From Gammaproteobacteria bacterium (GTDB lineage Bacteria > Pseudomonadota > Gammaproteobacteria > GRL18), in NCBI GenBank assembly GCA_016744395.1, contig JADGEK010000020.1:1-51332 (forward strand): 51,332 bases of DNA, in the 5' to 3' direction. Of this stretch, positions 1 to 51,332 are shown piece after piece. The position numbers and the translations under genes are program-made. Below the pieces are notes generated by a model, which saw only the letters and a list, made by a program, of their open reading frames with translations, was not told the origin of the DNA and did no database searches. The stretch's first letter is position 1, and each line of letters begins with the position of its first letter.

Positions 1-1817
1 CTGCGTAACATTTCAGAACGAGTTGGATGGCGTAGCTTGCGCAGTGCCTTGGCTTCAATTTGGCGGATCCGTTCACGTGTCACATCAAACTGTTTGCCAA
101 CTTCTTCCAATGTGTGATCCGTATTCATATCAATACCAAAACGCATTCTCAGAACCTTGGATTCTCTTGCTGTCAAGCCTTCTAAAATATTTCGAGTTGC
201 ACCTTTCAGACCTGTTGTATTCGCTGTTTCAGAAGGTGATTGAATGTTTTGATCTTCAATGAAATCGCCCAAGTGCGAATCTTCATCATCACCGATAGGC
301 GTTTCCATTGAAATGGGTTCTTTAGCAATTTTAAGTACTTTGCGAACTTTATCTTCTGGCATTTCCATTTTTTCAGCCAATTCTTCAGGAGTCGCTTCAC
401 GACCTTTTTCCTGTAACAACTGCCTGGAAACACGGTTCAACTTATTAATGGTTTCAATCATGTGTACTGGTATACGAATCGTTCGAGCCTGGTCGGCAAT
501 AGAACGAGTAATTGCCTGACGAATCCACCAGGTCGCATAGGTTGAAAATTTATATCCACGACGGTATTCAAATTTATCAACCGCTTTCATAAGACCTATA
601 TTGCCTTCCTGAATGAGATCCAGGAATTGCAAACCACGGTTTGTATATTTTTTTGCGATAGAGATAACCAAACGTAAATTAGCTTCAACCATCTCTTTTT
701 TAGCACGGCGTGCTTTCGCTTCACCAATAGACATCTTTCGGTTGATGTCTTTTATGCCAGAAATGCTCATTCGACACTCAACACTGATAGCAACTAATTT
801 TCTTTGAGCTTTACGAATTTCGTCAGCATGTTCTTCAAGTACTGCTGAATAGCTACCACCTTTTTCAATGTGCATATCCAACCAATTTAGGTCAGTTTCA
901 TTGTATGGGAAGGAAGTAATGAATTCTTTTCTAGGCATATGTGCTTTTTCAACACAGGCTGTCAGAATAATTTTTTCATGCATACGTATGCGTTCAATTA
1001 AGGAACGTAGACCTAAGACCATGCGATCATTGAGCTTGTGAGTGCGCTTTAACTTCATGAAAGCATCAGCCATTTCTTCACGTAATTTTTTACACTTATC
1101 GCTGTCGTAGTCGTCTTTTTTTTCTGCGCATAACAACTTTTCATTCAAGTTGCGAATTAAAGCAAAATGTTCTTTAACCAGTTCCATATCGGGTCCGACT
1201 GGCTCATTATCTTCTTCATCGTCATCGTCATCTTTGTTATCATTTGGCGTTGAAGCAGGGTTGGCTAATAAATGGTCTTCGACATCTTCTTCATCAAGAA
1301 GGGCAAAGCCTGTACCACTTAATATATCAGTGATTTTTCGTTCTTCACGCTCTACTTTTTCATATTCAGTGAGTAATAAACTGATGGTTTCAGGATAAGA
1401 AGCTAAAGCACAGTGCATTTGCTTCATCCCTTCTTCAATTCGCTTGGCAATCTTAATTTCACCCTGACGAGTCAGTAGTTCAACAGAGCCCATCTCACGC
1501 ATATACATACGCACAGGATCGGTGGTACGACCAAATTCAGTATCCATTGAAGCAAGTGCAGCAGCGGCCTCTTCAACAGCATCATCATCAGTACTGTCTG
1601 TTGTTGAACCTTCAACAATAATATCGTCTGCGTCAGGAGCCACTTCCACGACCTTGATACCCATATCATTGATCATGGCAATGATATCTTCAATCTGTTC
1701 GGGTTCCAGAATATCGTTAGGCAGGTGGTCGTTTACTTCTGAATAAGTCAGATAACCTTGCTCTTTACCGCGAGCAATAAGAAGTTTTATTTTAGATTGT
1801 TGAGTATTTTGATCCAT
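1..1817 (-). CDS. rpoD: RNA polymerase sigma-70 factor RpoD (3' end cut by window edge)
   Basis: Housekeeping sigma factor that directs core RNA polymerase to -35/-10 promoters. I translated the minus strand from ATG 1817, which has an AAGAGG ribosome site just upstream. Visible in order: an N-terminal region 1.1; [13 protein letters not shown] of region 1.2; a non-conserved region with an acidic stretch (DDDDDEED); region 2 with [17 protein letters not shown] and [12 protein letters not shown]; and region 4.2 with [18 protein letters not shown]. The frame is open to base 3 and reads ...HPTRSEMLR, so only about five or six C-terminal residues (SFLDD in E. coli) are missing. It is the last gene of the rpsU-yqeY-dnaG-rpoD operon, 186 bp after dnaG, a gap that could hold an internal promoter. 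Identity is certain. Confidence 0.98.
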
Positions 1818-2003
1818 AGACCTCTTGATCCGTAAAAAGTATCATTGCCTCATACTGAGTAAGAAAAGAGACAACAAAAAAATCCGCAAGATAACTTACC
1901 ATTTTAACATATTAAGCACTGTTCTGCGAGTCAGGTAAGTAAAAATTCAGTTAAATATTAATAAAAAGCACAACTTTCTTCACATAAAAAATTAAAAATA
2001 AGA

Positions 2004-3836
2004 TTATCCTGATTTTAAAATCAAAAGCAGTTGCAAATATTCACTTTTTTCCAACGTATTCAGCCCGTTTTGCAATTCCTTGCGTTGTAATTGTGTAAAA
2101 CGTTGTTGCTGGTTTTGCCGTGTCAATAATTGTAAAATCTCATTAAATTCACAGCGAATGGCTTGCTCATCTTTAATCAATAAAGGCTCAACTGCTAATC
2201 GCGAAAGAAATTGATGTTGTTCACTATTTTGCCAATTGGCCAGTATTCTTGCAGTTGTTAAATGGGGATCATTTTGAAGCAAATCAAGCAATTGCATAAA
2301 AATCCCCATATCAGCCACTTCTAATGATGCAAAACGACCAGGATCGCCTGCTTTTTCGGCCAGATGTGGATGTTGTAATAAATAAGTCATTGCTTTTTTG
2401 ACAGGTGATGGCCCATTCGGTGTATGTGAAAAAGATGCTTGCCCTGTATTGTTATTAAAGCTTTTACTTTTACCCTTGGCTGTAGATGCTCTTAAATCAG
2501 ACTTTATTCCCAGTAAAGGATATAAACTGCCCAAATCAATTTCAGCTAATTCTGATAAACGGGCAATCATTAAAGTTTGAAATGCCCCTTCTTGAATTTT
2601 CTCTAAATAAGGCTTACTCAGATCGATCAGCTTAGAACGACCATCAAGTGACTCCATATTCACTTGCTGCATCAAGTTATCAAAAAAGAACTCTGAAAAT
2701 GTCATGGCTTTGTCCATTTCAGCTTCAAAGCCTGCTTTTCCTTTTTGTCGAACGAGAGTATCTGGATCTTCACCATCAGGTAAAAACATAAAGCGAGCCT
2801 GTTTACCAGGTTTAATCGCAGGTAAAGCATTGTTCATAGCTCGCCATGCGGCATCTCTGCCAGCTCTATCACCATCAAAGCAGAAGAAAACATCATCACA
2901 AAGTCGAAATAATTTTTGTAAATGTTCGGCAGTGGTTGCTGTGCCTAAAGTTGCAACACTATAGTTCACATTAAATTGTGCCAGCGAAACAACGTCCATA
3001 TAGCCTTCAACAACCAGGATTCGTTCTATTTTACGTAATGCTTGTTTGAGTTCAAAAAGCCCATAAAGTTCCTGTCCTTTATGAAATAAATGAGTCTCAG
3101 GTGAATTAAGATATTTGGGCTTGCCATCACCTAAAATCCTGCCTCCAAAAGCAATGGTTCGTCCCCTTCTATCACGAATGGGAAACATCAATCGCTCTCT
3201 AAAGCGGTCATACCAGGGCGAACGGGATGAGGAAGAGTTTGATGACTTGTTACTGCCATCTTCATCACGCTTAATCAACATACCTGTATCAAATAGGGCC
3301 TGGATCTTTTTTTGATCACCCGCTCCGATAATATTGAGCACATTGTCCCAACCAGGAGGGGAAAAACCCAGACCAAATGTTTTTATGACTTCAGGGCTCA
3401 AACCACGTTGTTTTACATATTCCTGAACTTGTTGAGACTTTGGATGATGATTCAGCTGATGCTGATAATAATTTGACACTTGATCTAAGAGTTCAAATTG
3501 CTCTGGTGCTTGTTTTTGCGGTTCATTGTTATAAGCCACTTTAGGTACTTGCAAACCAGCCATTTGTGCCAGTTCTTCAATGGCCTCCACAAAACTCTGA
3601 TGTTCATATTCCATCAAAAATCGTATGGCGTCACCACTGGCACCACAACCAAAGCAATGATAAAACTGTTTGGGTTGACTGACACTAAACGAGGGTGTTT
3701 TTTCACCATGAAATGGACAACAGGCCATATGATTTCCGCCTGAACGTTTCAATGGCACACGAGAATCAATCAGCTCAACAATATCAGTGTAGGCCAACAC
3801 TTCATCAATGAATTCTCTGGGAATTGTACCAGCCAT
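2004..3836 (-). CDS. dnaG: DNA primase DnaG
   Basis: Synthesises RNA primers at the replication fork. The 610-residue product has the family's usual length and order. The N-terminal CHC2 zinc-binding domain has ligands C40, H43, C61 and C64 (CPFHGEKTPSF and CFGCGASGDA). The central catalytic core carries the TOPRIM motif VVEGYMDVV and the acidic FDGDRAGRDA. The C-terminal part fits the DnaB-helicase-binding domain, with a poorly conserved Ser/Asn-rich linker before it. ATG 3836 is preceded by AAAGG. It lies between yqeY and rpoD in the macromolecular synthesis operon, but a 242-bp gap separates it from yqeY and contains a terminator-like hairpin (3982-4002), so dnaG-rpoD may be partly transcribed on their own. 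Confidence 0.98.
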   Translation of the reverse strand: MAGTIPREFIDEVLAYTDIVELIDSRVPLKRSGGNHMACCPFHGEKTPSFSVSQPKQFYHCFGCGASGDAIRFLMEYEHQSFVEAIEELAQMAGLQVPKVAYNNEPQKQAPEQFELLDQVSNYYQHQLNHHPKSQQVQEYVKQRGLSPEVIKTFGLGFSPPGWDNVLNIIGAGDQKKIQALFDTGMLIKRDEDGSNKSSNSSSSRSPWYDRFRERLMFPIRDRRGRTIAFGGRILGDGKPKYLNSPETHLFHKGQELYGLFELKQALRKIERILVVEGYMDVVSLAQFNVNYSVATLGTATTAEHLQKLFRLCDDVFFCFDGDRAGRDAAWRAMNNALPAIKPGKQARFMFLPDGEDPDTLVRQKGKAGFEAEMDKAMTFSEFFFDNLMQQVNMESLDGRSKLIDLSKPYLEKIQEGAFQTLMIARLSELAEIDLGSLYPLLGIKSDLRASTAKGKSKSFNNNTGQASFSHTPNGPSPVKKAMTYLLQHPHLAEKAGDPGRFASLEVADMGIFMQLLDLLQNDPHLTTARILANWQNSEQHQFLSRLAVEPLLIKDEQAIRCEFNEILQLLTRQNQQQRFTQLQRKELQNGLNTLEKSEYLQLLLILKSG

Positions 3837-3889
3837 AAAGAACCTTTAGCTTATAAAAAATGAACGACAGCTTATTAAATGACTTTCAG

Positions 3890-3910
3890 ATGAATAACAG
3901 AGTTATTCAT
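3890..3910. repeat. 9-bp perfect inverted repeat upstream of dnaG
   Basis: ATGAATAAC and GTTATTCAT are exact reverse complements separated by AGA, 54-74 bp before the dnaG start. There is no T run on the minus strand, so it is not a terminator for the operon. It could be an operator or a leader hairpin. No known site is recognised. Confidence 0.4.
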
Positions 3911-3981
3911 TTTAAAAAAATTCGATGAAATACGACTAATTGAAACGAGGTAAAACGAGGTGAAGCTTGTATGCTCTAAAG

Positions 3982-4002
3982 AAAAAAGGCATTAATTGCC
4001 TT
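3982..4002 (-). terminator. Terminator-like hairpin between yqeY and dnaG
   Basis: On the minus strand AAGGCA pairs with TGCCTT around a 5-nt ATTAA loop (3986-4002), followed by a short T run (down to 3982). The stem is only 6 bp, so termination would be partial. It could lower read-through from rpsU-yqeY into dnaG-rpoD, as an attenuating terminator does in the E. coli operon. Confidence 0.5.
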
Positions 4003-4078
4003 AGTCCAGGTTAAAGCCATTATTCTAAGCAGTCTTGATAGCTTCTTATCTTAAGTTTTATTTATCAAAAAAGGCTTA

Positions 4079-4528
4079 TTAAGACAGCTTTTGTTTGATA
4101 AGACTACTGACTTGTGACATATCGCCTCGCCCCTGAACTTGAGGTTTGAGCAATCCCATCACTTTTCCCATATCTTTCATTGATTGAGCCCCCGTCGAGT
4201 TGATGGCTTCTTCAATCAGCTGGGCAATTTCAGTTTCGGTTAATGCAACGGGAAGATATTCCTGGAGTATGCCCATCTCCATTTCTTCTTTTTCAGCCAG
4301 ATCGATACGATCGGCATCACGAAACTGTTGGGCAGAGTCCCGTCGCTGTTTAACCAGCTTGTCAAATATCGCCAGTATCTGGGTATCATCAAGCTCAATT
4401 TGTTCATCAATTTCACGCTGTTTAACAACGGCTATTGTGCCACGAATCACAAGCAAACGATCTTTGTCTTTAGATCGCATGGCATTTTTCATATCGTCCT
4501 GAAGACGAGATTTTAGACTCTGGCTCAT
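4079..4528 (-). CDS. yqeY: GatB/YqeY domain protein
   Basis: Small helical protein of the YqeY family, related to the tail domain of amidotransferase subunit GatB. Its exact cellular role is unsettled, and a tRNA-related activity is suspected from the homology. The product is 149 residues from ATG 4528 (MSQSLKSRLQDDMKNAMRSK), matching the usual family length; a longer frame begins at a TTG at 4555 but adds a poorly conserved tail. The C-terminal region KDMGKVMGLLKPQVQGRGD is typical. It sits between rpsU and dnaG, a frequent arrangement outside the enterobacteria. The ribosome site before ATG 4528 is weak (GTGAG). Confidence 0.93.
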   Translation of the reverse strand: MSQSLKSRLQDDMKNAMRSKDKDRLLVIRGTIAVVKQREIDEQIELDDTQILAIFDKLVKQRRDSAQQFRDADRIDLAEKEEMEMGILQEYLPVALTETEIAQLIEEAINSTGAQSMKDMGKVMGLLKPQVQGRGDMSQVSSLIKQKLS

Positions 4529-4571
4529 ACTTGATAGCTCACATTCTTCAGTCAATAGCTGTTTGGCGAAA

Positions 4572-4609
4572 TTTAAAACACTGTTTTAAAGCTATTTTTT
4601 TAAAACAGT
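4572..4609 (-). promoter_or_regulatory. Alternative hairpins between rpsU and yqeY
   Basis: On the minus strand three related arms follow each other: ACTGTTTTAAA (4609-4599), TTTAAAACAGT (4590-4580) and TGTTTTAAA (ending at 4572). The middle arm pairs perfectly with the first (11 bp, 8-nt loop) or with the third (9 bp, 1-nt centre), so the two hairpins are mutually exclusive. Only short T runs follow. It may be an attenuator or an RNA processing signal after rpsU. Confidence 0.5.
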
Positions 4610-4610
4610 T

Positions 4611-4637
4611 GAAACAAGGCGTGCCTTGTCTCTACTA
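4611..4637. repeat. GTAGAGAC-type palindrome, copy 1 (after rpsU)
   Basis: On the minus strand the element begins inside the rpsU stop codon: GTAGAGACAAGGC, then AC or CA at the centre, then GCCTTGTTTC. ACAAGGC/GCCTTGT form a perfect 7-bp stem. It shares its outer GAGAC half and layout with the elements at 10258 and 14901 but has the inner pair AAGGC/GCCTT instead of GTTGC/GCAAC. Confidence 0.6.
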
Positions 4638-4850
4638 GTACATACGCTTACGGCGACCAATATCACGAGACTGCTTCTTCTGCCAGCGTTTAACAGCTGC
4701 TGCAGCTTTACGTTTACGAACAGCAGTAGGCTTTTCATAATGTTCACGACGGCGAACTTCTGATAAAACGCCTGCTTTTTCACAAGAACGTTTGAAACGA
4801 CGTAATGCAACGTCAAATGGCTCGTTTTCTTTAATCTTAACCGATGGCAT
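4635..4850 (-). CDS. rpsU: 30S ribosomal protein bS21
   Basis: Small basic ribosomal protein of the 30S platform, involved in translation initiation. The 71-residue sequence [19 protein letters not shown]...[10 protein letters not shown] is nearly identical in layout to E. coli S21, with the long Arg/Lys/Ala-rich C-terminal half. ATG 4850 is preceded by TAGGAG, a strong ribosome site. It is the first gene of the macromolecular synthesis operon and is divergent from tsaD. Its 3' end is followed at once by a palindrome overlapping the stop codon and then by two overlapping hairpins, so the transcript is probably processed or partly terminated there. Confidence 0.98.
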
Positions 4851-4993
4851 GTAGACTCCTAGCTCCTACCAAAATAAAAATTGCTCAATCTTCTATAATC
4901 TGACCGAGAACGCAGAGACGGGATCATACTCTTACCAGAGAATAAATGCAAAAGATCTTTCTTTTTTTATTCTCTTCAGAGATACAATTTCAC

Positions 4994-5022
4994 TTGAAAG
5001 CACTTTGGTTTGAGTAGACAAT
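4994..5022 (+). promoter_or_regulatory. Possible tsaD promoter
   Basis: TTGAAA (4994-4999), a 17-bp spacer and GACAAT (5017-5022) resemble a sigma-70 promoter. The start point would fall at about the tsaD ATG (5029), giving a leaderless or nearly leaderless message. This agrees with the absence of a ribosome site before tsaD. Confidence 0.35.
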
Positions 5023-5028
5023 ACCTCT

Positions 5029-6051
5029 ATGAAAGTATTAGGTATTGAAACATCCTGTGATGAGACAGGTATTGCGATTTATGATAGTGAACAGGGCTTG
5101 CTCGCTGAAGCACTTTATAGTCAAATCGCATTGCACGCCGAGTATGGTGGTGTTGTGCCGGAACTGGCCTCCAGAGATCATGTTCAACGTATTATTCCAT
5201 TAATCGATCAAGTCATGACGCAGGCAAATTGTCAGGCGACTGATATTGATGGTATTGCCTACACATCAGGACCAGGTTTGATGGGTGCTTTGATGGTCGG
5301 TGCTGCCGTTGGCCGTTCATTGGCCTGGACGTGGAAATGTCCCAGTATTGGCGTTCATCATATGGAAGGCCATTTATTGGCCCCAATGTTAGAAGACAAT
5401 ACGCCTGAATTTCCTTTTCTCGCGTTATTGGTCTCTGGAGGACATACTTTACTGGTCGATGTTGCTGGTATTGGCCAATATACAATTATTGGCGAATCTC
5501 TGGATGATGCTGTGGGTGAGGCCTTTGACAAAACGGCTAAAATGCTGGGGCTGGGTTATCCTGGCGGTCCGATTATTTCTAAGTTGGCCCTTAAGGGAAA
5601 AACCGATCGATATCAATTTCCTCGTCCTATGGTCAACCGACCGGGTCTGGATATGAGTTTCAGTGGCTTAAAGACTTTTGTATTAAATACCTGGGCGGAA
5701 TCTGATAAGTCCGAGCAAACCAAAGCCGATGTTGCCTACGCATTTCAGGAGGCTGTTGTTGATACCTTGGCCATAAAGTGCAAACGCGCGCTCAAAGAAA
5801 CAGCTCATCAACGCCTGGTCATTGCTGGCGGTGTAAGTGCCAATACCCGTCTTCGTTCACGGCTGACAGGGTTAGCAAAAACCACTAATTTAAATGTCTT
5901 TTACCCCAAACATCAGTTTTGTACAGATAATGGTGCCATGATTGCTTATGCAGGTTTGCAACGATTATCAGCAGGAGAACATGATGGTGATGGATTTTTT
6001 ACTACTCCCCGCTGGCCTCTGGGGGATTTAAACAAGCCTGGAACTAACTAG
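5029..6051 (+). CDS. tsaD: tRNA N6-threonylcarbamoyladenosine transferase TsaD
   Basis: Catalytic subunit that transfers the threonylcarbamoyl group to A37 of ANN-decoding tRNAs, working with TsaB and TsaE. The 340 residues have the usual length. The ASKHA-fold ATPase start [14 protein letters not shown], the metal-binding HMEGH (H111 and H115) and the late motif [13 protein letters not shown] are present. It is divergent from rpsU and convergent with plsY, the standard gammaproteobacterial neighbourhood. No Shine-Dalgarno sequence precedes the ATG. Older name gcp/ygjD. Confidence 0.98.
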
Positions 6052-6095
6052 CCCTCAACTCATAAATTAAGGCACTAAAAAAACTCAGCAACGGC

Positions 6096-6701
6096 TTATT
6101 TTTCAGTCCCTTCCAACATTCGTTGTATATTACTGCGGTGTCTCCAGATAAGTAACATTGAAATGAAGACAGCCATAATGATCAAGATATTTGAGCCGTT
6201 CAGCCACCAAAAATAGATGGGAGCCAGCGCAGCACTGACTAATGCTGACATAGAAGATATTTTCAAGCCATAAGCCACTGCTAACCAGGTCACTAGCATT
6301 GCAAGCGCAACAGGCCAACAGACGCCCGCTATCGCACCAAAGGCCGTAGCAACGCCCTTGCCTCCTTTGAAACCAAAAAAGACAGGGTAGAGATGTCCCA
6401 AAAATGCCGCACTGGCCACCAAAGCTAAAGTAAAGTCATCACTATTGAGAGCCATAGCCAATAGCACAGGCAACAAACCTTTCAACATATCACCCACTAA
6501 GGTAATAGCAGCTGCTTTTTTCCCGCCAATGCGCAAGACATTCGTCGCACCAGGATTATTTGAACCTTCTGTTCTTGGATCAGGCAAGCCCATCACTTTA
6601 CAAGTAATAATGGCAGCAGAAATAGAGCCGAAGAGATAGGCAACAAGAGTCAACACAAGGGTTGTAAGAGTAAATGATATAGGTTCGATTGGCACGTGCA
6701 A
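6096..6701 (-). CDS. plsY: Glycerol-3-phosphate acyltransferase PlsY
   Basis: Inner-membrane enzyme that uses acyl-phosphate (made by PlsX) to acylate sn-glycerol-3-phosphate, the first step of phospholipid synthesis. The roughly 200-residue protein has about five membrane segments and the family signatures YLFGSIS, SNNPGATNVLRIGGK and FGFKGGKGVATAFG. The start is uncertain: the frame opens at a TTG (6701), and an in-frame GTG lies at 6695; neither has a good ribosome site and there is no Met before the first membrane segment. It is convergent with tsaD. In E. coli its other neighbour is folB; here a stress-gene block separates them. Confidence 0.95.
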   Translation of the reverse strand: MHVPIEPISFTLTTLVLTLVAYLFGSISAAIITCKVMGLPDPRTEGSNNPGATNVLRIGGKKAAAITLVGDMLKGLLPVLLAMALNSDDFTLALVASAAFLGHLYPVFFGFKGGKGVATAFGAIAGVCWPVALAMLVTWLAVAYGLKISSMSALVSAALAPIYFWWLNGSNILIIMAVFISMLLIWRHRSNIQRMLEGTEK

Positions 6702-6758
6702 TGGTCTGTGTTAGTTAATAAGCCTACTATTATACAGGATTTTTTCACTGATGTTGTG

Positions 6759-6772
6759 TTGACATTTATCAA
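6759..6772. promoter_or_regulatory. FNR/Dnr-like site or -35 element upstream of the SOR-like gene
   Basis: TTGACATTTATCAA matches the FNR/Dnr palindrome TTGAT-N4-ATCAA at 9 of 10 defined positions. Its first six bases are also a perfect -35 hexamer TTGACA, but no good -10 lies 16-18 bp downstream. The centre is about 103 bp before the SOR-like start codon. The presence of a similar site before nnrS favours a shared regulator. Confidence 0.4.
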
Positions 6773-6868
6773 TAAAAATTTTAACTTCTATAGGCAGTGC
6801 TTTTTAACATCAGAAATACTGCTAAAAAATAATTCTCCTCGGTATGGAAAATAAGGAAGGAATAAAAC

Positions 6869-7312
6869 ATGTCCAAAACAAATACATCACTCGACTCTAA
6901 TGCTCATTCTCGCCGTTCATTTTTAAAGGGCGCACTCTCCAGCGCTGCCGTAGCAACAGTAGCCACAAGCACTTCAAATGTCTTTGCGTCTGGACAGGCT
7001 TCAATGGCGGGTATCGTTTACACTAAAGAAAATCCTGGCAAATGGGCCAAGAAAGTGGGGGGACATTTACCGGAAATCGCTATTGATGGCACCAAAGTAA
7101 CCGTCATGACGGATCATGGTATGTCCGCTAAACATTTTATTGTTCGCCACACACTGGTTTCTAAGGATGGGGAAGTCATCGGTGAAAAAACCTTCACTCC
7201 AGAAGATGACGCTGAGTCCAGCTACACTTTACCTGCAGGTTACAAGGGAAAGTTATACGCAACCAGTTTTTGTAACAAACATGACTTCTGGCTAGCAGAA
7301 ACTAAAGTCTAA
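6869..7312 (+). CDS. Tat-exported superoxide reductase-like (class II SORL/desulfoferrodoxin family) protein
   Basis: Probable periplasmic iron protein of the superoxide reductase fold. A twin-arginine signal lies at residues 12-40 (SRRSFLKG, then an Ala/Thr-rich stretch). The mature part carries all five iron ligands of the family centre: H66 in GHLPEI, H83 and H89 in HGMSAKH (spacing 6, as in known enzymes), and C135/H138 in CNKH. The usual Glu-Lys before the first ligand (EKH) is replaced by Gly-Gly, so the sixth ligand and catalytic lysine are missing; activity as a superoxide reductase is inferred. An AAGGAAGG ribosome site precedes ATG 6869. It stands alone on the plus strand, convergent with nnrS, with an FNR/Dnr-like site upstream. 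Confidence 0.8.
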   Translation: MSKTNTSLDSNAHSRRSFLKGALSSAAVATVATSTSNVFASGQASMAGIVYTKENPGKWAKKVGGHLPEIAIDGTKVTVMTDHGMSAKHFIVRHTLVSKDGEVIGEKTFTPEDDAESSYTLPAGYKGKLYATSFCNKHDFWLAETKV

Positions 7313-7325
7313 TCTAAGCAGTACT

Positions 7326-7353
7326 CTACGGGGCTCTTGATGAGGTCCCGTAG
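7326..7353. terminator. Hairpin between the SOR-like gene and nnrS
   Basis: CTACGGG pairs with CCCGTAG, with an inner CTC/GAG stem around TTGAT. It lies 14 bp after the SOR-like stop codon and between convergent genes. There is no T run on either strand, so it may protect mRNA ends rather than terminate by itself. Confidence 0.4.
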
Positions 7354-7382
7354 TCTCAACGAAGCAATCACCTGATAGTGAA

Positions 7383-8564
7383 TTAACCATCCCTGCCATC
7401 CACTCTGGGCTGAGTGAGCACTGGCGTATATACAATTGCAAAAAAGATAAAGGCAACACTCCAAAGCACTGCTGAAATTTCAATCCAAAGAACATAGTGT
7501 GCCATGGAAAATAATGGCAAGATAACTCGAATCACTGTTGCCAGAGACAGTAAATAAAACCCAATTACTGCAAATTTTGAAGGCAGCATTTCACGGCCAG
7601 TATGCCCAAGAGAAACACGCGCCATCATTCCATAGGTCGTAATACCGATAACACCAACTGTCCAGGCATGAATGGCTAAATTATTAGCAACCCAATCAAA
7701 GCCAACCATAACTTTCAATGCAAAGCCAATGAGAAACCATAAATACCCCGCATAAAGTACCCATAAGATTGGCGTGTTCAGCACGGGTTTAGAAAACCAG
7801 GGGGAGACTCGCATAAGATGAGCCACCAGAAGCACGCCTGATAAAAGAGAAATGATTACACCATTCAAAGCCAGTACATCAGCTAATGCCAACAAAGCTA
7901 AGGTGATTAACAGGACTTTTTCTAACAAGGGACGCTCAACGACCTGAGTCCCTGGAACCACAACTCGGGTAAAGAAAGGCATAACTCGACCTGTCAGCAC
8001 CTGAATAATTAGCAGTACGCTGTAGAGCGCCACTAAATTGCCTTTTGCCACACCTGTTGCCATCAGTCCCAAATGCTGACTTTGTACCAGGATATCACCC
8101 ACTAAAAAAAGGCCGATGATAGCAATCATAATAAAATTATTGCTTTGTTTTGCTTTAAGAATCGGGTGTGCAACGGCCAGGGTTAAAAAGAAAAAGAAAG
8201 ACACATCCACTAGCGCGATAGCCACTCCTGGAACAGGAGCAAAAGGTAAAATTCGTGCTAAAAGCCAGATTCCAGCCAAAATGGCCAGAGGTGTTTTGCT
8301 GATGGTGTCAACATTCGTCCAGTTTTTAATGGCGGTAAGCAAAAAACCCGCAATCACTGCAGCCGCATAACCAAATAGCATTTCATGGCTGTGCCAATCA
8401 ATAAAACCATAATAGCTCGTCAGTTTAATAACATTAGAATAGGACAGCACCCAAATCCCCATTAAAACAATGGCAGATAAAGCGGCAAGAAGAAAAAAAG
8501 GACGAAAGCCTAAATTAAACAGCGCAAACGATTTCTTTGGCTGCTCATCGATTTGTATAAACAC
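7383..8564 (-). CDS. nnrS: NnrS family membrane protein
   Basis: Polytopic inner-membrane protein of the NnrS family, reported to bind haem and copper and to relieve nitric oxide/nitrosative stress. The 393 residues are almost entirely hydrophobic, with about 12 membrane segments and the family start FNLGFRPFFLLAA, then DWHSHEMLFGY (H58, H60) and the later TGRVMPFFTR. The start is GTG 8564 with GGGGA five bases upstream; an ATG two bases further upstream is out of frame. A strong FNR/Dnr-like site with a correctly spaced -10 lies upstream, as expected for a gene induced by low oxygen or NO. It follows sirB2 on the same strand. Confidence 0.93.
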   Translation of the reverse strand: MFIQIDEQPKKSFALFNLGFRPFFLLAALSAIVLMGIWVLSYSNVIKLTSYYGFIDWHSHEMLFGYAAAVIAGFLLTAIKNWTNVDTISKTPLAILAGIWLLARILPFAPVPGVAIALVDVSFFFFLTLAVAHPILKAKQSNNFIMIAIIGLFLVGDILVQSQHLGLMATGVAKGNLVALYSVLLIIQVLTGRVMPFFTRVVVPGTQVVERPLLEKVLLITLALLALADVLALNGVIISLLSGVLLVAHLMRVSPWFSKPVLNTPILWVLYAGYLWFLIGFALKVMVGFDWVANNLAIHAWTVGVIGITTYGMMARVSLGHTGREMLPSKFAVIGFYLLSLATVIRVILPLFSMAHYVLWIEISAVLWSVAFIFFAIVYTPVLTQPRVDGRDG

Positions 8565-8593
8565 ATGGTTCCCCGATAAAAATTTAAGTTGCT

Positions 8594-8635
8594 ATTAGAG
8601 CAATTTTAAAGCCACTGATGAATGATTAAGATCAA
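8594..8635 (-). promoter_or_regulatory. FNR/Dnr-type class II promoter of nnrS
   Basis: On the minus strand TTGATCTTAATCAT (8635-8622) matches TTGAT-N4-ATCAA at 9 of 10 positions. After exactly 22 bp comes TCTAAT (8599-8594), a 5/6 match to the -10 consensus. This is the geometry of a class II FNR promoter centred at -41.5, with a predicted start near 8587, about 22 bp before the nnrS GTG. The activator could be FNR or an NO-sensing Dnr/NnrR-type protein. Confidence 0.65.
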
Positions 8636-8700
8636 GATGAAAATTTTCTCTGACCAAAAGCTGCCCATTAGAGTCTCAGAAAGTGCTGCTTGAAAAATAA

Positions 8701-9093
8701 TTATGAATAACTAAATACCACTGCAGGCGCTTTATAGTGAGCGACATAAACGATATAGGAAAAAACCAGAACAGCCATGCCCGCTGCTATAAGTCGAATA
8801 TTTTTTGTTTTGCCCCACCTTAAAGCAATCATACCCAAGAAAATATAAATGAGTAAGCCAATGATCTTTTCTGCAATCCAAAATGTCGTTAAAGGGTTCA
8901 CTCCAAGGATATACACCATGGTCAGAGCTGAGGCCAATAGCAAAGTGTCCACTTTATGAGGCAGTTTTTTAAACCAGTATTTATTCTGATTTGGGGAATC
9001 AGCTTGCTTTAAATAAACACGGGTAACAAAGCCGCAAATCGATAATATGATGGCGGTAACATGTATGTATTTAACAAATTCGTAGAATGTCAT
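8701..9093 (-). CDS. SirB2 family membrane protein
   Basis: Small integral membrane protein of the SirB family, first linked to invasion gene expression in Salmonella; its biochemical role is unknown. The 130 residues have four likely membrane segments and the family features: YEFVKYIHVTAIILSICGF at the N terminus, LPHKVDTLLLASAL in the middle, then EKIIGLLIYIFLG and a final helix with VAHYKAP. It lies upstream of nnrS on the same strand (136 bp gap with its own promoter for nnrS). SirB2-like proteins are often found near respiratory or NO-related genes, which fits this group. No clear ribosome site precedes ATG 9093. Confidence 0.85.
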   Translation of the reverse strand: MTFYEFVKYIHVTAIILSICGFVTRVYLKQADSPNQNKYWFKKLPHKVDTLLLASALTMVYILGVNPLTTFWIAEKIIGLLIYIFLGMIALRWGKTKNIRLIAAGMAVLVFSYIVYVAHYKAPAVVFSYS

Positions 9094-9214
9094 TTTGTTT
9101 TCAATTCAATGTCAGAAAAAGGGACTGATTCAAGGACTTGATTTTAACTGACTAATAAACGAACATGCTAGCTTAATTCAATTTTTAGTCATTGCTAACA
9201 GTTTTTAGGTGACA

Positions 9215-9248
9215 CTGGTTACACTCTTTATTTTAAGAGTGTAACCAG
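9215..9248. repeat. 14-bp perfect inverted repeat between sirB2 and folB
   Basis: CTGGTTACACTCTT and AAGAGTGTAACCAG are exact complements around a 6-nt TATTTT spacer. They lie in the divergent region between sirB2 (start 9093) and folB (start 9304). No T run follows on either strand. It could be an operator for a dimeric regulator or a REP-like unit. Confidence 0.6.
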
Positions 9249-9303
9249 ACAAACAGATCAAACAACTTGCAAGACCAGTAAGAAGAGTGAAAGGACTGTC
9301 TAT

Positions 9304-9672
9304 ATGAATCCAGAAATGGACATCATTTTTATCAATCAACTGAAACTGGACACTATCATTGGAATTCATGACTGGGAAAGAGAAAAACCTCAACCCATTG
9401 TTTTAGATATTGATATTGGCTGTTCCATTCAATTAGCCGCTAAAAGTGACCAAATCGAACATTGTATTGATTATTTTAGCGTCTGTGAAAGAATGAAGGA
9501 ATTGGCACAATGCCATCAGTTTCAATTAGTGGAATCATTTGCAGAAGAAGCATCGCGTATTATTCTAGATGAATTCATGGCACAGTGGGTTCGAGTCAAA
9601 TTGAACAAGCCTGCTGCCGTCAATGAAGCCAATGGCGTTGGTGTCATAATTGAAAGGCATCACCACGGTTAG
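9304..9672 (+). CDS. folB: Dihydroneopterin aldolase FolB
   Basis: Cleaves dihydroneopterin to 6-hydroxymethyl-dihydropterin and glycolaldehyde in folate synthesis. The protein aligns from MDIIFINQLKLDTIIGIHDW (residues 5-24) to GVGVIIERHHHG with the E. coli enzyme; LVESFAEEAS holds the substrate-binding Glu and KLNKPAAV the catalytic Lys region. ATG 9304 has AGGA eight bases upstream; ATG 9316 (residue 5) matches the E. coli start and is the alternative. folK follows 51 bp downstream, so consecutive folate-pathway enzymes are probably co-transcribed. Confidence 0.97.
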   Translation: MNPEMDIIFINQLKLDTIIGIHDWEREKPQPIVLDIDIGCSIQLAAKSDQIEHCIDYFSVCERMKELAQCHQFQLVESFAEEASRIILDEFMAQWVRVKLNKPAAVNEANGVGVIIERHHHG

Positions 9673-9723
9673 ATTCACGATTTACCCAGTTTGAATTAAA
9701 AAAGAAAGAGAAAAGAGAATAAC

Positions 9724-10245
9724 ATGAGTAAGCATTTGGTTTATGTTGGCATTGGCAGCAATATTGACCAGGAAAAATACATTCGTCTAGCCGTTCAATA
9801 TTTAAAAGCATCATTTGGCAGTCAATGCCAATTGCGCCTTTCACCTGTTTATAAAACAGAAGCAGTGGGCTTTGATGGTGACGATTTCTTTAACCTGGTG
9901 GCTTGCTTTTTAACTGAGTTATCACCCTTTGATGTTGAAAAACAGCTAAAAAAGATTGAAAATCAGAATGGACGTCGCCGTGATCAAGAAAAGTTTGCAG
10001 CGCGAACTTTAGACATAGACTTACTATTGTATGATCAAGATATTATTAATGAGAAAGGTATCAGCATTCCAAGAGATGAAATTGAAAAATACGCATTTGT
10101 ACTTTCACCCTTAGCTGACTTAAGCCCTGACCTCATTCACCCGCAAACCCAGAAAAACGTTGCTGAAATGTGGCAAGAACTCAGTCAAAATACTGAAGCG
10201 GGTGCACTGGAGAAGATTGATTTTATATGGACGCCTTCAGCTTAG
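9724..10245 (+). CDS. folK: 6-hydroxymethyl-7,8-dihydropterin pyrophosphokinase FolK
   Basis: Transfers pyrophosphate from ATP to 6-hydroxymethyl-dihydropterin, the product of FolB. The 173-residue protein begins YVGIGSNIDQEKYI, has PVYKTEAVGF and FFNLVA, and carries the magnesium/ATP signature RTLDIDLLLYD (residues 93-103). RRRDQEKFAA before it is the catalytic loop region. It ends with the typical LSPLADLSPDLIHP. The gene follows folB. A GTAGAAAC palindrome lies 12 bp after its stop codon. An A/G-rich stretch before ATG 9724 may serve as ribosome site. Confidence 0.97.
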   Translation: MSKHLVYVGIGSNIDQEKYIRLAVQYLKASFGSQCQLRLSPVYKTEAVGFDGDDFFNLVACFLTELSPFDVEKQLKKIENQNGRRRDQEKFAARTLDIDLLLYDQDIINEKGISIPRDEIEKYAFVLSPLADLSPDLIHPQTQKNVAEMWQELSQNTEAGALEKIDFIWTPSA

Positions 10246-10257
10246 TCCATCAGCATA

Positions 10258-10285
10258 GTAGAAACGTTGCATGTAACGTCTCTAC
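10258..10285. repeat. GTAGAGAC-type palindrome, copy 2 (after folK)
   Basis: GTAGAAACGTTGCA and TGTAACGTCTCTAC form a 28-bp inverted repeat with two mismatched pairs. It lies 12 bp past the folK stop and resembles the elements at 4611 and 14901. No T run follows, so it is more like a REP-type unit than a simple terminator. Confidence 0.65.
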
Positions 10286-10322
10286 CCAAATACAGGAACA
10301 GTAGCTTAAGGTCAAACCTCTT

Positions 10323-11567
10323 TTACAAATGCAGTAATGACTTAATTTCTCTGATTTGTTCATGCGCTTTATCCAGCACTTGAATGCTCAACTTAGGACT
10401 CAACTTCCCAAGAGCTAATTTATGAAAGGCAGGAACCTGATCAATGATGGGAACATCTTTTTGTTTAGGCGAACCAATGTAACTGTGCAAATGAGCCATA
10501 TTGATGATATCAACTAAGTCCGCTTTCTCAATCTCATTGTACATCCAGTTTTCTGTTTCTTCTGCCACACGAATAAAGTCGTCTGAAAAATCCCAACTTC
10601 TTAATATTGAACTGCCAACCTGAGCATGCATTTTAGTCATGACCTTATCGAGATGCTCTTCGCTATCCACAATGAGAGGATGATCAACGGCCTTATTCAA
10701 AATGGCAATATTACCAATATCATGAATCAATCCCGCTAACATCGCATGCTCCGCATTAAATCCAGGGGAAATCTGAGCTAGGACTGCGCTGATGGAAGCA
10801 ATTTCTATACTATGCTCCCACAGCTTTTTCATGCGCTTTTTTAATAACGTATTTGAAGAGTTAAACAACTCTTTCAAGGCAAAGGAAGTAACCAGTTGTG
10901 TGGTCACTTTCGTGCCCAAACTGACAACCGCAGTTTTACAATCCTCTGCTTTTTTGCGTCGTTGATACAGTGCACTATTGGCTGCTTTAATGATTTTTGC
11001 AGCAATAGAAGGATCAGCCATTATCACTTTAGCAATGTCTTCAGCACCCGAATTTTCATCGGCAATGGTTTCACGAATACGCGTTGCAACACTGGGCAAA
11101 CTCGGTAACACAAAATTACCTTGCTGTAATTCCAGAATGAGTTCATAAAGAATGCGATCTTCTTCATGTTCTTCATCAAGTGGTGTTTCGTCGAGACTAA
11201 TCGCAGAAGTGACTTCTGATTGTTCAAGGGCGGTATCCAGAAAGTCATCTTTCAAAACCAGTAGTTTACACTGTGTCTGAGTTGAAACGACATATCGACT
11301 GGGCCTAAGTTGAGCAACAGGATTTCGAGCTCTAACGCTATCAGCTTCTATAATGCTCATAGAGTCATCAAATGCTCGGAGCTTCAACGTCCCTTCAAGT
11401 AAGAGATATTTGTCAGGTGAATTTGAGTTCAAATCAAGAACCATTTTGCCTGATGCAACCTGCAATATTTGTGCATTAATTGCAATATATTCCAGTTGTT
11501 TATCACTGAGTGAATGAAAAGGCGCAAAAAATTTCAGGCGCTCAATATCAATAACTTCTGTTTCCAT
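10323..11567 (-). CDS. HDOD domain protein with N-terminal cyclic-nucleotide-binding-like domain
   Basis: Probable signalling protein of about 414 residues from ATG 11567 (METEVIDIERLKFF); a longer frame starts at a TTG at 11639 but has no support. Residues 10-120 look like a cNMP-binding beta-roll (LLLEGTLKLRAFDD, then VVSTQTQCKLLVLK). Residues of about 150-345 form an HDOD domain (PSVATRIRETI, IMADPSIAAKIIKAANSA, HAMLAGLIHDIGNIAILNK). HDOD domains are HD-like helical bundles, often without phosphohydrolase activity, found in signalling proteins; HDIGN here keeps an HD pair. It follows amrS on the same strand after 148 bp, with no obvious link. Ligand and target are unknown. Confidence 0.85.
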   Translation of the reverse strand: METEVIDIERLKFFAPFHSLSDKQLEYIAINAQILQVASGKMVLDLNSNSPDKYLLLEGTLKLRAFDDSMSIIEADSVRARNPVAQLRPSRYVVSTQTQCKLLVLKDDFLDTALEQSEVTSAISLDETPLDEEHEEDRILYELILELQQGNFVLPSLPSVATRIRETIADENSGAEDIAKVIMADPSIAAKIIKAANSALYQRRKKAEDCKTAVVSLGTKVTTQLVTSFALKELFNSSNTLLKKRMKKLWEHSIEIASISAVLAQISPGFNAEHAMLAGLIHDIGNIAILNKAVDHPLIVDSEEHLDKVMTKMHAQVGSSILRSWDFSDDFIRVAEETENWMYNEIEKADLVDIINMAHLHSYIGSPKQKDVPIIDQVPAFHKLALGKLSPKLSIQVLDKAHEQIREIKSLLHL

Positions 11568-11715
11568 ATCTAATAATTTCTTGATGTTTATATATAAGGT
11601 TACAAATAATCGTTGTGATTTACAGTGAGTCAATAACAACGTCTAGCAAATGATAAATTGATATGTGGCAAGAATAGCACAAATCAGTAGATTGTACTCA
11701 TTTATTTAACAAACC

Positions 11716-12831
11716 TCACAATACGATAGTTTTTCTTTTACTCCCCCATGTACCTGCTTTTCCAGCAACTTGCCCGTGGCATTTTGCACCACAAGAAAGG
11801 CAATTTCCTGATGACGTAAGATGCCATTCACTCAGCTCATACCAGTCCCGCCCAATTAAAAGAGAGCCACATTGGTGACATAAAGTGCTGCTGCTTTTTT
11901 TATCATGCACATTGCCAGTATAAACATAATAGAAACCATTTTTTTTGGCAATGTTACGAGCACGTAGTAGAGTCTGCAAAGAAGTATGAGGTAATTTATG
12001 CAACTTATAATCAGGATGAAATGCAGTAAAGTGCCAGGGCACTTCTGGCCCCAAATGAGTGATACCCCACTGAGTCATCGCTTCAATTTCCTCTTCCGAA
12101 TCATTCAGGCCAGGTATAAGCAAGGTGGTGATCTCAAACCAGACATCCGTATGATGATAGAGGTATTCTAAAGTTTCCAGGACCGTCTGCAAATGACTGC
12201 CCGTTTGTTTTTTATAAAAATGCTCTGTGAATGCTTTTAAATCAATATTGGCAGCATCCATGACAGAAAAAAATTCTTCTCTTGGCTTATCACAAATATA
12301 ACCAGCCGTCACTGCAACGGATTTAATATTGTGCTCTTTGCAGGCATAGGCAACATCCTGAGCATATTCATGAAAAATCACAGGATCATTGTAGGTATAA
12401 GCCACACTGAGACAATGATTTTGAGCAGCACTGACCGCAATTTTTTCAGGTGAAGCAAAGCTCATTAATTTATCCATGGCTCGGGATTTACTGATATCCC
12501 AGTTTTGACAAAACTTACACCCCAAATTACAGCCTGCTGTGCCAAATGAGAGTATTGGTGTCCCTGGAAAAAAATGATTCAGTGGTTTTTTTTCAATGGG
12601 GTCGATGCAAAAACCACTGGATCGCCCATAAGTGGTTAAAACAATTTGTTCTCCGTCATTTGCTCTTACATAGCAAAAGCCTCTCTGACCTGGTTTCAGC
12701 ACACAAAATCGTGGGCATAAATCACATTGCAGACGTTTTTGAGCCTTATTTTCAGGGTTTTCAGGAGAAACCTCATGCCAATATTGAGTACTGACTGTTG
12801 ATTGAGGATCAAAAATATCACTGTGTTCCAT
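11716..12831 (-). CDS. amrS: AmmeMemoRadiSam system radical SAM enzyme
   Basis: Radical S-adenosylmethionine enzyme of the AmmeMemoRadiSam set, a conserved trio whose reaction is unknown to me. The 371-residue protein has an N-terminal Cys cluster (CDLCPRFC, residues 36-43; C53), the radical SAM motif CNLGCKFC (C101, C105, C108) and a C-terminal zinc-ribbon-like pair (CHQCG and CLSCGAKC). This layout separates it from pyruvate formate-lyase activating enzymes, which lack both Cys pairs. GGAT precedes ATG 12831. It is divergent from the MEMO1-like and AMMECR1-like genes, so all three partners lie within 2.8 kb. Confidence 0.93.
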   Translation of the reverse strand: MEHSDIFDPQSTVSTQYWHEVSPENPENKAQKRLQCDLCPRFCVLKPGQRGFCYVRANDGEQIVLTTYGRSSGFCIDPIEKKPLNHFFPGTPILSFGTAGCNLGCKFCQNWDISKSRAMDKLMSFASPEKIAVSAAQNHCLSVAYTYNDPVIFHEYAQDVAYACKEHNIKSVAVTAGYICDKPREEFFSVMDAANIDLKAFTEHFYKKQTGSHLQTVLETLEYLYHHTDVWFEITTLLIPGLNDSEEEIEAMTQWGITHLGPEVPWHFTAFHPDYKLHKLPHTSLQTLLRARNIAKKNGFYYVYTGNVHDKKSSSTLCHQCGSLLIGRDWYELSEWHLTSSGNCLSCGAKCHGQVAGKAGTWGSKRKTIVL

Positions 12832-13031
12832 TGTTTTTTATCCTATAAATGCATTTTATATTCCTGGCTTCACATCACACTTTTTAATCAATTTTAACCT
12901 TTCATCACCTATCATCTCCCAAGTTCAAAAATATGTCCTATTATGAGTATAGACCAGAACGAATACCGAGCTTTTTACTGGATTAAAAATATAATAACAA
13001 TTGTTTCACTTATTTTACTTGGTTAATAATT

Positions 13032-13832
13032 ATGACTTTACACATCAACATCAGGAATCCTGCCGTTGCGGGCAGCTTTTACCCTGAAACAAGCAAAGAG
13101 TTAAATTCATCCATACAAGGTTACCTGAATGATGCCGACTCAAGCCCCATTCAGAGCTTCCCAAAAGCAATGATAGTCCCACATGCAGGCTATATCTATT
13201 CTGGGCCCATTGCTGCAAGTGCTTATTCTCAGCTTATCCCATTTGCAAAGCACATTTCAAAAGTGATCTTACTCGGGCCTTCACATCAAGTTCCATTTCT
13301 AGGCATTGCAACAAGTTCTCTTGATTCGTTTCAAACACCTTTGGGTGATATTTCACTGGATAAAAAACTCAATAAACAATTGGAGCAACTCCCTTTTGTT
13401 GAGCCCCATGATGATGCACATCGTCAGGAGCACAGTCTTGAAGTACAACTCCCCTTCCTGCAAAAAATTCTGCCTGAGTTTACTCTCGTTCCCTTAGTGA
13501 TAGGACAGGTAGATGATCAGCAAGTCAGTCAAGTAATAGAAAGTCTCTGGCAGGAAGAAAATACGCTTTTTTTAATCAGTTCCGATCTCAGCCATTACCT
13601 GGACTACGAACGAGCCCGAGAATGCGATCAGGCCACCAGTGAAGCCATTGCTGATTTAACCCCTGATAAGATTCATTATGAGCAAGCCTGTGGTCGTTCA
13701 GCTATCGCAGGAATGCTTTTAACTGCCCAAAAACACAACTTGAGAGTTCAAATTCTGGATTTACGTAACTCAGGTGATACAGCGGGTACTAAAGATCGAG
13801 TCGTTGGTTATGGATCGTGGGCCTTCTTTTAA
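13032..13832 (+). CDS. amrB: AmmeMemoRadiSam system protein B (MEMO1-like)
   Basis: Homologue of human MEMO1, a member of the extradiol-dioxygenase-like fold whose enzymatic role is unclear. The 266 residues contain PHAGYIYSGP (H51), LLGPSHQVP (H85), EHSLEVQLPF (H134), SSDLSHY and ACGRSAIAG (C220). H51, H85 and C220 correspond to H49, H81 and C244 of the human metal site, so the site appears intact. The gene is divergent from amrS and 69 bp upstream of amrA; a 12-bp tandem repeat fills that gap. The ribosome site before ATG 13032 is weak. TATAAT at 12990-12995 may be its -10 box. Confidence 0.93.
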   Translation: MTLHINIRNPAVAGSFYPETSKELNSSIQGYLNDADSSPIQSFPKAMIVPHAGYIYSGPIAASAYSQLIPFAKHISKVILLGPSHQVPFLGIATSSLDSFQTPLGDISLDKKLNKQLEQLPFVEPHDDAHRQEHSLEVQLPFLQKILPEFTLVPLVIGQVDDQQVSQVIESLWQEENTLFLISSDLSHYLDYERARECDQATSEAIADLTPDKIHYEQACGRSAIAGMLLTAQKHNLRVQILDLRNSGDTAGTKDRVVGYGSWAFF

Positions 13833-13834
13833 GC

Positions 13835-13897
13835 AAAGAGTTAAACAGAGAGTTAAATAAAGAGCTAGAAAAAGAGTTGGGTAAAAAAGAGTTGAAA
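13835..13897 (+). repeat. 12-bp tandem repeat between amrB and amrA
   Basis: Five degenerate copies of AAAGAGTTAAAC-like units run from three bases after the amrB stop almost to the amrA start, with one 3-bp insertion between the fourth and fifth copies. Read in one frame they would encode repeated Lys-Glu-Leu-Asn/Gly. Each unit holds an AGAG core similar to a ribosome site. Confidence 0.7.
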
Positions 13898-13901
13898 TAT
13901 A

Positions 13902-14456
13902 ATGTATTCACAAACTGAACAGCAAATACTCAAACACATTGCACAACAATCTATTTTGACAGGACTGGAAGCGCAACATTCTCTTGAAGTTAATTTGTCT
14001 GATTATTCAGAGGCGCTTCAGAAAAAACAGGCGACCTTCGTTACTTTGAAAATTGGTGATAATCTGAGGGGCTGCATTGGCACATTAAGCCCGCATCAAG
14101 CTTTAGTGAAAAGCGTGGCCTATAATGCTTACGCTGCCGCATTTCAAGATCCCCGATTCCCTGCATTGAGCCCACAGGAATATGAACAGCTGAAATATCA
14201 CATCTCAATTCTAAGTGACACCAGCCCCATGCAGTTTGATTCAGAACAATCCTTGCTGGCACAAATCCGACCAGGCATCGATGGCCTGGTTCTAAAAGAG
14301 GATAACCAACAAGGCACCTTCCTTCCCTCAGTATGGGAACAATTACCTGAACCAGAAGCCTTTCTTCAACACCTCAAAAATAAAGCAGGCTTACCCACAA
14401 ACTACTGGAGTAACACCCTGAAAATCGACCGCTACACGGTTGTTAATATTGAGTGA
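13902..14456 (+). CDS. amrA: AmmeMemoRadiSam system protein A (AMMECR1 domain)
   Basis: Homologue of human AMMECR1; its molecular function is not established. The 184-residue protein spans the whole domain, with the signature LRGCIGTL (residues 55-62), AAFQDPRFPALSPQEY and GIDGLVLK. ATG 13902 directly follows a tandem array of AAAGAGTT units that may supply the ribosome site. It is the last gene of the amrB-amrA pair and ends 11 bp before the convergent ridA stop. The presence of all three members in one locus is strong support for the assignment. Confidence 0.92.
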   Translation: MYSQTEQQILKHIAQQSILTGLEAQHSLEVNLSDYSEALQKKQATFVTLKIGDNLRGCIGTLSPHQALVKSVAYNAYAAAFQDPRFPALSPQEYEQLKYHISILSDTSPMQFDSEQSLLAQIRPGIDGLVLKEDNQQGTFLPSVWEQLPEPEAFLQHLKNKAGLPTNYWSNTLKIDRYTVVNIE

Positions 14457-14467
14457 TGAATGAGTTC

Positions 14468-14848
14468 TTATAGTTCCATGACGCCATCCATTTCAACGCC
14501 TGAACCTTTAGGCAGTGAGGCGACACCTATTGCTGCTCTAGCGGGGTAAGGTTGGGTAAAATAGCGAGCCATAACTTCATTGACCAGTGGGAAATGGCTG
14601 AGATCGGTGAGAAAAATATTGAGTTTAGCAATGTCGTTTAAGTCCCCCCCTGCTGCTTGAGCCACCGCGCTAAGATTTTCAAAGACTCGAACAATCTGGG
14701 CTTCCATATCACCATCAACCATTTCCATTGTTTCTGGAATCAATGGAATTTGTCCTGAAAGGTAAACGGTATTACCCACTTTGACTGCCTGCGAATAGGT
14801 ACCAATCGCTTGGGGTGCTTTATCAGTTGCAATAATTTCTCTAGCCAA
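14468..14848 (-). CDS. ridA: RidA family enamine/imine deaminase
   Basis: Hydrolyses reactive 2-aminoacrylate-type enamines made by PLP enzymes, protecting them from damage. The 126 residues fit the canonical trimeric RidA length. [20 protein letters not shown], the catalytic R104 in YPARAAIGV and E119 in GSGVEMDGV are all present, marking a true RidA rather than a Rid paralogue without the Arg. ATG 14848 is preceded by TTAGGAG. It lies between amrA (convergent) and the pteridine reductase gene (same strand, 80 bp upstream), with a palindromic repeat in that gap. Confidence 0.95.
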
Positions 14849-14900
14849 AATCGTCTCCTAATATAAAATATAAAGTACTTATTATTAATGTCTTATCTGG

Positions 14901-14926
14901 GCAGAGATGTTGTGCAACGTCTCTGC
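14901..14926. repeat. GTAGAGAC-type palindrome, copy 3 (after the pteridine reductase gene)
   Basis: GCAGAGATGTTG and CAACGTCTCTGC pair with a single G-T type mismatch around TG. The element lies two bases past the stop codon of the minus-strand pteridine reductase gene. Its inner half GTTGC/GCAAC equals that of the copy at 10258. Confidence 0.65.
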
Positions 14927-14928
14927 TT

Positions 14929-15696
14929 TTACAAATACAATGAGCGTCCACCATCTACAGCAATGATTTGCCCTGTAATATACTCCGCATTACTGGTCAA
15001 AAATAAAACAGTTTTAGCGATGTCTTCTGCCGAACCTTTACGCTTTAAATAGGTTCTTGAAACAATGCGTTGCTTGCTGATGTCATCCATTTCCTGAGCA
15101 GGCCACATAATAGCACCAGGTGACACACCATTGACTCGAATATTGGGTCCCAGTTCAAATGCCAGTGTTTTTACCAGCATAGCCAAGCCTGCTTTAGCCA
15201 TATTATAGAGACTATGCCCTTCCATTGGTCTTTGAGCATGGATATCAACAATACTGATAATACAGCCCTTTTGTTTTTCTAAATAGGGGGCGGCAGCCTG
15301 TGACAAAAAGAAGGGTGCTTTCATATTACTGCCGATGAGATCATCCCAATCACTTTCACTCGCAGTTCCCATCGGAGTAGGATAAAAACTGGAGGCATTA
15401 TTGATCAGAATATCCAGCCTCCCCCACTGTTCTGCAGCCTGATTGACCATTGCCTTAAGCTTGACTGTTTCAAGCAAATCCGCTTGAATCAAAACCACAG
15501 AATTTTTACGCTGAGCATTGAGTTCACTTTGCAAGGCCAGTGCTGGCTGACGAGAATTCCGATAGTGTAAAAGAATATTCGCGCCTGCAGCATGTAAAAG
15601 ACGTGCGGTCATGGCACCAACCCGTTGAGCCCCACCTGTGATCAAAGCAACTTTATCAGTTAGGTCGCTTTTGAGCATCTCATCAATTGTTTGCAT
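14929..15696 (-). CDS. Pteridine reductase (FolM/PTR1-like short-chain dehydrogenase)
   Basis: NADPH-dependent short-chain reductase expected to reduce dihydropterins or dihydrofolate. The 255-residue protein has the PTR1-type cofactor motif TGGAQRVG (residues 20-27, with Arg in place of a Gly), NNASSFYPTP (99-108) and the catalytic set D151, Y164, K168. Asp at the usual SDR serine position, 13 residues before Tyr, is the spacing of Leishmania PTR1 (D181/Y194/K198). It ends VDGGRSLYL, typical of bacterial FolM. The gene lies near folB and folK and is divergent from the MidA-type gene, which supports a folate/pterin role. Confidence 0.9.
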   Translation of the reverse strand: MQTIDEMLKSDLTDKVALITGGAQRVGAMTARLLHAAGANILLHYRNSRQPALALQSELNAQRKNSVVLIQADLLETVKLKAMVNQAAEQWGRLDILINNASSFYPTPMGTASESDWDDLIGSNMKAPFFLSQAAAPYLEKQKGCIISIVDIHAQRPMEGHSLYNMAKAGLAMLVKTLAFELGPNIRVNGVSPGAIMWPAQEMDDISKQRIVSRTYLKRKGSAEDIAKTVLFLTSNAEYITGQIIAVDGGRSLYL

Positions 15697-15819
15697 TTAC
15701 AGTCACTCTCTTCATCGTATTTGTTGTTCGCATTAGTGGATGTTAGCAAGTAAGTTTAGCATAATATAGGAATTCACAAATAAAACGAGCTTGTTACAGC
15801 CCATAATTTTAGAGCCAAT

Positions 15820-17058
15820 ATGCCCAGCACGCCTTCAAACACCATAAAATCAAATCAGACACAGGAGTTATTTCCTGAGCCGACTCCTGAAATTAAAGCT
15901 CATAGCGATCGTTTAAAGCATTTAATTCAGGATAAAATCAGGGCCAATGGTCACAAAATTACTTTTGCAGACTATATGAATCTGGCGCTTTATGCACCAG
16001 GCCTTGGCTACTATAGTGCAGGCTTAAAAAAGTTTGGTAAACAAGGTGACTTTATCACTGCACCTGAGGTTTCTCCACTTTTTTCCCAATGCCTGGCCAT
16101 CCAGTGTCAGCATATTCTGGAGCAAACCGAACAGGATGTACTTCTGGAAGTCGGTGCAGGTTCAGGTATTATGGCGGTAGAGCTCATTCTTGAGCTGGAA
16201 AGACAATCCAGCCTGCCGAAGCACTATCTCATTCTAGAGCTCAGCGCCGATCTTCGTGAGCGCCAACAGCAAATCATCAAAAGCCGTTTGCCACACTTGT
16301 TTGAGCGCTTTCAGTGGTTGGACCGCCTGCCAGAAAAGCCATTTAAAGGCATTGTTATTGCCAATGAACTGCTGGATGCCATGCCAGTACATCTGATTAA
16401 ACTCGAAAAAAATTCAATTTCTGAGCGCTATGTCTCGCTTAATGAGAATGAAGAGTTCATCTGGCAAGATAGTAAACCAGAAAATCCTCATCTGCAAAAA
16501 GCTGCTGAAGAAATTCAAGCATTACAGCAATCTTTAGCCCATCTGAATGATAAGCCTGGCCACTCTTATATTACAGAAGTGAATTTACAGGCTGTGGATT
16601 GGCTCAAAAGTATTGCCGACATTTTAGAGTCAGGTGCCATTTTACTCGTCGATTATGGTTATACTGCCCAGGAGTATTATCACCCGCAACGCTCAATGGG
16701 TACCTTGATGTGTCATTATCAGCATCATAGGCATGATGATCCTTTTTATCTTCCAGGCTTACAGGATATTACGGCTCATATTGATTTCAGCCGCATTGCC
16801 CGTGCTGCAAGTGACACAGGCTTGAATGTCTATGGCTTTACCACTCAGGCACACTTTCTTATGGCAGGCGGCCTTATGGAATTAACCCAAGACTTAAATC
16901 CCGATGATGTGATGCATTTCACTGAGGTTGCAAGGCAAATCAAAATGCTGACTTTGCCCGAAGAAATGGGCGAGTTGTTTAAAGTCATTTTACTTGCCAA
17001 AGACAAAGCGCTATCATTACCCGCATTTCAATTTCAAAATTTTAAAAACCGCTTGTAA
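15820..17058 (+). CDS. Class I SAM-dependent methyltransferase, MidA/NDUFAF7 family
   Basis: The 412-residue protein belongs to the family of mitochondrial NDUFAF7/MidA, arginine methyltransferases that help assemble respiratory complex I. Signs are ITFADYMNLALYAPGLGYYS, GDFITAPEVSPLF, the SAM-binding LLEVGAGSGIMAVEL, IVIANELLDAMPV and ILLVDYGY with a later GTLMCHYQHHRHDDPF. These motifs define the old DUF185. The bacterial substrate is unknown. ATG 15820 opens the frame; the first 25 residues are poorly conserved, so a later start is possible. Gene order folK-pteridine reductase-this gene-uppP is a housekeeping backbone. Its own 83-bp gap to uppP shows nothing notable. Confidence 0.9.
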   Translation: MPSTPSNTIKSNQTQELFPEPTPEIKAHSDRLKHLIQDKIRANGHKITFADYMNLALYAPGLGYYSAGLKKFGKQGDFITAPEVSPLFSQCLAIQCQHILEQTEQDVLLEVGAGSGIMAVELILELERQSSLPKHYLILELSADLRERQQQIIKSRLPHLFERFQWLDRLPEKPFKGIVIANELLDAMPVHLIKLEKNSISERYVSLNENEEFIWQDSKPENPHLQKAAEEIQALQQSLAHLNDKPGHSYITEVNLQAVDWLKSIADILESGAILLVDYGYTAQEYYHPQRSMGTLMCHYQHHRHDDPFYLPGLQDITAHIDFSRIARAASDTGLNVYGFTTQAHFLMAGGLMELTQDLNPDDVMHFTEVARQIKMLTLPEEMGELFKVILLAKDKALSLPAFQFQNFKNRL

Positions 17059-17140
17059 ACGGATTTATGTTCTACACTCATTTGACCTGGACCTATAAAC
17101 ACAGCATAAAAGGTTTAGACCTTATGCACTTAGGAGAAGT

Positions 17141-17956
17141 ATGGATTTAATTCAAATTATTGTATTGGCACTGGTTCAAGGACTGAGTGAGTTTCTGCCA
17201 ATATCCAGTTCTGCCCATTTAATTTTGGTACCTCAGCTTTTCGGCTGGCAAGATCAAGGATTAGCTTTTGATGTGGCTACCCATTTTGGCACTTTAACCG
17301 CAGTACTTTGGTACTTTCGTAAAGACATTCAACCTCTTTTTAGGGACTGGATAAAATCCATCTCAATGAGACAAACAACAGGCGATAGTTTACTCGCCTG
17401 GGGCATCATTATCGGCACACTTCCTGCTGGCATTATTGGGCTGTTGATCAATGGTTATTCTGAACAGTTACGCAATCCTCTTATCATCGCCTGTACCACA
17501 ATTGTTTTTGGCTTGCTACTCTGGTATGCCGATGCCAATGCCCAAAAACAACGGGCCCATAAAGTGAAACCTCGAACTGAGCACCAACTGAATTTGAAAA
17601 TTATTTTATTTATTGGTTTTGCTCAGGCTCTGGCACTTATTCCCGGCACATCACGTTCTGGTATTACTATTACGGCAGCCTTATTAATGGGAATGAGTCG
17701 CACAGCTTCTGCTCGATTTTCTTTTTTACTCTCGATTCCTCTCATCATGGCTGCAAGTGCTTTAAAAACCATTGAACTGACTCAATCAACAACTCATATC
17801 TCCTGGATTGATATTTTGATTGGTGTGGGCTTATCTGCGGTCAGTGCCTATTTATGCATTCATTACTTCATAAAGCTATTAGACAGTGTTGGTATGATGC
17901 CTTTCATTATTTACCGATTATTTCTTGGTGTCTTCTTGTTCTGGATATTTTTTTAA
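17141..17956 (+). CDS. uppP: Undecaprenyl-diphosphatase UppP (BacA)
   Basis: Integral membrane phosphatase that recycles undecaprenyl pyrophosphate to the monophosphate carrier for peptidoglycan; its abundance gives bacitracin resistance. The 271 residues have the usual length and both active-site signatures: GLSEFLPISSSAHL (residues 14-27, with E17) and PGTSRSGITI (168-177, with R172). About eight membrane helices are visible. TTAGGAG precedes ATG 17141. A VanZ-family gene follows after 26 bp and is probably co-transcribed. Confidence 0.98.
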   Translation: MDLIQIIVLALVQGLSEFLPISSSAHLILVPQLFGWQDQGLAFDVATHFGTLTAVLWYFRKDIQPLFRDWIKSISMRQTTGDSLLAWGIIIGTLPAGIIGLLINGYSEQLRNPLIIACTTIVFGLLLWYADANAQKQRAHKVKPRTEHQLNLKIILFIGFAQALALIPGTSRSGITITAALLMGMSRTASARFSFLLSIPLIMAASALKTIELTQSTTHISWIDILIGVGLSAVSAYLCIHYFIKLLDSVGMMPFIIYRLFLGVFLFWIFF

Positions 17957-17982
17957 AGTTCTAAAAAAAGAGTTCCGAAAAA

Positions 17983-18387
17983 ATGCATTATCGACACTTA
18001 TGGCTTACTCTTGGTATTTTTTACATCGGATTTATTCTGGCAGGTTCTATGCTAAGAATACCTGAAATAAGCATCATGGAGTTTGAGTCCAGAGACAAAG
18101 TCATTCATTTTGCATTGTATTTTATATTGGTCGCCTGGTTTGTCCAATTGTACAAAACAAGTCATGCCCGAATTATCATCCTGATAAGCGCCATTTTATT
18201 GGGAATGATAATCGAACAACTTCAGGGCATGACTGCTTATCGAAGTTTTGATTATTTGGATGGGCTCGCCAATAGCATAGGGGCAGTCTGTGCTTTTTTA
18301 TTGGCAAAGACCTCTTTTGACTCCATTCTATTTAGAATCGATGCGCGACTTTATCATTTTAACACTGCCAGGCTACAAATAAAATAA
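17983..18387 (+). CDS. VanZ family membrane protein
   Basis: Small membrane protein of 134 residues with four predicted helices. The VanZ-like pattern is DKVIHFALYFILVAWF followed by IIILISAILLGMIIEQLQG and the signature RSFDYLDGLANSIGA. VanZ gives low-level teicoplanin resistance in enterococci, but proteobacterial relatives have no proven role. It follows uppP by 26 bp on the same strand, so a cell-envelope function is plausible. It is convergent with the GGDEF/EAL gene 17 bp away; no terminator hairpin is visible between them. Confidence 0.85.
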   Translation: MHYRHLWLTLGIFYIGFILAGSMLRIPEISIMEFESRDKVIHFALYFILVAWFVQLYKTSHARIIILISAILLGMIIEQLQGMTAYRSFDYLDGLANSIGAVCAFLLAKTSFDSILFRIDARLYHFNTARLQIK

Positions 18388-18404
18388 CAGTACCACCTAT
18401 AGCA

Positions 18405-21050
18405 TTAGAGTGCCTGTTTTAGCATTTCAGAGATCTTATCTTTTGGTATTGGTTTACTAAAAAAATACCCTTGTGCCATATCACATTTCTGTTGCACTAA
18501 ATGATCAAGTTGTGTCTGCGTTTCAACGCCCTCTCCAATCACACTCAGGCCCATACTATGGGCCATTGCAATAACGGTATTAACAAGTTCACGCGCTTGT
18601 GGATCATGCTCTATGTCAAAGACAAAACTTTGGTCAATTTTTAATGCATCAAATGGATAATTCCGTAAATAACTCAGAGAAGAATAGCCTGTGCCAAAAT
18701 CATCCATCACAATTCTTATGCCCAGATCTTTCATAGCTGCCAGGTTATCATTAATATTGGAGAGCCCCCCCATGAAAACCCCTTCAGTAATTTCCAGTTC
18801 AAGATTATTATGAGGTACGCCTGACATTTCTAATGAAGTTTTGATCTGCTGTAAAAGATAAGGGCAACGAAATTGACGTGGAGATATGTTAATTGCCATC
18901 TTAAGTAACGGATCATACTCTCGGTGAAGATCAGCTAAAACCGTCAAAGCCTCATTTAACACATAGGCTCCAATGGGCACAATTAATCCAGTTCGCTCAG
19001 CAATGGGAATAAATTCTTCGGGTGAAATAATGCCTAACTCAGAATTTTTCCAACGCAGCAGGGCTTCAAAACCTAACACCGTTTGACTCGGTAATTCCAC
19101 TAGAGCTTGAAAGTTTAAATAGAATTCATTATGTTTCAACGCATTGTGCATATGCTGCTCTAGTAACAATTGTCGGGAGACCTTTTCCTTCATTGTAGTA
19201 GTGAAATAGTTATGTGCATTCCCCCCCTCTGCTTTAGCTGAATACATTGCCGTATCTGCACTACGCAATAACTCCGCAGGAGTCGCACCATCATCTGGAT
19301 AAAGAGCAATACCAATACTGGCATTAAGGACAAGTTCTCTATTATCCAGAATAAAGGGTTGTCTGATTTTATTTAACAGGGTTTCCACTATAGATTCAGC
19401 ATCATCACCATTCTTTATCCCCCCTAAAATAACAATAAACTCATCCCCTCCCAATCGGCCAATTGTATCAACATCTCGTAATGTTTCTCGTAACCGACTC
19501 GCAACTTGAACAAGCATCTGGTCCCCCACTTCATGCCCCAGTGAGTCATTGATCTTCTTAAAATCATCCAGATCAATGAATAGAACCGCAAGAGGATCCT
19601 CTGAGCGTCGTGCATCCAGAAGTAACTGATTGAGCCGATCCAGTGAGAGAAAACGATTGGGTAATTCCGTTAGGCTATCAAAATGGGCCTGGTGGAGAAT
19701 CAAGTCTTCCTGTTGTTTTCGAAGGCTAATATCAACAGCCACCACGCGCATACCAGCAGGTATGCCATTACATAAAACGGGTGTTGAATACACCAGCACA
19801 GGAAAATTATCCCCATTTTTACGAATGGCCTGGTATTCAGTTCCTGAAATACGTGACATGCCATCCTGCATTACCTGCTTTGCATTTCTACTCACTCGTT
19901 GGGAGTCTTCAGAGGTAATTAAATCAGTAATGCTGACCCCCAATTCAAGGTCTTTAATGGTATATCCAAATGACTGAAAGGCATGTTGATTAGCATACTT
20001 AATCTCACCAGTCTGATCCGTTTCACAAACTGACTGCGGCAACATATCAGCCAATTCACGAAAACGTTGTTCACTATCACTCAATGCCTTAAACGTTCGA
20101 GTTGCCCGGAATGACTCACTGCAATAAGAAGCCAGGATCATTCCAATTTCTTTATCCTGCTCAACAAAAGGAGGGTGGCTTTTATTATGCAAAGCTAACA
20201 CAGCAACAAGATTCCCGTCCTCATCCAGAATGGGAAATACCAATGCTGAATCATCTGTATAACCATCCCAGCCACTTCCTTTAAACTCATCCCGATCACT
20301 GAGATCATTTAATAGGGTGGGCACACAATCTTCGACAACACGATGTAGAATAGACTGCTCACTCAAAGGCAAAGGCAATTCTGGAGGAGCATGGCCAGAA
20401 TCAATGGCTTGTACAAGACGAAGTTTGGACTCTTCTACCACATACAAACTCCCCCCTGTTGCATTCATATGCTGGGCAAACTCTTGTAACAAATGTGAGC
20501 CAAACTCATCCATATCAAGCCATGATGAGAGCTTACTTGTGCTCTCAACAATTCTTCTCAGTCTCTGGTTTAGGTGAAGTAAGCGTGTATTGGCCTCTTC
20601 CAGCTCAATGGTACGCTGCTTAACAAGGTGCTCAAGGTTTTCTTGATACTCCAGATTGTCATGGCGCAGTTGCGCCCGTTCTAATGACTTACGAATAGTA
20701 TGGCCAAGTACAGAGAGATCTTCGACTGGTTTTAACAGATAATCCCATGCCCCTAAACGAAGCGCTTCAACAACATCAGTTATGTGCCCTGTTCCTGAAA
20801 CAATAATGAGTGGAATATCTGAGTTCAGGAGCCTTATTTCACGCAGTAGATCCAGGCCACCTAATTTTGGCATTCTCAAATCCAGTAAAATCAGATCAGG
20901 ATGACAAGTCTTAAAAATTTCCAGTCCAGCCAAACCATCATTAGCAGTCAATACCTGATAATCTCGATCTTCAAGATAATCGGCAAAACTGCTTCGAATG
21001 CCAGGATCATCATCTGTGACAAGAATTTTAATCTGAGTATCATGCATCAT
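18405..21050 (-). CDS. Response regulator with GAF, PAS, GGDEF and EAL domains
   Basis: Cytoplasmic 881-residue cyclic-di-GMP regulator. Order: receiver domain at 8-125 with phospho-acceptor D57 and KP at 107-108; a coiled linker at 125-180; GAF-like domain at 180-315; PAS at 325-445; diguanylate cyclase at about 450-615 with GGDEF at 534-538 and an inhibitory RxxD site at 525-528; EAL phosphodiesterase domain from about 630, with FEALLRW (662-664), NISPRQF, LEITEGVF and DDFGTGYSSLSYL. Both active-site motifs look intact, so it may switch between making and degrading c-di-GMP. It is the last gene of the solute-binding protein/kinase/receiver operon, whose kinase probably phosphorylates it. 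Confidence 0.93.
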   Translation of the reverse strand: MMHDTQIKILVTDDDPGIRSSFADYLEDRDYQVLTANDGLAGLEIFKTCHPDLILLDLRMPKLGGLDLLREIRLLNSDIPLIIVSGTGHITDVVEALRLGAWDYLLKPVEDLSVLGHTIRKSLERAQLRHDNLEYQENLEHLVKQRTIELEEANTRLLHLNQRLRRIVESTSKLSSWLDMDEFGSHLLQEFAQHMNATGGSLYVVEESKLRLVQAIDSGHAPPELPLPLSEQSILHRVVEDCVPTLLNDLSDRDEFKGSGWDGYTDDSALVFPILDEDGNLVAVLALHNKSHPPFVEQDKEIGMILASYCSESFRATRTFKALSDSEQRFRELADMLPQSVCETDQTGEIKYANQHAFQSFGYTIKDLELGVSITDLITSEDSQRVSRNAKQVMQDGMSRISGTEYQAIRKNGDNFPVLVYSTPVLCNGIPAGMRVVAVDISLRKQQEDLILHQAHFDSLTELPNRFLSLDRLNQLLLDARRSEDPLAVLFIDLDDFKKINDSLGHEVGDQMLVQVASRLRETLRDVDTIGRLGGDEFIVILGGIKNGDDAESIVETLLNKIRQPFILDNRELVLNASIGIALYPDDGATPAELLRSADTAMYSAKAEGGNAHNYFTTTMKEKVSRQLLLEQHMHNALKHNEFYLNFQALVELPSQTVLGFEALLRWKNSELGIISPEEFIPIAERTGLIVPIGAYVLNEALTVLADLHREYDPLLKMAINISPRQFRCPYLLQQIKTSLEMSGVPHNNLELEITEGVFMGGLSNINDNLAAMKDLGIRIVMDDFGTGYSSLSYLRNYPFDALKIDQSFVFDIEHDPQARELVNTVIAMAHSMGLSVIGEGVETQTQLDHLVQQKCDMAQGYFFSKPIPKDKISEMLKQAL

Positions 21051-21065
21051 TGTTACCTCAAGTCT

Positions 21066-21446
21066 TCACTTCAAAAACATCTGGAGTATTTCTTTATAAA
21101 CCAGGCTGAGATTTTTAACGGGTTTTTGAAACACTGTTGAGGAAACCCGATTCAACTTAAGGAGATCATCAGGTAACCTGTATTCTGGTGAACCAGTACA
21201 AATTAGAAAAACACAATCAAGCTTCTGTGGATAAGCATTTTGAATAAAATCAACACCGCTCATCCCCTTCATACGGACATCTACTATGGCTGCATTGGGA
21301 GATTCTGTCATCAGTATTTCCAGTGCTTCCTCACCACTTTCAGCACTCAGGACGGTAAAATCCTGATCTTCGAAATAGTCACCAAAGCTTTGCCTGATCG
21401 CTGCATCATCATCAATAATCAGTACACTGAAAGCAGGATTATTCAT
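21066..21446 (-). CDS. Single-domain response regulator (receiver only)
   Basis: A 126-residue stand-alone receiver with the acidic pocket DDD (12-14), phospho-acceptor D56 in VDVRMKGMSG, CTG at 83-85 and lysine K108 in FQKPV. It has no output domain, so it probably relays phosphate or acts by protein contact, as CheY or Spo0F do. Its N-terminal half is similar to the receiver of the next gene (both have SF-DY-ED-D patterns), suggesting duplication. The start codon overlaps the end of the kinase gene by 8 bp and the GGDEF/EAL gene starts 15 bp downstream, so the three are translated from one message. Confidence 0.92.
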   Translation of the reverse strand: MNNPAFSVLIIDDDAAIRQSFGDYFEDQDFTVLSAESGEEALEILMTESPNAAIVDVRMKGMSGVDFIQNAYPQKLDCVFLICTGSPEYRLPDDLLKLNRVSSTVFQKPVKNLSLVYKEILQMFLK

Positions 21447-24162
21447 GTTGACCTTTCTCTGCAGCAGGAAGGCGAAGAATGAAGTTTGTTCCCACTCCCA
21501 GTTGTGATTTCACATTTAATGAACCACTAAGATTTTCAGTAATAATAAAATAGGCAACACTTAAACCCAGGCCAGTACCCAATCCCACAGGTTTGGTAGA
21601 AAAAAATGGCTCAAATACACGTTTGCGAATTTCCTCTTCCATACCAGGTCCATTATCTGAAATTTCAATGCGTACCATTTTTGCTTCCAATTCATTTCTC
21701 AAGGTCAATGTAAAACAAGGTTGCTTTTCTTCAGCTCCCACTTTCCTATTATCATTCATCTCCTGAATTGCCTGAGCACCATTCTTGAATATGTTGAGCA
21801 ATACCTGCTGAACTTTCTGTGGTTCACAGGTCACTAATAACAAATCATCCTGGTAGTCACGAACAATTTTAATCTGTTTAAAATCATAGCGTTTTTTGAG
21901 GTCATAATCAGTCCCTGACAAGAGCAGAGTCTGTTCTATCAATTCAGCAATATCACAATCTGAAAAGACAGATTCCCCGCTGCGTGCAAACCCCAACATA
22001 CTTTCAACAATGGTCGCCGCTCGACTGCAGGAATCCCGGATAGTGTTAAGCATACGAGGAATACCTCGCCCCTCCATATAGGCGTGAATGGCTTCCATAT
22101 CAATGCCTACTTTTTCAGCGGCTCGTTTATTCGCGGCTAATTCTCCTGTGAGCCTTTCAGACATGACTTCTGATGTCTGCATAATGCCACCCAGAGGATT
22201 ATTAATCTCATGTGCCATTCCAGCAGCCAACCCCCCAACTGACAACATTTTTTCACTCTGGATCATCATTTCCTCTATGCGTATACGCTCCGTCACATCA
22301 TCAATTCGAATGACCGCGCCTTCTATTCCATTAGTAATCAGTGGAAAGATGGTGATATCCTCATAATGAATATTGCCATCCAGCATGACTTGACGTTTAT
22401 GATCACTTTGTTCCTGTCGTGTTTTAATCGCATTAAAAACCCGCTCCATCTCTGGCTTCAATCTGGGTAAAATCTGATGCAGTGGTTGTCCCATTGCAGC
22501 AGCTTCATCAATACCAGAATTTTGTTTGGCCTGATTATTCCATTGTGTGATCAAGCCATCAGAATCAATACCAATGAGCATAGAGGGCATGGAATTAATA
22601 ATATTATAGAGGTAGTTTCGAAGTCTTCGAAGCTCTTCCTCTTGATGCTTACGAGTCGTTATATCTGTAGAGATCCCGCAGATTGCATATATCTCTCCAG
22701 AACTTTTTTTCAAAGGAAACTTAACTGAAATATAAGTGTGTTGGCCATCAGCTTGAGGAACAACCTCTTCAAACTCTAAAATGGAATTGTCTTCAATCAC
22801 CTTGAGATCATTAGCCTGAAAAGTTTCAGCCACTTTTTGTGGAAAGAACATATCATCCGTTTTTCCACAAATATAGGAATTAGAAATATTAAAAATGTCT
22901 TCAAACATCTGATTAATAAAGATGTATCGACTCTTTAAATCTTTAATATAAATGACCGATGATGTGTTGTTCAATAAATCCATTTGCTGCTGCTCGCTGC
23001 GTTTAAGCTGCTCAATCAGGTCTCTTAACCTTGAGGTCATTTCATTAAATGTATCGGCCAAATGCATTATCTCAGTGCCGCCCCGTACTGAGGCTACTGT
23101 ATCAATTTCCCCAGCCGTAATTTTGGCAGCCGTTTTGGCCAATTCATCCAGGGGTTCAGTAATATTTCGCGTCAGGAAGATACCCAGTGAAACCGCAGTT
23201 AACAACGCAACAACAGTAACCGCCAGACTCATTTTTAATGCGGTATAAGTGGAAGATAAAGCTTCCACTTCTTCTTGTTCAGCAATAAGAACCACATTTA
23301 ACGCTGATAACCAATGCTGACTACTGATAACATCAGAACTGCGATAGCTCTTATTTCGCACCCGAACACTATGTTCACTGTTTTGTATTATGGGGATTGT
23401 GCTCGTATCAATAACTTTATTTTCTTTGGACACTCTAAACCGAGTTGGAGTCAATAGAAGACCTTTTGAGTCAAGCAAATAGGTTTCTCCTGTTTTTCCC
23501 AGTCCTTTCCTGGAGCCCATTATTTGATTGAGTTGTAATACATTCGAACGTCCAGCCAGTATCCCTAGAATCTCTTTAGACTTTCCAACCACCGGGATAG
23601 CAGTCACAATAGAAACCCCGTCCGATTCAGGGAACTGAAAAAGAAATTGAGCCACAAACTCTTTACCCCCTTTGTGAAAAAAAACACTGTCAGAAAATTG
23701 CTCTTGTTCACGAACCTCAGAGGTAGACAAAACAACATCCCCTTTGCGATTTATAAGAAATAACTCATCAAAGCGCTGTGTTCGTGACAGGGTTTCATTC
23801 AAGGCTACTTTCACACGATTGTAGGAAATTTGTGTGAAAAGCCGCAACGATTCTTCTGGCTTGGTAAGGACCGACATATGCCAACGAAGATCTTTTGGCT
23901 CCAGGGTATTAACCAGATCTTCTTCAAGATGATCAATCCACCTGGCAACACCTTCCTCTTTTAACCTAGCCACAGTCTCCAGTTGCTCAAAGGCGCGTTC
24001 CAAACCATTGTTAAAACTAATCCTGACATTTATTGCAACAACCGAAAATGCCGTCAACATAACCAACAGAACAATAATAAAAATCAGCCGTGTACGTATA
24101 CTTGTCTTATTGATCAGTTGCTGTAAAAACCCATTCCATTTACCTTGTTGTGAAAGATTCAT
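21439..24162 (-). CDS. Membrane sensor histidine kinase with periplasmic sensor, HAMP and two PAS domains
   Basis: A 907-residue kinase. Membrane helices lie at about 24-46 and 310-331 and flank a roughly 260-residue periplasmic domain of cache type. HAMP (332-385) and two PAS domains (390-505 and 515-630) follow. The dimerisation/phosphotransfer domain has H651 in GMAHEINNPLGG. The ATPase domain has N-, G1- and G2-boxes (LLNIFKNGAQA, DNGPGM, GLGTGLGLS). Its ATG directly abuts the stop codon of the solute-binding protein gene (TAA then ATG), and the receiver gene overlaps its end. The likely signal is the ligand-loaded periplasmic binding protein; this is inferred from gene order. Confidence 0.93.
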   Translation of the reverse strand: MNLSQQGKWNGFLQQLINKTSIRTRLIFIIVLLVMLTAFSVVAINVRISFNNGLERAFEQLETVARLKEEGVARWIDHLEEDLVNTLEPKDLRWHMSVLTKPEESLRLFTQISYNRVKVALNETLSRTQRFDELFLINRKGDVVLSTSEVREQEQFSDSVFFHKGGKEFVAQFLFQFPESDGVSIVTAIPVVGKSKEILGILAGRSNVLQLNQIMGSRKGLGKTGETYLLDSKGLLLTPTRFRVSKENKVIDTSTIPIIQNSEHSVRVRNKSYRSSDVISSQHWLSALNVVLIAEQEEVEALSSTYTALKMSLAVTVVALLTAVSLGIFLTRNITEPLDELAKTAAKITAGEIDTVASVRGGTEIMHLADTFNEMTSRLRDLIEQLKRSEQQQMDLLNNTSSVIYIKDLKSRYIFINQMFEDIFNISNSYICGKTDDMFFPQKVAETFQANDLKVIEDNSILEFEEVVPQADGQHTYISVKFPLKKSSGEIYAICGISTDITTRKHQEEELRRLRNYLYNIINSMPSMLIGIDSDGLITQWNNQAKQNSGIDEAAAMGQPLHQILPRLKPEMERVFNAIKTRQEQSDHKRQVMLDGNIHYEDITIFPLITNGIEGAVIRIDDVTERIRIEEMMIQSEKMLSVGGLAAGMAHEINNPLGGIMQTSEVMSERLTGELAANKRAAEKVGIDMEAIHAYMEGRGIPRMLNTIRDSCSRAATIVESMLGFARSGESVFSDCDIAELIEQTLLLSGTDYDLKKRYDFKQIKIVRDYQDDLLLVTCEPQKVQQVLLNIFKNGAQAIQEMNDNRKVGAEEKQPCFTLTLRNELEAKMVRIEISDNGPGMEEEIRKRVFEPFFSTKPVGLGTGLGLSVAYFIITENLSGSLNVKSQLGVGTNFILRLPAAEKGQHE

Positions 24163-25620
24163 TTACTGGTGAACCTCTAACATGAGATCAACAGCTACAG
24201 CAGCTAAATCCAGAGCTTCAGATGGCGAAAGTTCACCTCGAATCGCCTGATAAATAAAGGGGGAAATGACTTCGCGTATGGCTGCATGTTCAGCAAAAGG
24301 GGGCGCTCCTGCAAAAAGGTGTTCATACTCACGTACCACACGAAAATAATGACCAAGTTGTGGATCTTTAGCACGTATTTTGGGGTCAACAAATGTTGCA
24401 CTATGTACTACACGACCAGTAGCCAGAGCCCATTCTGTCTGAATTGATGGTCGGCCAATATACTGTAACCACAACAGAGCCGCTTTTTTGTTTTGCGATG
24501 AGTAAGGTATACCAAAGGCACCACCATCATAATAACCAATATACCCCTTGCCTTTTTTCGCCTCCTCAAGAACCCCTGGAGCCAGAGGTGGTAGAGCAAC
24601 ACCAACGTTACCTGTAATGACTGAATGGGCTGATTCTGTGGCTGTCGGTACAATATTTTCACCATAAAGCCAACCGTGAGCAACACGACCCGACGAGAAT
24701 GAAAGTGCACTTTCATGCCAGGTACTGCCATAACTTTCAGGTGGTGCAATCGGCAGTAAATCCAACCAAAACTGGAATCCTTTTTTAGCCTTGGGACTAT
24801 TTAATGTGCCACCTTTTTTCATTGTTGCACCCGTCATATCCTGGTTAATACCCCAATTGTAAACGCCAAAACTCGGCAGAATGGTTTCAAACAACTCGTA
24901 GAATGAGGCTGGGTGTACTGGGGTAGCCTGAATCGTGGTTCCCCATAAAGCCAGTCCTTTTTTCTTTCCCCAATCAGTAAAAAATACCGAGATATCATTA
25001 AACTCTTGAATAGACCGAGCAGGTTTTAGAGGATAACCATATTTTTCTTGAAAAGCGTATGAAATAGCAGGATCTTCAAACAAATCCTTTCTGTAGGCAT
25101 AAAGTTTGAGGAAAGATTCAAAGGGGATACCAAAAATATCATCTGTATCCAAACCACGAAAAAAGTGCAGATAGGATGTAAAATCTTTAAAACTGAATTG
25201 AGGTGAGGCAAGTTCAGGGTGTTGTTTAAGTAACTGAGACAGGTTAACTAAAAAATCCTGTGCAAGATAAGCGTATATAATGTCTTGTTCAATAAAGATA
25301 AAATCATAAGTACCATTTTTCTGTGACAAATCACGAATGCTCTTATCATACATTTCTTCCCATGATGTCAACTCCAGCTCAATCTGAATACCCGTTTCCT
25401 TCTCAAAGGCTGGAACAAGGACATTCTTAACGTAATGTGATGCAGATGTGTCTTCAGTCACCCCTCGTAAGGTCGTACCAGCGTAGTCCTGTGCAGTTAC
25501 TGCAAACCAGCGGTCAATGGGTTGCTTGTCAGCATATCCCTGTCGAATACCAATGCAAATCATAAGGATAAAGAAATACCTTATGCATCGGATTAAAAAT
25601 GTTGAATATAGGCCAGCCAT
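24163..25620 (-). CDS. Extracellular solute-binding protein (family 1) of a sensory operon
   Basis: A 485-residue periplasmic protein with an N-terminal signal segment (residues 1-30: FFILMICIGIRQGYA, then DKQP). The body is that of family 1 ABC substrate-binding proteins: FEKETGIQIELELTSWEEMY, DFIFIEQDIIYAYL, DIFGIPFESFLKLYAYRKDL, and the late GYYDGGAFGIPYSS and KKAALLWLQYIGRP. Ligands of the family are usually sugars or polyols. No ABC permease or ATPase gene lies nearby; instead the histidine kinase starts at the next base. The protein therefore probably works as a sensor. GAGG lies seven bases before ATG 25620, and a good promoter lies upstream. Confidence 0.88.
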   Translation of the reverse strand: MAGLYSTFLIRCIRYFFILMICIGIRQGYADKQPIDRWFAVTAQDYAGTTLRGVTEDTSASHYVKNVLVPAFEKETGIQIELELTSWEEMYDKSIRDLSQKNGTYDFIFIEQDIIYAYLAQDFLVNLSQLLKQHPELASPQFSFKDFTSYLHFFRGLDTDDIFGIPFESFLKLYAYRKDLFEDPAISYAFQEKYGYPLKPARSIQEFNDISVFFTDWGKKKGLALWGTTIQATPVHPASFYELFETILPSFGVYNWGINQDMTGATMKKGGTLNSPKAKKGFQFWLDLLPIAPPESYGSTWHESALSFSSGRVAHGWLYGENIVPTATESAHSVITGNVGVALPPLAPGVLEEAKKGKGYIGYYDGGAFGIPYSSQNKKAALLWLQYIGRPSIQTEWALATGRVVHSATFVDPKIRAKDPQLGHYFRVVREYEHLFAGAPPFAEHAAIREVISPFIYQAIRGELSPSEALDLAAVAVDLMLEVHQ

Positions 25621-25645
25621 ATCAAAACCTCAGAGAGTAGTTTAA

Positions 25646-25674
25646 ATAATAGGTAATTCTATGGCATTTTTCAA
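25646..25674 (-). promoter_or_regulatory. Sigma-70 promoter of the sensory operon
   Basis: On the minus strand TTGAAA (25674-25669), a 17-bp spacer and TATTAT (25651-25646) form a near-consensus promoter 26 bp before the solute-binding protein ATG. The ribosome site GAGG falls within the short leader. Confidence 0.6.
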
Positions 25675-25777
25675 TCTACGAGATAATAGTTACAGTATTT
25701 AATTCTTTACTTAAAATAATTCTTTGTTGTTGAAATGAATAGATATTTACTAGAAGTGAGTTTTGGAGTGTGCTCAG

Positions 25778-25814
25778 GCAGGATATAAAATTAATTTCAA
25801 ATTTTATATCCTGC
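25778..25814. repeat. 15-bp perfect inverted repeat in the 341-bp gap upstream of the sensory operon
   Basis: GCAGGATATAAAATT and its exact complement flank a 7-nt AATTTCA spacer. The element lies between the 3' end of cca and the sensory operon promoter. No T run follows on either strand. The remainder of the 25621-25961 gap is AT-rich and shows no gene. Confidence 0.6.
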
Positions 25815-25961
25815 GACAGTTCTTATATACTTATATTATATGTGGACATACTCAGTCAAAACTTACTCATTAACATCATGAATTTTATTAACTGTGTTAT
25901 TTGCAAATAAATAACTTGCACACTTTTATTGTTTACACAAATTGACCCTAACAGATACTCT

Positions 25962-27182
25962 TCAGCAAGATTTACAGGCTTTTATTGCAGCAATACGCTT
26001 AATTCTCAATTGTTCTGCAATTGCTGCCCCCCGAAATCCCTGAGCTACAATATCAGCTGTATTGACCTGATTCGCCGCTTGAAAAAAGGTTCTAAAAAGC
26101 TGAGTTTTTTCATCAGAGCTGTTCTCATAACCAGTTCTGCCCTTCGCATCAGCCTCACAGGCCAGAAGAAAATATTCAAAGCGCTCTGGACGTCGAAATG
26201 CATCCAGGCGTGAAAGTAAATCAACAATGGTTGAATTCTTTAATTCTTCAATTCGGTGATAATTTAAGTGAAACTCGGTCACCAGTAAGGCCAAAGCACT
26301 GTAATTTTTAGGCACTTTTAAACGTTCACACACGGCTTTCACCAAAGGTACACCTCGAGATTCATGAGCTATGTGTCGGGGCCATTCTTCTTTAGGAGTG
26401 ATGCCTTTACCCAGATCATGCAATAAGGCCGCAAAGCGGACCACTGAGTCTTTACTTAAACGTGCAGCTTGCTCCAGTACCATCATGGTATGAACGCCTG
26501 TGTCAATTTCAGGATGCCATTCTTTTGACTGTGGTACACCAAATAATTGCTCTATTTCAGGGAAAAGGCGTGCTAAAGCACCGCATCCTCTGAGCGCATT
26601 AAAAAAGATCCAGGGATTATCATCGAGCAATGCTTTTTCAACCTCTTGCCAAACCCGTTCAGCAACCAGAGCATCCACTTCATCATGGTCCACCAAACAC
26701 TGCATCATAGCCAAGGTTTCATCCGCAATGGTGAACCCATAGTCAGCGTATCGGGCTGCAAATCGTGCGACTCTGAGTACGCGTAATGGATCTTCAGCAA
26801 AAGAGGGCGATACATGTCTTAAAATACGATTATTTAAGTCATCAATACCATGGTATGGGTCATAGAGGGCTCCCTGCTCATCTTCTGCTATGGCATTAAT
26901 CGTCAAATCTCGGCGGATGAGATCGTCTTCTAAAGTCACCTTAGAATCGGTGTAAAACTCAAAACCATGATAGCCTTTAGCCACTTTTCGTTCTGTTCTG
27001 GCAAGCGCATATTCTTCATGTGTTTTAGGGTGCAAAAAAACAGGAAAATCTTTTCCAACAGGCGTGTAACCTTCAGCCAGCATATCTTCAACCGTAGCAC
27101 CCACCACAACATAGTCGTTATCAACAACCGCCCTATCGAGCAACTTGTCTCTAACGGCACCACCCACTTTATAGATTTTCAT
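25962..27182 (-). CDS. cca: Multifunctional CCA-adding tRNA nucleotidyltransferase
   Basis: Adds and repairs the 3' CCA of tRNAs; the gammaproteobacterial form also has an HD phosphohydrolase domain. The 406-residue protein starts MKIYKVGGAVRD with the metal-binding D21/D23 in DNDYVVVG, and has RRDLTINAIA and EDPLRVLRVARFAARY of the nucleotidyltransferase and neck. The HD domain follows, with GVHTMMVLEQA and ALLHDLGKG. It is downstream of the NDUFA9-like gene on the same strand. No strong ribosome site is seen before ATG 27182. It ends the conserved rpoD-to-cca housekeeping neighbourhood. Confidence 0.97.
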   Translation of the reverse strand: MKIYKVGGAVRDKLLDRAVVDNDYVVVGATVEDMLAEGYTPVGKDFPVFLHPKTHEEYALARTERKVAKGYHGFEFYTDSKVTLEDDLIRRDLTINAIAEDEQGALYDPYHGIDDLNNRILRHVSPSFAEDPLRVLRVARFAARYADYGFTIADETLAMMQCLVDHDEVDALVAERVWQEVEKALLDDNPWIFFNALRGCGALARLFPEIEQLFGVPQSKEWHPEIDTGVHTMMVLEQAARLSKDSVVRFAALLHDLGKGITPKEEWPRHIAHESRGVPLVKAVCERLKVPKNYSALALLVTEFHLNYHRIEELKNSTIVDLLSRLDAFRRPERFEYFLLACEADAKGRTGYENSSDEKTQLFRTFFQAANQVNTADIVAQGFRGAAIAEQLRIKRIAAIKACKSC

Positions 27183-27293
27183 AGAACACGATTCACACTT
27201 AAATAACTTTAACGAATACAGAGATCCTATGTTAAAAAATGATGGAATGAAACTGATTTGTCATTTAAACCTAAATCAATAGGATTAAAAAAT

Positions 27294-28250
27294 TTAACGC
27301 TTTGATTTTGCACGAAAATAATCCATTTGCCCTGCAAAATCCTTACCCCCAAGATATTGAGGAACAATACTGTCAATGCCGTGCAGCTGTATCTCCAGGT
27401 CAGAAATAGAAGCACTCTTGTTTGCACCCGAGTCAGGGCAAACACTGTCCACTTTCATACTATTATAATTATCCAAAGTAATCGGTGCACCAGGAAACAG
27501 GCCCATCACTAAAGCAATTGGTTTTGAGAAAAAGCGATTCAATGGCACAATAATACTGTTACTATTAATTTCTGTTGCCGTGTATTTAACCAGCTCTTTC
27601 AAAGAAAATGACTCTGGACCACAGAGATTATAATTTTTCCCATAGGTCTGTGGTTTATCAATACTATTGATAAAGGCATCCACAACATCACCGATATAAA
27701 TAGGTGCAAAGCGAGTGCTGGCACAGGTCAGAGGAAAAGACCAGGGCATCATTTTCAGCAGCTGAGCAAAGCGATTAAAGAAGCTGTCTCCTGCACCAAA
27801 AATAACCGAAGGTGAAAAAGTCGTCACATTCAGCCCCTCCATAGCAAGAATTTTATTTTGAGCTCTGCCTTTTGATTGCAAATACTGACTGGCGGCGTTT
27901 TCATCCGCATTCAAAGCACTCATATGCAATAGTCTGGGTGTTCCAACAGCTTTTGTTGCCTCCGCAACTCTTAAAGCAACCTTTTCATGCACATGTTCAA
28001 AGGTATTTTTACCCGATGGATTGAGAATACCGGCTAGATTAATGACCACATCATAGGTATCAATCTGGCGTTCTAATATTTTGTTACCGAAAAAATCGAT
28101 AGTGACGATTTTAACCATTGGTAATATTCTTAAATGACGATGGCGTTCGGGTCTTCTGGTAATGACTTTAATCGAATGCCCCTGGCTCACGAGCGTCGTG
28201 ATCAGGTGAGTCCCTACAAACCCAGTACCTCCAATGAGACAAATTTTCAA
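27294..28250 (-). CDS. Complex I NDUFA9-like NAD-dependent epimerase/dehydratase
   Basis: An extended short-chain dehydrogenase-like protein of 318 residues. The Rossmann motif is GGTGFVGTHL (residues 8-17). It has DVVINLAGIL, SALNADENAASQYLQSKGRA (an active-site-like Tyr-x3-Lys, YLQSK) and FSPSVIFGAGDSFFNRF, the last typical of the NDUFA9 branch. NDUFA9 is a non-catalytic subunit of mitochondrial complex I; bacterial relatives have no settled role. The start is a TTG at 28250 supported by AAAGGAT seven bases upstream. A good promoter lies 38 bp upstream. cca follows after 111 bp. Confidence 0.87.
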   Translation of the reverse strand: MKICLIGGTGFVGTHLITTLVSQGHSIKVITRRPERHRHLRILPMVKIVTIDFFGNKILERQIDTYDVVINLAGILNPSGKNTFEHVHEKVALRVAEATKAVGTPRLLHMSALNADENAASQYLQSKGRAQNKILAMEGLNVTTFSPSVIFGAGDSFFNRFAQLLKMMPWSFPLTCASTRFAPIYIGDVVDAFINSIDKPQTYGKNYNLCGPESFSLKELVKYTATEINSNSIIVPLNRFFSKPIALVMGLFPGAPITLDNYNSMKVDSVCPDSGANKSASISDLEIQLHGIDSIVPQYLGGKDFAGQMDYFRAKSKR

Positions 28251-28287
28251 TGTGTTATCCTTTTTTTAATTCGCTCCAGCCTGTCTC

Positions 28288-28316
28288 TTTATAAAAAAGA
28301 CAAACAAAGTGCTCAA
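28288..28316 (-). promoter_or_regulatory. Sigma-70 promoter of the NDUFA9-like gene
   Basis: On the minus strand TTGAGC (28316-28311), a 17-bp spacer and TATAAA (28293-28288) lie 38 bp before the TTG start at 28250. The rest of the 319-bp gap 28251-28569 shows only a doubtful 65-codon frame. Confidence 0.55.
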
Positions 28317-28569
28317 TATGCTTATTCCCATTACATCAACTCTCGGAAAGTGGTTTAATCAGCTTAAATCACTATTAAGCGCATCTTTTTTAGCGTATAT
28401 TTCTTATGATCACTGCAAGTTGTGTTTTTTATGGCTCTTTTTTTGGCTCTTTGTATGCGCCAGGCCTTTATTAGCAGTTACTGATATTATAATACACAAA
28501 CTGTAAAAATTTTCAATTCAGAAAAACCCTAAGTCTATCAATAAACCATTTTTTTATCATCGGAATTAC

Positions 28570-29784
28570 ATGTTAAATCCTTCTTTTAGTTTATCGCTGT
28601 TTCCAAGAATTGAATTTGGTGCTGGTACCATCCAACAGCTTCCAGAAATCATTGCGAAATACGGACAGCGAGTATTATTAATCACTGGTAGCCATTCTTT
28701 CTACCAAACAGCAGGCTGGAATCAGCTTATTGCCAACTTAGAAAGCAATCAAGTCCAATGGTTTCATAATAGCATCCGTGGTGAACCTTCTCCTCAAGCG
28801 GTTGATGCTACCGTTAAAAAATTCTTTACTGAGCAAATCCAATGTGTCGTTGCCATTGGTGGTGGCAGTGCTCTGGACTTTGGTAAAGCCATCAGTGGTC
28901 TATTACACCACGGTGATTCCGTCATGGAATACATTGAAGGTGTGGGGGCAGGCAAACACTATGATGGTCCTTCAATCCCCTTTATTGCAGTGCCGACCAC
29001 TGCAGGCACTGGCAGTGAAGCCACAAAAAATTCTGTCTTAAGCGATATTGGTGAACAAGGTTATAAAAAATCATTTCGTGATGAACAATTAATTCCTCAA
29101 TATGCCATTATCGATCCCGATTTATTAAAAAGTTGTCCAAAATCACTGATTGCCGCTAATGGCATGGATGCATTAACCCAATTAATGGAATCATACCTAT
29201 CGACCAGGGCCAATTCTATTATGGATGCTTTAGCTTTAAGTGGTATAGAGTCCGTTCGTGAGAGCTTATTGCTCTGGTATCACTGTGATGAAACACAGAA
29301 TGACTCTGACGAAATAAAGCAGGCACGAGCGGATATGGCCTATGCTGCACTGATTTCTGGAATTACACTGGCGCAGGTTGGTTTAGGCAGCGTTCATGGC
29401 TTAGCATCTCCTCTGGGTGCTTTCTTCCCCATTCCTCATGGCATTGCCTGCGGCACTGTTCTTGCTGAAGCCACTCGTATTAATATTGAGGCCATGCTGG
29501 ATCGTGAGCCCCAGAATCCAGGTTTACAGCGATACGCTCAAGTCGGTCGCCTGCTCTGTCAGGAAAATAAGCTGAGTGATAATGAAGCTCGAGAAAAATT
29601 ATTAGTGCTCTTATCAGATTGGAGTCAACAAATGCAGCTAGAGCCATTATCCGCTTATGGTGTCACTGAAAATGATGTTTTACGACTGGTTGAGAATATC
29701 AGCCCCAGTAGTATGCAAACCAATCCCATTATTTTGACTCAAGAAGAAAAAGAACAATTGGTTCGCTCAGGTATTTTACAATAA
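28570..29784 (+). CDS. Iron-containing alcohol dehydrogenase family protein
   Basis: A 404-residue group III alcohol dehydrogenase-like enzyme. The NAD-binding segment has VVAIGGGSALDFGKAISG (residues 93-110) and PTTAGTGSEAT (142-152). Metal ligands expected from the family are Asp and three His. Here D200, H276 (SVHGLASPLG) and H290 (IPHG) are kept, but the residue four after D200 is Gln204 (GMDALTQL) instead of His. The same GMDALTQ pattern occurs in other family members I recall, so this may mark a subfamily with another metal. Substrate is unknown. It is separated by 146 bp from the methyltransferase gene downstream. Confidence 0.9.
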   Translation: MLNPSFSLSLFPRIEFGAGTIQQLPEIIAKYGQRVLLITGSHSFYQTAGWNQLIANLESNQVQWFHNSIRGEPSPQAVDATVKKFFTEQIQCVVAIGGGSALDFGKAISGLLHHGDSVMEYIEGVGAGKHYDGPSIPFIAVPTTAGTGSEATKNSVLSDIGEQGYKKSFRDEQLIPQYAIIDPDLLKSCPKSLIAANGMDALTQLMESYLSTRANSIMDALALSGIESVRESLLLWYHCDETQNDSDEIKQARADMAYAALISGITLAQVGLGSVHGLASPLGAFFPIPHGIACGTVLAEATRINIEAMLDREPQNPGLQRYAQVGRLLCQENKLSDNEAREKLLVLLSDWSQQMQLEPLSAYGVTENDVLRLVENISPSSMQTNPIILTQEEKEQLVRSGILQ

Positions 29785-29895
29785 AGCACCTCAATTAAAC
29801 ACGAGGCCATTAAACTTAACTTAAATTGATTTGATTAACGTACACAATTAACATAGGATTAGCAACAAGCTAATTTTTACTGGAGTCACGTAACT

Positions 29896-29934
29896 ATGAT
29901 ATTAAAGACGTTTATAGGTTATTCAGGTAGATGA
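29896..29934 (+). CDS. Possible 12-codon leader peptide upstream of the DNA methyltransferase
   Basis: ATG ATA TTA AAG ... AGA TGA would encode MILKTFIGYSGR. GGAG lies ten bases upstream. Its stop codon overlaps the methyltransferase start as ATGA (29931-29934). The methyltransferase itself has only a short AGGT near its ATG, so its translation may depend on ribosomes finishing this short frame. It is too short to prove from sequence alone. Confidence 0.4.
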   Translation: MILKTFIGYSGR

Positions 29935-30845
29935 AGTTTATCGATCTTTTTGCTGGTATTGGCGGTTTTCACCTCGCCTTTCATCGACAAGGTGCAAATT
30001 GTGTATTTGCCTCTGAAATTGACAAAAATGCCAGATTGACTTATGAAAAAAATATGTCTCAATATTCACCTGAATTATTTAATTCACATCGATTCAACGA
30101 TGATATTTTAAAAATTAATTCCCCAAATACACAAATTCCAGATTTTGATATTCTTTGTGCTGGCTTTCCATGCCAACCCTTTAGCCAGGCAGGCTACAAA
30201 AGAGGCTTCCAAGAAGACAAAGATGATAGAGGCAACATGTTCTTTAAAATTTGCTCCATTATTGAAAGCAAAAGACCCAGTGCTTTTTTCTTAGAAAATG
30301 TCAGGCATATCTTAAAACACGACGATGGCCGAACGTTTAAAATCATTCAAGACTACTTGGAAAGACAATTAGGTTACACTTTTCACTACCAAGTCGTGAA
30401 AGCTTCTGAGCACGGTTTACCACAACATCGCCCCAGAGTATATATAGTGGGTTTTAGAAAAGATCTCCCCGAATTACCCCGATTTCATTTTCCTCAAGCA
30501 AGCCCTCTTAAACTGTCCATGTCTGATATATGGGGAGGTGAATGTCCTAAAAAAATCGGTTTTACCCTTAGAGTTGGCGGTAGGCGCTCAGGTTTAAATG
30601 ATCGTCGTAATTGGGACACCTATCTGGTGAATAATGAAGTAAAAGTCTTATCATCAAAAGAAGGTCGAAAGATGATGGGCTTTCCTGATGACTTTAAATT
30701 TCCAGTCTCTGAAACTCAGGCAATGAAACAATTGGGAAATAGTGTTGCTGTCAATGCTGTTGAAGCCACAGCTTCCGAAATAATTATCTACCTAAAAAAA
30801 TACAGTCATCTTTTTAATCCAAAAAATAAGCTGGCTGTTGCATAA
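29931..30845 (+). CDS. C5-cytosine DNA methyltransferase
   Basis: Methylates cytosine at carbon 5 in a specific DNA sequence. The 304-residue protein has motif I DLFAGIGGFHLAF (residues 5-17), motif IV with catalytic C81 in GFPCQPFSQAG, motif VI LENVRHIL (E122), motif VIII QHRPRVYIVGF (Q165, R167, R169) and motif X QLGNSVAVNAVEA. The target-recognition region between VIII and IX is short, which fits the small size. No restriction endonuclease gene is recognisable nearby, so it looks like an orphan methyltransferase. It overlaps a short upstream frame by ATGA. The recognition sequence cannot be read from the protein. Confidence 0.93.
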   Translation: MKFIDLFAGIGGFHLAFHRQGANCVFASEIDKNARLTYEKNMSQYSPELFNSHRFNDDILKINSPNTQIPDFDILCAGFPCQPFSQAGYKRGFQEDKDDRGNMFFKICSIIESKRPSAFFLENVRHILKHDDGRTFKIIQDYLERQLGYTFHYQVVKASEHGLPQHRPRVYIVGFRKDLPELPRFHFPQASPLKLSMSDIWGGECPKKIGFTLRVGGRRSGLNDRRNWDTYLVNNEVKVLSSKEGRKMMGFPDDFKFPVSETQAMKQLGNSVAVNAVEATASEIIIYLKKYSHLFNPKNKLAVA

Positions 30846-30930
30846 ATGAGTCTTGCTTTCAAAACAAGACAATGTGATAATTTAAAACAGTTATTCATTT
30901 AGCTCTCACCAATTGATATCTACTCAACCG

Positions 30931-30946
30931 CCAGATACGAATCTGG
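30931..30946 (+). promoter_or_regulatory. Hairpin at the ribosome-site position of the HD gene
   Basis: CCAGAT and ATCTGG pair perfectly around ACGA and end eight bases before ATG 30954, where a ribosome site would be expected and none is seen. It could control translation of the HD-nucleotidyltransferase pair or mark the end of a short methyltransferase transcript. Confidence 0.35.
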
Positions 30947-30953
30947 TCAATTT

Positions 30954-31499
30954 ATGGAAACTCTATCACAGAGACGATTAATCTCTTTAAAAAAATCAAC
31001 CAAGGCCAAACATCCTTTATCACATTCTAATGATGATATTTATATTTCTCACAAATCCTACCTACTCAATTTACTCTATGATCTTGATGGCATTCATCAA
31101 AACCCCATTTACCACCCTGAAATTGATACCCTTTATCATTCAATGCAAGTATTTCAACTGGCACAGAAAAAAACAGATAATCCTTTTTTACTTGCAGCGG
31201 CTTTATTTCACGATGTGGGAAAATCAATCGCAATAGCTGAGCATGATAAGATTGGTTCAGAAATGCTTAAAAATGTTCTGACAGAGCCTATTCCATGGAT
31301 GGTCAGACATCATCTTGACCTCCTACAAAACCCAAAACGAACTCGCATGAAACGTGCAAATAGCAAGCAATTAATATGGCTAGAAAAATTACGCACCTGG
31401 GACATTCAAGGTCGGAGTACTGATATTGAAGCCATACATCCTGAACATGCAATCGAAATAATCAGCCAAACTGATGAAATATTTCAGTGTCATTTATGA
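30954..31499 (+). CDS. HD domain protein, related to the HD domain of Cca
   Basis: A 181-residue probable metal-dependent phosphohydrolase. The HD core runs from H62 in HPEIDTLYHSM, through LFHDVGKS with H86-D87, to H97 and the pair H119-H120. HPEIDT-x2-H and the spacing to HD closely match the HD domain of Cca encoded 4 kb away (HPEIDTGVHTM and LLHDLGKG), which suggests common origin. The basic N-terminal 30 residues have no recognised domain. Its last codons overlap the nucleotidyltransferase gene as ATGA, so the two are translationally coupled and probably act together. Substrate is unknown. Confidence 0.8.
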   Translation: METLSQRRLISLKKSTKAKHPLSHSNDDIYISHKSYLLNLLYDLDGIHQNPIYHPEIDTLYHSMQVFQLAQKKTDNPFLLAAALFHDVGKSIAIAEHDKIGSEMLKNVLTEPIPWMVRHHLDLLQNPKRTRMKRANSKQLIWLEKLRTWDIQGRSTDIEAIHPEHAIEIISQTDEIFQCHL

Positions 31500-32173
31500 A
31501 AACAAACAAATCACAACTATTACGTTACTCCCTCGCCGTTGAAGCAGCACGACTCATGTATGAAGAAGGTATACAACAATACTTAACGGCTAAACAAATT
31601 GCCTCAAAACGATTATTAGGCCGGGTCTATAGAAAAAAAATGCGCTACCGCCCAAAAGACTTACCTTCAAATGGTGAAATTAAAGAAGCTCTCTTACAAT
31701 TAGTTCAGCAAAATGAAGGTGATGATCACTTCTATCAATTATTCGCTATGCGCGTCATCGCATTGGAAATTATGAATGAATTGATTGGCTTTACACCTTG
31801 CTTGATTGGTTCAGTGAGTACAGGCCACATAAGAAAAAGCAGTGACATTGATTTACACTTGTTTACAAATAGTCTGGAAACATTGGAAATAAGGCTTATA
31901 GAGTTACAGTGGAAATACAAATTAAATGAAGTGGCTATACAAAAAAATGGTCGGATAAAGCTCTATACTCATGTTTATCTTGATTATGTTTTTCCTATAG
32001 AATTATCAGTCTATCCAACACAGGAAATTAGAGTTGTCTCCAAAAGCAGTACTGATGGCAAACCCATCATGAGATTCAAAGCCAGTAAAGTTGAACAATT
32101 ATTAATGACTGAACATGAGCTGGAATGGCAGCGATATCTTTCGGATGGTATTTTGAGAACTTATAGAAATTAA
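31496..32173 (+). CDS. Nucleotidyltransferase-fold protein paired with the HD protein
   Basis: A 225-residue protein of the polymerase-beta-like nucleotidyltransferase superfamily. The signature is LIGSVSTGHIRKSSDIDLHL: GS at 105-106 and D117/D119 of the metal site. A third acidic residue may be supplied by the later LDYVFPIELSVYP strand. The N-terminal 100 residues are helical and basic and not recognised. ATG 31496 overlaps the HD stop (ATGA); a GTG at 31487 is an alternative. Family members add nucleotides to RNA, proteins or antibiotics, or make signal nucleotides, so the reaction cannot be told. A strong terminator follows at 32179. Confidence 0.78.
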   Translation: MKTNKSQLLRYSLAVEAARLMYEEGIQQYLTAKQIASKRLLGRVYRKKMRYRPKDLPSNGEIKEALLQLVQQNEGDDHFYQLFAMRVIALEIMNELIGFTPCLIGSVSTGHIRKSSDIDLHLFTNSLETLEIRLIELQWKYKLNEVAIQKNGRIKLYTHVYLDYVFPIELSVYPTQEIRVVSKSSTDGKPIMRFKASKVEQLLMTEHELEWQRYLSDGILRTYRN

Positions 32174-32178
32174 CGATC

Positions 32179-32204
32179 AAGGGGAGTTACCACTCCCCTT
32201 TTTT
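32179..32204 (+). terminator. Rho-independent terminator after the nucleotidyltransferase gene
   Basis: AAGGGGAGT and ACTCCCCTT form a perfect 9-bp stem around TACC, followed by TTTT. It closes the methyltransferase-HD-nucleotidyltransferase group and lies 10 bp before the end of the convergent C13 peptidase gene. Confidence 0.85.
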
Positions 32205-32213
32205 AAATCAGAA

Positions 32214-33716
32214 TCAGTGATTCAGGATAACCGTTTTATCTATTAGAGGATTCAACTCAGTTTGATTCATATTAATGGCTTTAAAGGCCAGATTGATCGG
32301 TTTGTTTTCTTTGTATTTTTGATCAAGCTCTGCAGTGTACTGATTTAATTTGTCCGCTATCTTTTTTCCAATACTCAACTGCGGTAATGATGCTTCTACT
32401 TTCTCTGCTTTCTCTTTGTCTTGAATGTACCGTTTAGCTTGCTCAAATGCATCAATAAAAGAAGTATTTTTATTCAGTGCAAATTTAAATATCGCCTCGC
32501 CGAACCAGGTAAATTCATTTTCATTGCTACAACCAAATGATTGTTTGTCTGCCGCTGAAGCAGTAAAAATCAACGTATGATCATCCTCAAGAGGTTTAAT
32601 ATATCCCCCTGAGTAACAAGAAGAGACCACAATAACACGCCACTTTATACCTGAATCATCCAATTGTTTTTTCAAGACCTCTGGTGTTAAATCATTCAAA
32701 TCTAAGGGCCAAAAATCAACAGATAAATTATGTTTTTTTCCACCATGAGAGGTCAGATATAAAAACAATATGTCTTGTTCTACGTTCATATGTTCTGACA
32801 TACCATCCAGCATTATTTTTAAATTATGAGTATTCGCCAGAGGTTCAGTTTCATAGGTTTTTAAATGATTAATTAATAAGGCAGAGCGTCCCGATGTATC
32901 AAAACGAGAATCCATTAAATTCTTAGCATATTTTACTTCTTTATAAAAAACATCCTGTGTTGCGTAGCTGGAAAAGCCAAGAAAATAAAGATCCGTTTTA
33001 TCCTGACGTTCTTTAAGTAAGTCATTATTGAGAGAGTAAATCATTTCAAATTGCTGGTAAAAAACATCTTCAACATTCACTTTATCATAGGGGTTTTCTT
33101 CTTCAGCGCTGTCTTCATCATAAGAGGCATACCAGAACGTCCCCATTTGTTCTGAGAAATAACTTGCTGGAATAAAATAAAGGACAAAAATAATAAGTCC
33201 AATAGCCACATATTTTAATTTTGAAAGAGGAGTATAAAGATGGACAGCTCTCAATAAAGAAATCAAAAACCAAATCAAGATAATAATGGAAAGGCCATAC
33301 AATAAATACCAATACCAGTAACCTAAATCATAAAGATCGTATTGATAGGTCTCAACAAGCCAATAGGACAACAGTCCTGGAAAGCTGAAGACTGTATCAA
33401 GTGAAATAAAAAGGGTTGCAACAATAAGAAATTGATGTTTTTTAATAAAAAAACGTTCAACAACGAAGGCCGTCAATAATAAGAGGCTGGTAGTGAACGC
33501 AAACCCCGTCACCGCATAATCATTAAATTCAGGCGCAGGCAAATAAATAAGATAAGTACATAAAATAATAAAGCTCATGTTGAACAGGGCAAGTAAGATC
33601 ACTTGTTCAGTGTCAAAACAATAATCTCGAAAATCAATTTTAAGAAATAGCGCCTGTCGAGCCGCCAGCTTAAGATTACTGAATAAAGCTTTAAAAGACG
33701 ATTTAATTGTATTCAT
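32214..33716 (-). CDS. Membrane-anchored C13 (legumain/caspase-fold) peptidase
   Basis: A 500-residue protein from ATG 33716 (MNTIKSSFKALFS); the open frame extends to a TTG at 33731. Five or six membrane segments lie in the first 190 residues (with short aromatic-rich loops such as YWYWYLLYG). They are followed by a soluble caspase-fold domain with catalytic His324 in LYLTSHGGKKH and Cys367 in VVSSCYSGGYIKP, the pattern of peptidase family C13. Bacterial C13 proteins are little studied. FTASAADKQSFGCSNE after the Cys is also typical. The acidic loop DEDSAEEENPYDK links membrane and protease parts. No ribosome site is evident. It is convergent with the nucleotidyltransferase gene. Confidence 0.83.
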   Translation of the reverse strand: MNTIKSSFKALFSNLKLAARQALFLKIDFRDYCFDTEQVILLALFNMSFIILCTYLIYLPAPEFNDYAVTGFAFTTSLLLLTAFVVERFFIKKHQFLIVATLFISLDTVFSFPGLLSYWLVETYQYDLYDLGYWYWYLLYGLSIIILIWFLISLLRAVHLYTPLSKLKYVAIGLIIFVLYFIPASYFSEQMGTFWYASYDEDSAEEENPYDKVNVEDVFYQQFEMIYSLNNDLLKERQDKTDLYFLGFSSYATQDVFYKEVKYAKNLMDSRFDTSGRSALLINHLKTYETEPLANTHNLKIMLDGMSEHMNVEQDILFLYLTSHGGKKHNLSVDFWPLDLNDLTPEVLKKQLDDSGIKWRVIVVSSCYSGGYIKPLEDDHTLIFTASAADKQSFGCSNENEFTWFGEAIFKFALNKNTSFIDAFEQAKRYIQDKEKAEKVEASLPQLSIGKKIADKLNQYTAELDQKYKENKPINLAFKAINMNQTELNPLIDKTVILNH

Positions 33717-33864
33717 AAGCAGAAAAATCAATGAGTTATTATTAATAATTCATTGTATCAAAGCATTTCTGACGTTTCTAACCCACTTAATTAATTTAAG
33801 ACCAGCCTCACAGTTTTCACAGCACAATCGTTGTTTTTAATTCATCATTAAAAATTCAAAACAA

Positions 33865-34509
33865 TTATTCCGCCCCGTACTGGTCTCGATAAGACTGAAC
33901 TTTATCGTAATATTGTGCCATTTCAACATTATCTTTTAAGAAAGAGATGAGGTGTTCCAATTTAATAATACTGGTCACAGGCATATTATAATTTTTTTCA
34001 ATTTCAGCAATAGCCGATACATCACCTTTTCCTACCTCTTGACGATCCAGGGCAATCACCACACCTGCTGGCGTCGCATTGGCCTGATTAATCAAATCAA
34101 TGGATTCTCGCACCGAAGTGCCTGCAGAAATCACATCATCAATGATCATTACTTTGCCTTCTAGTGCAGAGCCGACAATCGTGCCACCTTCACCATGATC
34201 TTTGGCTTCTTTGCGGTTGAAGCTATAAGGCAAATCTCTACCATGTTCATCAGCAAGAGCGATAGAACAGGTAGAAGCCAGTGGAATGCCTTTGTAGGCT
34301 GGGCCAAAAAGCATATCAAAATCAATCTGGTTGTCCACTAGCGCACTGGCATAAAAACGGCCGAGCTTTGCCAAAGAGCCTCCAGTATCAAAGAGGCCAC
34401 TATTAAAAAAATAGGGACTGATACGTCCTGATTTTAAAGTAAATTCACCAAAGCGCAGCACACCTTTAGTGATGGCAAACTCAATAAAAGCTCGTTGATA
34501 ATCTTGCAT
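33865..34509 (-). CDS. pyrE: Orotate phosphoribosyltransferase
   Basis: Converts orotate and PRPP to orotidine 5'-phosphate in pyrimidine synthesis. From ATG 34509 ([13 protein letters not shown]) the product is 214 residues and aligns end to end with E. coli PyrE ([21 protein letters not shown]). The PRPP-binding motif [17 protein letters not shown] is complete. An upstream ATG at 34521 adds MDQT; GGAT before 34509 favours the shorter form. It is divergent from xth across 180 bp that contain a symmetrical promoter-like palindrome. Confidence 0.97.
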
Positions 34510-34585
34510 TGTTTGATCCATGTAATCAATATTCTATATTCGCGATAAGCCATTATTTAGCCTAAAGCCATTTCTTTATGAATGA

Positions 34586-34610
34586 ATTATACCTTAGATT
34601 CAGGTATAAT
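34586..34610. promoter_or_regulatory. Palindrome with back-to-back -10 boxes between pyrE and xth
   Basis: ATTATACCT and AGGTATAAT form a perfect 9-bp inverted repeat with a 7-bp spacer. Each arm contains TATAAT in outward orientation, so it could be a divergent promoter for pyrE and xth or an operator overlapping both. Good -35 hexamers are not seen. Confidence 0.4.
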
Positions 34611-34701
34611 GTGCCGTTTCTTAATTAAGACAGAAGCGAAACAAAAGGATCATTAAACTCACTTTTATAGCCTTTGTCAAAACACATCAATAGAAGATAT
34701 T

Positions 34702-35493
34702 ATGAAAGTTATTTCTGCCAATCTAAATGGTATTCGCGCTGCTGCAAAGAAAGGTTTTTTTGAATGGATGCAGGAAGAATCACCTGATGTGGTTTGTATT
34801 CAAGAGACAAAGGCTCAGCTCGATCAATTAGATGCCCCTGTGTTTTCACCGCCTGGGTATTTTCGGTATTTTTTCGACGCTGAAAAAAAGGGTTATAGCG
34901 GTACTGCCATTTATTCTAAGAAAGAGCCTGATTTTATTACTACTGGCTTAGGCTGGGACGTTGCGGATACTGAAGGACGCTATATTCAGGCTGATTTTGG
35001 TGATTTAAGTATTGCTTCTTTATACCTTCCATCAGGATCATCTAAAGATGAGCGACAGTTGCTAAAAATGGAATTCTTAGAGCAAATGACTCCTCTTCTT
35101 AAAGAAATGGCACAAAGTTCACGGCAATATATCGTTTGTGGCGACTGGAACATCGTGCATAAAAAAATTGATATCAAAAATTTCAATGGCAACAAAAAGC
35201 GCTCTGGTTGTCTACCTGAAGAGCGAGCTTGGCTCGATCAACTATTTGATGAACCTGGCACCCAAGATAGCATCGGTTTGTGTGATGCCTTTCGAGAGCT
35301 CAATCAAGAGGAGCACCAATACACCTGGTGGTCCAATCGAGGCCAGGCCTGGGCTAACAATACAGGGTGGCGCATCGATTATCAGGTGATTTCACCTTCT
35401 TTAGCACCACTATTACAATCAACATCCATTTATAAAGAACAACGCTTTTCAGATCATGCGCCATTAATTATGACTTATGATAGAGATCTCTAA
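34702..35493 (+). CDS. xth: Exodeoxyribonuclease III / AP endonuclease
   Basis: Cuts DNA at abasic sites and degrades one strand of duplex DNA from the 3' end. The 263-residue protein has the family motifs in order: ANLNGIRAAAKKGFFEW (residues 6-22), QETKAQ (with the metal-binding Glu), CGDWNIVHKKIDIKN, GWRIDYQ and SDHAPLIMTY (catalytic His at the end). Divergent placement next to pyrE is usual in gammaproteobacteria. The SafE-like gene follows after 3 bp and is probably translationally coupled. Confidence 0.96.
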   Translation: MKVISANLNGIRAAAKKGFFEWMQEESPDVVCIQETKAQLDQLDAPVFSPPGYFRYFFDAEKKGYSGTAIYSKKEPDFITTGLGWDVADTEGRYIQADFGDLSIASLYLPSGSSKDERQLLKMEFLEQMTPLLKEMAQSSRQYIVCGDWNIVHKKIDIKNFNGNKKRSGCLPEERAWLDQLFDEPGTQDSIGLCDAFRELNQEEHQYTWWSNRGQAWANNTGWRIDYQVISPSLAPLLQSTSIYKEQRFSDHAPLIMTYDRDL

Positions 35494-35496
35494 ATA

Positions 35497-36234
35497 ATGC
35501 CAGTTGAAATTTCTTATCTAACCGCTTTTATAGCAGGCTTACTGGGCGGTGTTCATTGTCTTGGCATGTGTGGTGGCATCGTCGGTGCTTTAACTTTTGG
35601 CATAAAACAAGAAGATTCTGTCTCTTCTGATGCCTCTAATCCTGCTGGCGGCCCCTGCGTTTCATCAACAAAAAACACTTTTCCTTATCTTGTGGCCTAT
35701 AATAGTGGACGCATTATGAGCTATACCATCGCAGGTGTTTTAGTGGGTGGCATTAGCATGCTGGCAACCAATCTACCCATTCTGCATGATCTCCAATTTG
35801 GCCTGCAAATTTTTGCTGCCCTGTTTATGATAGCACTTGGCTTATACATTGGTGGTTGGTGGTTTGGTCTGCGTAAAATTGAAAAAGCAGGGGGCGTCAT
35901 TTGGAAAAAAATTGAACCTATCAGCCGTCAATTTATTCCCGTTAAATCTCACTTTCAGGCATTTATTCTGGGTTCTTTATGGGGTTGGTTACCCTGTGGA
36001 TTGGTTTATACAATATTGATTTGGGCAATTTCAACAGGCAGTGCGATTGAAGGTGGTTTATTAATGCTCTGTTTTGGCCTGGGCACTTTACCACTATTAT
36101 TAGCCATGGGGGTTTTCGCCACCAGCCTTTCCAGCTTTATTCGTAAAAACTGGGTTCGCGCACTCGCAGGCGGCATTATTATCGGATTTGGTGTCTTTTC
36201 ACTATTTAACATCAGTATGCGCATGCAAGCATAA
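35497..36234 (+). CDS. Sulfite exporter TauE/SafE family protein (DsbD-2 type)
   Basis: A 245-residue polytopic membrane protein with about six helices. It begins with the motif GLLGGVHCLGMCGGIVGAL, typical of the cytochrome-biogenesis-like (DsbD-related) branch of this family, and repeats Gly/Pro-rich turns in LGSLWGWLPCGLVY, where a second Cys sits. The conserved pair HCLGMCGG and LPCG suggests a thiol or copper-related role, as in proteins encoded near cytochrome cbb3 oxidase genes. Here it stands directly after xth, without such genes. The export activity in the family name is not proven for this branch. Confidence 0.85.
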   Translation: MPVEISYLTAFIAGLLGGVHCLGMCGGIVGALTFGIKQEDSVSSDASNPAGGPCVSSTKNTFPYLVAYNSGRIMSYTIAGVLVGGISMLATNLPILHDLQFGLQIFAALFMIALGLYIGGWWFGLRKIEKAGGVIWKKIEPISRQFIPVKSHFQAFILGSLWGWLPCGLVYTILIWAISTGSAIEGGLLMLCFGLGTLPLLLAMGVFATSLSSFIRKNWVRALAGGIIIGFGVFSLFNISMRMQA

Positions 36235-36283
36235 ATGATTAGCTGAAAGGCTTTCACACAATCCCTTTGAGTTAAAAAAGCAC

Positions 36284-36724
36284 TCAGAACTTTTTGCTGA
36301 ATTTAATTTCATACTTTTCTTTAGTGCCGTCAGGCATAATTTCAATATTAAAATTAACCGTTTCTTTACTTTGAACACCAATCTGAGCAATGTAATAAAT
36401 GGCTTTGCCTTCTTTAATTTCTCTAAACTCAATCTCTCTGCTTTGCCCCATCAAATTTTTTAAATTCCCTGTCACAGCTGATTTAACACCAGTAGGCGCA
36501 CCAGCCGCTTTTTCCATTACTGACACATTGATCATGGCGTAGTTCTTACTTCGCTTCAAACCATATTGTTTGGTCATTTGTGCAGGCAGTGAATCGGTTG
36601 GAAAAGCGTTATAATAAACAATATGCTCCGCATATTCTTTGGCATTTTCTGCTTGAGAGACCCCTCCTAAGACTAAGAAAAAGAATGCAAAAAATAAAGT
36701 AATTGTCTGCTTTAGAAATTTCAT
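36284..36724 (-). CDS. DUF4426 family exported protein
   Basis: A 146-residue protein from ATG 36724, with a signal peptide (FLKQTITLFFAFFFLVLGG, then SQAEN). The open frame extends 42 codons further upstream but the extension is poorly conserved, and GGGAG lies six bases before ATG 36724. The mature part (EHIVYYNAFPTDSLPAQMTKQY, then SKNYAMINVSVMEK) fits DUF4426, a family of periplasmic or outer-membrane-associated proteins of unknown function in gammaproteobacteria. It is convergent with the SafE-like gene. It has no operon partner. Confidence 0.78.
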   Translation of the reverse strand: MKFLKQTITLFFAFFFLVLGGVSQAENAKEYAEHIVYYNAFPTDSLPAQMTKQYGLKRSKNYAMINVSVMEKAAGAPTGVKSAVTGNLKNLMGQSREIEFREIKEGKAIYYIAQIGVQSKETVNFNIEIMPDGTKEKYEIKFSKKF

Positions 36725-36968
36725 AAATGGCTCCCAGTGGTTATTATTTTCATTCGGTTTAAGATTAGCGCATTTTTTAAAATAAGCAAAGAGTAGTTTC
36801 TGAAATAGAGTGAACAATTTAATTACACTTAAAATAGTGACTGTATACAAGCAGGTTCGGAGCAGTCTAGACAGCGACTCAAAATGCTGGACACATTGGA
36901 AGTAAAATCCGTATAAGAGCAGGCAATGGTTTATTAACTCAACACAGATATATCAAGGTACCAGGAAC

Positions 36969-37005
36969 AAAAAAGGGGTCAATCTAATCAGATTTACCCC
37001 TTTTT
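36969..37005 (-). terminator. Rho-independent terminator of typA
   Basis: GGGGT/ACCCC and AATCT/AGATT stems with one mismatch and an AATC loop are flanked by six A and five T. On the minus strand the T run follows the hairpin 26 bp after the typA stop. The rest of the 36725-36968 stretch shows no gene. Confidence 0.85.
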
Positions 37006-37030
37006 CCAAATGTAATTGAAGTTAATTCAA

Positions 37031-38857
37031 TTACGATTTTTTAGGACGTGCAGCACGTTTACGTTCATTTTCACTCAGTATACGCTTACGAATTCGAACG
37101 CTGTCTGGTGTCACCTCAACCAGTTCATCTTCATCAATGAATTCCAGTGCTTGCTCTAGAGACATTTTAATTGGTGTAGTCAAAGTCACTGCTTCGTCAG
37201 TTCCAGATGCACGGACATTGGTCAATTGCTTCGCTTTTAGTGCGTTAACTACCAAGTCATTACCACGTGAGTGAATACCAATGACCATACCTTCGTAGAT
37301 ATCAACACCACTGCCTATAAATAAACGACCCCGTTCCTGCAAGTTAAATAAACCAAAAGCAACTGATGCACCCTGTCCATTGCTGATGAGAACACCTTTA
37401 TCACGTTTAGCAAAGTCGCCAGGTACCATGGGTCCATAATGAGAGAAGTTATGATAAAACAAACCACTACCTGATGTTTGCGTCATAAACTCAGTCTGGA
37501 AACCAATTAATCCTCTTGAAGGTACTACATATTCCAATCTGACCCGACCTTTACCGTCTGGCACCATATTTAACAGCTCACCTTTCACTTCGCCCATTTT
37601 TTCCATGATGGTGCCCTGGTGTTGATCTTCAACATCCAGCATCACATCTTCAAATGGCTCACTCATCACACCATCAACTTCTTTAGTGATAACTTCAGGT
37701 CTTGAAACACCTAATTCAAAGCCTTCACGGCGCATATTTTCAATCAAAATACCCAGATGCAGCTCACCACGCCCTGAGACTTTGAATTTATCAGGATCTT
37801 CTGTCTGCTCAACTTTTAAAGCAACGTTATGCAATAATTCTTTTTCCAGGCGATCTTTAATTTGGCGTGAAGTGACAAACTTGCCTTCACGACCCGCAAA
37901 TGGTGAGTTATTTACCTGGAAAGTCATTGTTACAGTAGGCTCATCAACACTCAGAGCAGGCAAGGCTTCAACCGAACTTGGATCACATAATGTATCAGAG
38001 ATATTTAAACCTTCGATACCACAAAAAGCAATGATATCACCCGCTTGAGCTTCAGTAACTTCAACTCGCTCCAGACCTTTAAAGCCAAAGAGTTTCAACA
38101 TACGACCTTTGCGTTCATTACCTTCACGGTCAATAATCACAACAGGTGTATTGGCGGAAATAGTACCCTGCTTGATACGACCAATACCAATAACGCCTAA
38201 ATAACTGTTATAGTCCAGGCTGATCACCTGCATTTGGAAGGGTGCACTAATATCAACATCAGGTGGAGATACTTTTTCGACGATAGTTTCAAACAAAGGT
38301 ATCATATCGCCTTCACGAACATCATCTTCTAATGAGGCATAACCATTAATAGCCGAAGCATAAACGATTGGGAAGTCCAGCTGCTCATCAGTGCCGCCTA
38401 AACGATCAAATAATTCAAAAGTTTGGTCAATCACCCAGTCAGGCTGGCCGCCATCACGGTCAATTTTATTGACAACAACAATTGGGTTGATGCCTAACTC
38501 AAACGCTTTTTGAGTCACAAAACGAGTTTGCGGCATCGGGCCTTCAACCGCATCAACGAGCAAACAAACACAATCAACCATGGACAGTACACGTTCAACT
38601 TCACCACCGAAATCGGCATGTCCTGGTGTATCCACGATATTGATGTGGTAATCATTCCATTCAATGGCTGTATTTTTGGATAAAATCGTGATGCCACGCT
38701 CTTTTTCCAGATCATTAGAATCCATCATCCGTTCGGAGACATCATCACGCTCATCAAAAGTACCTGATTGTTTAAGAAGCTCGTCTACGAGCGTGGTTTT
38801 GCCATGGTCAACGTGCGCGATGATGGCGATGTTTCTGATTTTACTAATATCTTTCAC
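37031..38857 (-). CDS. typA: Ribosome-associated GTPase TypA/BipA
   Basis: Translational GTPase that binds the ribosome and aids growth and ribosome assembly under stress and cold. From GTG 38857 ([21 protein letters not shown]) the protein is 608 residues, matching E. coli BipA (607); the open frame runs 20 codons further up to 38917. G1 AHVDHGKT, G2 GITI, G3 [15 protein letters not shown]4 NKID and the C-terminal [15 protein letters not shown] and [13 protein letters not shown] are all present. A TATAAT (38968-38973 on this strand) with a weak CTGATT -35 may be the promoter. Its own terminator follows. Confidence 0.97.
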
Positions 38858-38967
38858 TGTGAAAGTCCAAAAATAAGCTATAGTTAATAAAGAATAAATC
38901 GAACTAAACAAAGCCACACTTATCTCTTATGAGAGTTGGATTTATTTAGCTTAAAAGAAAAGGCGCT

Positions 38968-38996
38968 ATTATAACGGAATGTTTCCTATAAATCAG
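38968..38996 (-). promoter_or_regulatory. Possible typA promoter
   Basis: On the minus strand CTGATT (38996-38991), a 17-bp spacer and a perfect TATAAT (38973-38968). The leader to GTG 38857 would be about 105 bp. The -35 is poor, so confidence is moderate. Confidence 0.45.
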
Positions 38997-39144
38997 AATT
39001 TATTACTTAAATCCAAGGGATTTGATAAAAATTGTCCATTATTATTAAAGATTTTTTTCAATTATCCGTTATCCTTAAACAGGCGCTAAGGTTTTCCTTG
39101 AAGTATGACACCCTAAATTCTCTAAAACAGGACAGGATTCAACA

Positions 39145-40011
39145 ATGAATATGCCAGCAACTGATTTGCTACCCTCCACAAATCACATTATAGAGCAATA
39201 TTCAAATGGCCTCAGAGCATTCACATTTTGGGTGTCTGATACACTTTATGCAATTGATATTTCAAGAGTTTTAACTATCAGCCAAGAAATGGATAATATT
39301 CAATCAGTGCCCGCTGAAGCCAAAGGGCTCGTTGGAATGGTGGAATTTCAGGGCAATGCAATACCTGTTCTGGATTTTGCGAATATGATGGGTTTTGCTT
39401 CTGGCATTGAGAAAAACAGTGAGCTCATTCAACTTTTAGCAGACAGAGAGAAAGAACATTTTGACTGGGTCCAGGCACTAGAAGACAGTCTTGTTAATGA
39501 TACCCCTTTTGTCAAAACCAAAGACCCCCATAAATGCACCTTTGGTATATGGTACGACAAATTTAAATCTCGTGACGAGACTCTGATGGAAGTTCTCTCG
39601 GAATTTGATGCGCCTCATAAACAAATTCATGGTATGGCCGATAAGCTGCTTGGCATGAAACAAGAAAATGATCTTGAGCACGCTTTGAAAATACTGCGTT
39701 ACGAAAAAAACATCACCTTAAAACGTCTGATGAAGCGCTTTGAACAAGCGCGCACACACTTAAAGGAATCAACCCGCCAGGTACTGCTTTACGTCACAGA
39801 AGATGGCAGCACACCCATTGTCGCTCTTCGAATTGATGATATTAATGACGTCATCGACTTTAAACCCGAGCAGTTTAAAACGATGGATAGAATAAACAAT
39901 ATTCTCACAGGTGAAGCATCTGAAGTGGTCATCGCCTACTTAAAACAAGCTGAGCATGCAGATTGCTTGTTAATCGAAGCTTCAAACCTGGCCTCTCTTA
40001 CTCGGGCCTAG
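39145..40011 (+). CDS. CheW-like protein interrupted by a zinc-binding CZB domain
   Basis: A 288-residue cytoplasmic protein. Residues 22-85 look like the first half of a CheW domain (FTFWVSDTLYAIDISRVLTI, GLVGMVEFQGNAIPVLDF). Residues 98-175 are a CZB domain with the 3His/1Cys zinc set H105, C131, H158 and H162 (HFDW, CTFGIWYDKF, HKQIH). Residues 210-288 resume CheW-like strands (VLLYVTEDGSTPIVALRIDDI). CZB domains sense zinc or oxidants such as hypochlorous acid in chemoreceptors and diguanylate cyclases; a CheW-CZB protein could pass that signal to a chemotaxis kinase. No other che gene is in the window. AGGAT precedes ATG 39145. Confidence 0.83.
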   Translation: MNMPATDLLPSTNHIIEQYSNGLRAFTFWVSDTLYAIDISRVLTISQEMDNIQSVPAEAKGLVGMVEFQGNAIPVLDFANMMGFASGIEKNSELIQLLADREKEHFDWVQALEDSLVNDTPFVKTKDPHKCTFGIWYDKFKSRDETLMEVLSEFDAPHKQIHGMADKLLGMKQENDLEHALKILRYEKNITLKRLMKRFEQARTHLKESTRQVLLYVTEDGSTPIVALRIDDINDVIDFKPEQFKTMDRINNILTGEASEVVIAYLKQAEHADCLLIEASNLASLTRA

Positions 40012-40033
40012 CAATAGAGAATCCTTTTTAACT

Positions 40034-40492
40034 CTATGGCTTCAAAAAGCGTTCTACATCAAAGACAATTCCATCAACACCAGTCACTCGAACTTGGGTG
40101 TCAATAGGCATATCATCACCTCTCACACGCCAGGTTGAATCATCGACTCTAATTTTACCAACACCATTAACAATAGGTTCAATCAGAGTAAAGGTTCGAC
40201 CAATGTATTGGTTTGCCCTTTGATTTAAGTTAGGCACCTCAGATTCTTCTGGAGGAAAAAAAGCACGCGTCAAGCGCCAGGAAACAATGCTTGCTACTGA
40301 CAGAACCGCAAATAATATTAACTGAAATTGCCAAGTGAGTTCGGGACGAACATACAACACAATACCAACACAGCCCGCAGCAATGCCCAGCCAGAGAAAA
40401 AAAGCCCCAGGACTGAGCATTTCCAGTATAATGAGCACGATTGCCAATGTCAGCCAATGCCAAAATTCCAGATTCAAATACAGTGATTCCAT
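40034..40492 (-). CDS. NfeD family membrane protein
   Basis: A 152-residue protein with two or three N-terminal helices (WLTLAIVLIILEMLSPGAFFLWLG, split by a Gly-rich turn) and a C-terminal OB-fold-like domain (YIGRTFTLIEPIVNGVGKIRVDDSTWRVRG). This is the short NfeD form that partners stomatin-like proteins. It follows the SPFH gene by 34 bp on the same strand, the usual pairing of E. coli YbbK (QmcA) and YbbL-type genes. It probably forms a membrane microdomain complex with that partner. Confidence 0.92.
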   Translation of the reverse strand: MESLYLNLEFWHWLTLAIVLIILEMLSPGAFFLWLGIAAGCVGIVLYVRPELTWQFQLILFAVLSVASIVSWRLTRAFFPPEESEVPNLNQRANQYIGRTFTLIEPIVNGVGKIRVDDSTWRVRGDDMPIDTQVRVTGVDGIVFDVERFLKP

Positions 40493-40526
40493 AAGTGCTT
40501 ATCTCCCTCTGAAGTACAGAGTGCCT

Positions 40527-41453
40527 TTACTCTGAAGTCTTACTTTTATTCGCTTCTTTTACCAGTTCAGTAATACCACCAATCGCTCCTATCACACCTG
40601 AAGCTTCTAAGGGCATAAAGACTAACTTTTGATTATCGGCACTACCAATTTCTTTCAATGCATCGACATATTTAGTCGCCACAAAATAGTTAATGGCGTT
40701 AATATCACCTTTTTCAATCGCTTGGGAAACCATCATAGTGGCCTTAGCCTCAGCTTCTGCCAATCTCTCACGAGCTTCTGCATCACGAAAAGCGGCTTCG
40801 CGTTCACCCTCAGCCTGTAAAATAACAGATTGTTTATCCCCTTCAGCACGTAAGATTTCTGACTGTCGTTCCCCTTCAGCTTCCAGAATACTGGCACGTT
40901 TTTCACGTTCGGCTTTCATCTGTCTCGCCATGGCATCAACCAGGTCCATTGGTGGTGCAATGTCCTTTATCTCAATTCGGGTGACTTTAACCCCCCATGG
41001 TGTCGTTGCTTCATCAACAACATTCAATAGTTGGGTATTGATTTCATCACGTTTGGATAATAATTCATCCAAATCCATTGAACCCATTACCGTTCTGATA
41101 TTCGTCATGGTTAAATTAAGAATTGCATGTTCTAAGTTATTCACTTCATATGAAGCCTTAGCGCTGTCAACGGCTTGAAAGAATACCACGCCATCCACTT
41201 TCACCATGGCATTGTCTTTTGTAATGACTTCCTGAGAAGGCACATCCATGACTCTTTCCATCATATTGACTCGATGCCCAATGGCATCAAACACGGGGAT
41301 AATAAAATTCAAACCCGGGTGTAATGAACGAGTATACCGACCAAAACGTTCAACCGTATACTCCATCCCCTGATCTACTTTTTTCATGCCCATTACAATC
41401 AAAATAAACACAAAAATGATAAAACCAATTACAAACGCATCAAATCCAGCCAT
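40527..41453 (-). CDS. qmcA: SPFH/stomatin-like membrane protein (QmcA type)
   Basis: A 308-residue stomatin family protein. One N-terminal helix ([16 protein letters not shown]) anchors it. It is followed by the SPFH/band 7 domain ([39 protein letters not shown]) and a long Ala/Glu-rich coiled coil with [17 protein letters not shown] repeats. E. coli QmcA is a membrane-associated suppressor of FtsH/HtpX loss and localises to microdomains. It is upstream of its nfeD partner and divergent from the TtcA-family gene across 214 bp, in which I see no certain promoter. Confidence 0.94.
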
Positions 41454-41667
41454 AGTATCTTCCTAATCCTTTTTTCTGAGATTCTTTTAACCTAGAATAA
41501 TAGACACGGGTGCAGTGTTCAAGGAATATAGGATTTTTTATCTTTTTTGCTTCTTTTTAAATAACAAATAGACCTCATCTGCTATGATGTGTATTACTAA
41601 TTTATTTCAATTTTTAGCAGAGTAAGACATCATAAAAAGAAATTACCTCAAGCCCCCCAAACACCTA

Positions 41668-42387
41668 ATGCGTCCAGTCGGCAGAGCCATTGCCGATTTT
41701 AAGATGATAAATGAAGGTGATCGCATTCTATTAGGTGTCTCGGGTGGTAAGGATTCACTCTCATTACTACTGATTTTGCACCATTTAAGACAGTATGCTC
41801 CCATAAAATTTAAATTGGGTGCAGTGACGGTTGATCCTCAAATTGAAGGTTTTGATCCATCACCTCTTAAAGCCTATTTAGCCGACCTCGGCATCCCCTA
41901 TTTTTATCAGGAACAGGCTATTTTAGAACAAGCGGAAGAAGCCATGGATGGTGATTCATTTTGTTCTTTTTGCTCTCGAATGAAGCGTGGCATATTATAT
42001 TCCACGTTGAGAAACGAAGGTTATAATGTGCTAGCTCTGGCACAACACCTCGATGATTTAGCTGAAAGTTTTTTAATGTCAGCATTTCATAATGGCAAAT
42101 TACAGACAATGAAAGCCAACTATTTAATTCAATCAGGAGATATCAGAGTTATTCGACCACTGGTTTATGCCCGTGAAGCATTAACAACCGCTTATGCAAA
42201 AGAAGCTCAATTACCCGTTATTCCTGATAGCTGCCCAGCTTGCTTCAGCATGCCAACCCAAAGAGATCATATGAAACAATTGTTAAGCCAGGAAGAAGCG
42301 CATAATGCATCACTGTTTAATAATTTACTGACCACCTTGAAACCGCTGATGGCCATTGATAATGCCTCACACGATGACAAGCCTTAA
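41668..42387 (+). CDS. TtcA-family ATP-dependent tRNA-thiolation-like protein
   Basis: A 239-residue PP-loop ATPase: SGGKDS at 25-30, a CxxC pair C99/C102 in FCSFCSRMKRGILY, LALAQHLDDLAESFL, GKLQTMKANY and a second CxxC C189/C192 in IPDSCPACF. Overall order is that of TtcA, which makes 2-thiocytidine at tRNA position 32. It differs in QHLDD (TtcA has HHRDD) and in the second Cys motif, so it is a divergent TtcA-like clade. The N terminus is about 20 residues shorter; in-frame codons upstream read KPPKHL but offer no start codon before a stop. No ribosome site is visible. Confidence 0.85.
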   Translation: MRPVGRAIADFKMINEGDRILLGVSGGKDSLSLLLILHHLRQYAPIKFKLGAVTVDPQIEGFDPSPLKAYLADLGIPYFYQEQAILEQAEEAMDGDSFCSFCSRMKRGILYSTLRNEGYNVLALAQHLDDLAESFLMSAFHNGKLQTMKANYLIQSGDIRVIRPLVYAREALTTAYAKEAQLPVIPDSCPACFSMPTQRDHMKQLLSQEEAHNASLFNNLLTTLKPLMAIDNASHDDKP

Positions 42388-42392
42388 AAGCA

Positions 42393-43274
42393 ATGCATAA
42401 ATTTTTAATTAGCATGACCTTACATTTTTTTGCCTTGATGCCTCTGAGATTGAATCACCTTCTCGGTTCATGGATTGGCTTAATTTTTTATTACCTCAAG
42501 GGTAAAACCTGGCGTATTTCTAAAATCAATATACAACACTGTTTTCCTGAAAAGAACGCTCAAGAACAAGAAATCATTTTAAAAGACAGTTTAATTGAGT
42601 TAGGCAAACAATTGACAGAAATGGGGCCTATGTGGCTATGGTCTTCAGAAAAAACACTGTCACTGCTGACACAAGTCTCTGGAAAAGAATACATGGATGC
42701 CGCTATGCAATCTGATAAAGGTGTTTTCTTGCTCACGCCTCATTTAGGTTGCTGGGAAATTGCTGGCCTTTATCTTGGGGCAAACATCCCTGTCACCATT
42801 CTTTATTCTCGACCTAAAATTAAAGCCTTTGATGACATTGTACGTCAATCACGCATTCGTTCTGGGGCCACACTGGTTGCAGCGGACTCATCAGGCGTTA
42901 AAAGTATTATCAAAACACTTCGCCAAGGCAAAGGGACAGGCATTTTACCCGATCAGAACCCTGACGATCTAAACAGTGGCGTATTTGCTCCCTTTTTTGG
43001 CATACCAACATTAACCATGACCTTTATCTCTAAATTAGCCAGTAAAACAGGTGCCTCCATTGTTATTGGCTATGCTGAGCGCTTACCGAAAGGAAAAGGT
43101 TACCACCTGCACATCAGACAGGCTGATCCTGAGATATCCAGCTCTGATCCTCTCGTCTCCGCAACAGCTTTAAACAAGACTGTTGAAGATTATATTCGAG
43201 AAGTCCCTGCACAATATCAATGGAGTTATAAACGTTTTAAAAAACGTCCTGAGGGAGAAGAAAAAATTTATTGA
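42393..43274 (+). CDS. LpxL/HtrB-like lysophospholipid/lipid A acyltransferase
   Basis: A 293-residue inner-membrane acyltransferase. One N-terminal helix is followed by the catalytic HxxxxE motif in LTPHLGCWEIAG (H117, E122), PVTILYSRPK, GVKSIIKTLRQGKGTGILPDQNP and the terminal VPAQYQWSYKRFKKRP, which is diagnostic for the LpxL/LpxM group that adds secondary acyl chains to lipid A. It could also act on another lipid. ATG 42393 lies 5 bp after the TtcA-family stop, so the pair is co-transcribed. A long inverted repeat follows 49 bp downstream. Confidence 0.9.
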   Translation: MHKFLISMTLHFFALMPLRLNHLLGSWIGLIFYYLKGKTWRISKINIQHCFPEKNAQEQEIILKDSLIELGKQLTEMGPMWLWSSEKTLSLLTQVSGKEYMDAAMQSDKGVFLLTPHLGCWEIAGLYLGANIPVTILYSRPKIKAFDDIVRQSRIRSGATLVAADSSGVKSIIKTLRQGKGTGILPDQNPDDLNSGVFAPFFGIPTLTMTFISKLASKTGASIVIGYAERLPKGKGYHLHIRQADPEISSSDPLVSATALNKTVEDYIREVPAQYQWSYKRFKKRPEGEEKIY

Positions 43275-43322
43275 GCTTTAAGCAATTACTCTAAATACCT
43301 ATTTCCTAAAGAGACACACTGA

Positions 43323-43397
43323 GTATCAGAATGAGTTATTGCTTGTTGGGCGATTTGACGAAGTCCGAGCACAACAAGCAATAACTCATTCTGATAC
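43323..43397. repeat. 75-bp element with 26-bp perfect inverted repeats
   Basis: Bases 43323-43348 and 43372-43397 are exact reverse complements (starting GTATCAGAATG and ending CATTCTGATAC). The 23-base loop contains a further GAC-GAA-GTC mini-hairpin. No T run or target duplication is visible. The form suggests a REP-like or MITE-like element in the gap between the acyltransferase and GDYXXLXY genes. Confidence 0.85.
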
Positions 43398-43486
43398 GGC
43401 TTTTAAGTGACTCATATTAAATAAAGAATCACCACAGTGGGGCAGCTATTTAGTTTAAAACAACTTTAGTTTAAAGCAGTGTTTGT

Positions 43487-44110
43487 TTAAAATAGTGCCT
43501 CTTCATATTGTTGAACCCCATTGAGCAAAAGTGTTTTAATCACTGCATGACCGCTTTTATCAAGAGCAATTTCTAATGTAACTTTATCCCCTGGCTCTGG
43601 TCGTTCCAGTTTAAGGCCATCACCTTCTGGTACAAAGTAATTCTCAATACCATAACTGACACGCAAACTGGTTACTGAGTTATTCACTTTTTTGCCTCTC
43701 TTCCATTGACGTTGCGAGACACGCTTTACCACACCTTGTATCAGCGCAAAATTTTCACCATCATATTTTTCAGGTATTTTGTCGTATTGCAAATAAATGG
43801 CCTTGGCATGCCAATATTGATTGGATTTTTGAAGAACAACATAAACTGTTTCATTGGTTTTGAAAATTCGCTCACCTGATAACTCATCTAACTGCAACTC
43901 ATTAATTTCATAACTGAGACGAACATAATCACCTCGAAATAGTGAGCGAGGGTCAATGGGTTTTGTTTCTAAAACAACAACCGTATCAGATGATAGAATA
44001 AGTTGTCGGTTGGCAATCATCGCCATTAACAATAAAGTTTGGATGAATAAAATAAGTAATATTTTAGGCCAGACTGAACGATATGATTTATTATTCATAA
44101 CCCATACCAT
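43487..44110 (-). CDS. GDYXXLXY domain membrane-anchored protein
   Basis: A roughly 207-residue protein with one N-terminal helix (ILLILFIQTLLLMAMIA) and the family signature FRGDYVRLSYEI, then repeated beta strands (ETVYVVLQKSNQYWHAKAIY). Proteins with this signature have no known function but are regularly encoded next to DUF2157/DUF4401 membrane proteins, as here. ATG 44110 has AAAGG five bases upstream; ATG 44098 (MNNKSYRS) is the other possible start and overlaps the upstream stop by 8 bp. The overlap implies translational coupling. Confidence 0.82.
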   Translation of the reverse strand: MVWVMNNKSYRSVWPKILLILFIQTLLLMAMIANRQLILSSDTVVVLETKPIDPRSLFRGDYVRLSYEINELQLDELSGERIFKTNETVYVVLQKSNQYWHAKAIYLQYDKIPEKYDGENFALIQGVVKRVSQRQWKRGKKVNNSVTSLRVSYGIENYFVPEGDGLKLERPEPGDKVTLEIALDKSGHAVIKTLLLNGVQQYEEALF

Positions 44111-45524
44111 CATTACCTTTCGGTTGATTCTTTGAAAAACTCAAATTCAACTGCCGCCTTTTCTTTTCAAGCCAATAGCCACCAAAAATTAAGACTAAAC
44201 CTCCTACAATAAAAAATAAGGAACGATCCATCAAGTTCCAGAAAGTATCAAAGTAACGACTCATTAAAGTAATTGTAAAAATAACAAATGCAGTATTCAC
44301 ATAAAAATGATTTTGCTCAGCTAGCCCTGAACAAATAAGCCCTATCACTAAAGAAAACAATAATAAGTTAACAATAATAACGGTGACATTATCATATTGA
44401 ACAAGGAAACTTTGATAAAAATAGATATTGCTTAATAGGCTTATAAATAAGATAGATAGCCATAATAGCCCTAACCTTTTGTAGATAGGAATTGGCTTTA
44501 TCATTTGTTTAAAATGATAAAAAAACAACCCCGTTATTACTAGCATCAAAGATAAATGGATAAACAACCAACTCAGTTGGGCACTTGTACTTTCAGTATT
44601 ACTGGAGTGAGATAACTGAGGATATAAATCCAGAGACGGAAAACTTAAAATATAAAGAAAGATCAGTGCAAAAATAAAAGCATAGCGTGAGAGGCATTCA
44701 AAAAAGTAGTGATCGATTTGCTTTATACTTATCATTCGAGCAGACATAAACAGAGCCAGACCAATTAATAAATAGACTTGTATTATACAACCATCTGTAG
44801 CATAACGAGTAAACTCCTCATAGTTAAATAACAACCAAATGAATAATGTAATAATGATAATATGGCTTGCCAAATGAGCTCTTTGGCGTATTGCAATAAA
44901 AGTACTGACACACAAGAAAATGAGCCAGGGCCAATGAATTTGTCTAAAATCAAATGTTTCCATTCCAGTCCAAAGCAAAGCTAATAAACTTGCTGCAATT
45001 AACACAGCTTCAGAACGCATAATAATGGTTGTAATTAAAGCCCCTGTGACCCATAAAAAAATACCATTGGGGTAGTGACTGTCAATATGATAAATTTGCG
45101 CAATAAGCATAATGTTATTACCAAATAATAAAACCCCCAATAATAGAAAGGCTTGACCTAATGCAGGATACTTTGGCCCAGGTAAATGATGAGACTCTTG
45201 GCCAGTGGAAAGTGCCCAGCCTGCGGCCCAATAGGCTCCTGTCATTGAAGAAAATAATAAACTCAATTTAAAGAGCTTACTCATGCCTTGCCAGTTAGCA
45301 GCAAAAAAACTAATGGCTCCTGCAGATAATAGCATGACGCCCATAATAGCCAGAATCAGACTTAACTTGTGAGAATTTGATTTATCCTCACCCTGAAAAT
45401 CAATTAAAGCATCATTTAATATATTTTTTACGGACGTTTCATTCACCCAGCCTTGAGCTTGCCAATGAGATAATTTTTCCTGTAATTGTTTATAAAATAT
45501 TTTATGAGATGATTTTTTGTTCAT
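44091..45524 (-). CDS. DUF2157 family polytopic membrane protein
   Basis: A 477-residue protein. Residues 1-50 are a soluble segment (LQEKLSHWQAQGWVNETSV) typical of DUF2157; the rest is about 12 membrane helices, beginning LSLILAIMGVMLLSAGAISFF and ANWQGMSKLFKLSLL. It ends with a basic tail (EKKRRQ). Function is unknown. It pairs with the GDYXXLXY protein, whose start overlaps its end, so they may form one membrane complex. comM lies 26 bp upstream on the same strand. Confidence 0.85.
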   Translation of the reverse strand: MNKKSSHKIFYKQLQEKLSHWQAQGWVNETSVKNILNDALIDFQGEDKSNSHKLSLILAIMGVMLLSAGAISFFAANWQGMSKLFKLSLLFSSMTGAYWAAGWALSTGQESHHLPGPKYPALGQAFLLLGVLLFGNNIMLIAQIYHIDSHYPNGIFLWVTGALITTIIMRSEAVLIAASLLALLWTGMETFDFRQIHWPWLIFLCVSTFIAIRQRAHLASHIIIITLFIWLLFNYEEFTRYATDGCIIQVYLLIGLALFMSARMISIKQIDHYFFECLSRYAFIFALIFLYILSFPSLDLYPQLSHSSNTESTSAQLSWLFIHLSLMLVITGLFFYHFKQMIKPIPIYKRLGLLWLSILFISLLSNIYFYQSFLVQYDNVTVIIVNLLLFSLVIGLICSGLAEQNHFYVNTAFVIFTITLMSRYFDTFWNLMDRSLFFIVGGLVLIFGGYWLEKKRRQLNLSFSKNQPKGNDGMGYE

Positions 45525-45550
45525 TTCGGCTTTAGAGAGTCATTTTTCGT

Positions 45551-47089
45551 TTAGTTAAAGTGGTCTATCTTCCGATAACCTATCGATTCAGTTAAATGGT
45601 GCAGCTGAATGTGTTCACTATTTTCTAAATCAGCAATGGTTCGAGCCAGTTTAAGTATTCGATGGTAAGCTCTGGCTGACAGTTTCATTTTATTCATGGT
45701 TTTTTCCAGTACTTTCTGATTCTCTTCTGACAAATGACAATCTTCTTCAATTTCTTTGGTTGTCAATTGCGCATTGCAATGATGTCGCCTGAGTTTTTGC
45801 TGTTTTTGTGCCTGGATAACCCGTTTTTTGACATCAAAACTATTTTCTATCGACTCGCTCTTCTGTTGTAATTCTTGATGTGACAGCGCAGGAACCTCAA
45901 TGTGCATATCAATGCGATCTAAAAAAGGACCTGACAGTTTATTTTGATATCGTTGCACTTGCTCACTGGTACAGCGGCAAGTATTCTGACTATCGCCCCA
46001 ATATCCACACGGGCAAGGATTCATCGCCGCGATCAACTGGAAAGACGCTGGAAACTCGGCTTTTTTAGCAGCACGTGAAATCGCAATCCTTCCTGATTCT
46101 AACGGTTCTCTTAAAACTTCCAAAACCTTTTGAGAAAACTCAGGTAATTCATCCATAAAAAGGACACCATGATGAGCTAAACTAATTTCACCTGGTTTTG
46201 GATAACTGCCACCGCCAACCAATGCCACACCTGATGCCGTGTGATGCGGCACTCGAAAACCACGAACAGCCCAATTATCTAAGCTGACCTGTTCACCGCA
46301 AACCGAACGAATTGCAGCGACCTCTTCCGCTTCATCATCAGACATATTCGGTAAAATTGTGACCAAACGACTGGCCAGCATGGTTTTTCCTGTCCCTGGA
46401 GGCCCCTTCATCAATAAACTGTGCTGACCTGCAGCTGCAATTTCCAATGCTCTTTTCGCACTTTGCTGGCCACAAATATCAGACAAACAGGTTGAATAAT
46501 ATTCCTCTTCATACCGTTTATTATTGGCTGGCTGTTCAAGCGCCATTTCACCTTTTAAAAAAGCACATACATCCAATAAATGTTTGGCTGTATAGACAGT
46601 CAATCCTTCAATCAGTGAGGCTTCTATACCATTTCTTTCTGGTACAATGAGTATTCTATTATTTTTATTTGCCTGAATAGCGATAGGAATAATGCCATCC
46701 ACTGCACGTAATTCCCCACTGAGTGCAAGCTCACCAACAAATTCGTATTGACCAACAGGGTTGTGTTGTTCAACATCTTTCTTTTTGAGCAAAGAAGTTA
46801 TTTCTAATTGCTTAGATGAAAGAAGTATTCCTAAAGCAATGGCTAAATCAAAACGTCCACCTTCCTTAGGTAGATCAGCTGGTGCTAAATTGATTGTGAT
46901 CCGACGCACAGGAAATTCAAAGCGGCTATTAATTATCGCCCCTCTGACACGATCCTTACTTTCTTTAACGGCTGTTTCAGGAAGGCCAACAATACTTAAA
47001 CTGGGCAAACCATTGGTTAATAAGACTTCAACCGTAACCAGTGGTGCTTCCAGCCCACCTGCTCGACTATAAACAATCGACAATGACAT
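45551..47089 (-). CDS. comM: ComM/YifB family Mg-chelatase-like AAA ATPase
   Basis: Hexameric helicase that promotes branch migration during integration of DNA taken up by natural transformation. From ATG 47089 (MSLSIVYSRAG) it has 512 residues, close to E. coli/Haemophilus ComM; AGGAA lies six bases upstream, and the longer frame to 47134 lies in a repeat region. N-terminal ribosomal-S5-like fold (PSLSIVGLPETAVKESKDRV), Walker A GPPGTGKT, GVLFMDELPEF (Walker B), four-Cys cluster CPCGYWGDSQNTCRC and a C-terminal RAYHRILKLARTIADL are visible. The organism may be competent, or the protein may serve general recombination. Confidence 0.95.
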   Translation of the reverse strand: MSLSIVYSRAGGLEAPLVTVEVLLTNGLPSLSIVGLPETAVKESKDRVRGAIINSRFEFPVRRITINLAPADLPKEGGRFDLAIALGILLSSKQLEITSLLKKKDVEQHNPVGQYEFVGELALSGELRAVDGIIPIAIQANKNNRILIVPERNGIEASLIEGLTVYTAKHLLDVCAFLKGEMALEQPANNKRYEEEYYSTCLSDICGQQSAKRALEIAAAGQHSLLMKGPPGTGKTMLASRLVTILPNMSDDEAEEVAAIRSVCGEQVSLDNWAVRGFRVPHHTASGVALVGGGSYPKPGEISLAHHGVLFMDELPEFSQKVLEVLREPLESGRIAISRAAKKAEFPASFQLIAAMNPCPCGYWGDSQNTCRCTSEQVQRYQNKLSGPFLDRIDMHIEVPALSHQELQQKSESIENSFDVKKRVIQAQKQQKLRRHHCNAQLTTKEIEEDCHLSEENQKVLEKTMNKMKLSARAYHRILKLARTIADLENSEHIQLHHLTESIGYRKIDHFN

Positions 47090-47102
47090 ATTAAATTCCT
47101 TT

Positions 47103-47153
47103 TTTCTCTCCTGAACTTTTTTCTCACCTGGCACTGTTTCTCACCTGACAATG
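47103..47153. repeat. Three 17-bp direct repeats upstream of comM
   Basis: TTTCTC(T/A)CCTG begins at 47103, 47120 and 47137, an exact 17-bp period. On the comM coding strand this reads CAGGTGAGAAA (twice) and CAGGAGAGAAA. The array ends 14 bp before the comM ATG. Confidence 0.7.
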
Positions 47154-47259
47154 TTCAATGGTGAGACATTCGTACTAGAGAGCATCCTTTTATTCGAATT
47201 ATATCTGATAAATTTCTGTTTCGTTGTCAGGATAAACTGTCATTGAGCATATTTTTACT

Positions 47260-47278
47260 TATTCCAGAGCCTGGAATA
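47260..47278. other. Small hairpin downstream of the hybrid kinase gene
   Basis: TATTCCA and TGGAATA pair around GAGCC, 20 bp past the stop codon of the minus-strand kinase. There is no T run on the minus strand, so a terminator role is doubtful. Confidence 0.25.
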
Positions 47279-47297
47279 TTTATTGTTTCCACAGTCC

Positions 47298-49820
47298 TTA
47301 AGCTTTCTCATGCGCCAAAAAGTCTGATAATTCATTCATTGTTTGTGATAAAGCACTTTCTAAATTAGTCATCAGTTCCACAGAATTGATATCACGGGAA
47401 AGTAGGCCATCTTTCAAAGCATGTTCAAGTTGTTCTGCTTCAAGCGCTACAAACTCAATACTCAATGAACGTGATGCGCCTTTTATTTTATGAGCAAGCT
47501 CTGATACGTGTTGATATTCCTTGTCATCATAAGCCTCTTGTATCAATTTAAAATGTTCACTATAAGTATCATAATATTTTTCTAGTAATTTTTTTAATAA
47601 ATTTTCATTGTTATTGAGCCTTTGCATCACTTCATCTAATGACATAATAGATAAACGGCTAAAAGCTGTTTCTTCTACTTGAATTGTTTCTATGTCTGTT
47701 TGCTGTGAAGAATAGTTAACCAAGGAATCCGCTGCATCCAAAGCAGTCTGCATTTTACTCTCTTGCGATTGATAGGATGAATAAGAAGCTTCAGCTGCTT
47801 CTAATAAAGACCCGTTATCTGTTTCAGCAAATGATAAAGAACTGGACTGATCTCTAAGTTTTAAAATGTCTTGTAAACCAAGCCATTGGTTCAGCGCTTT
47901 ATTGAGTGCATCCATTTGAATTGGCTTAGTTAAATAATCATCCATACCCGCATCAAATGCTGCTTCACGTGCTTCTTGCTCAACATGAGCACTGAGGGCG
48001 AGAATAGGAGCAGATACATTCATTGCTCTAAGTCTCTCGCTGGTCGTATATCCATCCATAACAGGCATTTGAATGTCCATTAAAATCAGATCAAAATAAT
48101 TTAGTCCCTTATTTTTTACAACTTCAAGAGTATTTATACCACTTTGGGATATATCAACATTAAAGCCTAAATTTTCCAATAAGCCACTGATAACATCCAG
48201 ATTAACTGGATCATCATCAGTCACCAAAATTTTATAGTAGCTATTATCTCTTTCTTCAAACAGTTGAACTTCACGAGATAATTCATGGAGCTTTTTATTA
48301 CCCGTTAGTTCGTCAGGTGTTACTTTCTTTAAATCTAAAACAAAAAAGAAACGGCTGCCTGCACCTTCGGCACTCTGCACCTGAATTTCACCGCCCATTA
48401 AACGAGTGATGTTTTGAGAAATAGCCAATCCCAATCCTGTTCCACCAAATTCACGAGTGATTGAGCTGTCGGCTTGATGAAATACAGAGAATAATTCAGT
48501 GATTGCTTTTTCTTTTATTCCAATACCTGTATCCATAACAGAAAAGCAAAAACTGATGATATTTTCTGTTTCATCTAATTGTTCAAGACTGAGTGTTACT
48601 TTTCCATTATCAGTAAATTTAATGGCATTGGATAATAAATTATTCAAGACTTGCTTCAAACGAAAAGGATCACCAATCACATATTCAGAGGTATTTGAGT
48701 CAATAACCAGACTTAATTCAAGCTCTTTATTCTTCGCCTCATTAAAAAATGTTTCTTTCACATCTTCTAGTATTTGCTCTGGCAAAAAGAAAATTTCTTC
48801 CAATTTAAGTTTATTCGCCTCAATTTTTGAAAAATCCAGGATATCATTAATGATCTTTAGCAATAACGTACTGGAATTTAAAATCATATCCGCATAACGC
48901 TTTTGTTTTTCTTCCAGCTCACTGGTTAATAAAAGTTCAGTCATACCAATCACCGCATTCATGGGTGTTCTAATCTCATGACTCATCGTTGCAAGGAATT
49001 CACTCTTGGCTTTGCTTGCCTTCTCAGCTTGAGCAGTTCTTTGCTTTACTAAGCCTTCCAAATGCTCTTGATGTTCATTCAGTTCAATATCTCTCAATTG
49101 AATCTGTGCCAGCATTTCATTAAAACAAAGTCCAAGCTTGGCTAATTCATCTTCACCTTCAACTCGAACTCTTAATGAGTAATCCTCATCTTTAGAGACT
49201 CTTGTGCTGATTTTCATTAATTTTTCAATGGGTTCAGTAATCATCACCTGGAGCTTTTGCCAAATAAGAAAACTCAGCAGGTTAATTAAAACAAAGACAA
49301 TGGCAGCAGCAAATATCACCCAGAGAGTATGTATATAGAATTGATTAAGTGATACAACAAGAACAATACTACCCACATATTCATTTTCTACATGAATTGA
49401 ACGAATGATGCGAATATAGCTATAATCATATCGCAGGATAGGCTTTTCAGATTGTTCAACTTTAGAAATGATATTTTTATTTAATTTTGGAATAGTAAGA
49501 TGATTCTCCTTGCCAATATGATAATCAGCAAGCAGTTGGTTCTCTTCATTGTAAACAAAAACAGCCTCAACGTCAGGATTGATGACAAAGGCATTTAATG
49601 CTCTTGATATATAATTTTTATCTTCAAAGGTAATAGCACTTCGAACATTTAAGCCTATACTTTCAGCAAGTACAGAATGATGTCGACTCAATGCATGCCA
49701 ATTGAAATAAACTTCAAAGATAATAAAGATAAGACATCCCAGGGCCACAGCAATAGAAGATGCCAACAACGTCATAAGTGATAATTTCTTTTTTATGGAA
49801 TGCTGATGAAAAAAATTCAT
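47298..49820 (-). CDS. BarA-like hybrid sensor histidine kinase with receiver and HPt
   Basis: An 840-residue tripartite kinase. Membrane helices lie at about 17-36 and 166-188 and flank a periplasmic domain of about 125 residues; HAMP follows (190-245). H281 lies in FLATMSHEIRTPMNAVIG, with ATPase boxes LLSNAIKFTDNG, DTGIGI and GGTGLGLAIS. The receiver has DDD, D582 in LMDIQMPVMDG and K632-P633. The C-terminal HPt has H777 in LAHKIKGASRSL. The whole phosphorelay is thus in one chain. Its ATG overlaps the yfiR-like stop codon (ATGA). No cognate response regulator is seen in the window. Confidence 0.94.
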   Translation of the reverse strand: MNFFHQHSIKKKLSLMTLLASSIAVALGCLIFIIFEVYFNWHALSRHHSVLAESIGLNVRSAITFEDKNYISRALNAFVINPDVEAVFVYNEENQLLADYHIGKENHLTIPKLNKNIISKVEQSEKPILRYDYSYIRIIRSIHVENEYVGSIVLVVSLNQFYIHTLWVIFAAAIVFVLINLLSFLIWQKLQVMITEPIEKLMKISTRVSKDEDYSLRVRVEGEDELAKLGLCFNEMLAQIQLRDIELNEHQEHLEGLVKQRTAQAEKASKAKSEFLATMSHEIRTPMNAVIGMTELLLTSELEEKQKRYADMILNSSTLLLKIINDILDFSKIEANKLKLEEIFFLPEQILEDVKETFFNEAKNKELELSLVIDSNTSEYVIGDPFRLKQVLNNLLSNAIKFTDNGKVTLSLEQLDETENIISFCFSVMDTGIGIKEKAITELFSVFHQADSSITREFGGTGLGLAISQNITRLMGGEIQVQSAEGAGSRFFFVLDLKKVTPDELTGNKKLHELSREVQLFEERDNSYYKILVTDDDPVNLDVISGLLENLGFNVDISQSGINTLEVVKNKGLNYFDLILMDIQMPVMDGYTTSERLRAMNVSAPILALSAHVEQEAREAAFDAGMDDYLTKPIQMDALNKALNQWLGLQDILKLRDQSSSLSFAETDNGSLLEAAEASYSSYQSQESKMQTALDAADSLVNYSSQQTDIETIQVEETAFSRLSIMSLDEVMQRLNNNENLLKKLLEKYYDTYSEHFKLIQEAYDDKEYQHVSELAHKIKGASRSLSIEFVALEAEQLEHALKDGLLSRDINSVELMTNLESALSQTMNELSDFLAHEKA

Positions 49821-50581
49821 GGTTTTTCTCTTTGTGCATCAATTCCTTGGTTTTCAACTAAAATACCAAGTTTTAGTAATTCCGAACCGATGTTGATTCC
49901 CAACTTTTCAGATGCAATTTTATTCACTTCAAAGCGAAGCCTTAATTTCTCACGTTTCAAACGAAAAATTATTTTATTCTCTAATGAGGTTTTATTACCA
50001 TTATTCCAGAGTTCATCTGCACGCTCATCGATATCATCACCACTTAAATCAGTAATTGTGATTTTCTGGTATAAATTTTTACTGTCATTGTATTCTATAA
50101 AGAGTGGTAGAGTGTCTGCTGGAATCAATAGGACTTTACAAGGCTCATTGACCATTAACTCATGAACAATTTTAATCTGAATTGGCCTATTGTCTATCTT
50201 TTTATCCAAAATAGTGGCTACAGACTCTTTAAGAAAATTATATTGATAAAAGCAAACAACAATTTCATTTTCTGCATCATTTTTGGTACTGCCTGGCCAC
50301 TCAACAAAGCGAGCTAAGTTAAGGATAAAGGCTGCTTTTACTTTCAATTGTTCATCAGTGCTAGAATTCTTATTATTATGTAATGCATAAGAATGCGAAA
50401 ATAATACTAAAAAGAGTAATAGACTCAAAATGACGAAATGTTTACCTCCTGATAAAAAACGAATAAGGATACTATTTTGTCTATTTAATAACAAACCCTT
50501 GATATTAATCCATGCAGGACTAAATAGTAGTGATCTGTTGACTAATATTTTAAATAAAGAATAAAGATTATGAAAATGCAA
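49817..50581 (-). CDS. YfiR-like (DUF4154) periplasmic protein
   Basis: A protein of up to 254 residues with a signal-like segment at about 48-66 (FVILSLLLFLVLFSHSYA) and a YfiR/DUF4154 domain: VKAAFILNLARFVEWP, IVVCFYQYNFL, CKVLLIPADTL and a C-terminal LRFEVNKIASEKLGINIGSELLKL, all typical. YfiR of Pseudomonas holds a diguanylate cyclase in check from the periplasm; here the neighbour is a hybrid kinase. The frame opens at a TTG (50581). A perfect AGGAGG lies at 50445-50450, but no standard start codon follows at normal spacing, so the start is uncertain. It lies 11 bp after the receptor gene. Confidence 0.85.
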   Translation of the reverse strand: MHFHNLYSLFKILVNRSLLFSPAWINIKGLLLNRQNSILIRFLSGGKHFVILSLLLFLVLFSHSYALHNNKNSSTDEQLKVKAAFILNLARFVEWPGSTKNDAENEIVVCFYQYNFLKESVATILDKKIDNRPIQIKIVHELMVNEPCKVLLIPADTLPLFIEYNDSKNLYQKITITDLSGDDIDERADELWNNGNKTSLENKIIFRLKREKLRLRFEVNKIASEKLGINIGSELLKLGILVENQGIDAQREKP

Positions 50582-50592
50582 AATAACGATCC

Positions 50593-51332
50593 TTAAAAGC
50601 GATAGGTATAAGTTAGTTTGCCCCAGAATTCTCTCTCTGTTCTCTCGTTATTATAACGATCATCAAAATCACCTGCAGGATCAAAAATCGCCTCATCAGT
50701 CAGATTTTTTACACCCACCTGGTAAGAAATATTCTTAAAAAGTTGACCGTGAGCATGAATATTTAAGGTCGTAAATTGATCGGAATCATCATCAGTGTAT
50801 TTTTGATCATTGGTATCTTTTCGGTCACTATTATAAAAAACAGACAGAACCACGTGATGTGATTGATACCATTGATAGTCACTTAAAAAACTGGCGGTCC
50901 ATTCTGCCAAATAAGGTAAATCACCTTCCGTTGATTCTTTACCATTTAACCATCCTACTGTTGCCCGAAAATTAAGCTGACTTGAAAAATGGTATTCTGA
51001 GAGCATCTCAACGCCATACATACGCCAGGTATTATCACTATTCACAAAGTATTCATCTTTGTTATCAGGCGTTGGAACCTCATGTAAGTAGTCATCAAAC
51101 TCATTATAAAAAGTAGTGATGCCAATATTAGCATTCTGCCATTGATAACTGTATCCCAACTCTACTGTTTCCATTTTTTCTGTTTCAGGGCGCTCAGGAA
51201 CAAAGGTGGTATCTTCCAGTACTTTCAGATATTCCCGATAGGTTGGTTTTCTGACCGCAGTTCCCCAAAGCATTTTAAAGGTCTGTTGATCCGTAGGCGT
51301 ATAAACCATCGCTAGACGATAATTACTATCAT
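50593..51332 (-). CDS. TonB-dependent receptor, C-terminal part (5' end outside window)
   Basis: C-terminal 246 residues of an outer-membrane beta-barrel receptor; the frame stays open to the window edge (reading SNYRLAMVYTPTDQQ). Barrel strands typical of the family follow: KMLWGTAVRKPTYREY, ETVELGYSYQWQNANIGITTF, WRMYGVEMLSEYHFSSQL, SYQVGVKNLTDEAIFDPAG, and the final strand FWGKLTYTYRF with a terminal Phe for barrel insertion. VKNLTDEAIFDP is the standard last-strand motif. The substrate is unknown. It is the first gene seen of a receptor-YfiR-kinase operon, which suggests ligand uptake or sensing at the outer membrane. Confidence 0.92.
   Translation of the reverse strand, partial: DSNYRLAMVYTPTDQQTFKMLWGTAVRKPTYREYLKVLEDTTFVPERPETEKMETVELGYSYQWQNANIGITTFYNEFDDYLHEVPTPDNKDEYFVNSDNTWRMYGVEMLSEYHFSSQLNFRATVGWLNGKESTEGDLPYLAEWTASFLSDYQWYQSHHVVLSVFYNSDRKDTNDQKYTDDDSDQFTTLNIHAHGQLFKNISYQVGVKNLTDEAIFDPAGDFDDRYNNERTEREFWGKLTYTYRF

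Follow-up and report, generated by a model that had tools for sequence, protein, structure and literature searches.

Do a C5-cytosine methyltransferase, an HD protein and a Pol-beta-like nucleotidyltransferase (NTase), encoded one after another on the same strand, form one functional unit, and what would such a unit act upon? The locus lies in the window, by which we mean the whole analysed stretch of 51,332 nucleotides; it makes up the opening 51 kb of contig C141, in a genome of 4.87 Mb and 212 contigs. A first-pass annotation had described three genes with an ATGA overlap, a 108-bp gap and a strong terminator, and all of this is confirmed in the sequence (Table 1). The ATGA at 31496-31499 is exactly the stop of the HD gene and the start of the NTase gene, and the gap between the methyltransferase and HD genes comprises exactly positions 30846-30953. 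The position given as the beginning of the cassette, 29896, is the ATG of a 12-codon open reading frame and not the methyltransferase start; this short frame possibly encodes a leader peptide. The three genes are preceded by a gene for an iron-containing alcohol dehydrogenase and followed by one for a C13-family peptidase. The peptidase adjoins the pair in one congener as well (L033) and occurs in 3 of 16 congeners, the same count as the pair, while in another congener (G618) it lies on a different contig from the pair.

Table 1. Coordinates of the genes and elements discussed; positions without a prefix are given as plain numbers, those in other contigs or loci with their handle
Feature	Position	Strand	Remarks
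12-codon ORF MILKTFIGYSGR	29896-29934	+	sequence inspection; ATGA overlap with the methyltransferase ATG (29931)
C5-methyltransferase	29931-30845	+	304 aa; PF00145, E 2.7e-77
Candidate extended -10 element TGTGATAAT; TGTAATAAT in two relatives	30873..30881	+	conserved in leader alignment
Conserved palindrome GCCAGATACGAATCTGGTCA, 20 bp	30930..30949	+	ends 4 bases 5' of the HD start codon
HD protein	30954-31499	+	181 aa; PF01966, E 3.9e-9
Pol-beta-like NTase	31496-32173	+	225 aa; PF18765 E 5e-4 and PF01909 E 0.012, both below cut-off
Intrinsic terminator hairpin 3' of the pair	32179-32200	+	folding z -3.9
C13-family peptidase, downstream neighbour	32214-33731	-	N-terminal hydrophobic stretches
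CCA enzyme of the window genome	25962-27182		
mrcA-linked copy in the window genome (L002)	C61:9979-10374		
mrcA-linked Pol-beta-like proteins	L002, L004-L031, e.g. L005:1501-2091	-	~200 aa

The affinities of the methyltransferase lie with restriction-modification. In a search of 369 genomes of the class, its three closest relatives were found at 64, 63 and 59% identity; two of them adjoin an RE_HpaII endonuclease (PF09561) and the third is fused to one (E 1e-75 to 1e-110). None of the three has the HD or NTase of the pair beside it. The window contains no significant match to an HpaII-type endonuclease and the whole genome has no PF09561 match, which upholds the annotation's remark that no endonuclease is recognizable. 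Because its relatives sit beside or are fused to such an endonuclease and its own genome is without one, the methyltransferase is, judged by this kinship, an orphan HpaII-type neighbour, a leftover of a restriction-modification system outside the pair module. It is thus like M.HpaII-type systems in the 59-64% identity to their methyltransferases, and unlike them in the endonuclease missing from window and genome alike. Kinship alone would also suggest CCGG as its target. At one HpaII restriction-modification locus we observed an adjoining small NTase with an HEPN-like gene, of the MNT-HEPN type (L093:2483-3158).

The HD and NTase genes occur together in all four genomes that carry them: the window genome (G000), two further members of its genus (G618 and G622, whose contigs are the same as loci L032 and L033) and one bacterium of another order (G139, locus L003). 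The NTase copies of L032, L033 and L003 share 80, 78 and 46% identity with that of the window. The pair is present in 3 of the 16 genomes of the window genus; G139 was the sole carrier among the 247 genomes searched in its order, and a search of 398 genomes of the phylum gave G000 and G139 alone. None of the other three pair-bearing loci has the methyltransferase. The HD and NTase genes are, then, a true, rare and conserved pair that travels without the methyltransferase; of the co-occurrence of three genes envisaged in the first-pass annotation, the HD-NTase part holds (4/4) and the methyltransferase part does not. Around the L032 copy the neighbourhood is different: it includes a reverse transcriptase of group II type, a gene resembling transposases and one for a helix-turn-helix protein, the first two labels being our own reading of the sequences. 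No enrichment beside defence genes, for which the annotation had proposed a search, was seen: neither protein has a PADLOC match at E <= 0.001, and there is nothing defensive among the immediate neighbours of the pair. A phage or plasmid origin of the pair was considered and rejected, as the NTase has no match in plasmids, phages or viral contigs.

What governs the expression of the pair? Within the 108-bp gap, the palindrome GCCAGATACGAATCTGGTCA occupies the place expected for the ribosome-binding site of the HD gene and can fold as a 7-pair hairpin. In a leader alignment of three congeneric species all 20 of its columns are invariant, compared with 37 of the 77 upstream. Among 121 loci it is restricted to the pair locus; it was found neither in the rest of the window nor in viral contigs or plasmids, and it is missing from G139, where the HD gene is internal to an operon. 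That this palindrome is identical before the HD start in three congeners argues for a control region belonging to the pair itself. The element is probably an operator or translational control hairpin, and the pair would appear to be transcribed and regulated on its own from the conserved leader. Upstream of the palindrome, a conserved stretch with the consensus TGTRATAAT is possibly an extended -10 promoter element; a sigma-70 scan did not report this candidate. Sigma-54 sites were scored with home-made consensus weights and shuffled controls: the regions before the methyltransferase and HD genes reached 13-14 of 24.5, the same as shuffles, and the sigma-54-like sites of the G139 operon and of the window genome's own rtcB reached 20.5 and 21.5. 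Control of the window pair by sigma-54 and RtcR was rejected, there being no site before it.

These observations bear on the annotated three-gene cassette, in which the methyltransferase would serve as a self-marking or regulatory partner. The genes are indeed adjacent on the same strand with the 108-bp gap between them. However, the sole conserved regulatory element sits between the methyltransferase and the HD gene, the relatives of the methyltransferase belong to HpaII restriction-modification, and three other genomes carry the pair without this gene next to it, so that we regard membership of the methyltransferase as extremely improbable.

The genomic surroundings of the pair in G139 offer a different suggestion. 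There the gene order is RtcR (PF06956, divergent), SPFH, RtcB, RtcA, RlaP, HD and NTase, with the genes from SPFH to NTase on one strand, the pair closing the operon and the first five genes each identified by Pfam at E <= 4e-28. Convergent to this repair operon lies a gene for a DUF4132/DUF7737 protein (L034:16714-19317, minus strand). Linkage to an rtc operon is seen in G139 alone, the pair being unlinked to rtc genes in the window genus. The window genome carries rtcR-rtcB on contig C39, which is not the contig of the pair, RtcR being cut by the contig end; an SPFH gene and an RlaP-like NTase gene near a WYL-type regulator (G000:C133, L091:3-3787) resemble parts of the G139 repair operon, and no RtcA was found in the genome. 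Two further associations with RNA repair concern the HD type alone and not the pair: the nearest viral HD (L068) has RlaP at its flank and RtcB following, and a Miltoncostaea plasmid (L122) encodes a fusion of such an HD with a Pnkp-like kinase (AAA_33 domain). Many stand-alone phage HD proteins of the same type sit among unrelated genes, and the phage link with Pol-beta NTases is therefore confined to a minority of contigs.

The HD protein has a six-ligand motif (H62, H86-D87, H97, H120, D150), which was aligned to PhnZ and is invariant at all six metal ligands in five relatives. A tree built from 44 HD domains places the HD proteins of the pair with the HD domains of CCA-adding enzymes at 100/100 support, apart from PhnZ-like proteins. 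With its ligand set complete, the protein is by all appearances a metal-dependent enzyme of the CCA-enzyme HD type. In E. coli, the HD domain of the CCA enzyme is reported to act both as a 2',3'-cyclic phosphodiesterase and as a phosphatase. The structural model of the HD protein (pLDDT 83), built from five sequences only, has the PhnZ oxygenase as its best match (Z 17.6), and next among phosphohydrolases come the HD domains of tRNA A/CCA-processing enzymes (Z 10.6-10.8).

The NTase retains the motifs GSxxxG (G105-S106), D117-I-D119 and E169, which are kept in 4/4 paired copies. In its model (pLDDT 84.5) a helical N-terminal part precedes a Pol-beta core, and this core is matched best, at Z 8-9, by Cid1, TUT7, GLD-2 and CCA enzymes. 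Further Pol-beta families follow almost level, with alarmone synthetases, CBASS CdnC and MenAT toxin at Z 7.3-8 (MenAT1 at 7.4), and on the modelled core, matches at Z 8-9 do not separate RNA from other acceptors. A distant homologue, mostly at 30-38% identity, is found in about half of the sampled gammaproteobacterial genomes (130/274, with the paired copies of G000 and G139 counted in). At most of the loci read it adjoins a PBP1A-type (mrcA) gene, a label that again is our own sequence reading, and neither of two tested proteins of this group reached the cut-off of any Pfam or NCBIfam family. All four paired NTases have the second catalytic Asp, but it is lacking in each of 23 mrcA-linked paralogues; the former therefore look like active enzymes and the latter like pseudo-enzymes. 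Through the pair, an NTase with an intact catalytic site is connected with a common pseudo-NTase that lies next to mrcA and has no name.

The position of the pair within the RNA-repair operon of another bacterium argues that it probably mends broken RNA ends. We favour its interpretation as a two-gene RNA 3'-end healing module, with a probability of about 0.5. The HD protein, like the HD of CCA enzymes, would strip a terminal or 2',3'-cyclic phosphate off RNA that has been cleaved, the probable substrate being tRNA halves; the NTase would then re-add one or more lost 3' nucleotides, and the healed end would pass to ligation by RtcB or another ligase, or to recharging. The hairpin before the HD gene probably serves to adjust how strongly the two genes are expressed. 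Such a role is suggested by the joint travel of the two genes, the intact catalytic motifs of both, their own conserved 5' element and their place at the end of the G139 operon, and is consistent with the CCA-type grouping of the HD, the RlaP/RtcB flank of L068, the kinase fusion of L122, the RNA nucleotidyltransferases among the best matches of the modelled NTase core and the presence of RtcR, RtcB, SPFH and an RlaP-like gene in the window genome. Its main weakness is that one genome alone has the pair in an rtc operon. The pair is unlinked in the window genus and has no sigma-54 site although the rtcB of the same genome has one; that genome is without RtcA; the HD model is closest to the PhnZ oxygenase; and the wider NTase family, as mrcA-linked pseudo-enzymes, gives no pointer to RNA. 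That HD and NTase are a pair, as the annotation proposed, is borne out by their constant co-occurrence, and RNA end processing is the best reading among the options it had named, the methyltransferase as a member being dropped. If the healing reading is true, some bacteria replace bases lost at breaks ahead of sealing, and the pair would offer a two-protein system open to direct testing. Which RNAs bacterial Rtc repair acts on is, to our knowledge, still under study.

The strongest rival to RNA healing is an anti-phage module of the Clover type, in which a small nucleotide made by the NTase would activate or restrain a nucleotide-hydrolysing HD. A two-gene HD-NTase defence system has been published (PMC12265719), and the patchy occurrence of the pair in 3 of 16 congeners, together with the reverse transcriptase and transposase-like gene near its L032 copy, would suit a defence function. 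Clover CloA-CloB likewise consists of two genes for an HD protein and a Pol-beta NTase; its own traits are synthesis of p3diT by the NTase and restriction of phage. However, CloA, a dGTPase, is a large protein that forms octamers and has residues discussed as far as Y452 (PMC12265719), whereas the HD protein here has only 181 aa, is of the CCA/PhnZ type and matches no dGTPase family in Pfam or NCBIfam, a distinction drawn from the published description of CloA. A PDB sequence search with the HD profile gave PhnZ and TmpB alone and no CloA, the pair lacks PADLOC matches at E <= 0.001, and in G139 it belongs to an RNA-repair operon; we hold the defence reading to be unlikely. Still less probable is a toxin-antitoxin-like pair, with the NTase modifying a protein or tRNA in the manner of MntA or MenA and the HD protein reversing this or being controlled. 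The tight coupling of the genes and the match of MenAT1 to the NTase model speak for it, as does the sole NCBIfam hint for the NTase, which is MntA at a sub-cut-off E of 0.0059; this similarity, however, covers just 29 residues around the active site, there is no HEPN partner, and the G139 operon context points elsewhere.

Alternatively, the HD protein might act on small molecules, for instance as a PhnZ-like di-iron oxygenase, and its pairing with the NTase would then serve metabolism. PhnZ is its best PDB match both by sequence (4.8e-10) and by model, and a YxxE sequence (Y53-E56) stands ahead of H62, as the YxxE loop does in PhnZ (PMC8177086). Yet the HPE of this motif is also found in the window genome's own CCA enzyme, the tree places the HD with CCA-enzyme HDs, and no phosphonate genes are among the immediate neighbours; the score against the NCBIfam Phn-HD family, 26 of 214.6 bits, is far under the cut-off. 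We give an oxygenase or metabolic role very little credence.

How far would an RNA 3'-end healing pair be new? Action on RNA ends is already known for HD and Pol-beta domains. We tentatively suggest, as a possibility we would not bet on, an undescribed RNA-repair unit: a separate CCA-type HD and a terminal NTase, preparing ends for RtcB-type ligation inside or apart from an rtc operon, under its own hairpin control, its NTase being either a descendant or an ancestor of the degenerate mrcA-linked proteins. The parts of the rtc literature consulted describe no HD-NTase pair, and we found no description of an rtc-coupled version that consists of two genes and bears a conserved leader hairpin of its own, although the 2016 survey of RNA repair in NAR (doi 10.1093/nar/gkw722) may list the pair. 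RtcR-controlled rtcBA operons with RlaP are akin to it through the G139 operon end and the RtcR and RtcB of the window genome; they differ in that the window pair is on another contig than rtcB and without a sigma-54 site. RlaP (PF10127), an NTase beside RNA ligases, is predicted to restore lost nucleotides (PMC7824862) and is similarly a stand-alone Pol-beta NTase in an RNA-ligase operon, but the window NTase has no match to PF10127 and the pair coexists with RlaP in G139. Class II CCA-adding enzymes share the Pol-beta NTase and the same type of HD, with which the pair groups in the tree. The pair, unlike them, is two separate proteins in a genome that keeps its own CCA enzyme; PF01743 (PolyA_pol head) and PF12627 (RNA-binding) are matched by neither the HD protein nor the NTase, and the NTase has a family-specific helical N-terminus. 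Apparently split CCA enzymes, with the NTase head and the HD in two overlapping genes, were observed in two viral contigs (L070:3700-5426 and L157:3581-5423).
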